A stretch of DNA of 29,033 nucleotides from a virus: positions 1-29,033 of the IMG/VR virus record IMGVR_UViG_3300037133_000019; one strand, given 5' to 3'. The notes beneath the pieces were generated by a model. That model had not been told where the DNA came from. It ran no database searches and was given only the letters and a program-made list of their open reading frames with translations. The position numbers and the translations under genes are program-made. This document shows positions 1 to 29,033 of this stretch, in pieces (positions within the stretch are counted from its first letter, which is position 1; each line of letters opens with the position of its first letter).

Positions 1-1512
1 AGCTTTCTGGCCATCTGATACTTCCTTTTGTTTTAGCTCTTGCAGTTTGTAGAAAGCTGCTTGAACATCGCTGTAACTAATGTCATCTAGCTTCTTGGTT
101 CCGGTACTATTAGATTTCAAGCTAGCGGACGACGCAAAATCATATCCTATCTCTCCTTCAACTGGGATGTTGATTTCAATTCCGTTGTGGAAACGAATTG
201 TCCGATTAAATGCTTTCTTAGCTTCTTGGATATGATCCCAGATAACGTCCACAGAGTCGTCAATCTCCTGCATAATCGAATCGTGGCATTCTTGTATAAT
301 ATGATGTCTGGTTTTGTCATTTCCGGTTTCAAGGTCATAGACTGCAAATCCTGTATTATCGCCAACAACAGACTGTGGTATATAGCTAAAGGCTTCGTTG
401 AAAATCTTATTATTACTTCCGGCTTCACCGGCTCGGAGTCCGAAGAAGATTCGTTCGCGGGAGAATGGAGTGCGGAGAGTTCGGTTTGCATAGAGACAGT
501 CCTTTATATACTTGTGGAATACGTGCTCAACGGATGGATCGTGTTTGTTTACTTTTTCAAGAATAGCTTTGCACTGATCTGGAGTTACAGAATGACCTTC
601 TTTAGCAAGAGAGTCAGACATGGTATTAGCACGCATACCATAGTTATTAGCATGGCGAGTTTTCTTTCCCAGATAGCGTTCGATCGAGTCTTTCCATTGC
701 CCGTCAGTATAATAATCCCAAGAAAGGTCAAATATAAGACACCCAAGTTTACGATGCCGATCAACATTATTACGTAAATCATCCAAAGCCTCCGTGTTAT
801 TTGCAAGTGCTGAAGTAGGCCAATCTTCGGCCTGCATTTGATCTACGTTGAGGAGGATTTTTCCTGGTCTAGCAACAAGACAGCGTCGGTAAACTTTAGC
901 GAGTTCTCCATGCTTGGGAAAATTTTGAGCATTTCCACCAAATCCGAATGTATGTTTTCTAGAGCCTCTACGACCTGTGACAGTTCCAGCGATGTTGTAA
1001 TTTGTAAGAAAGAGGCTTTCTCCGTTCCGCACATAGAGATTCGCATTAATATACCGTGACCGGAGAGTTCCGAGTTCGCGTATTCGCAGAAGTGCGCGTA
1101 ACGCCGGGTCGCCTCCGGGAGTTGCAAATTGATTTGTAGCGTATATCTTTTGCAAGACAAGCTCATTTAATGACTCCTTCGCTATGTAATTTCCATCTTC
1201 ATCTCGTGCTGATACCTTTGGGATTTTATACCCCATTCGCTTTAGTTGCCCAAGTGGGGTATTATCACCAGAAGAGGAGTTAAGATTAATACTACCCCCC
1301 AGCGTAATTTCTGGTTTGTTTCCGGCGCCGATGTAACAAGGTAAAGACCACACAGAACTGACAATAGCGCACTGCTTGGTAATATCAGTGTTAATATAGG
1401 CTGATGCATCTTTAAGTCGCTCCTTGGAGACTAGAATTCCACGGCTGTCTATGCGATGATAGACACTCTGCAAAGCATGTAAATACTCGCTGGTGATTTT
1501 ATTTGGCTGCAA
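1..1512 (-). CDS. DNA polymerase family A, polymerase domain (split gene, C-terminus off the edge)
   Basis: This is the polymerase half of a phage Pol I-type enzyme that extends DNA primers during phage replication. Motif A reads VDQMQAED, with the catalytic Asp codon at 841-843. Motif B reads RYLGKKTRHANNYG, matching R-x3-K-x7-YG, with His where Pol I has Phe or Tyr. Motif C reads CHDS, with Asp at 280-282. The frame is open from a stop just upstream to base 1, so only the far C-terminal tail is missing. No ATG precedes the first conserved residues. The best start is TTG at 1512 behind AAGGA, overlapping the end of the 72-codon gene by 14 bases. The protein opens at the thumb (text like YLHALQSVYHRIDSRGILVS), directly where the separate exonuclease protein at 2955-4091 ends. 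The two proteins presumably act together; that is inference. Confidence 0.93.
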   Translation of the reverse strand, partial: MQPNKITSEYLHALQSVYHRIDSRGILVSKERLKDASAYINTDITKQCAIVSSVWSLPCYIGAGNKPEITLGGSINLNSSSGDNTPLGQLKRMGYKIPKVSARDEDGNYIAKESLNELVLQKIYATNQFATPGGDPALRALLRIRELGTLRSRYINANLYVRNGESLFLTNYNIAGTVTGRRGSRKHTFGFGGNAQNFPKHGELAKVYRRCLVARPGKILLNVDQMQAEDWPTSALANNTEALDDLRNNVDRHRKLGCLIFDLSWDYYTDGQWKDSIERYLGKKTRHANNYGMRANTMSDSLAKEGHSVTPDQCKAILEKVNKHDPSVEHVFHKYIKDCLYANRTLRTPFSRERIFFGLRAGEAGSNNKIFNEAFSYIPQSVVGDNTGFAVYDLETGNDKTRHHIIQECHDSIMQEIDDSVDVIWDHIQEAKKAFNRTIRFHNGIEINIPVEGEIGYDFASSASLKSNSTGTKKLDDISYSDVQAAFYKLQELKQKEVSDGQKA

Positions 1513-1717
1513 GTTCTTGTTCCTTTACAGTATCCGTAAATACTTCGCCCGAAAAACTTTTGCAGGCATTATCATGAAAAGCATAAAGACTACACCATTC
1601 AACAGCATAATTAATCTTTCTTTTACCACAACACTGCATTTTTGTTTTATAACAAAACCACTTAAGAAAGCGTCTTATGCGCCAATAAATTACACTATAA
1701 TACATTCGAGATAGCAT
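1499..1717 (-). CDS. Small basic Cys-containing protein at the polymerase junction
   Basis: A 72-residue protein of unknown function. It has a perfect AAGGAGG site just before its ATG, and its end overlaps the likely TTG start of the polymerase fragment, so the two are probably translationally coupled. The N-terminal half is rich in Arg, Lys, Tyr and Trp and holds five Cys in all, including a CC pair (KMQCCGKRK). I see no HNH, GIY-YIG or LAGLIDADG motif, so there is no direct sign that it is a homing nuclease. It is the last gene of the block that separates the two polymerase halves. Confidence 0.6.
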   Translation of the reverse strand: MLSRMYYSVIYWRIRRFLKWFCYKTKMQCCGKRKINYAVEWCSLYAFHDNACKSFSGEVFTDTVKEQELAAK

Positions 1718-1728
1718 TAAACCTCCTT

Positions 1729-1750
1729 AGAGGGGCATTTATGCCCCTCT
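1729..1750 (-). repeat. Perfect 10-bp hairpin between cassette genes
   Basis: AGAGGGGCAT and ATGCCCCTCT are separated by two bases. On the minus strand the hairpin follows the stop of the 186-residue gene and abuts the AAGGAGG site of the next gene. It has no T-run, so it looks more like a processing, stabilising or ribosome-access element than a classical terminator. Confidence 0.6.
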
Positions 1751-1764
1751 AGTTTGAGTTGCTA

Positions 1765-2325
1765 TTAAGCAGCTGGGCCGGGTACGTTAGCAGCATTCGA
1801 CGCGATTGGCGCTCCTAGCGTCGGAGCGAACATCGCAGTTACGGATGCGATGAAATTTGGAGTTAGTTGTGATTGTGGAATTCCGGTTTGCGCTTGCTGT
1901 GAAGGGGCTGCTGGGCCGGCGTCAAAGAAACGTAGGAAATATGCGCCGTCATACGCAAAATCTACCTGATTCCCGGCAGCATTGGCTGCGAGTGTTACTG
2001 TCGTGCCTGCTACGGAAGTTGTAGTAGCCAAGGAAAGCACAGCAGTTGTGGATGTAAAGGATACGATTGTAGTTCCAGCTTGAATACCAGAGCCCGTTAT
2101 ACCCATACCCACATACCAACCGGCAGTGCTGGTGATTGCTGTGAGGGCTGTGCTAGTGTTTGTGGTAGCTGTGGTTGTAAACGTCCCAGTTATTGCGATA
2201 CCTGAAAACTTAATAGGTGCTTGAATAGCTGTCCACCCAAATGCTGGGAGTGTGGTAGACATTGCAGTGTTAAACTGCGCTGGCGTACAGTTGAAAATAA
2301 GATTAAATACCTGAGCTGCTGACAT
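1765..2325 (-). CDS. Virion-like beta-rich repeat protein inside the polymerase locus
   Basis: A 186-residue protein rich in Thr, Ala, Gly and Ser, with the pattern GMGITGSGIQAGTTIVSF then TTSVAGTTVTLAA. This resembles the Thr/Gly-rich beta-sandwich segments common in phage head-decoration and tail-fibre proteins. The opening (SAAQVFNLIFNCTPAQFNTAMST) and the C-terminal Ala/Pro-rich end are unlike replication enzymes. It starts at ATG with GAGGTAATTTA upstream and overlaps the stop of the preceding 86-residue gene by one base. It sits among replication genes on the minus strand, far from the plus-strand structural module. A virion or surface role is inferred from composition only. Confidence 0.72.
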   Translation of the reverse strand: MSAAQVFNLIFNCTPAQFNTAMSTTLPAFGWTAIQAPIKFSGIAITGTFTTTATTNTSTALTAITSTAGWYVGMGITGSGIQAGTTIVSFTSTTAVLSLATTTSVAGTTVTLAANAAGNQVDFAYDGAYFLRFFDAGPAAPSQQAQTGIPQSQLTPNFIASVTAMFAPTLGAPIASNAANVPGPAA

Positions 2326-2585
2326 TAAATTACCTCAACCTTCTTTGCTTGGCCAATCTGATAAGGCATCCATTCGCAGTAACTGCCTGCCGGGCGTGCA
2401 GAATCACCTTGATATAGAAAAACGGATGTTTGATTAGATGCAACCCCATTAGAATTAAATATGGCGAGATTAACACAGGTATCTGACCACACATGACATA
2501 CAATCGCGGCTAGAATAGCTCCGCAATCAAGATCACCACTTGGTGGATGATACCAAACTACGCGACCTATTGTTGGTTTAATCAT
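2325..2585 (-). CDS. Conserved small phage protein (GRVVWYHPP / EWMPYQ type)
   Basis: An 86-residue protein with a pattern I recall from many unrelated tailed phages: an IGRVVWYHPP opening, a VWSDTCVNLAIFNSNG middle and a CEWMPYQIGQAKK end. No function is established to my knowledge. It overlaps both neighbours by one base and has an AGGAGG site, so it is co-translated with the cassette. Related genes in other phages often lie near virion genes, which fits the beta-rich neighbour downstream. Confidence 0.82.
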   Translation of the reverse strand: MIKPTIGRVVWYHPPSGDLDCGAILAAIVCHVWSDTCVNLAIFNSNGVASNQTSVFLYQGDSARPAGSYCEWMPYQIGQAKKVEVI

Positions 2586-2785
2586 TAATATCCTCCTATG
2601 GATACGTTACTTTGTTTTGATTGTGTTAGTAGTCTGGCGCGCTCGCAGTATTCTACGAACTTGCCATTCAATGCGTATGCGAGCTTGTATGCCTCGTGAT
2701 GTTCGAGGAGAAGCTCGGCGAGATTTTTAAACTGGGAGTTTATTTCCTCCGCGAGTTTATCTTGTGTTGCTGGTGTGATCTCCAT
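2585..2785 (-). CDS. Small helical hypothetical protein
   Basis: A 66-residue protein, mostly charged and helical (QDKLAEEINSQFKNLAELLLEHHEAYKLAYAL), with a short Ser/Gly tail. No domain is recognised. Its ATG overlaps the stop of the preceding gene by one base (TAATG) behind AAAGGTG, and its stop overlaps the next start, so it is a coupled member of the cassette between the polymerase halves. Confidence 0.7.
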   Translation of the reverse strand: MEITPATQDKLAEEINSQFKNLAELLLEHHEAYKLAYALNGKFVEYCERARLLTQSKQSNVSIGGY

Positions 2786-2958
2786 TATTCACCTTTCTTG
2801 ATCCATTTCACATCCGGAAAAATAATCCCATGCGCCAATAAATGTCCAAGCAAATCAACTGCTACATTCTGCCAAAAATTCTCATCTTTTGGAAAAGTCC
2901 AATTAGTACTTAATGTTTTTACTCCATCAATATCTGTATCAGGAATCTCATATATCAT
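2785..2958 (-). CDS. 57-residue hypothetical protein following the exonuclease gene
   Basis: An ATG at 2958 overlaps the stop of the exonuclease gene as ATGA, with GAGGGG upstream. The protein opens MIYEIPDTDIDGVKTLSTNW, has a middle like FWQNVAVDLLGHLLAHGIIF and ends DVKWIKKGE. No family is recognised. The start/stop overlaps at both ends and the good ribosome site make it very likely to be translated. Confidence 0.72.
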   Translation of the reverse strand: MIYEIPDTDIDGVKTLSTNWTFPKDENFWQNVAVDLLGHLLAHGIIFPDVKWIKKGE

Positions 2959-4091
2959 TCCAATCCCCTCGCTTTCATTTCCTCTAGTTGTGCATAATAA
3001 ATCTCAAGCGTTACCATAACGTCCTTGCAATTGTAAATCTTCATAGCATCCATGTTCTTTATACTCCAACCCGCGCCCTCGTCTTTCCAGTATATCTCAC
3101 GGGTGTATTGTCGGGCTAGAAATTGAAGTTTATGTGGAAGTTCAGGCCATAGTTGATGGTGCTGAATCATTGTGTCGCGACATTTTTCGAGTGGGAGCCT
3201 AAATCCCAGCATCTCGTAGAAGTTCGCATCGAAATTGAAGAAATTCTGCCCGAGTGATGGAACTTCCCAGAGTAACTTTGCTAATTTCTTCCAAAGCTCC
3301 CGCGTTTCTACCGTAGACTCACGAAAGAAATCAAAACTAATACCAAAGTCAGTCCGAGGAGCTAGACCAATTGTAATTGGATACCCTGGGAGGATTTTAT
3401 AGAACTGAGATGGCTGCGTCTTTGTCGGCGCGCGTGGATAGATTGTCTCAATGTCGTTTGAGATAATCGGGTAGTTGAAAAAAGTATCCAGAATAGCAAG
3501 CAATTCGTCAAAGCATTCGAAGTGAATTTTTGGCTCGCGTTTAGGCAATGGCTGCATTGTCTTTGCGTGTGTTTTCCAATACTCCAGCTCACTGGCCGCT
3601 TTCGCGAGATCGCAGCTTATGACCACATCGCGAAGTTTCCATTGCTTTACAATATCAATCGGCTCGAATGTTGGAACTACATAATGCTCCCAATCATTCG
3701 GCCCGCTCACATTTGTTTGTTTTAATTTAAGTAACGATCCACAATACTTGGATATTTCAGAATCTCGCTCGGGGTTATATTTAGGGCCACGATACTTTGG
3801 TTCTAGTTCATGGCATACCTTAGCTCCTGCGACGCCTAGTGGAATTATTATAGCGGGTTTACGACTCTTCAGATAACAATGCCAATCACCACCTGTTGGT
3901 TTTCCTAAGACTGGCTGGCAACAAGTTACGTAATAATCAGGCAACCCGGCTTCTCGCATCATCTTATCAAAAACATACCCCATAGGGGAACTGAATAAAT
4001 AGCCTTTATCTTCGTCTCCGGGGAGTGGCTTATTAATCAGTACCCATACAGGGCTAGAAGGGTTTCCATTATTCGCTATATGCTTATCCAA
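2955..4091 (-). CDS. UDG-like domain plus 3'-5' exonuclease (N-terminal half of a split DNA polymerase)
   Basis: This protein probably carries the proofreading activity for the separate polymerase protein at 1-1512. Residues 1 to about 120 resemble the uracil-DNA-glycosylase-fold domain fused to many phage family A polymerases (GYLFSSPMGYVFDKMMREAG near 30-49, then IIIPLGVAGAK near 81-91); glycosylase activity is uncertain. Residues about 200-378 form a DnaQ-type exonuclease: Exo I D213/E215 (NDIET), Exo II with N283 and D288 (NFFNFD), Exo III Y353/D357 (YNCKD). The start is TTG at 4091 behind GAGG, because an in-frame stop lies just upstream and no ATG is available. The protein ends right after the exonuclease domain, where fused homologues continue into the thumb. 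Confidence 0.9.
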   Translation of the reverse strand: MDKHIANNGNPSSPVWVLINKPLPGDEDKGYLFSSPMGYVFDKMMREAGLPDYYVTCCQPVLGKPTGGDWHCYLKSRKPAIIIPLGVAGAKVCHELEPKYRGPKYNPERDSEISKYCGSLLKLKQTNVSGPNDWEHYVVPTFEPIDIVKQWKLRDVVISCDLAKAASELEYWKTHAKTMQPLPKREPKIHFECFDELLAILDTFFNYPIISNDIETIYPRAPTKTQPSQFYKILPGYPITIGLAPRTDFGISFDFFRESTVETRELWKKLAKLLWEVPSLGQNFFNFDANFYEMLGFRLPLEKCRDTMIQHHQLWPELPHKLQFLARQYTREIYWKDEGAGWSIKNMDAMKIYNCKDVMVTLEIYYAQLEEMKARGLE

Positions 4092-4103
4092 AATTAAGCC
4101 TCT

Positions 4104-4277
4104 TTACTTATATGTGATGTCAAGTGCGTATGTAGCAAGTATTCGTGCTTGCTCGTGTGACGCTTCGCCAGATTCGATTATTAGTTCGAGTTGATATTTT
4201 GAGGGGAGTGGTAGTTCTCGTACTTTAGTTTTCCATTGTTGGAGTTTATCAGGCTTCCTCGACATCGGTAATTTCAT
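4104..4277 (-). CDS. Small basic hypothetical protein
   Basis: A 57-residue protein beginning MKLPMSRKPDKLQQW and ending ILATYALDITYK. The start at 4277 is chosen because GAGG lies six bases upstream; ATGs at 4289 and 4265 lack such a site. The helical centre (LPSKYQLELIIESGEASHEQ) has no recognised family. It overlaps the end of the preceding acidic zinc-ribbon gene by 29 bases, which suggests translational coupling. Confidence 0.6.
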   Translation of the reverse strand: MKLPMSRKPDKLQQWKTKVRELPLPSKYQLELIIESGEASHEQARILATYALDITYK

Positions 4278-4374
4278 CGTCGTCCTCATCTACAGTTGAA
4301 CAGTCCTCACAAAAATCCTCATCCTCGTCATCTGTTTCAAACTCATCGTCACATAGTTCACACTTTTTAAGCAT
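4249..4374 (-). CDS. Tiny acidic CxxC/CxxC protein
   Basis: A 41-residue protein: KKCELCDDEFE near the start, then FCEDC after an Asp/Glu run, then an acidic tail. Two CxxC pairs about 18 residues apart suggest one zinc-ribbon or rubredoxin-like knuckle. An AAGGAGAG site precedes the ATG at 4374. The composition (over one third Asp or Glu) suggests a nucleic-acid mimic or protein-binding role, but that is speculation. Confidence 0.68.
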   Translation of the reverse strand: MLKKCELCDDEFETDDEDEDFCEDCSTVDEDDDEITDVEEA

Positions 4375-4392
4375 AATCTCTCCTTTTTAAGT

Positions 4393-4424
4393 GAAAAAGT
4401 TGGGCGGCTATGAAAGCCCGCCCA
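4393..4424 (-). terminator. Rho-independent terminator candidate
   Basis: TGGGCGG (4401-4407) pairs with CCGCCCA (4418-4424). Read on the minus strand, the stem is followed by ACTTTTTC, the T-run of an intrinsic terminator. It lies just below the structured-RNA candidate, after the DUF669-like gene, so it may end or attenuate that transcript before the polymerase genes. Confidence 0.7.
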
Positions 4425-4428
4425 CTTA

Positions 4429-4525
4429 TTATAGTAAATGCGACTCTTGTCGTCCGTATCTAACGCTCGTGGGCCACTGACGGTTCACCACTTATGTGGA
4501 ATCATCCTTTCGGAATTTACTATAA
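4429..4525 (-). ncRNA. Candidate structured RNA (multi-branch junction)
   Basis: An 11-bp stem closes the element: 4429-4439 (TTATAGTAAAT) with 4515-4525. Read on the minus strand, the inside contains TCC-GAAA-GGA (a GNRA tetraloop hairpin, 4505-4514), CCAC-ATAA-GTGG (4488-4499), a CCGT/ACGG stem (4454-4457 with 4480-4483) and CGAC-AAGA-GTCG (4441-4452). Four internal stems inside a long closing stem within 97 nt are more than chance folding usually gives. It starts within two bases of the stop codon of the DUF669-like gene and is followed by a terminator. I checked the hammerhead, pistol, hatchet, twister and twister-sister consensus sequences from memory and found no match. The function is unknown. 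Confidence 0.55.
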
Positions 4526-4526
4526 A

Positions 4527-5027
4527 TTATTTGCGCTTCAGCAAATCCACGATATGACGAATCTTCGGGAACTTGCTCGCACAATCCGCGACCGCACAAA
4601 TATACCGCTCAACCTTATTCGAGTCCTTACCGTTGTAATTATCCACAGCGATAATAACCTTACCTGAACGTCCAAGTAGCGGGCCAGCATACTTCCATGT
4701 GTTAGGATCATCGGCCTTATACTTAGCATTATCTCCATCCCATGAGCCCGGAATCCAACTCTCCTTACCATCCGTTTCCATCGGCAAGCCGAAGCAATGC
4801 ACAAAATCAGGCCATGTCCAAGCTCCGCCGGAGTTCAAAGTATCAAATACCCTGCGCCCGGCAAACTCAGGATGTCCAACAATCTCCATGCCCGGATTCA
4901 GATTGAATGAATCTCCCTTTTTTGATACCTTGACATTGAATCCAACTAGCTTAATATTATACGGGCCGGGGGGAACTACATCCAAACCTTCGAGCTTGTC
5001 GTTACTTACCTTCATTGAAAAAGCCAT
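4527..5027 (-). CDS. DUF669-like phage recombination or ssDNA-binding associated protein
   Basis: A 166-residue protein (MAFSMKVSNDKLEG..., PPGPYNIKLVGFNVKVSKKG, EIVGHPEFAGRRVFDTLN, GRSGKVIIAVDNYNGK). The layout of a PPG-Y-x-hydrophobic start, a central beta-rich body and a C-terminal KV-N-V block resembles the DUF669 family, which is commonly encoded next to a RecA-like ATPase and an exonuclease in phages and is often proposed to bind single-stranded DNA. Here it follows exactly such an ATPase, with a tRNA gene between them. AGGATATAACA precedes the ATG. The biochemical role is inferred from context. Confidence 0.75.
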   Translation of the reverse strand: MAFSMKVSNDKLEGLDVVPPGPYNIKLVGFNVKVSKKGDSFNLNPGMEIVGHPEFAGRRVFDTLNSGGAWTWPDFVHCFGLPMETDGKESWIPGSWDGDNAKYKADDPNTWKYAGPLLGRSGKVIIAVDNYNGKDSNKVERYICAVADCASKFPKIRHIVDLLKRK

Positions 5028-5099
5028 TGTTATATCCTCGTTTGTTTTATTTTAGTTGTTTGTTCGTTTGGTAACTAGCACGATGGGTTGTGCTAAACT

Positions 5100-5176
5100 T
5101 GGTGCTCCTGCCCGGACTCGAACCGAGAGCCGACAAATTATGAGTTTGTTGCTCTTACCAATTGAGCTACAGGAGC
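5100..5176 (-). tRNA. tRNA with anticodon CAT (elongator Met, or Ile if modified)
   Basis: The cloverleaf is complete on the minus strand: acceptor GCTCCTG/CAGGAGC, D stem GCTC/GAGC, anticodon stem ACAAA/TTTGT around loop CTCATAA (anticodon at 5140-5142), T loop TTCGAGT in a five-pair stem, discriminator A and an encoded CCA (5100-5102). The anticodon stem lacks the GGG/CCC of initiator tRNA, so it is elongator Met or a lysidine-modified Ile tRNA. It lies between the ATPase and DUF669-like genes on the same strand and must be processed out of their transcript or separately transcribed. Confidence 0.95.
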
Positions 5177-5211
5177 AATAAATGGTTAAACTCGTTTTAC
5201 TGCTTCTCGCG

Positions 5212-5994
5212 TCACAGGAGTGCTTTCTTATGCTTCGTGATCATATTCGCGAGATTCGCAGGTTCCTGAGCATCTAATCGCATCGACGTAGATGCCATGA
5301 AGTCACCGCTAGGATGAACAGTAACGATCCTATTGCCGGAGTAATCAATACTGATACGAAATACGTCATTAAAAAGGCTAAGCAAACTAGAAAGATACTG
5401 AGGCTGAACAGTTTTCCTGCCAGTGTATGCTTTTTGTTCCTTCGTCGAGGATTGCGCATCTTTTTCATCCATTTCGTGAAAGATTGCAATCACATTACCA
5501 AGCTCGGATAGTCGTCCAATCAAGTATTCCATATACGCGCGATTGCCGTTGATAATATCATAGTGCGATGGGATTTTAACTATCGTCGTTCCCATCTTTA
5601 CCGTGCGGCTCATACTTGGATGCTGCTTGATAAGCTCATGCTCGCAAGCAACACGCAAATACGTCATAGAATCCAGAATAAACCACTCCGGCGTGGGCTT
5701 TCCCTGCTGCTTCAGATATTCAAACATACTAATATCAGTTTCAAAATCACTAATAGCGTGCGGTTGCGCAGGATTCAACTCCTTGTATGTCTTAGCATCT
5801 ATATCTGTGCGTTTGGTTTTTGATATAAAAGATCGTATACTCTCCGAACGATCATCGAAATCTGCCTCAAAGATTGTTCCCGGCGCTGTCATAGCGAACC
5901 AACTTTTACCTGCTTTTGGCTCACCTACGACAGCGATCTTAAACTTAGGCTCCGACTCCAAATCGACAAGCCCTTGGATATTTTCGTATGGCAT
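5212..5994 (-). CDS. RecA-like AAA ATPase (phage AAA_24 type)
   Basis: A 260-residue ATPase with Walker A GEPKAGKS (residues 24-31), a Walker B-like WFILDS (D108) and an AAA_24-style body with LGNVIAIFHEMDEKD near the middle. Phage proteins of this type are usually linked to recombination or replication, next to a DUF669 protein and a RecB/Cas4-like nuclease; all three are present here. It starts at ATG 5994 behind GAGGGAAATAA, 11 bases after the preceding small gene. The substrate is inferred to be single-stranded DNA or a recombination intermediate. Confidence 0.88.
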   Translation of the reverse strand: MPYENIQGLVDLESEPKFKIAVVGEPKAGKSWFAMTAPGTIFEADFDDRSESIRSFISKTKRTDIDAKTYKELNPAQPHAISDFETDISMFEYLKQQGKPTPEWFILDSMTYLRVACEHELIKQHPSMSRTVKMGTTIVKIPSHYDIINGNRAYMEYLIGRLSELGNVIAIFHEMDEKDAQSSTKEQKAYTGRKTVQPQYLSSLLSLFNDVFRISIDYSGNRIVTVHPSGDFMASTSMRLDAQEPANLANMITKHKKALL

Positions 5995-6005
5995 TTATTT
6001 CCCTC

Positions 6006-6176
6006 TTATTTAATTGTCCATGATATTCGTATACCGGCATAGCCACCAGATTTATTTTTACGATATAGGTCCGTATGCAAATAATACTTTTTAAACTCTA
6101 AATCACATGGTGCTGCTTCTATTGCAGCAATTATATGCTTACGCGCTATTGTTGTTGGTTTGATTAATTGTGGCAT
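6006..6176 (-). CDS. 56-residue hypothetical protein
   Basis: The ATG at 6176 immediately follows the TAG of the preceding small gene. The product opens MPQLIKPTTIARKHIIAAIE and ends GYAGIRISWTIK; it is basic with a helical N-terminal half and a short beta-rich end. No family is recognised. Tight packing in the operon and an open frame filling the gap to the ATPase gene support it. Confidence 0.62.
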   Translation of the reverse strand: MPQLIKPTTIARKHIIAAIEAAPCDLEFKKYYLHTDLYRKNKSGGYAGIRISWTIK

Positions 6177-6335
6177 CTACTTCTCCATGTTTTTGATTTT
6201 CTCTTGCTCTACTGCAACAGCTTGCTCTGTTTCAAATTCCTTATGCAGCAAGCACATATCAGAATCCGCGGTAGCAGTATTCGGACACTGGCAATGGTTA
6301 ACAAGCATGAAATTACAACGCGGGCCAAGGTTCAT
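6177..6335 (-). CDS. 52-residue Cys/His protein
   Basis: The ATG at 6335 lies one base after the stop of the nuclease gene, behind GGAGGATTG. The N-terminal half has Cys and His at C7, H14, C15, C17, C28 and H31 (RCNFM, NHCQCPN, CLLHKEF), consistent with one small zinc site. The C-terminal half is a charged helix (AVAVEQEKIKNMEK). No function is recognised. Confidence 0.65.
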   Translation of the reverse strand: MNLGPRCNFMLVNHCQCPNTATADSDMCLLHKEFETEQAVAVEQEKIKNMEK

Positions 6336-6336
6336 A

Positions 6337-7383
6337 TCAATCCTCCACATTCTCTGGATCCCATGAGGGAGCTATTTTGAAATCACTCTTGAGTACCTGA
6401 ATCATTGCATCGTTTGTATTCTGTCGATGCAAATTACGATATTGACATTCGTTATGGAACATGTTATTGCAGACGGAAGTATTCCAATCTGCGTGCTCTC
6501 CAAGAATTAGCATATCGTATATCTTATGAAATGTTCGTAATTGCCGCAAGCGATATTGCTCAAGCTGCCAGTCTGTTTTAAACACTGGCACCCGCTTGAA
6601 TCGCTGCAATGGATCAGAGCACGGCGATATTTGTGCAAAATTCATCCAAATACGATCAACCTTACGTTGGCCGAGTAGTTCAGGAAAACTCTTCTTCATT
6701 ATATTCTGTACCGCGAATATATACCCAGTCATTCCTTCTTGCGGGTCGTAGGAATTTGCTGGGTTTCCTTTGAAGAATGCGGTTGTTTTATGGTCAAGTG
6801 GGCCGATTGCATTGCCGGAATCCATTAGAAAGTCGATACGGCCTGTGAGGTAGCAACGTACATCTTTATACGGAGCATAATTAAATGTTTCAATTCCTTG
6901 TACAAAATCATTTGTAACTTTGAATGATCCGAGCGGCACTTCCCGCTTCTTCCCAAACGAAATCTCAATACCAATAACTCTCAGCCTATCAACTTCCGCC
7001 GCGAAATGATCCGCATACTGCGCGAGCATATCAATAAACCCATACACGCCCCCAAGCATTTTATACATCCTATGCTCTGAGAACTGTTCGTCCATGTTGT
7101 ACTCTTGCCATAGTCCGACTGCGAGTTGTAGCCACGATGCGATCTCGAATTTATCGTCGCGTTTGGCGATATAGAATTCTTCGATCATCTTGTGAAATAA
7201 AATCCCAAATTCAAGATTCCAGCTCTTATGTAATGGCCTTATATTCGCCATCATCGAGAGTTCAAAAGATGCTTCGCAACTGCGAAAGGTCGCAAGCGCA
7301 TGGTGGTCGAGAAACATCTCGATAACACCATCTTCCCTACGCTTGAACCAATGATACTTAGATACTGCTTCGTCAATTGTCAT
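6337..7383 (-). CDS. PD-(D/E)XK nuclease, RecB/Cas4-like
   Basis: A 348-residue protein of the PDDEXK_1 type. The active-site signature is RIDFLMDSGNAIGPLDHKTT: D184, then D197-x-K199 on the following strand, with a QEGMTGY-type helix after it. Cys residues near residue 36 and near the C-terminus (CNNMFHNECQYRN) could form the iron-sulfur cluster seen in some relatives. Such enzymes act as recombination exonucleases with a RecA-like ATPase and a DUF669 protein, both downstream here. The start at 7383 (MTIDEAV) is chosen for GGAGG nine bases upstream and a one-base gap from the preceding gene; an upstream ATG would overlap that gene. Confidence 0.87.
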   Translation of the reverse strand: MTIDEAVSKYHWFKRREDGVIEMFLDHHALATFRSCEASFELSMMANIRPLHKSWNLEFGILFHKMIEEFYIAKRDDKFEIASWLQLAVGLWQEYNMDEQFSEHRMYKMLGGVYGFIDMLAQYADHFAAEVDRLRVIGIEISFGKKREVPLGSFKVTNDFVQGIETFNYAPYKDVRCYLTGRIDFLMDSGNAIGPLDHKTTAFFKGNPANSYDPQEGMTGYIFAVQNIMKKSFPELLGQRKVDRIWMNFAQISPCSDPLQRFKRVPVFKTDWQLEQYRLRQLRTFHKIYDMLILGEHADWNTSVCNNMFHNECQYRNLHRQNTNDAMIQVLKSDFKIAPSWDPENVED

Positions 7384-7384
7384 A

Positions 7385-7654
7385 TTATTTTTCCTCCAGG
7401 GCATCCAACTCTCGTTGCAAGTACCAGAGTGCTTTCGCAATATCAATCGCCCTCGCTGCTATAGCTTTCTTTCCAGCACGACTGATATACTTTACTGCAT
7501 TCCCACAATTATAATTCAGCTTCTTCGCCTCGATAAAATCGATAGTCTCAATTCCGCCGTCGGTATAGTGTGCGGGATGATCTACAACATCATCTGTTAA
7601 TACCTTCTTCGCTATGCTCTTTAAACATCGCCGCTCCTGCTTCGCTGTTATCAT
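7385..7654 (-). CDS. DUF3310 protein
   Basis: An 89-residue protein with the DUF3310 signature: VDHPAHYTDGGIETIDFIEA, then NCGNAVKYISRAGKK and a helical end (ALWYLQRELDAL). The family is widespread in phages and sometimes fused to nucleotide kinases; its activity is not established. The ATG overlaps the previous stop as ATGA behind GGAGGG, so it is translated with the zinc-finger protein upstream. Confidence 0.92.
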   Translation of the reverse strand: MITAKQERRCLKSIAKKVLTDDVVDHPAHYTDGGIETIDFIEAKKLNYNCGNAVKYISRAGKKAIAARAIDIAKALWYLQRELDALEEK

Positions 7655-8262
7655 TTATTCCCTCCAAGCAGCCCGAGAATCTGTTCTTGTGTCAGCCCCA
7701 TCTTCGCCAGCTTAGTAATCATAGCCACAGCGTCATCCGCGCTTGGAGTTTTATCTTTGATTTTAACACGAGTCTTTCGCTCTGCTGCTCTCGCTTCCTT
7801 CTCCTCTCGCTTCTCCCGCTGTTCCTGAGACTCGTGCTGTACATTTACTAGTTTTACTCCGGCGAGCTTATGATACCGCTCTAGCTTTCTAGATTCCCGC
7901 TCCATCAACATCAGCGAAACATTCGCCTTATGATACTCAATAGTCGCTTCAATCTCAGCATCAGACATCTTTGAGATCAGCGTAGACGCAAATAGCCAAT
8001 CATTCCCCATAAGATGTAGACACCTCGCTTGGTACTTTCTTGAGAATGTGACTGAGCCATCGGGTTTGATGTGCTCGACCTGCTTCTCGATTATTGTTTC
8101 TTTCAGACTGAAATCAGATATACAATTCGCACAGAATCTATTATCCGTTATGGATGCGTAGTGTGCACAGTATACGATTTTGCATTTTAAACAAACCTTA
8201 GTCTCATCCTTTGCGTCACACTTAACGCATATTGGGATAGTATCAGCATCAAACCTCGCCAT
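7651..8262 (-). CDS. Zinc-binding N-terminus plus coiled-coil protein
   Basis: A 203-residue protein. The first 45 residues hold CVKC, CLKC, a YCAHY segment and CANC, enough ligands for two interleaved zinc sites (RING- or B-box-like spacing). The middle contains YHKANVSLMLMERESRKLERYH. A highly charged helix follows (QREKREEKEARAAERKTRV), and the C-terminus (AVAMITKLAKMGLTQEQILGLL) looks like a small helical domain. The function is unknown; a scaffold or nucleic-acid-binding role is possible. AGGAG precedes the ATG. Confidence 0.78.
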   Translation of the reverse strand: MARFDADTIPICVKCDAKDETKVCLKCKIVYCAHYASITDNRFCANCISDFSLKETIIEKQVEHIKPDGSVTFSRKYQARCLHLMGNDWLFASTLISKMSDAEIEATIEYHKANVSLMLMERESRKLERYHKLAGVKLVNVQHESQEQREKREEKEARAAERKTRVKIKDKTPSADDAVAMITKLAKMGLTQEQILGLLGGNK

Positions 8263-8274
8263 ACTTACTCCTAT

Positions 8275-8496
8275 TTACTTCTCGGTTAAAGTTTTAAATT
8301 CCGTTTCAACGTTCGGCAACTTACCACTAAGAAACTGAGTCAATAAAATACGTACTAATGCCGATCTATTGCCAGTATAGCGTTTACTAAGTTCCGCATT
8401 CTGGTCTTGAAATATCCGAAATGCTGCCATTTCAGTCTTGCGCCCGGTATTTTTGTGGTATCCATCGAATACGCGGGCTGTTTGTGCTGTTTCCAT
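8275..8496 (-). CDS. Small ribbon-helix-helix-like protein (first gene of the replication operon)
   Basis: A 73-residue protein. After METAQTARVFDGYHKNTGRK, the segment MAAFRIFQDQNAELSKRYTG followed by NRSALVRILLTQFL has the strand-helix-helix pattern of Arc/MetJ-type DNA-binding proteins. The start at 8496 is chosen for AAAGGA about nine bases upstream; it lies about 54 bases below the predicted transcription start of the promoter at 8557-8586. As the promoter-proximal gene it could regulate its own operon. That role is inference. Confidence 0.6.
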   Translation of the reverse strand: METAQTARVFDGYHKNTGRKTEMAAFRIFQDQNAELSKRYTGNRSALVRILLTQFLSGKLPNVETEFKTLTEK

Positions 8497-8556
8497 GGTG
8501 GTTGGTTCCTTTGTGCTGTTGGTCGATAATAGTGTCTTACACTCTTCGACTAACCC

Positions 8557-8586
8557 AGTATAGCTCTGTCGGGTGGCGGGTGTCAA
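8557..8586 (-). promoter_or_regulatory. Sigma-70-type promoter for the replication operon
   Basis: On the minus strand TTGACA (8581-8586), an 18-base spacer and TATACT (8557-8562) form a near-consensus promoter. A second TTGACA lies 18 bases further upstream (8599-8604). Transcription would begin near 8550 and run through the genes from 8496 toward base 1. Confidence 0.8.
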
Positions 8587-8607
8587 GGTCGATGCCCATG
8601 TCAAGGT

Positions 8608-8620
8608 AGGGTATTACCCT
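8608..8620. promoter_or_regulatory. AGGGTA-T-TACCCT palindrome upstream of the promoter
   Basis: A perfect 6+6 dyad with one central base lies 22 bases upstream of the -35 box at 8581-8586. A similar dyad, GGGGT-A-ACCCC, lies upstream of the promoter at 15774-15802. It is a possible activator or operator site. Confidence 0.45.
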
Positions 8621-8671
8621 GTCTAAATCGCCCTATATCAGCGACATACGCCCGACCGACCCAACCGCCTG

Positions 8672-9808
8672 TCACCGACCCGTCGAGGTGACCTCGGACA
8701 TACCTCGATAGCTATCTCGAATCGAATCACAATTTATCAACACATTAGCTATATGAGCCATGCTTACAAACGGCCCGTGGAATCTCGTTATCTGATCGAA
8801 GCACGGGCTTTCGACGAGCATATCTCCCTTTCCGAGCAACGATTCCGCTCCATACTCGTTAAGTATTGTGCGAGAATCCGCTCCAGTTGGAAGGCGTAGT
8901 GCGATTCTAGTTGTGAAATTTGCTTTAATGTCACCAGTGATGATCTTAACACTCGGTCTTTGCGTAGCACATATAACGTGGACTCCAACTGCGCGGCATA
9001 TTTGAGTGAGCGCCTGTAGTCTACGGGTGATTCTTTCATAGCCAGCAACTGGTTCCAAGCCAGATTTTGCAAGGCTGTTATCTTCGCCAATAACGTCGGC
9101 GAGTTCGTCGATAATAACGACGTAATACGGGAGCGGCGTTGGAGAGATTGCATTGTATTCATGAAGGTTTCGTGCTACCCCTTTCATTTTCTCTGTGCGT
9201 TGGCGGACGATTGCCATCAGGCGTGTGAATAGTGCGTGAACTTTCTCCACATTATCCGCGACCTCCACGACATGTGGGAGGTCTGCGAATAGTGTGAGAT
9301 CAAGTTGCTTAGTGTCTACGAGCATCATTTTGAGTTCATTTTTAGACTTTGTCGTTGCAAGTCCACTAATGATTGCCGCAAGTAGTACAGATTTTCCAGC
9401 CCCCGTACTGCCAGCGATGAGGATATGCGGGGAATCAATGAGGTCAATGTGTTTCTCAATACCTTTCGTATCAACCCCGAGCATAATTGGCAAATTACAG
9501 TTAGTATCCCGCATAAGAGAATGCAAACAGCTATCGTAAGATACGACAGTTCTTTCCTTATTCGGAATCGCAATTGCGATAGAAGCCCCCTTTCGTGTTA
9601 TTAGTACGCTTGGTGCTCCGACTGCGAGCGCGAGGTCTTCTTCAGCCCGCATTATCTTAGCAATCGGAACATCAGCACCGAGACGCATGTAATATGTAGT
9701 TACTATTGGTCCCGATTCAGCACTCTCGAACGCTATATTAATACGCAACGCCGAGAGCTTTAGCGCGAGCTGCGAAAATACAGTTGCTTGTTCTTGGTTT
9801 AGCGGCAC
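8672..9808 (-). CDS. FtsK/SpoIIIE-like DNA translocase motor
   Basis: A 378-residue soluble motor with Walker A GSTGAGKS (133-140), Walker B VVIIDELAD (D234, E235) and the FtsK-type CATQRPS sensor segment. It ends with a KGDMLVES / RFHGPFV block, the usual end of the motor core. It lacks the N-terminal membrane domain and the C-terminal gamma (KOPS-reading) domain of cellular FtsK. It should pump double-stranded DNA, possibly in segregation, recombination or intracellular DNA handling. It starts at GTG 9808 behind CAGGAG. The gene follows the vWA gene and overlaps a damaged gene by 71 bases. Confidence 0.92.
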   Translation of the reverse strand: MPLNQEQATVFSQLALKLSALRINIAFESAESGPIVTTYYMRLGADVPIAKIMRAEEDLALAVGAPSVLITRKGASIAIAIPNKERTVVSYDSCLHSLMRDTNCNLPIMLGVDTKGIEKHIDLIDSPHILIAGSTGAGKSVLLAAIISGLATTKSKNELKMMLVDTKQLDLTLFADLPHVVEVADNVEKVHALFTRLMAIVRQRTEKMKGVARNLHEYNAISPTPLPYYVVIIDELADVIGEDNSLAKSGLEPVAGYERITRRLQALTQICRAVGVHVICATQRPSVKIITGDIKANFTTRIALRLPTGADSRTILNEYGAESLLGKGDMLVESPCFDQITRFHGPFVSMAHIANVLINCDSIRDSYRGMSEVTSTGR

Positions 9809-10091
9809 AATATTTCTCCTGTATTTCCCGCAATGTAAATTCTACAATTTCCATACTTGCTCTTTCTCTTCCGAGCATAAACTTTGGACTAAGAGCACAA
9901 TGCTCGTCATACCCGCGACAATGCCAAACTCCTTGTAGCCAGGCTGTGAGTGCGTTTTGAGCGCCTCTTTTTGTTGCGTGCCATCTCGGCGGTAATATCG
10001 AGATACTAACTGGGGTAGCACGGGAATGATTTCTACTCTTGTAAGGAAGATATAAATCAGTATTTTTTACTCTGATAGCCCAAACTTACAT
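9738..10091 (-). pseudogene. Phage WAIR...DMEIV-type protein with TAA at codon 2
   Basis: An ATG (10089-10091) lies four bases after GGGGAGG but is followed at once by TAA (10086-10088). The frame is then open for 115 codons. The protein reads VWAIRVKNTDLYLP, then PRWHATKRGAQNALTAWLQG, then RERASMEIVEFTL. I recognise this order (W-x-IR start, PR-x-A-x-NAL-x-WL-x-G middle, R-x2-MEIV end) from small proteins of many phages. No ATG, GTG or TTG occurs in frame before the conserved text. Either the copy is inactivated by a nonsense change, or initiation or readthrough is unusual, or there is a sequence error. It overlaps the FtsK-like gene by 71 bases. Confidence 0.72.
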
Positions 10092-10092
10092 A

Positions 10093-10773
10093 CTACCTCC
10101 CCTGTAGCTTATCTGCGAAACTCTTATCTGCAAGCATGTATCGAAGTCCAGGACTCAGATATTTAAATGCAGTACGAAAATTAGACTTCCCGCGTTCGAA
10201 ACACAGATATATTCCACCTGTGTCGTGGGCTAGTTTTTCCATGAATTCAGCGGCGCGTTCTTGTTTATATCCGTTACTGATATATACAGTATCAACTGGA
10301 ATCTTTGTGCTTTTAATTGAGTCATATTCCAGTTCGCTATAGCTCTGCGGACAACCATCGCTGAATACGATTGCTCGCGTTAAGCTATTTTTCTTCAGCA
10401 TCTCTCCGAGCTTCTGCACAAGTGGCGTACCGCCGGTTGCACGAATACTCTTAACCATAATCGCCACGGCGGGGAGATTCGTGCAGAGCAGCATCGGATC
10501 AGCATTCATCGGGTATATAGCTACTGCTGTTTTATTCTGTTCGCAGGAGCGAAGAAATTCCTCGCATCCCTCGTGTGCGTCCTCGATCTGTGCGTGTTCC
10601 ATAGAACCAGAATCATCAAATACTATCCCGATTCTATGCTCCATTTGCGCGGGCTTTAGCTCTTCGGGGAGTCCTAGCTCTGCCGCAAGCTGTGCTTTTC
10701 GTGCGGCCAGCCCAGTTAGAATTCGCCCTTGACTATTGACTACAGGCTTCTGTCTTACTGCAAGGTCTGACAT
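10093..10773 (-). CDS. von Willebrand factor A (vWA) domain protein
   Basis: A 226-residue protein with a complete metal-ion-dependent adhesion site: D53-x-S55-x-S57 (FDDSGSM), T116 (ATGGTPL) and D139 (FSDGCPQ). The N-terminal 45 residues are basic and helical (GLAARKAQLAAELGLPEELK). There is no signal peptide or membrane segment, so it should act in the cytoplasm as a metal-dependent protein-binding module. GGGAGG precedes the ATG. Its neighbours are an FtsK-like motor downstream and, upstream in the same direction, a J-domain protein. The client is unknown. Confidence 0.9.
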   Translation of the reverse strand: MSDLAVRQKPVVNSQGRILTGLAARKAQLAAELGLPEELKPAQMEHRIGIVFDDSGSMEHAQIEDAHEGCEEFLRSCEQNKTAVAIYPMNADPMLLCTNLPAVAIMVKSIRATGGTPLVQKLGEMLKKNSLTRAIVFSDGCPQSYSELEYDSIKSTKIPVDTVYISNGYKQERAAEFMEKLAHDTGGIYLCFERGKSNFRTAFKYLSPGLRYMLADKSFADKLQGR

Positions 10774-11048
10774 TTAACGTCCTCCCTGTTCGTAGCTGCG
10801 CTTGCGTATTCAATACCAAGACAAATACCAAAAGCTAAGATTGCAGATTTCGCATCTTTCTTTTGTAGCATATAAATAAGTGCGAGCTCACTTGTAAAGG
10901 CAGTCGTTCTGGCTATTGCGGGCATATCCGCCAGCTTCGTGCAAACATCCGCCATCCACGCATCGTCCATATTCTGAGTTTTAGAAAGCTCAAATTGTTT
11001 ATTAAGCCACGCATCTATCTGCTCCGCTGTTATATCTTCGAGTTTCAT
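10755..11048 (-). CDS. 97-residue helical hypothetical protein
   Basis: The start at 11048 (MKLEDITAEQIDAWL) is chosen for an AAGGAG site; the frame extends further but that part looks untranslated. The protein is helical, with a C-terminal hydrophobic stretch (SAILAFGICLGIEYASA) that is short for a membrane segment. It overlaps the vWA start by 19 bases, implying coupled translation. No family is recognised. Confidence 0.66.
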   Translation of the reverse strand: MKLEDITAEQIDAWLNKQFELSKTQNMDDAWMADVCTKLADMPAIARTTAFTSELALIYMLQKKDAKSAILAFGICLGIEYASAATNREDVKCQTLQ

Positions 11049-11078
11049 ATATTCTCCTTCGATGTATAAGTACACCAT

Positions 11079-11102
11079 AAAGCACGCCTCGGAGCGTGCT
11101 TT
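11079..11102 (-). terminator. Hairpin after the coiled-coil gene (weak terminator candidate)
   Basis: AAAGCACGC pairs with GCGTGCTTT around a six-base loop. On the minus strand it lies just after the stop at 11112 and ends in TTTATG, a short T-run. It may attenuate transcription before the vWA/FtsK group. Confidence 0.5.
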
Positions 11103-11111
11103 GAGCTGTGC

Positions 11112-11324
11112 TTATTCGTTTGGTTCTTGTGTATGATTCAAGAAATCTTCTTGTAACTTTTGCAGCTCAATGCGAATGCCATCAAGTGCGGAGCGAATCT
11201 CCCCAATGGCACATTCCAAACTAGCCACATTGCTATCAGTCTTATGTAATTCATACTTGTCTACTTTCTCGGCTATTTGCCCTGTTAAATTGTCGAGTTT
11301 ATTTGTAACATCCATCCAACTCAT
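11112..11324 (-). CDS. 70-residue coiled-coil protein
   Basis: The start at 11324 is chosen for GGGAG seven bases upstream and a one-base gap from the preceding stop. Heptad-like text runs through most of it (DVTNKLDNLTGQIAEKVDKY, then IRSALDGIRIELQKLQEDFL). It is probably a small oligomeric protein; no function is recognised. Confidence 0.68.
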   Translation of the reverse strand: MSWMDVTNKLDNLTGQIAEKVDKYELHKTDSNVASLECAIGEIRSALDGIRIELQKLQEDFLNHTQEPNE

Positions 11325-11325
11325 A

Positions 11326-11616
11326 TTACCACTCCCTTTGTTGTCGTTCGTGGATTCCCTTGACGTAGCCATATTGCGGTTTAGTTATCCCACGACATTT
11401 ATTCTTGCGGAGCTTGTTATATAAATCAAGCTCCTCGGTATTCAGTAGATTCACAGACAGCGTCCCAAGCATTGCGTAAGCAGATTGCTCTTTATAATAC
11501 CGCTTCCATTGCTTCAACGCGAATTCCGACGCGCCCTCGTACTGCTCGAATAGCGTGCGAGTGCCACGGAACTCCACAGCCCAGTATTTTTGGATTTTAT
11601 GTAATTTTAGTTTCAA
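11326..11616 (-). CDS. 96-residue basic hypothetical protein with TTG start
   Basis: The start is TTG at 11616, overlapping the previous stop as TTGA, behind AGGAGGG. The protein opens MKLKLHKIQKYWAVEFRGTR and is rich in Lys, Arg, Tyr and Trp. No domain is recognised. The coupling and strong ribosome site make expression likely. Confidence 0.66.
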   Translation of the reverse strand: MKLKLHKIQKYWAVEFRGTRTLFEQYEGASEFALKQWKRYYKEQSAYAMLGTLSVNLLNTEELDLYNKLRKNKCRGITKPQYGYVKGIHERQQREW

Positions 11617-12479
11617 TTCGACCCTCCTGAATTATAAATTGTCCATACACGATTGAGCTCTGACATTTTGGCGCTATCGCCACCAAAATCTGGATGATAT
11701 CTCCGCGCTGCTTCTCGATATTTCTTCTTCAGTGCTACAAGTTCCATGCTTGCTATGTCTTCGTGGATTCCGAGCAATGCGGAAAGTTGCGTTAGAATTG
11801 ATTCCTTAGTCTCCGCCTTCGGTGCTACGGGCTTGTGATAGAAGTTCTCCGCATAATCCTTTGGTACGTTTACGCCTTGCGCTCCTGCGGACGGCTGCAT
11901 TACTTTAATATCAAACTGCGAGGCTTCTAGAATCTGCTTTAGCGCAGGCCAGTATTCGATGGCGATCTGCCATTTGAATGTCGATGGATCATATTCTCGC
12001 GCGGTTGCTGGGATTGCGCTTTTGAGAATATCAATCATCGGCTGGATATTATCCTTGAACCATCCGCGCTGTGGGCGCGTTATGAAATGCAGCTCTACGA
12101 TGGTATCGTTGTATAAGTATGTTATTCGGACTTGTTTAGCCATAGTTGTTCTCGTTGTACCAGATGGATTATATGCTTGCTGATATTGTTGCGCCCAAGA
12201 TTTTCCAGTTTGTCTTGGGGCACGAGCTGTAAATGTAACATACCCTAGCGGCACTCGTGACGCACGGTATGCTTGTGCTTGTGCTGGGGTTAGAGTAGGC
12301 AATAAAAGCAATTGCGCATCTGTATACTTTTTTTGTGCGTCCTCACAATAAAACCAACCGCATTGATAAAAACCGCATTGATACTGGGAGTATGAGGAAC
12401 TATAATAGTTACTGCTCGGCGCCATATTCATCCCACATCGCGGGCATCTTGCGAGCATTCCATTACTCAAATATGCCAT
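11613..12479 (-). CDS. Zinc-ribbon protein with C-terminal J-domain
   Basis: A 288-residue protein. The N-terminus holds Cys at 12, 15, 35, 40 and 45 (CPRCG ... QCGFYQCGWFYC), a likely zinc ribbon. The last 45 residues form a truncated DnaJ-type domain: LKKKYREAARRYHPDFGG with the HPD tripeptide at 262-264, then SELNRVWTIY. HPD proteins stimulate host DnaK ATPase, so this protein probably directs DnaK to a phage client. The middle (VRITYLYNDTIVELHF, RGWFKDNIQPMIDILK) is unassigned and may bind that client. The start at 12479 has GGAGG about ten bases upstream, just below a terminator. Confidence 0.85.
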   Translation of the reverse strand: MAYLSNGMLARCPRCGMNMAPSSNYYSSSYSQYQCGFYQCGWFYCEDAQKKYTDAQLLLLPTLTPAQAQAYRASRVPLGYVTFTARAPRQTGKSWAQQYQQAYNPSGTTRTTMAKQVRITYLYNDTIVELHFITRPQRGWFKDNIQPMIDILKSAIPATAREYDPSTFKWQIAIEYWPALKQILEASQFDIKVMQPSAGAQGVNVPKDYAENFYHKPVAPKAETKESILTQLSALLGIHEDIASMELVALKKKYREAARRYHPDFGGDSAKMSELNRVWTIYNSGGSN

Positions 12480-12503
12480 TAAAAATCAACCTCCGCCCTA
12501 AAC

Positions 12504-12542
12504 TAAAAATGGGTGTACGCCATTTTACTGAACGTACACCCA
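12504..12542 (-). terminator. Strong intrinsic terminator
   Basis: TGGGTGTACG (12510-12519) pairs perfectly with CGTACACCCA (12533-12542). On the minus strand the stem is followed by TTTTTAGTTT. It ends the single-gene transcript of 12577-13107. Confidence 0.82.
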
Positions 12543-12576
12543 AGTTTTACAGCTATGATGCTGATATTACAACTAC

Positions 12577-13107
12577 TTAGACAGACTTCGCAGCCGCGAG
12601 CGACGCAAAAACCTGCTGGATAAGATCGTCGGATACACCCATCTTGCGGAGTCCGGCGATGGTTGTTTCCTCTGCGGTGAGCTTCCGTGCTGGGGTTTCC
12701 TGCACATCGGCGGTGAGATCATATGTGCCAGTTGTGCTCTGGAATGTAAGCTCAGTGCCATCGGAATTTGTTTCCAAGAATACAGAGCGCACCTTAGCAT
12801 CAGCAAACGCACTTTCTCCACGGTTGACGATAAAAAGCTGTGCATCTTCATTAGGATACAGCTCAAAAAAACCAGCCATCGTACCAAAAACTGGGCGCGA
12901 TACGGTCTGCTTAAATGCAATGATCTCCTTGCCGGCATATCCCGGAGCTTCCAGCGCTTCCGCACGCTTTGCACTGGTAGTGAGAGACTTCTTCTGGATT
13001 ACACCCTTTTCGTCAAGCTCAACAATCGCGGTATAGTTCAGAATCTCGCTGGAAATTGGCAGAGTTGCGATGGTGTTTGGGTCGGTGATAACAGCGGTAG
13101 TGGACAT
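12577..13107 (-). CDS. Unknown protein expressed from its own regulated unit
   Basis: A 176-residue protein of unknown family. It opens MSTTAVITDPNTIATLPISS, contains FKQTVSRPVFGTMAGFFELYP and VRSVFLETNSDGTELTFQST, and ends in a helical segment (TIAGLRKMGVSDDLIQQVFA) that could be a small UBA-like or interaction domain. The gene stands alone: a strong terminator follows it, and two similar promoters, each with an operator-like dyad, precede it by about 110 and 200 bases. That arrangement suggests high, tightly switched expression. AGGAGAATAATACAA precedes the ATG. Confidence 0.8.
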   Translation of the reverse strand: MSTTAVITDPNTIATLPISSEILNYTAIVELDEKGVIQKKSLTTSAKRAEALEAPGYAGKEIIAFKQTVSRPVFGTMAGFFELYPNEDAQLFIVNRGESAFADAKVRSVFLETNSDGTELTFQSTTGTYDLTADVQETPARKLTAEETTIAGLRKMGVSDDLIQQVFASLAAAKSV

Positions 13108-13206
13108 TTGTATTATTCTCCTGCGGGGATTGCCCGCGTTTCTATTATGATGCTATTGCGTGCTACGCAATGTATTTAGCTACTATACATTGACGACGGC
13201 GCGCGT

Positions 13207-13252
13207 ATGTGCGATCTAGATGATATTGTCGCACATCGCGCGCTGTAGTCAA
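13207..13252 (-). promoter_or_regulatory. Promoter with overlapping dyad operator, proximal copy
   Basis: On the minus strand TTGACT (13247-13252), a 16-base spacer and GACAAT (13225-13230) form a promoter. The dyad ATGTGCGA (13207-13214), 14 bases, TCGCACAT (13229-13236) overlaps the -10 box. The distal copy at 13296-13341 has the same layout. Confidence 0.68.
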
Positions 13253-13295
13253 GATACCTTTAGCATAATATAAATTATCCTATGGAAAGCTCGGG

Positions 13296-13341
13296 TGTGC
13301 GACTATATGACGATTATCGCACATCCGAAAGACCTTGTCAA
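13296..13341 (-). promoter_or_regulatory. Promoter with overlapping dyad operator, distal copy
   Basis: On the minus strand TTGACA (13336-13341), a 17-base spacer and GATAAT (13313-13318) form a near-consensus promoter. The dyad TGTGCGA (13296-13302), 14 bases, TCGCACA (13317-13323) covers the -10 box. The two dyad centres are 88 bp apart. A repressor binding both sites could loop or cooperatively shut both promoters. Confidence 0.75.
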
Positions 13342-13375
13342 GGGGTAGGGTGAATCTATCCGTCTACGTCTCCGT

Positions 13376-13444
13376 CTACGGCATTAATTGGGCCCGCCGT
13401 TCAATCCCGCATACATCGCAGGTTACTTTCTCGGTGATAGCCAT
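13376..13444 (-). CDS. 22-residue CxxC micro-protein
   Basis: An ATG at 13444 follows GAGGAATAAC, which also encodes the stop of the preceding gene. The product is MAITEKVTCDVCGIERRAQL plus two residues. The single CxxCG knuckle resembles the N-terminal zinc half of longer phage proteins, so this may be a truncated remnant or a true micro-protein. Confidence 0.45.
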   Translation of the reverse strand: MAITEKVTCDVCGIERRAQLMP

Positions 13445-13445
13445 G

Positions 13446-13865
13446 TTATTCCTCTGCTGGCGCTAGAATAGATTCCGGGCATTCCCATTCAAAATCATCT
13501 TCTTCATGCTCTGCTATAATACGGGTTGGAGTACCTTGTTCAATGTGTTCAGGGACAATTTTCTTCCCCTTGCTTATTTTCTTACATACATTTTCACGAT
13601 TGGTTATAAATTTCAGACTGAAACTATCCCATTCGCGGTCTGGATCATTTGAGGGAAGTATCTCGACGTTGTATACAAAAGTAGAATCATTATATTCTTT
13701 TCTGCCGGCACCGATTGCTTTGTAATCATTTGGAGTACCAGCAATCCAGATGTATTGATTATTAAGTACCGAAACCGGTGCAGTTGGGTGCTTCTCATAG
13801 AAATCTATGAGTGCTTTGTACTTGAGTATTTCTTCTTGCTGCGTTGTTAGTGGGGTCTTTTCCAT
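13446..13865 (-). CDS. Hypothetical acidic phage protein
   Basis: A 139-residue protein starting MEKTPLTTQQEEILKYKALI. The start at 13865 is chosen for GGAG eight bases upstream; an ATG 48 bases further up lacks one. The middle is beta-rich (VSVLNNQYIWIAGTPNDYKA, STFVYNVEILPSN) and the tail is very acidic (AEHEEDDFEWECPES). No family is recognised. Confidence 0.7.
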   Translation of the reverse strand: MEKTPLTTQQEEILKYKALIDFYEKHPTAPVSVLNNQYIWIAGTPNDYKAIGAGRKEYNDSTFVYNVEILPSNDPDREWDSFSLKFITNRENVCKKISKGKKIVPEHIEQGTPTRIIAEHEEDDFEWECPESILAPAEE

Positions 13866-13966
13866 ATCGCCATCTCCATTGCTTACGTTATTATACTCCA
13901 GTGCGCGCTCCATGCGTTAATTCGCATGTTACCTGAGATGTGGTGAGACATAATTCTCGGGCACGC

Positions 13967-13985
13967 ACGGCGGTATAATCGCCGT
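13967..13985. repeat. Short hairpin ACGGCG/CGCCGT
   Basis: A six-base stem around GTATAAT lies between two minus-strand genes, just below the stop at 13990. There is no T-run. It may be a weak transcription pause or an mRNA end-protecting hairpin. Confidence 0.4.
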
Positions 13986-13989
13986 ATAT

Positions 13990-14196
13990 CTACCATGTTC
14001 TGTCTGTAACTTTTCTATCCACAATTAATTCAGTGCCTAAAAAATGGGCAGAGGCATATATTTTTAGTCGTGACCCGAACCACTTTAGCCATTCTGGAGT
14101 TACTGCAAATTGTCCTTCTACGCTTCTCGACTTGTTGTACACAAGAATTGTAGGTAGTGTGTTTGTGGATAATGGTAGCTGCAGTTTTACAATCAT
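13990..14196 (-). CDS. Small phage protein (LPLSTN...VYNKSRSV type)
   Basis: A 68-residue protein: MIVKLQLPLSTN, then LVYNKSRSVEGQFAVTPEWL, then a beta-rich end finishing DRTW. This resembles a small protein I recall from several tailed phages (L-P-x-STN then YN-x-x-RS then a terminal W), with no known function. AAGGATGG precedes the ATG, and the preceding stop lies four bases upstream. Confidence 0.68.
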   Translation of the reverse strand: MIVKLQLPLSTNTLPTILVYNKSRSVEGQFAVTPEWLKWFGSRLKIYASAHFLGTELIVDRKVTDRTW

Positions 14197-14199
14197 TAT

Positions 14200-14472
14200 C
14201 TAGCCATCCTTCGTCAGCTTTAGATTGTATTTCTGTGCGAGATTGAATACTGCGTCCTTAGCGTTGCCGCTTGAGGATTCTGGCTCATCTAGCTTTGCTG
14301 CTTTGGACTCCGCTGCCCCAGCTTCTAGCATCGCGGTAAATGAATCAAGGCAATCCTTGGTGCAATATTCTGCCGCATAATCAAGCGGCACGCCATCAGC
14401 AAGCGCGGACGCACGCGTAAAATATCGTTCGCAGGAGAAGCATTCGTATTGCGGTTCTACTATGTTAGCCAT
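14200..14472 (-). CDS. 90-residue zinc-finger-like protein
   Basis: The start at 14472 (MANIVEPQYECFSCERYFTR) is chosen for GAGGGA; an ATG further up lacks a ribosome site. CFSC and YCTKDC about 25 residues apart give four Cys ligands for one zinc. A Ser/Ala/Glu-rich linker and a short basic end (NLAQKYNLKLTKDG) follow. The function is unknown. Confidence 0.7.
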   Translation of the reverse strand: MANIVEPQYECFSCERYFTRASALADGVPLDYAAEYCTKDCLDSFTAMLEAGAAESKAAKLDEPESSSGNAKDAVFNLAQKYNLKLTKDG

Positions 14473-14689
14473 TCGCTTCCCTCGAACCACTATAATGATG
14501 TGTGCGCTGCGGATACCTGAATATATCATCAGAGGACGCAAGCACAGGATGAACTTTATCCTTCATTACCTCTATCCATGCTTGTGCGTCAGTTATGGTA
14601 TTAAATCCGCGATGGCTTGCGGACGCGTTAGAGCATACGATGCTCGCGGAGTATTGATTATTAGGGAGCTTGGTTATATTTGTGTGCAT
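14465..14689 (-). CDS. 74-residue hypothetical protein
   Basis: Opens MHTNITKLPNNQYSASIVCS and contains RGFNTITDAQAWIEVMKDKV, a beta-strand followed by a helix as in small YegP-like or DUF1508-like folds, though that match is weak. It overlaps the next gene start by eight bases and has AGGGGG upstream of its ATG. Confidence 0.62.
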   Translation of the reverse strand: MHTNITKLPNNQYSASIVCSNASASHRGFNTITDAQAWIEVMKDKVHPVLASSDDIFRYPQRTHHYSGSREANG

Positions 14690-14700
14690 TATTTACCCCC

Positions 14701-15000
14701 TTAGTTTCTACTCTCGTCTTCGAAGTCGTTGCGGGTGATTGGTGGTTTCTTGCCCCCATTAATGCGGGAAATCATTCTAGCTGCGAAATCCCGCTGCTTT
14801 TTTGTGTAAAACGCTCTTGCTCCACTCAGCGCGATTATCAGCGCATTCCTCTGGCAGGCAAGCTCATTAGCTGCATGAAGAATTTGTGAAAGATTCGACA
14901 TATCCTCGCACTCATTAATAAGCTTCGTTACAAGGCTCGCCCCGGATGCTTTTTCTTCCTTCGTCCATATGATCATTTTGTTCTCAATTCTCGGCCCCAT
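14701..15000 (-). CDS. 99-residue basic helical protein
   Basis: The ATG at 15000 overlaps the previous stop (TGATG) behind GAGGAGG. The protein is helical (LVTKLINECEDMSNLSQILH, ELACQRNALIIALSG) with a basic region (AFYTKKQRDFAARMISRI) that could touch nucleic acid. No family is recognised. Confidence 0.68.
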   Translation of the reverse strand: MGPRIENKMIIWTKEEKASGASLVTKLINECEDMSNLSQILHAANELACQRNALIIALSGARAFYTKKQRDFAARMISRINGGKKPPITRNDFEDESRN

Positions 15001-15767
15001 CAATTTTCCTCCTCTTCCGCTACTGGTTGATGATTCAACAGCGCAAAACTCGCACTGTAGGTATCGGGTTGTTGCGCGCTAATATCTACGCGCGCGCTTG
15101 AAGTATTTGTAATTCCAGACTGCGAGCGCTCTAACTGTGCGCGAGCTGCACGTGCTATAATCTCCTGCTCCGCGCTTAGCGCGGGCGCGGGCTGCGATTC
15201 CTGCTCCTCCGCGTAATCCCGCTCGCGCTCAGAATTCGTGCGTTCCAGAATTAGTTCAGCCTCCGGCATGTGTCGTGAGTCTAGAATATAATCCTCATCC
15301 GCGCGTGTAGGAATCGGAGCTGCAATACTATTCGGTGTTATAAGCAACCAGCGAGATAGCGCAGCATGACGCGCAGCTATGGCACGTTTCTTCTTGCTAC
15401 ATAGTCTACGTTGGATATTTAAATTCTCAATTCCTAACGCATCCTCTGGAGTCACAGAGCTCGCCATAAGTATCGCATACCGCGTAAGCTCTTGCTTGTA
15501 CTCAAGCTCCGCGCGTGCTATAGCTGCACGCTTCTCCGCTGTGATCATATCATATCGAATACGCTTATTTGCGGTATGCCCGCATATTTTAATAAACCTA
15601 GCTCTCGCTCCGCGAATACGAGATAGTTTATACTCCAACCCCTTAGATACCGGGAACATAGTTTTATCTTGCATCGACTCAATATCTAACTGAAGCGCGA
15701 GCTGTTGCTCAAGCTCTGCAATCTCCTCATCGTACCTGAATACTCGAATTGTGTCTCGTTTGTTCAT
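15000..15767 (-). CDS. Arg/Ala/Glu-rich helical protein, first gene below the non-coding hub
   Basis: A 255-residue protein dominated by charged helices (YDEEIAELEQQLALQLDI, AEKRAAIARAELEYKQELTR, AEQEIIARAARAQLERSQ) with a basic patch (RLCSKKKRAIAARHAALSRW). It is probably elongated and may bind nucleic acid. The ATG at 15767 has no Shine-Dalgarno site, and the promoter at 15774-15802 would start transcription at or next to it, so the message may be leaderless. No family is recognised. Confidence 0.72.
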   Translation of the reverse strand: MNKRDTIRVFRYDEEIAELEQQLALQLDIESMQDKTMFPVSKGLEYKLSRIRGARARFIKICGHTANKRIRYDMITAEKRAAIARAELEYKQELTRYAILMASSVTPEDALGIENLNIQRRLCSKKKRAIAARHAALSRWLLITPNSIAAPIPTRADEDYILDSRHMPEAELILERTNSERERDYAEEQESQPAPALSAEQEIIARAARAQLERSQSGITNTSSARVDISAQQPDTYSASFALLNHQPVAEEEEN

Positions 15768-15773
15768 AGCTAA

Positions 15774-15802
15774 AGTGTACCGCGCCGCGGTGTGCTTGTC
15801 AA
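15774..15802 (-). promoter_or_regulatory. Promoter placing +1 near the ATG at 15767
   Basis: On the minus strand TTGACA (15797-15802), 17 bases and TACACT (15774-15779). The predicted start of transcription falls at about 15767, the first base of the initiation codon. Confidence 0.62.
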
Positions 15803-15835
15803 GCTACTTCGACGATGGATAAGCGTGCGAGGATC

Positions 15836-15846
15836 GGGGTAACCCC
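15836..15846. promoter_or_regulatory. GGGGT-A-ACCCC palindrome
   Basis: A perfect 5+5 dyad 33 bases upstream of the -35 box at 15797-15802, similar to the AGGGTATTACCCT dyad upstream of the 8557-8586 promoter. It is a possible regulator site. Confidence 0.42.
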
Positions 15847-16408
15847 AATCGAATCATCATCATACGCCATGTCTGTCTCTAGGTCATGGGCATAGGGGGG
15901 TATAGACACATCTGTCTACGACGACCTCGCGCACGCTGTGCTAATCTCGCTCCGCATAGTTTTCGTTCGTTCTATAGTATTCGTTCTCTTTATATATTAT
16001 AAAAATATTTTTTTTTTATAATAAGAACAGGACTATAAACTATAGACTCAAATATAATTACGCGGCGCGAAATATGCACAGAATTAGGAATAGCACGAAA
16101 TAGCACACTCGACCTATGCGCACCCATCGACACCCCCCCCGCCTCATGACCTAGAGACAAAGGGGGTGTATGTCGTTGATTCTAATCCCTTTATCCGCGA
16201 ACTCGGATGGCTATCCATCGTGAATGTCGGTCCTGTGCTACGCGGATACGCGGATACGCGCGCGCTTGCGCGCTTGCGCTCGCACAAATTCGTTTCAGAT
16301 TAGTGTCGGGGCACACGAACGCGCTTGCGCGCAGCTCTGCTGCGTACGCTGTTGTGCCAGCGTTCGCATTCAGAGCTGCGCATAGCGCGCAGTGATATGG
16401 ATTAGATT
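15847..16408. other. Non-coding hub with nested dyads; candidate replication origin
   Basis: No convincing gene lies here. TGTCTCTAGGTCATG at 15874-15888 recurs inverted at 16145-16159, each followed inward by a G-run. Inside are TCTATAGT/ACTATAGA (15971-15978, 16039-16046), GTTCT/AGAAC (15983-15987, 16024-16028) and ATTATAAAAA/TTTTTATAAT (15996-16005, 16013-16022). All are centred between about 16005 and 16017 on an AT-rich core with a T-run. TAGACA-CATC-TGTCTA (15903-15918) is a further dyad. Iterated symmetrical sites around an easily melted core are typical of phage origins, but a regulatory hub is also possible. From 16230 to 16400 the DNA is GC-rich with GCGC-type repeats. Confidence 0.5.
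16329..16381. repeat. Long hairpin below the early-gene operon
   Basis: GCGCAGCTCTG (16329-16339) pairs with 16371-16381. Inside, TGCG/CGCA and ACGCTG/CAGCGT continue the stem to a TTGTGC loop, giving 21 pairs with small bulges. On the minus strand it lies 28 bases after the stop at 16409. There is no T-run; it may be a factor-dependent terminator or an mRNA end structure. Confidence 0.62.
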
Positions 16409-16576
16409 TTATGCTCTCGCGCTGCGAGCCACGGCACGCGCTTCACGCTCTGCTCGCGCGCGTAGATACCATGCTACAGCGTAGTGCGCGAACTTCTTAT
16501 CCTCTGCGAGATATAAGTGCACCCGCGCCTCATGCCGCAATTCTTCCGCGTTTTTCCATCGTTCGATTATGCACAT
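16409..16576 (-). CDS. 55-residue Ala/Arg-rich helical protein
   Basis: An ATG at 16576 lies nine bases after GGGAGG, three bases below the preceding stop. The protein opens MCIIERWKNAEELRHEARVH and ends in an Arg/Ala-rich helix (RARAEREARAVARSARA). No family is recognised. The strong ribosome site and spacing support it as the last gene of the 17301-16409 operon. Confidence 0.68.
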   Translation of the reverse strand: MCIIERWKNAEELRHEARVHLYLAEDKKFAHYAVAWYLRARAEREARAVARSARA

Positions 16577-16579
16577 AGT

Positions 16580-16819
16580 TTACAACCTCCCATCCGCTTG
16601 AGCGCGGCGGAGCAGTACCGCAAGCATATCGCCGCCCTTGAGTTGTGCCGCATCATGCAGTGTAATAACCTTGCGTACGCTGGACTCGCGCCGCATACTC
16701 GGGACATACGCCAGCGAATCGCAAGAGCGCATCCTCCGCTTATTCTCCTCAACCCGCGCTTCCATCTCCGCAATACGGATGTGCATCGCTTCTGGATTGT
16801 ATGGATATTGTTGGGGCAT
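16580..16819 (-). CDS. 79-residue helical hypothetical protein
   Basis: Opens MPQQYPYNPEAMHIRIAEME with a coiled-coil-like segment (ARVEENKRRMRS) and ends HDAAQLKGGDMLAVLLRRAQ. Its ATG overlaps the previous stop by one base behind GAGGTG. No family is recognised. Confidence 0.66.
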   Translation of the reverse strand: MPQQYPYNPEAMHIRIAEMEARVEENKRRMRSCDSLAYVPSMRRESSVRKVITLHDAAQLKGGDMLAVLLRRAQADGRL

Positions 16820-16965
16820 TATAGCACCTCGCCTGTGTCGGCAATAAAATCCTCGATCGTACCCTGTATGATGGCCGCGAGTAGCTCAATGGTTTTAGCG
16901 TCTGCTATCTTAGCTTCAGCTAGAAAAAACTGCGCAAGACTGTAACATCTCTGATCGTAAGACAT
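16819..16965 (-). CDS. Small conserved phage protein (YDQRCYSLAQFFL ... IEDFI type)
   Basis: A 48-residue protein. The pattern MSYDQRCYSLAQFFLAE, then LAAIIQGTIEDFIAD is one I recall from many phages (YD-x2-C-x2-LA-x2-FL then LA-x2-IQ-x2-IEDF); its function is unknown. The start at 16965 matches that family; an ATG 36 bases upstream is less likely. Its ribosome site lies next to a stem-forming sequence at 16967-17035. Confidence 0.82.
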   Translation of the reverse strand: MSYDQRCYSLAQFFLAEAKIADAKTIELLAAIIQGTIEDFIADTGEVL

Positions 16966-16966
16966 A

Positions 16967-17035
16967 GTTGTAACCCCCATCCCGCGCATATCCACGGCCA
17001 AACAGCATGGGCTGTGCGCGGTAGCAGGCTACAAC
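16967..17035 (-). promoter_or_regulatory. Inverted repeat that may shield a ribosome site
   Basis: GTTGTAACC (16967-16975) and GGCTACAAC (17027-17035) pair with one mismatch across the gap between two minus-strand genes. On the transcript the second arm ends one base before the ATG at 16965, next to its G-rich ribosome site, so folding could limit translation. Confidence 0.42.
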
Positions 17036-17301
17036 TCTGTGAGAACATCGCGCGATTCTTGTGCTGCCTGCTTGAGATACGCATCCTTGCTGATGTCCCA
17101 CTTCGCGCCGCGCCTGCTCGAATTGTCGTATATCTCCGCGTTGACCTTAGTCTCCGCCACACGATGCCGTTTGAAGTCGCCCTTCACTCTCGCGTTGAAT
17201 GTTGACTGTGCAAGCGCGGTCTGCGCGTCTTCGTCCTTCCCCATCATATACAGCGCGGATTCCTGTGCATCTGATACTGTAACTGTGAGTGTAATAGCCA
17301 T
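17029..17301 (-). CDS. 90-residue hypothetical protein, first leftward gene
   Basis: Opens MAITLTVTVSDAQESALYMM and contains a basic region (ARVKGDFKRHRVAETKV) and a charged helical end (YLKQAAQESRDVLTEL). The opening resembles small early phage proteins that start with a short beta strand, but no family is certain. GAGGGG precedes the ATG. Its transcript would carry the hairpin-rich leader at 17345-17494. Confidence 0.68.
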   Translation of the reverse strand: MAITLTVTVSDAQESALYMMGKDEDAQTALAQSTFNARVKGDFKRHRVAETKVNAEIYDNSSRRGAKWDISKDAYLKQAAQESRDVLTEL

Positions 17302-17344
17302 GATATATACCCCTCGCCATACGGCGTCTTTCTACGTTGCTTGT

Positions 17345-17393
17345 ATAGCAGCAACCTACAACCTAGCATGACTAGGTTCTAGGCTGCTGCTAT
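17345..17393. repeat. Near-perfect 20-bp hairpin
   Basis: ATAGCAGCA (17345-17353) pairs with TGCTGCTAT (17385-17393). The stem continues inward with CCTA/TAGG and AACCTAG/CTAGGTT, with two single mismatches, to a CATGA loop. It lies in the leader of the leftward transcript, 44 bases from the first ATG, and could act in attenuation or RNA protection. Confidence 0.7.
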
Positions 17394-17426
17394 GCAGCCT
17401 TATAAGGATTGTCGCCTTATACCGGC

Positions 17427-17494
17427 GTGGCGTGCTGTATGCTATCTTTTATGCAGGACTCATCCATGCACTCGCCTTACATACAGCACGCCAC
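17427..17494. repeat. Perfect 15-bp inverted repeat with 38-base spacer
   Basis: GTGGCGTGCTGTATG (17427-17441) is perfectly inverted at 17480-17494. The spacer contains a small TGCA repeat. It is either a leader hairpin of the leftward transcript or a protein-binding or recombination site. Confidence 0.72.
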
Positions 17495-17571
17495 TATTTT
17501 AGTTTACCAGCGCGTACTGCGCGTGCTCCCTGTAGAGTCAATTAGCGGGTATGCCCGCAGAACCATTATAC

Positions 17572-17631
17572 CGCGCGTGTCAATCATCCGCACAACTATT
17601 ATCTACAACTATAGTTGTATTGACACGCGCG
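17572..17631. repeat. Inverted repeat carrying a TTGACA in each arm
   Basis: CGCGCGTGTCAAT (17572-17584) is perfectly inverted at 17619-17631, and ACAACTAT/ATAGTTGT (17592-17599, 17611-17618) extends the stem. ACAACTATAGTTGT (17605-17618) is itself a palindrome. Each arm contains a TTGACA facing away from the centre, so a protein bound here could control transcription both ways. Confidence 0.68.
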
Positions 17632-17648
17632 CGCTCCTGTGCTATAGC
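17620..17648 (+). promoter_or_regulatory. Rightward promoter candidate
   Basis: TTGACA (17620-17625), a 17-base spacer and TATAGC (17643-17648). The -35 box lies in the right arm of the inverted repeat. It would give a leader of about 310 bases before the first rightward gene. Confidence 0.55.
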
Positions 17649-17814
17649 GCGAGAGCACCCGCACATACGCGCGTATATACTAAATAGTATAGACTCCCCC
17701 CACCCTAAAAAATCTGAATTCGAATCCGCTGTCCGGGGACCACCAATATAAATTTTTAAAAAATTCTACTCTAGTACCATAGCATAGAATCAGGTTATAG
17801 TGTATATAGGGCGT

Positions 17815-17874
17815 GTGCTATGCGGGCGGCCTTTCGCGAAGAGGGGGAAGCGGCGGCGCAAGAGCGTATAGCAC
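17815..17874 (+). repeat. GC-rich leader stem
   Basis: GTGCTATGCG (17815-17824) pairs with CGTATAGCAC (17865-17874) with one G-T pair, enclosing a purine/GC-rich segment that contains a TTCGCGAA palindrome. CAATAG/CTATTG follows at 17878-17905. It could form a folded 5' leader for the rightward operon. Confidence 0.5.
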
Positions 17875-17898
17875 TGTACAATAGCGCGCTATACCCTA

Positions 17899-17927
17899 TT
17901 GTGATTTTACCCCTATCTATATATAGT
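17899..17927 (+). promoter_or_regulatory. Proximal rightward promoter candidate
   Basis: TTGTGA (17899-17904), a 17-base spacer and TATAGT (17922-17927), about 40 bases before the first rightward start codon. Confidence 0.5.
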
Positions 17928-17968
17928 AAACCCAGTCGCCCGCTTGCGGCGGAGAAGGGAGTGGTGTT

Positions 17969-18175
17969 ATGATCGAGTCTAAAATACTACAGAGTCTTGA
18001 AGATTTCAAGATCAAGTATGCTTGGGATAAATCCCTACTGACTGGACAGCCCACCCACTCCGTTGCGCGGGCGGCTGATGAGTTGGAGGATTCGAGTATT
18101 AGGGATTATTTGCGCTTCGCGCAAGCATCGCAGCAATCGGACGAGCGTGAGCTTACGGCCAGCGAGGTGGTATAA
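17969..18175 (+). CDS. 68-residue hypothetical protein, first rightward gene
   Basis: Opens MIESKILQSLEDFKIKYAWD and is mostly helical and acidic. Its stop overlaps the TerS start (TAATG). GGGAG precedes the ATG by seven bases. No family is recognised; its position suggests a packaging accessory or an early regulator. Confidence 0.68.
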   Translation: MIESKILQSLEDFKIKYAWDKSLLTGQPTHSVARAADELEDSSIRDYLRFAQASQQSDERELTASEVV

Positions 18176-18828
18176 TGGGTGTTCATACTCCTGGCCGGCC
18201 TTCCGCGCTGAACCCGCATTTGCAGATGACGTACAAGCGGATGATGAAGATTGAGCGGATTGCGCGGCTGACGCTTGACCCGAGCGGATTCAGCAACGAG
18301 CAGATCGCTAACATGCTCGGGTGCAATAAGCAGACGGTTGTGCTCGTACGCCAGCTTCCAGCATTCCATGCGAAGATCATGGAGTTAAAGAGCGGTGTTA
18401 TCTCTGGGTATGATGCTGCGCTACGCACGAATATAGATAACGCGAGGCAGGAACTTCGTGACATGGTTCCAGTTGCAATGAATGTAATCAAGAATGCAGC
18501 ACTCGGGAAGCTTGGCTCGCAGCTACAGTACAAGGCCGCGCAAGATATCCTAGACCGCGAAGGAAATCTGGCGAAGGTATCCAAAAGCAGCGTGAGTGTT
18601 GAAGTAGTCCCAAACATGCAAGTAGATCCACTCATCGCATCTAACTTAATGGCGCTCCTTAGCAACGCGCCGCCGATACAAGAAGTCCCCTGTACAAGCA
18701 CAGCAAACTCCTTTACTCAAAGCGCGGCCGCGGCCGAAATCACGCAGTTCGAACTCGGCGAGATTACAAACGAAGAAACCCTCGACAAACTCCTAGACGG
18801 AATCGAGCCTTGCAAGCTCCCCAACTAA
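18175..18828 (+). CDS. Terminase small subunit
   Basis: A 217-residue protein with an N-terminal helix-turn-helix (FSNEQIANMLGCNKQTVVLVRQL, about residues 39-61) and a long helical middle (LRTNIDNARQELRDMVPVAM, KAAQDILDREGNL) typical of phage TerS proteins. It should recognise phage DNA to start packaging. The C-terminal acidic tail may contact the large subunit. It precedes the large-subunit gene with one HNH gene between. Confidence 0.82.
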   Translation: MGVHTPGRPSALNPHLQMTYKRMMKIERIARLTLDPSGFSNEQIANMLGCNKQTVVLVRQLPAFHAKIMELKSGVISGYDAALRTNIDNARQELRDMVPVAMNVIKNAALGKLGSQLQYKAAQDILDREGNLAKVSKSSVSVEVVPNMQVDPLIASNLMALLSNAPPIQEVPCTSTANSFTQSAAAAEITQFELGEITNEETLDKLLDGIEPCKLPN

Positions 18829-18847
18829 ATAGAAACAAGGAGGAGCC

Positions 18848-19255
18848 ATGCGGCTCCCTGTCAGAGCACAAGAAAAAGAATGGAAAACCTTAAGTAAGTT
18901 TCTTCGTAGAATCCACACAAATTGTGAGCGTTGTGGTATCGCAGCTAAAGATACGCCAGAGGGATTCTTACATGGGCATCATATAGGTAATAGGCATCAC
19001 TTTGGTAACGAAAGTATTACTCACTGCCCATTTAATGTTATAGTTCTCTGCCAAAAATGCCATGTTATTGTAGAACCTGAATCGTATCATATATATTCAC
19101 TTGTATTTACAGACTCTAAAGGAAATGAGAAGGTAGTGGAGTGTTGTGGCCGTGGTATAAACTGTCAGAGATTTCGTGCAGATAAGAAAATAGCTCCTGA
19201 GTATTATCCTAATTTTGCGTATAGGGAGGCGCAGAAGAGAAAGAGATTACAATGA
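18848..19255 (+). CDS. HNH-type zinc nuclease-like protein between the terminase genes
   Basis: A 135-residue protein with CERCG (C26, C29), LHGHHIGNRH (H42, H44, H45) and N63 followed by CQKCH (C68, C71, H72), the layout of a zinc-bound HNH/treble-clef nuclease. HNH proteins next to the terminase genes assist cos cleavage in several phages; a free-standing homing nuclease is the alternative. AAGGAGGA precedes the ATG, and the stop overlaps the TerL start as ATGA. Confidence 0.82.
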   Translation: MRLPVRAQEKEWKTLSKFLRRIHTNCERCGIAAKDTPEGFLHGHHIGNRHHFGNESITHCPFNVIVLCQKCHVIVEPESYHIYSLVFTDSKGNEKVVECCGRGINCQRFRADKKIAPEYYPNFAYREAQKRKRLQ

Positions 19256-21093
19256 GCTATACCTCAAAAGATCTCCAAGATGTAGCAGCTCAAAATTTGG
19301 AGTATGAATACAGTGAGACTGGTGGATTATATATCCCACGTGCTGTAACTTCTAGCTGGCGTGTGCTTCCGCCGGTGCATAATGATCCTACAACGTTACG
19401 AATGATTCACCGGCTTAATTCACAAGGTTCTCTGTTTTATTTCGCAACTCGCGTACTTGGCAAAACAAGATTCCAGAAGAATCCGAATCCAGATCAAAAC
19501 CTGCATTTTCAAATGTGCAAGGTCGTAGAAAAAGATGGTCTCAAGGAAGTAATCGAAATTCCTCGTGGGCATTTTAAATCTACAGTATTTACAGAATGCT
19601 ATAGTATGTGGCGCGCGCTTCCTTTTACTTACGAGGATGAGCTTTACATGCGTGCTCTTGGCTACGGCGACCGCTGGATACAGTGGATGAAGTACGTGCA
19701 TAATCAGGATATTCGTATCCTGCTTGTATCCGAAGTAATAACGAACGCCTCGAAATTGGGCGTTCGTTTGCAGGGACATTATCAGAATAATGATTTATTC
19801 AAGTATATTTTCCCTGAGATTCTGCCTGATGCGAGCTGCACACAGAATAAAGAATCATTCTGCCAGATGCGTACGAAAGGTTCAAACGCACAAGGCGAAG
19901 GTACTTTTGATTTCATTGGTGTTGGCGGCGCGCTACAATCCCGACACTACGACATAGTGATTCAAGACGATCTAATAGGACGCGAAGCATACGAATCTGA
20001 TATTACAATGGCGAAAACTATTGAGTATCATAAATATCTAGTCGGCGCGTTTGATGCAGAACAAGATGACGGCGGACGCGATAATGATGAGCTTGTTGTA
20101 GGAAATCGCTGGAGTTATAAAGATCTGAATTCCTATTTGCGAAAAGAAGAAACCTATTTCAATTTCACGACTCATTCAGCCTTAGGAGGATGCTGCAATC
20201 TACATCCATTCGGTACTCCTATTTTTCCTGAATCCTTTAACTTTGAAAAACTGGCAAGATATAGAAAAAGACTTGGCACGTACATCTTCTCTTGCCAATA
20301 TCTTAATACTCCGATTAACCCCGCGGAAGTAAAGTTTAAACTCAAAACTTTGCGCAGGTTTGAGTTTGTACGAGATAATTCTTTTACATATCAGGATGTA
20401 ATTCCATTCGATACTAAGGGCCGCACACGTACACGAACGAAAATAAATATCCGCCATAAAGTATTAGACGGTGACGTAGAAGAAGACATCAGCCCACGAA
20501 ATCTAAAACGTTACATGATAGTTGATCCGAACCATTCAGGAAACGACGGACGGTGCAGACATGCTATCACAGTCACAGGAATCGCAGAAAATCCCAGACG
20601 CGTATATCTGCTTGATGTCTGGGCAAAAGCATGTGGAACTGATGAATTTATCGGAGTTATGCTCGATCTCGCCGTCAATGTTTGGAAGCTCGACTGTATT
20701 TATATGGAGACTATTGCCGCACAGAAATATCTCAAGTACCACATGGATTACATAATTAAGGAAAAAGCATACAAAGATCCACGATATGCGGCACTACAGA
20801 TCAAGGAATTACACACACCGAAGACTGCGAATGCTAAGAAAATGCGTATCGAAGGACTTGGGCCGATATTCAGTCGTGGAGAGTTCTGGATCAATACTGT
20901 AGGTATGGAGGAGTTTATCGAGGAATTTGAGGCATACCCCAGCGGTAAACTTATTGATGTATTGGATACACTTGGATACGGCCCACAAGTGTGGGACTTC
21001 GATACAAACACAGACGAGATAGAGTTCGAGATTCTTCGACGTAAAGAGCAATATAAACGCACGATCCGAAATTCTTCGATGGGGTTCAATTAA
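19252..21093 (+). CDS. Terminase large subunit
   Basis: A 613-residue packaging motor and nuclease. Walker A is the phage variant PRGHFKST (104-111), Walker B is IVIQDD (D239, D240) and a coupling-type NRWSYKD lies near 285. The RNase H-like nuclease has D425 (YMIVDPNHSG), E486 (CIYMET) and D569/D572 (KLIDVLD). It packages DNA into procapsids through the portal encoded downstream. A long insert between the ATPase and nuclease is average for the family. Confidence 0.93.
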   Translation: MSYTSKDLQDVAAQNLEYEYSETGGLYIPRAVTSSWRVLPPVHNDPTTLRMIHRLNSQGSLFYFATRVLGKTRFQKNPNPDQNLHFQMCKVVEKDGLKEVIEIPRGHFKSTVFTECYSMWRALPFTYEDELYMRALGYGDRWIQWMKYVHNQDIRILLVSEVITNASKLGVRLQGHYQNNDLFKYIFPEILPDASCTQNKESFCQMRTKGSNAQGEGTFDFIGVGGALQSRHYDIVIQDDLIGREAYESDITMAKTIEYHKYLVGAFDAEQDDGGRDNDELVVGNRWSYKDLNSYLRKEETYFNFTTHSALGGCCNLHPFGTPIFPESFNFEKLARYRKRLGTYIFSCQYLNTPINPAEVKFKLKTLRRFEFVRDNSFTYQDVIPFDTKGRTRTRTKINIRHKVLDGDVEEDISPRNLKRYMIVDPNHSGNDGRCRHAITVTGIAENPRRVYLLDVWAKACGTDEFIGVMLDLAVNVWKLDCIYMETIAAQKYLKYHMDYIIKEKAYKDPRYAALQIKELHTPKTANAKKMRIEGLGPIFSRGEFWINTVGMEEFIEEFEAYPSGKLIDVLDTLGYGPQVWDFDTNTDEIEFEILRRKEQYKRTIRNSSMGFN

Positions 21094-21094
21094 T

Positions 21095-21301
21095 ATGGCC
21101 GAAGATTATATCACTCGTTCTGAGGTGATTGTCTTGATTGATGAACGCGGTGAGAAGCTAGCAGATAAAGTCGATAGTATGCACACTGATCTTACAAAAC
21201 TCAGTGCGACTATCGGTGTGACACTGAAGTATATTGCTGGCGGCGTTTTAGTCTGGGCGTTTAAACAAGTAATAGAGCTGGTACAAACATTTCATCATTA
21301 G
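21095..21301 (+). CDS. Coiled-coil plus C-terminal membrane segment protein
   Basis: A 68-residue protein: an N-terminal charged helix (SEVIVLIDERGEKLADKVDSM, DLTKLSATIG) followed by one hydrophobic stretch near residues 45-64 (LKYIAGGVLVWAFKQVIELV). This layout resembles XhlA-type proteins that help holins. With the small membrane protein at 21671-21868 it may form a lysis group; that is an inference from topology. Confidence 0.65.
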   Translation: MAEDYITRSEVIVLIDERGEKLADKVDSMHTDLTKLSATIGVTLKYIAGGVLVWAFKQVIELVQTFHH

Positions 21302-21311
21302 GAGAAAGATT

Positions 21312-21662
21312 ATGAGTTTTACAAGTATTTTGAAGGATGTAGCGGAGAGTCCTGTGTTTCTAGCCAAAGAGGTCGGAAAAATATTTACAATTATTGGCAA
21401 GGCTGACAACGGCGCACTAGCAGTGAGCGGCGATATTTCAACAGCGATTGCAGCGAAGGGTTTGAACTGGACTGCGGATACTCAGGTTGTCGCTGATGTT
21501 GAAGCGTATTTCAAGAATACAATCGAAGGGCAGCTTGTTCCGCTGATTGAGAAGTTGTATGCAGACATCGCAGTTGATATTAAAACACCCGTAGCATCAG
21601 TAGTGGCTCCTTCAGCCGCGGCAATCGCAGCTGGTATGTCCCCTACGCAAGCAACAAGTTAG
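21312..21662 (+). CDS. 116-residue Ala/Val-rich hypothetical protein
   Basis: Opens MSFTSILKDVAESPVFLAKE, contains ADTQVVADVEAYFKNTIEGQ and ends in an Ala/Pro/Ser-rich tail. It has short amphipathic helices but no clear membrane span or catalytic motif. It lies between two small membrane-associated genes, with GGAG before the ATG. A lysis or virion-associated role is possible. Confidence 0.65.
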   Translation: MSFTSILKDVAESPVFLAKEVGKIFTIIGKADNGALAVSGDISTAIAAKGLNWTADTQVVADVEAYFKNTIEGQLVPLIEKLYADIAVDIKTPVASVVAPSAAAIAAGMSPTQATS

Positions 21663-21670
21663 GAGATTTT

Positions 21671-21868
21671 ATGGCTAAGTTTACTATATTTCTTACGGAA
21701 ATTGGTAATTTACCTCACGCATTCTGGGGAGTGCTTATAACATTCTCCTCTATGTTTATCGCAGTACATTACAACATGGCTATCGGTTATTATTTTGCCG
21801 GAGTCGGTTCAACACTTCTGGGTATAAAGGGTATTTCAAATGCCAGCAATTCAACCGATCAAAATTAA
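21671..21868 (+). CDS. Small two-span membrane protein (holin candidate)
   Basis: A 65-residue protein with two hydrophobic stretches, near residues 17-34 (AFWGVLITFSSMFIAVHY) and 38-52 (IGYYFAGVGSTLLGI), and a polar tail. Size and topology fit a class II holin. Its last 29 bases overlap the portal gene. No endolysin lies beside it, which keeps the assignment tentative. Confidence 0.62.
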   Translation: MAKFTIFLTEIGNLPHAFWGVLITFSSMFIAVHYNMAIGYYFAGVGSTLLGIKGISNASNSTDQN

Positions 21869-23801
21869 TTTCGGTAAAGATGCCACAGAAGAGATGTGGA
21901 AGTGGGTGGAAGAGACCACCTCGTATTGGTACGAGAGGACGAGGAATTTTCGCGAGGTCAAACTAAAGGAGTTCGCCCGTTTGTACAAGGGCACTCCTCT
22001 TACGGAGATTCGTGATACTCCATGGCCCGGAGCTTCTAATATAGAGATTCAGGTTGTAGCAGCAAATTCTGATAATCTTCTATCTCGTGTTATGGCCATG
22101 TATATGACTGAGCCACTTTGGACAGCTAAGATATACGGAGATATTGAATCCGGCAAGGGCGACGATCAACGCTCTGCCGTTGAAAAATTTCTTGGGAATA
22201 TGGCTCTTGATCCTGCGGAGCTTGATTTCTACCGCGTTGAGGAAGCATGGTTCTCTTCTACCATTCGTAACGGCACTGGAATTATTAAATTCCCTTGGCT
22301 GTATCACGTCGAGACACAGTATGTTTCTACTGGGGATATAGCAGCAGAGGAATCTAAATATGAGATGCGGGATGTTATTCGATTTGATGGCCCTCGTCCT
22401 GAGAATGTGCCATTGAATAAATTCCTCACTGATATTAGTTTTCAGAAACTAGAAGATTCTAAATTCAAATGTCACATCATGACATGTTCGCGTAAGACTC
22501 TGGAGGATAAGAAAGCGCTCAAGTTCTTTGATGATGAAGCACTCGACAAGATTATTGCTCAGCCGGATCGTTCTCAGTCAGATGTACTTCAGAATTATCT
22601 AGAGCGGCATCAAGGAATACAAGATACGGGTTCTGGTTCGCTTGCTGACGAGTATGATATTTATGAGTGCTGGTATCGTTATCAGCATAACGGGCAGAAT
22701 CTTCGTTTAGTATGTTTACACCATCCGCAGAGCAAGACGCGATTAGCCGCATTCTATAATTACTATCCAGAGAACATGGATATATTTGAGGACGCGAAAC
22801 TTGCGTATGATGACGATCAATATTATGGCTACGGCTTTGCAGAAATGCTAAAGGCATATCAAGACGAAATATCAGAATTGCATCGTCAGCGAATTAACGC
22901 CAAGACCCTCTCTAACACAACTGCTTTCCGTGTTAATAAATCCTCGAAACTTCACTCAATCTTACAGTTTTATCCGGGTGTACTTGTGCCTGCTGATGAA
23001 AAAGAAATTGAGCGACTTGATCTCAATAATCCTCAAGCTGATAGCTTGGACGGAGAAAATCTCAGCTTAGCACTAGTCAAAGAGCGTACTGGTATCGACC
23101 CAGCAACAGGAGGTACAGGTGGCGGGATTGTCAATAGCAAAAGAGGAATATATAGTAGCCAAGGGACTTTCGCGGTCTTACAACAGCAAAATTCTAGAAC
23201 TGGCTTGCGCATGTCCGATATGCGCAGTGCTCACAGCAGAGCCGGTTCAAAGTTTGCAAAGATGTACGCTAGCTTCGGACTTGGAAAAAAGCTCAGGCAA
23301 TTTGGTGATAACGCAGATGCGCTACGAGAGGCGTTTGAGAATATCAAAACTGGTAAACTTGGTCTATCGGTTCGAGCGTCTACGGCGTCGATGAATAAGG
23401 AATTGGAGAAGCAGAATGATATTATGCTTTCTCAAACACTCACTCAGTTGTACACACAGGATGCTCAGGTTATTCAAGCATTAGGAACCCCTGGAATTCC
23501 TCCAGATCTAGCCCAGTATTACACAGAAGTTCTTCGTGCTAAGCAATCGCTGTATAAAGAAATCGTACAGAATTTCGGCCACGATGATGCAGCAAGATTA
23601 ATTCCAGTTCCAGCAATTATCAAGCAGGGGAGAAATAATGAACCTAATGCACAGCAAGGCGCTGGTGGCCAATCCCAACGTGCGCAATCTTTCCCCGGAG
23701 GAGGCGCTCAAGCAGTTAATGGGGGCCAAGCTAGCAATCAAGGAGCTATTCCATCTTCCAGCGGGGCAATTTCTGGTGGAGTACCTACTGGCACAAGCTG
23801 A
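21840..23801 (+). CDS. Portal protein
   Basis: A 653-residue portal, the dodecameric ring through which DNA enters the head. The N-terminus has WPGASNIEIQVVAAN and a long acidic/aromatic body. YYGYGFAEMLKAYQDEISEL followed by HRQRINAKTL is the portal-type long helix region. NTTAFRVNKSS and VKERTGIDPATGGTG follow, and the last 80 residues are low-complexity Gly/Gln/Ser. Those last 164 bases are shared with another gene in a different frame. The position after TerL fits. Confidence 0.87.
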   Translation: MPAIQPIKINFGKDATEEMWKWVEETTSYWYERTRNFREVKLKEFARLYKGTPLTEIRDTPWPGASNIEIQVVAANSDNLLSRVMAMYMTEPLWTAKIYGDIESGKGDDQRSAVEKFLGNMALDPAELDFYRVEEAWFSSTIRNGTGIIKFPWLYHVETQYVSTGDIAAEESKYEMRDVIRFDGPRPENVPLNKFLTDISFQKLEDSKFKCHIMTCSRKTLEDKKALKFFDDEALDKIIAQPDRSQSDVLQNYLERHQGIQDTGSGSLADEYDIYECWYRYQHNGQNLRLVCLHHPQSKTRLAAFYNYYPENMDIFEDAKLAYDDDQYYGYGFAEMLKAYQDEISELHRQRINAKTLSNTTAFRVNKSSKLHSILQFYPGVLVPADEKEIERLDLNNPQADSLDGENLSLALVKERTGIDPATGGTGGGIVNSKRGIYSSQGTFAVLQQQNSRTGLRMSDMRSAHSRAGSKFAKMYASFGLGKKLRQFGDNADALREAFENIKTGKLGLSVRASTASMNKELEKQNDIMLSQTLTQLYTQDAQVIQALGTPGIPPDLAQYYTEVLRAKQSLYKEIVQNFGHDDAARLIPVPAIIKQGRNNEPNAQQGAGGQSQRAQSFPGGGAQAVNGGQASNQGAIPSSSGAISGGVPTGTS

Positions 23802-23946
23802 TTTGTACAAGGATGAGTTTTTTGATAAACAGGATGCTACTCCCGAAGATAAAGCATATCTTCGGGGGCAGCTTCAAGTTTTTGATGATATTATAGGGCT
23901 AGTTGCTTTTATGGCTGCGTTTAAGGTTTTGCAAATTAATAAATAG
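23638..23946 (+). CDS. 102-residue protein nested in the portal gene end
   Basis: Starts at ATG 23638 behind GGGGAG and reads MNLMHSKALVANPNVRNLSP. Ordered, amphipathic sequence (EEALKQLMGAKLAIKELFHL, QLQVFDDIIGLVAFMAAFKV) runs through the region where the portal frame is low-complexity. That asymmetry suggests this frame is the constrained one in the overlap. It may be a small head accessory; no family is recognised. Confidence 0.75.
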   Translation: MNLMHSKALVANPNVRNLSPEEALKQLMGAKLAIKELFHLPAGQFLVEYLLAQADLYKDEFFDKQDATPEDKAYLRGQLQVFDDIIGLVAFMAAFKVLQINK

Positions 23947-23956
23947 GGAGAGGACT

Positions 23957-24661
23957 ATGGCATGGTTTAGACAGAAGGACGGCTCATTGCAGCCGGGAGA
24001 AGATAGGGATGGGCTTGATGATGTTGAATTCAAGCCTGAGAAGTTCAAGGAAGAACTAACCAATACGCTGACTGAAAAGTTTGCCGCCCAGGAAGCTAAG
24101 CAAGCTGAAGCAATGAAGCCAATGCAGGAAATGGCAGAGTTGATGAAAGCAGAGCGGGCGGAGCGAGCAGCGGCAGAAGCCAAGCGTGTTGCGGCGGCGC
24201 AGAAAGAAGAGCAGGGGGATTTTAGCGAGCGCATGATGCTCGATCCTGAATCTGCAATTGAAGAGAAATTGCAGGGAACGAATAAGGCACTTATGCTTCT
24301 AGCTGCTCGTGAAGCGAGGCGTGAGACTCTAGATTCTAAGGAGTATTATCATGGCGCTATTAAAGCACGTGCTGATGCTTTGATTGAATCACTTCCACTA
24401 GCACAGCGCTCAAATGCTGGGTCGCTCGAAAATTGCTATAAGATCGCTTGCTTCGATAACCAGAAGGAAATTACCGAGGGCAAGATCAAAGCGCGAAATA
24501 CAAGTGGGATTTTCGAGGGAGGTTCTACAGGAGCGCCAAGTGGCACTGGAGCTGGTGAAGCTTCTGATAATCTCACGGCCGAAGAAAAGCAGATGGCTAA
24601 GAATTTCGGTATGAGTGAGAAGGATTGGGGAGCACAAAAACGGGAGATGAGCTATGTCTAA
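23957..24661 (+). CDS. Scaffold-like head assembly protein
   Basis: A 234-residue protein, starting at 23957 behind GGGAGAGG. A central charged coiled coil (ELTNTLTEKFAAQEAKQAEA, AERAERAAAEAKRVAAAQKE) is followed by a helical C-terminus with ESAIEEKLQGTNKALMLLAA. Length, composition and place between portal and capsid genes fit a phage scaffolding protein. The last residues overlap the next gene by eight bases. Confidence 0.75.
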   Translation: MAWFRQKDGSLQPGEDRDGLDDVEFKPEKFKEELTNTLTEKFAAQEAKQAEAMKPMQEMAELMKAERAERAAAEAKRVAAAQKEEQGDFSERMMLDPESAIEEKLQGTNKALMLLAAREARRETLDSKEYYHGAIKARADALIESLPLAQRSNAGSLENCYKIACFDNQKEITEGKIKARNTSGIFEGGSTGAPSGTGAGEASDNLTAEEKQMAKNFGMSEKDWGAQKREMSYV

Positions 24662-25385
24662 TGAAAAAGAAGTTGAAGAGTTTACGGCTGATCTTCGTAC
24701 AGATGATTTGAAAGTTGCTTCGACCTCGAAGCATACGATTGCTAAACCGCCAATCGAAGTCGCAGATACTGCAAAGCCACTTACAGCGGCGGATGTACTA
24801 AAGCTCTCGCAGCAAATTGAAGAGAATGTTCGTAAGCAGATCGCGGAAGCTAAGTTTGATGCCGGAATGTCAGGACAGATTTTGACGAAGCGTGTTACTC
24901 CGATTTCCGATTTCTCAAATGTAACTCTAGATCAAGTATATGATCTTGATTTTCCAATTGAAGCAAAGCCTTTTATGAGTGCCGATGGTCTTTTGATAAA
25001 GCTCAAGGATACGAATTACGAGGCACGTTGGGTTAATAAAAATCCTCAGCGTATCGGCGAGATGCTGGGAAAAGGCTTCACATATATTTGCCCCGCTGAT
25101 TTGCATTCTGAAGGGAGTCAAAAAGCAATCGAGCCTTCTCTAGATGCAGAAGGTCATTATTCAATCAATGATGTTGTAGCAATGAAGATTGATAAAGCAA
25201 CATACTACAGAGCACTGCGTTACGCCCATGAGCGGGCTGTGGGTACAACTAATAATGTAAAACTACACGAGCGCGCAGCAAAAGCAGCTAACACGTATAT
25301 GCAGCATTCAGATGCTCGGAATGATTTTCAATCAGCATCTAACGAGCGGAAGATGACGTTTTATTCACCAGATGTAACAATTTAA
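24654..25385 (+). CDS. Head-module protein of unknown role
   Basis: A 243-residue protein. The N-terminus is polar (SNEKEVEEFTADLRTDDLKV) and the body holds TNYEARWVNKNPQRIGEMLG, GFTYICPADL and a helical, basic C-terminus (ATYYRALRYAHERAVG). I recall similar ARWVN-x-R-containing proteins beside phage capsid genes, but no function is established. It overlaps the scaffold-like gene. Confidence 0.72.
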   Translation: MSNEKEVEEFTADLRTDDLKVASTSKHTIAKPPIEVADTAKPLTAADVLKLSQQIEENVRKQIAEAKFDAGMSGQILTKRVTPISDFSNVTLDQVYDLDFPIEAKPFMSADGLLIKLKDTNYEARWVNKNPQRIGEMLGKGFTYICPADLHSEGSQKAIEPSLDAEGHYSINDVVAMKIDKATYYRALRYAHERAVGTTNNVKLHERAAKAANTYMQHSDARNDFQSASNERKMTFYSPDVTI

Positions 25386-25400
25386 TACTGAGGTTTAAAT

Positions 25401-26054
25401 ATGGCTGGACCAAATCTTACATATCATCAGCCCATCTATACGGCGCAGACCACTCATGGCCTGACTCCGCTAACTGGGTCGAATTCTGAACAGTCTGGAC
25501 AGACTTTTAAGCTCGGAACTCCTGTCCAGCAAAATGCTGGTTTTATTCGAGCGTGGGATGGTGCTACAGTAGCGGCTGCGATTGCGGGATTTAATCTGAC
25601 TAATGGATTGAACCTTGGTACAAGCGGTGCAGGTGCTCCGGGTGCTTTTGGGCAGATTGGACCTCCGGGAGCAATTCAGACTTATGGCAATGTTCCTAAT
25701 CAGTCGGCGGCTTTTAATATTGCTGTAGGCACTCCTATTTCGGATGGCCGTACTCTGTTCGAGTCCGCTGTCGAAAGCAACATTTTCGAGGCTACTTTTG
25801 ATAACTCGACTGGTACCACGGCCGCAAATTATACTCCGACACAGGCAATGATTGGGACGCAGTTTGGACTCACAATCGATGCTAGTGGTCAGTGGTATGT
25901 TGATGCTGCTAAGACAACTCCTGGAACCAATACAGTAGTAACAATGGTTGGAATTAATCCAATCGACCTCACAGCAACCGGAACTACCTACATCGTAAAT
26001 GCTCGTGTGCGCTTCCAGGTTCTCCCCTCGGCAGCTCAAATTATCATGGGTTAA
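25401..26054 (+). CDS. Head decoration or stabilisation protein candidate
   Basis: A 217-residue Gly/Thr/Ala-rich beta protein (NGLNLGTSGAGAPGAFGQIG, TIDASGQWYVDAAKTTPGTN). It lies directly before the capsid gene, where capsid decoration proteins are often encoded. The C-terminal strand pattern (TYIVNARVRFQVLP) fits a small beta-fold. The assignment rests on composition and position. Confidence 0.68.
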   Translation: MAGPNLTYHQPIYTAQTTHGLTPLTGSNSEQSGQTFKLGTPVQQNAGFIRAWDGATVAAAIAGFNLTNGLNLGTSGAGAPGAFGQIGPPGAIQTYGNVPNQSAAFNIAVGTPISDGRTLFESAVESNIFEATFDNSTGTTAANYTPTQAMIGTQFGLTIDASGQWYVDAAKTTPGTNTVVTMVGINPIDLTATGTTYIVNARVRFQVLPSAAQIIMG

Positions 26055-26076
26055 TAGTACAAAAAGGATATAAATT

Positions 26077-27036
26077 ATGGGAACACAAGTTCGTGGAGCA
26101 TTTCCTAAACTTATGGCTCCGGGGCTGCATAAAATCTACGTTGATGCACTTGAGACGGAACAGCGCGCTGAAGAGTATCAGGCAGTTTTTAATGTAAAGA
26201 CCTCAGAATCTGAGTATGAGCAGGACTTGAAGATGGCCGGATTCGGCCCGCTTCAGGAAAAGCCGGAAAATACGCCCGTAGCGTATACACAGATGATTCA
26301 GGGTGGCGATAAGCGGTATATTCATCTTACTTACGCGCTTGCTGTTCGTACCTCGAAAGAGCTATGGCAGGATGCTAAGTATGGTGTTATTAAGACCGCT
26401 CCTAAAGCTCTGGCTCGTTCGATTCGTTACACCAAGGAAATCGTAGCGTTCAATATCTTTAATCAGGGGTTCTCGAGTAATGTCACTACGACTGATGGAG
26501 TATCTCTTTTTAATAACGCTCATCCTCTCCTTGGTGGGCCTAGTGCTACTAGCACCTGGGCTAGTTTGCCAAATCTTATCAGCGCAGCCGGCACTTTCCC
26601 TAATCGTCCTGCTACTGATATTGATCTGTCGTTTACTGGTGTGCAGTTGGGCACTACTCAGTTCGAGAGACTAGTAGATTCTCAGGGCTTGCCAATTAAT
26701 CTGAAGCCGACTAAGGTTTTGATCGCGCCGGAGAATCGTTTCCTCGCGCGTGAGATTTTCGGTTCCAGTGGTAAGCCCGCGACTGACACGAATGATATCA
26801 ACTCTTTGCTCGGCGAAGATTTGAGCTACATGGTATGCCACTACTTTACAAATGCTGGTCCGTGGTTCATGACTGCGGAAAAGAAAAATCACTCGCTTAC
26901 TGTGTTCATGCGACAGAATCCTGAAGATGAATTTGATGAGGATTTTGATACCGGAGCTATGAAACAGAAGACTACCATGCGTATGTCTGCGGGTGCTACA
27001 GATTGGCTCGGAACTTGGGGCAGCAACGGAGCTTAA
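26077..27036 (+). CDS. Major capsid protein
   Basis: A 319-residue shell protein. Features seen in Mu gpT-like or HK97-fold capsids are an opening block (PKLMAPGLHKIYVDALETEQ), a long middle helix region (RTSKELWQDAKYGVIKTAPK), LFNNAHPLLGG, then a strand-rich C-terminus (PTKVLIAPENRFLAREIF, GPWFMTAEKK). It has a strong AAGGATATAAATT site and is followed by a terminator, as expected of a highly expressed capsid gene. Confidence 0.88.
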   Translation: MGTQVRGAFPKLMAPGLHKIYVDALETEQRAEEYQAVFNVKTSESEYEQDLKMAGFGPLQEKPENTPVAYTQMIQGGDKRYIHLTYALAVRTSKELWQDAKYGVIKTAPKALARSIRYTKEIVAFNIFNQGFSSNVTTTDGVSLFNNAHPLLGGPSATSTWASLPNLISAAGTFPNRPATDIDLSFTGVQLGTTQFERLVDSQGLPINLKPTKVLIAPENRFLAREIFGSSGKPATDTNDINSLLGEDLSYMVCHYFTNAGPWFMTAEKKNHSLTVFMRQNPEDEFDEDFDTGAMKQKTTMRMSAGATDWLGTWGSNGA

Positions 27037-27115
27037 TGCTCGCGGCCTACTGAGCGGAGGTAGACGTGCTATGACCAACACTCTTCACAGAGTTCTTTGA
27101 TTCATAGTACGTCGG

Positions 27116-27155
27116 CCCCACTAGATTTGGCCCTCTCCCCGTCTAGTGGGGTTTT
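27116..27155 (+). terminator. Intrinsic terminator after the capsid gene
   Basis: CCCCACTAGA (27116-27125) pairs with TCTAGTGGGG (27142-27151), followed by TTTT. It ends or reduces transcription beyond the capsid gene. Confidence 0.85.
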
Positions 27156-27168
27156 AATAGGAGATATT

Positions 27169-27531
27169 ATGGCATTGACGATTTGTGAAGCGATTGCGAA
27201 GATGGAAGGGTTTGGAGTTGCGGGCGGGCGAGCTACACGGAATAATAATCCAGGAGATATTGAATTTGGGCCTCTGGCTAAGAAGTACGGCGCGACCCGT
27301 GTAGAGGAGATTGCGGCGCCCCGAGTACCACGCTTTGCGTACTTCCCAGATGCTGAGAGTGGCTTCGCTGCGATGCGCGCGCTGTTGAAGCAGCACTATA
27401 CCGGTCTGACAATAGCGCAGACTCTATATAAGTACGCGCCTCCGAGTGAGAATAACACTGAGGCATATATCAACAACGTATGCGCATGGACAGACCTTAC
27501 ACGAAATACGCTCATTGATAGATTCCTATAG
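27169..27531 (+). CDS. Peptidoglycan hydrolase-like (transglycosylase-type) protein
   Basis: A 120-residue protein starting at 27169 behind TAGGAGATATT. EAIAKMEGFG, ATRNNNPGDIEFG, RFAYFPDAESGFAAMRALL and QTLYKYAPPSENNTEAYINN match a phage family with a lysozyme-like core, with Glu in the first motif as the candidate catalytic acid. In tailed phages it is found as a virion-associated wall-cutting domain or small endolysin. It follows the capsid terminator. Confidence 0.78.
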   Translation: MALTICEAIAKMEGFGVAGGRATRNNNPGDIEFGPLAKKYGATRVEEIAAPRVPRFAYFPDAESGFAAMRALLKQHYTGLTIAQTLYKYAPPSENNTEAYINNVCAWTDLTRNTLIDRFL

Positions 27532-27539
27532 GAGGTATA

Positions 27540-27812
27540 ATGAGTTACGGACTTCCTAATAAGCATACACGGGGTGAAGGAGCGTGGGCGTTTTGCTCTC
27601 GTTGTGGAGATCGTACTCCGATTAAAGATATGCAATGGCAGCGCGGTAAACTTCTCGATGCGAAATGCTATGACGCGTTTCCACTACTCGGCCAGATCGA
27701 CAAAGGTATCGCAGACGCTCTCAGCATGATAATCCTCGAACCAGATTTGCAACCCGATCCAAAGTTAACAATGCCTACGCTTGACGGGCAGAATGATGAT
27801 ATATTTATCTAA
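27540..27812 (+). CDS. 90-residue Cys-containing hypothetical protein
   Basis: Opens MSYGLPNKHTRGEGAWAF, then CSRCGDRTPIKDMQWQRGKL and KCYDAF, giving three close Cys for a small metal site. The acidic C-terminus reads TLDGQNDDIFI. GGAGGT precedes the ATG. Small proteins of this type near phage head genes are common; the role is unknown. Confidence 0.7.
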   Translation: MSYGLPNKHTRGEGAWAFCSRCGDRTPIKDMQWQRGKLLDAKCYDAFPLLGQIDKGIADALSMIILEPDLQPDPKLTMPTLDGQNDDIFI

Positions 27813-27821
27813 GGAGATATA

Positions 27822-27992
27822 ATGGCACAAATCACTCAGAAGGGTGATAAGTATCCCTTTAATACCAGTAAGTCCGATTATAAAGTTAATGCGCCGGTTG
27901 CTAGTTCGGACGAACCGAAAAGTACAACACGCGAGACAGAAGCAAAGGGAGTTGGCCGCGGGCCAAAGGATCGTAAGAAATCACCGTACTAG
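27822..27992 (+). CDS. 56-residue basic hypothetical protein
   Basis: ATG at 27822 behind AAGGAGATATA. Opens MAQITQKGDKYPFNTSKSDY and ends with a Lys/Arg-rich tail (GVGRGPKDRKKSPY). It is likely disordered. It sits between two well-spaced small genes with similar ribosome sites, so it is probably real. Confidence 0.66.
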   Translation: MAQITQKGDKYPFNTSKSDYKVNAPVASSDEPKSTTRETEAKGVGRGPKDRKKSPY

Positions 27993-28007
27993 GATATAGG
28001 AGATATA

Positions 28008-28277
28008 ATGGCGAATAATATTAGTGCGAATCCCTGGTATTTGGATACTGCGAGTACGAATCTAGTATGGCCGGGGCGGATTTATATCAAGGATATGATC
28101 TGGAATGATCCGACAGCGGCATCTACGTTGACTGTAAAAGATCAGAATGGGAACATTATTGTTAATAAAGTAGCGGCAACTACTGATCCTTATCCGACTG
28201 GGACGCTTGGCTGGGTTAATGGACTTGTAGTTACCGCTATGACTACCGGTACACTCTCCGTATTTATCAACAAGTAA
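28008..28277 (+). CDS. 89-residue beta-rich virion-type protein
   Basis: Opens MANNISANPWYLDTASTN, then VWPGRIYIKDMIWNDPTAAS and LTVKDQNGNIIVNK, ending VFINK. The strand-turn pattern resembles small phage tail or neck proteins. AGGAGATATA precedes the ATG. No family is certain. Confidence 0.7.
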   Translation: MANNISANPWYLDTASTNLVWPGRIYIKDMIWNDPTAASTLTVKDQNGNIIVNKVAATTDPYPTGTLGWVNGLVVTAMTTGTLSVFINK

Positions 28278-28289
28278 TAGGATACTAAT

Positions 28290-29033
28290 ATGCCCAGCGG
28301 ACTTCGTAAGACGACAGGAAATCATTTCGAGATTTATTACGAAGAACCGTGGGGCGGAGTTGCGTCGGATAAGAGTCCGGTGGATATTGCCCCGAATCAA
28401 TGTGTTACGCAGGACGGAGTTGTGCTGCGGAATGGATTGATGTGTTACTCGAATATAGCGAGTCAGAATAGCAAGTGGGATTTGGAACTTATTCCACCGA
28501 CTACGCCTCCGAGTGATCCGCCGGTTGTGCAAACGCTTACTGGCGTTAGTTGTGCTTTTAGCGATTTTTTGGGCAGATTTAACCTTCTTTCTCCTTATGG
28601 CTATTTTGGTACTGGAACATTTACAGTACCAGATAGTAGCATCGTAACAGTCGGGCAGACATTTATTTATACATATACACCTACTAGCTATCCTGGGCCG
28701 CTTTATCTATTACAAGTAGTCACCGCAGTACCAAATAGCACTACTTTTACTAGTGGTTTAGTGATGCCTATATCATCTGTACTCCCGTACGGCGGAGCTT
28801 TGACAGCAGTAGAATCAGGCGGTATAGCTCCACCTGTAACTGGCGTATTAACATATTTCACGCAAAATACCTCCATACCAACTACTCCTACTAATAGCAC
28901 GTTCGCAATTACTTCAGCAACACCCATAACTGCCGTTGGTGCTTACTATACAGTAATGGAATTTATTGTTTCTGCATTACCAGCAAATGTTTATTTCGGA
29001 ATGCCATTTACATATACCAGCGGCGCTGAGACT
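28290..29033 (+). CDS. Large beta-rich structural protein (partial, runs off the window)
   Basis: ATG at 28290, frame open to the end of the window (248 codons). It opens MPSGLRKTTGNHFEIYYEEP, contains PVDIAPNQCVTQDGVVLRNG (a pattern of phage stopper and tail-tube-tip proteins) and then long Thr/Ser/Pro/Gly beta-rich text. It is probably a tail or adhesin-type protein. The end is not visible. Confidence 0.72.
   Translation, partial: MPSGLRKTTGNHFEIYYEEPWGGVASDKSPVDIAPNQCVTQDGVVLRNGLMCYSNIASQNSKWDLELIPPTTPPSDPPVVQTLTGVSCAFSDFLGRFNLLSPYGYFGTGTFTVPDSSIVTVGQTFIYTYTPTSYPGPLYLLQVVTAVPNSTTFTSGLVMPISSVLPYGGALTAVESGGIAPPVTGVLTYFTQNTSIPTTPTNSTFAITSATPITAVGAYYTVMEFIVSALPANVYFGMPFTYTSGAET

Follow-up and report, generated by a model that had tools for sequence, protein, structure and literature searches.

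The DNA analyzed here is a 29,033-nt stretch of a viral record (IMGVR_UViG_3300037133_000019), referred to below as the window. On its minus strand, a Sak4-like ATPase gene is followed by a tRNA-Met and by a DUF669-like gene, whose stop codon leads into a 97-nt element predicted to be a structured RNA. Next come a terminator, a gene for a 41-aa acidic protein and an exonuclease gene. From right to left, the features are:

5212-5994, minus strand: gene for a Sak4-like ATPase (PHROG 124, Pfam AAA_24)
5100-5176: tRNA-Met, the only tRNA called (ARAGORN, Rfam)
4527-5027, minus strand: SSB/DUF669-like gene (sub-threshold Pfam DUF669), the upstream transcript partner of the element; stop codon 4527-4529
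4429-4525, minus strand: predicted structured RNA element, 97 nt (closing stem P1 and four enclosed hairpins), single copy in its own record
4515-4525, minus strand: P1 closing stem, 5' strand UUAUAGUAAAU, perfect 11-bp complement of 4429-4439
4505-4514, minus strand: P2 hairpin UCC-GAAA-GGA with a GNRA tetraloop, flush with P1 (RNAfold; 1 of 400 interior shuffles)
4488-4499, minus strand: P3 hairpin CCAC-AUAA-GUGG (RNAfold; pair probability 0.95)
4454-4483, minus strand: P4 stem CCGU/ACGG (interrupted) with a weak inner stem P4a (RNAfold; the least certain helix, 0.57-0.80)
4441-4452, minus strand: P5 hairpin CGAC-AAGA-GUCG (RNAfold; pair probability 0.92-0.93)
4429-4439, minus strand: P1 closing stem, 3' strand AUUUACUAUAA, pairing with 4515-4525
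4394-4426, minus strand: intrinsic terminator, a GC-rich hairpin followed by U5, kept in the sister phage L101/L102
4249-4374, minus strand: gene for the 41-aa acidic protein, directly after the terminator and preceded by a Shine-Dalgarno sequence; similar acidic ORFs occur in relatives
2955-4091, minus strand: gene for a DNA-polymerase-type exonuclease, downstream of the acidic protein gene

The SSB-like protein matches Pfam DUF669 below threshold, and the same holds for five of six relatives. In HK620, a DUF669 protein encoded next to sak4 serves as SSB of the phage (PMC5928155), and on this precedent the protein from the window is called SSB. In the exonuclease (2955-4091) and its relatives, a conserved N-terminal part (GNPxSPVWV...KGYLFS) precedes the exonuclease and resembles, by eye, a uracil-DNA-glycosylase-like domain. 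Further left, separate ORFs seem to encode other pieces of the polymerase.

The surrounding genes all run leftward, and the RNA is therefore assigned to the minus strand. The original prediction had described an 11-bp closing stem (4429-4439/4515-4525) around four hairpins or stems, one of them GNRA-looped, below a stop codon and above a terminator. This description holds: P1 pairs perfectly, RNAfold returns P2 to P5 with GAAA as the loop of P2, the stop codon adjoins the element, and the GC-rich hairpin with its U5 tail follows. P1 itself was rejected as an intrinsic terminator. Its stem is AU-rich and is followed by UAAGUGGG, which is not a U run; the real terminator is the hairpin at 4394-4426. 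A tRNA-like reading was also rejected, ARAGORN and Rfam calling only the tRNA-Met at 5100-5176 and the element having no T-loop. An attC-like recombination site, considered by eye, was dropped because the element has just one core box.

In RNAfold, the element has a minimum free energy of -25.1 kcal/mol (z-score against shuffles -2.59; 2 of 200 shuffles fold equally well). Together, element and terminator reach a z-score of -3.87. Helix probabilities are 0.77-0.95 for the element alone and 0.76-0.95 within 400 nt of context. When 75 nt of upstream sequence and the terminator are included, the values are 0.69 for P1 and 0.59 for P4 (range for P1, P4 and P4a: 0.57-0.69). The opposite (plus) strand folds slightly better (-28.9), which is frequent for multi-stem structures composed of inverted repeats. 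After correction for GC content, the fold energy is unremarkable, as 469 of 4824 97-nt windows from the whole phage are as low (about the lowest tenth). When P1 is fixed and the interior shuffled, the observed energy is reached in 112 of 400 cases, and a GNRA hairpin flush with P1 is obtained in 1 of 400. A perfect 11-bp closing stem in such a short spacer arose in 6 of 20,000 Markov simulations. P1 is the sole inverted repeat of its kind in the 29 kb; 0.6 are expected by chance, so that its position counts for more than its presence. The energy is thus only moderately unusual, but the stem in this spacer and the flush GNRA hairpin are improbable, and the case is one of anatomy and position, not of stability.

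The element had been proposed to be undescribed, with no known ribozyme or riboswitch consensus that fits, and the searches bear this out. Among the 4227 Rfam families, there was no match at the gathering threshold and none that is believable at E-values up to 5. The three matches returned are at chance level, far below their thresholds. The Rfam models for hammerhead, HDV-like, pistol, hatchet, twister-sister and RAGATH RNAs do not match the element, and the Rfam twister models, for which conserved UAAUGC and GGUCC-type elements are required, have no match in the window at the gathering threshold and none in the element at E-values up to 5. Homologues were found neither by blastn in 50,697 phage records and 72,556 plasmids nor with exact core words in viral contigs (chance matches or none). 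Exact-word scans find near relatives only, so that distant homologues of the window RNA may exist. A covariance model of the single sequence, run on 53 loci and 17 related phage records, found only itself, and the Sak4 and SSB proteins retrieved no cultured relatives from the phage collection. Since no homologue was found, the fold of the window RNA is predicted from a single sequence. It is a new RNA candidate outside every described class, and its function is one that we infer.

The corresponding loci of relatives, which form an uncultured clade, were gathered by scans with SSB, exonuclease and Sak4 alignments. Altogether, 52 distinct post-SSB spacers (that of the window included) were compared, and one further spacer (L211) was read. 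The site contains a terminator only, a type-P5 twister, or one of several unrelated structured RNAs. Across the relatives, it is an operon or transcript boundary with changing content, a general statement that draws on predicted folds and on two covarying families, one of which has two sequences only. In the closest sister (L101/L102), the SSB is 95% identical, and after the stop codon a 56-aa ORF precedes the same terminator. The window RNA was searched for across the sister record and was not found there; the terminator alone aligns. In L105, L106, L108 and L109, the SSB gene is followed by a terminator and nothing more. A scan of a genome collection yielded a single contig, from a Sulfuriferula MAG, with only a terminator-type hairpin at its site. 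The spacers of L135, L137 and L111 are structured and lack the combination of closing stem and GNRA hairpin. By eye, the L103 spacer folds like a tRNA (T-arm GCAGGUUCAAGUCCUGU), but neither ARAGORN nor Rfam calls one. In L129, L132, L136 and L131, the terminator is preceded by a short hairpin whose loop region they share (GUAGAUUCGGCCCUGC or GCAGAUUUUGGCCCUGC) and whose outer stem varies; it may be a further small RNA element of the post-SSB site.

Two kinds of RNA at this site show covariation and thereby lend the window RNA good support of an indirect kind. Their positions are:

L182, 4322-4380: type-P5 twister directly after the SSB stop codon (Rfam)
L177, 4565-4623: type-P5 twister directly after the SSB stop codon (Rfam)
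L110, 2979-3083: unnamed post-SSB RNA, 105 nt, not in Rfam, with covarying P1 and P2
L124, 1926-2030: the same unnamed RNA, 105 nt

The type-P5 twister (RF02684) of L182 scores 54.4 bits, above the Rfam threshold, and the post-SSB match in L177 is below it. With L169, L177, L181 and L182 as its basis, a twister model recovers L159 as well. Only L182 passes the Rfam threshold, so that the other twisters of the clade would escape routine annotation. The twister stems covary: pairing is kept in 60 of 60 cells, with both-side changes at six pairs, whereas slid controls pair in about 40% or less. The clade twister model (R2) matches five relatives, not the window. No description of a ribozyme association with the Sak4-SSB locus was found in the literature searched, which was covered in part. 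The twisters (RF02684; L182, L177, L181, L169, L159) resemble the window RNA in being compact structured RNAs on the coding strand, directly after the SSB gene. They are, however, about 60 nt long, whereas the window RNA has 97 nt and lacks the twister core and pseudoknot sequences. The window RNA has a separate terminator, whereas the twister loci show none.

The RNA shared by L110 and L124 has an invariant core (GUUAAUACUGGUAUAAGCG; 19 nt identical between the two), which a search of viral contigs returned from these two records only. When the two sequences are aligned in a register set by hand, seven P1/P2 pairs are changed on both sides with pairing kept. It resembles the window RNA in its position, its similar length (105 nt) and the closing stem followed by a GNRA hairpin; in both, the last small hairpin adjoins P1. 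There is no sequence similarity to the window, while the core is conserved between L110 and L124. Moreover, a U run follows the closing stem of the L110/L124 RNA itself, whereas P1 of the window has none.

A closing stem with a GNRA hairpin within 0-5 nt, in a length of 86-105 nt, is found in four lineages (the window, L103, L110/L124 and L188). Interior shuffles give a closing stem with an adjacent GNRA hairpin in 2 of 2000 cases; natural structured RNAs favour GNRA loops, so that the shuffle null overstates the surprise of the shared layout. A descriptor (at least 8 Watson-Crick pairs in P1, a GNRA hairpin next to it, a length of 78-125 nt) was scanned over about 300 kb of loci and the window. 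Four of its seven matches begin 5-13 nt past an SSB stop codon (window, L110, L124, L188), and two Markov-simulated copies of each locus gave eight matches in all. The total is thus not above chance, but the clustering at the post-SSB site is non-chance; the descriptor was framed after the cases had been seen and provides support, not an independent test. The architecture of the clade (86-105 nt in length, a closing stem that begins 5-13 nt past the SSB stop codon and a GNRA hairpin no more than 5 nt from it) is also that of the window RNA, the class being defined in this analysis, partly post hoc, by likeness of layout and not by common descent. The RNAs of the window, L103, L110/L124 and L188 might be fast-diverging members of one undescribed class of P1-closed phage RNAs of about 100 nt with a GNRA-capped P2, possibly a new self-cleaving ribozyme that replaces the twister at the boundary of the Sak4-SSB operon, but we regard this as doubtful.

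The window RNA may well act in cis, as a structured RNA in which the Sak4-SSB mRNA ends, and protection or insulation of the 3' end seems its most likely role. Among the functions first suggested (a stable small RNA, an mRNA end structure, a target for a phage protein), the mRNA end structure fits best, as the element is framed on the coding strand by the stop codon and the terminator; a protein target is possible. RNA polymerase would run leftward through sak4 and ssb and transcribe the 97 nt past the stop codon. The RNA would then adopt a multi-branch fold that P1 closes and whose first hairpin carries the GNRA cap, with the terminator immediately after it. To judge from its position, the element would mark and protect the point where the recombination mRNA gives way to the polymerase genes downstream; it might shield the mRNA 3' end from exonucleases and hold the terminator hairpin apart from upstream sequence. 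Besides the position, this reading is favoured by the improbable closing stem in the spacer, the rare flush GNRA hairpin, the clade-wide transcript boundary and the recurrence of the layout of stem and GNRA hairpin. The sister phage counts against it, as it manages without the element, with a 56-aa ORF and the same terminator; so do the failure of the searches to find a homologue and the unexceptional fold energy. The common denominator of the site is a transcript boundary between recombination and replication genes. In some phages, this boundary is formed by a terminator, in others by presumed self-cleavage, in which the twister would cut the transcript there, and in the window by a structured RNA before the terminator. 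The window RNA shares with intrinsic terminators and 3'-end protecting hairpins a stem structure at the mRNA 3' end. It differs from intrinsic terminators in being multi-branched and in having no U run after it, the next hairpin being the true terminator.

Alternatively, the element could cleave itself and so cut the transcript between ssb and the genes further down, as twister would, and be a ribozyme that is either new or extremely divergent. We consider this unlikely, even though relatives carry twisters at the identical site and the compact multi-branched fold is ribozyme-sized. The L110/L124 RNA at the same site also points in this direction, as an invariant core with covarying stems is typical of catalytic or ligand-binding RNAs. 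However, no Rfam ribozyme matches, the twister model misses the window, a single sequence defines no conserved core, and a terminator already follows the element. Self-cleavage of the window RNA is thus possible, but unsupported by its sequence. RAGATH motifs are motifs of RNAs near ribozyme-associated genes, and the search for them reportedly yielded pistol, hatchet and twister-sister. The same logic applies to the window RNA, an unexplained structured RNA beside genes with twister-bearing relatives, although it matches none of the corresponding Rfam models (RAGATH, pistol, hatchet, twister-sister). Searches in the neighbourhood of genes that accompany known ribozymes have turned up newer ones (PMC6154101). 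For phage hammerheads, a role has been proposed in which they divide long transcripts into mRNAs the length of an operon or a gene (PMC3088659). Those flanking phage genes share the operon-boundary position in phage transcripts with the window RNA, which has, however, neither a hammerhead core nor an Rfam hammerhead match. As terminators, twisters and undescribed structured RNAs swap at one fixed genomic position, the candidates can be directly tested and compared for cleavage, and the site could show why phages put ribozymes between genes.

It is improbable that the element is set free from the 3' end of the mRNA as a stable small RNA with targets in trans, be they of the host or of the phage. 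The 3'-UTR position, the terminator of its own and the compact fold would suit such an RNA, as would the cassette-like presence and the absence from the closest sister, which are features of accessory functions. On the other hand, no promoter-like site is listed near the element on its strand, and the sequence is mostly paired, with short loops. That the fold is a product of chance, an inverted repeat and short hairpins in a functionless spacer, also has a low probability. Chance is in keeping with the absence from the sister, the ordinary interior energy (112 of 400 shuffles), a GC-corrected energy merely in the lowest tenth of the window and the expectation of 0.6 such inverted repeats. Against it stand the simulations for this spacer (6 of 20,000), an element that is flush with stop codon and terminator, the demonstrably covarying RNAs at the same site in relatives, and the recurrence of the layout of P1 and GNRA hairpin.

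An attenuator is very unlikely; in such a model, the P4 loop would pair through its GCCCAC with GUGGGC in the terminator arm, open the terminator in one state and thereby control the downstream genes. Prefix folding lets the alternative fold win at intermediate transcript lengths, and the gene order would be that of aptamer, terminator and gene; at full length, however, the alternative is 8.8 kcal/mol worse. Equal pairing occurs in 397 of 3000 shuffles (13%) and in 72 of 319 real windows (23%). The pairing is thus no better than in shuffles, and an attenuator is not claimed. Mobile DNA, a small miniature inverted-repeat element with P1 as its ends, is extremely improbable: the perfect terminal inverted repeat and the presence in one phage but not in its sister would fit, but the element is single-copy in its own record, phage records and plasmids yielded no copy, nor did viral contigs searched by exact words, and its ends coincide with stop codon and terminator.

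Other regions of the window are also structured. A 258-nt leader (17303-17560, minus strand; MFE -115.7, z-score -7.4), which folds far more strongly than the 97-nt element, lies between a conserved TATAAT-like sequence and the first leftward ORF (17029-17301). The phage record L108 has a partial homologue of this leader (75% identity), in which one long hairpin is kept with changed sequence. Just upstream of the leader (17570-17640, minus strand), a 13-bp inverted repeat (CGCGCGUGUCAAU/AUUGACACGCGCG) surrounds a second palindrome and could be an operator or promoter element. Long GC-rich intergenic hairpins at 13153-13285 (plus strand) and 16301-16409 (minus strand) are among the strongest folds of the window.
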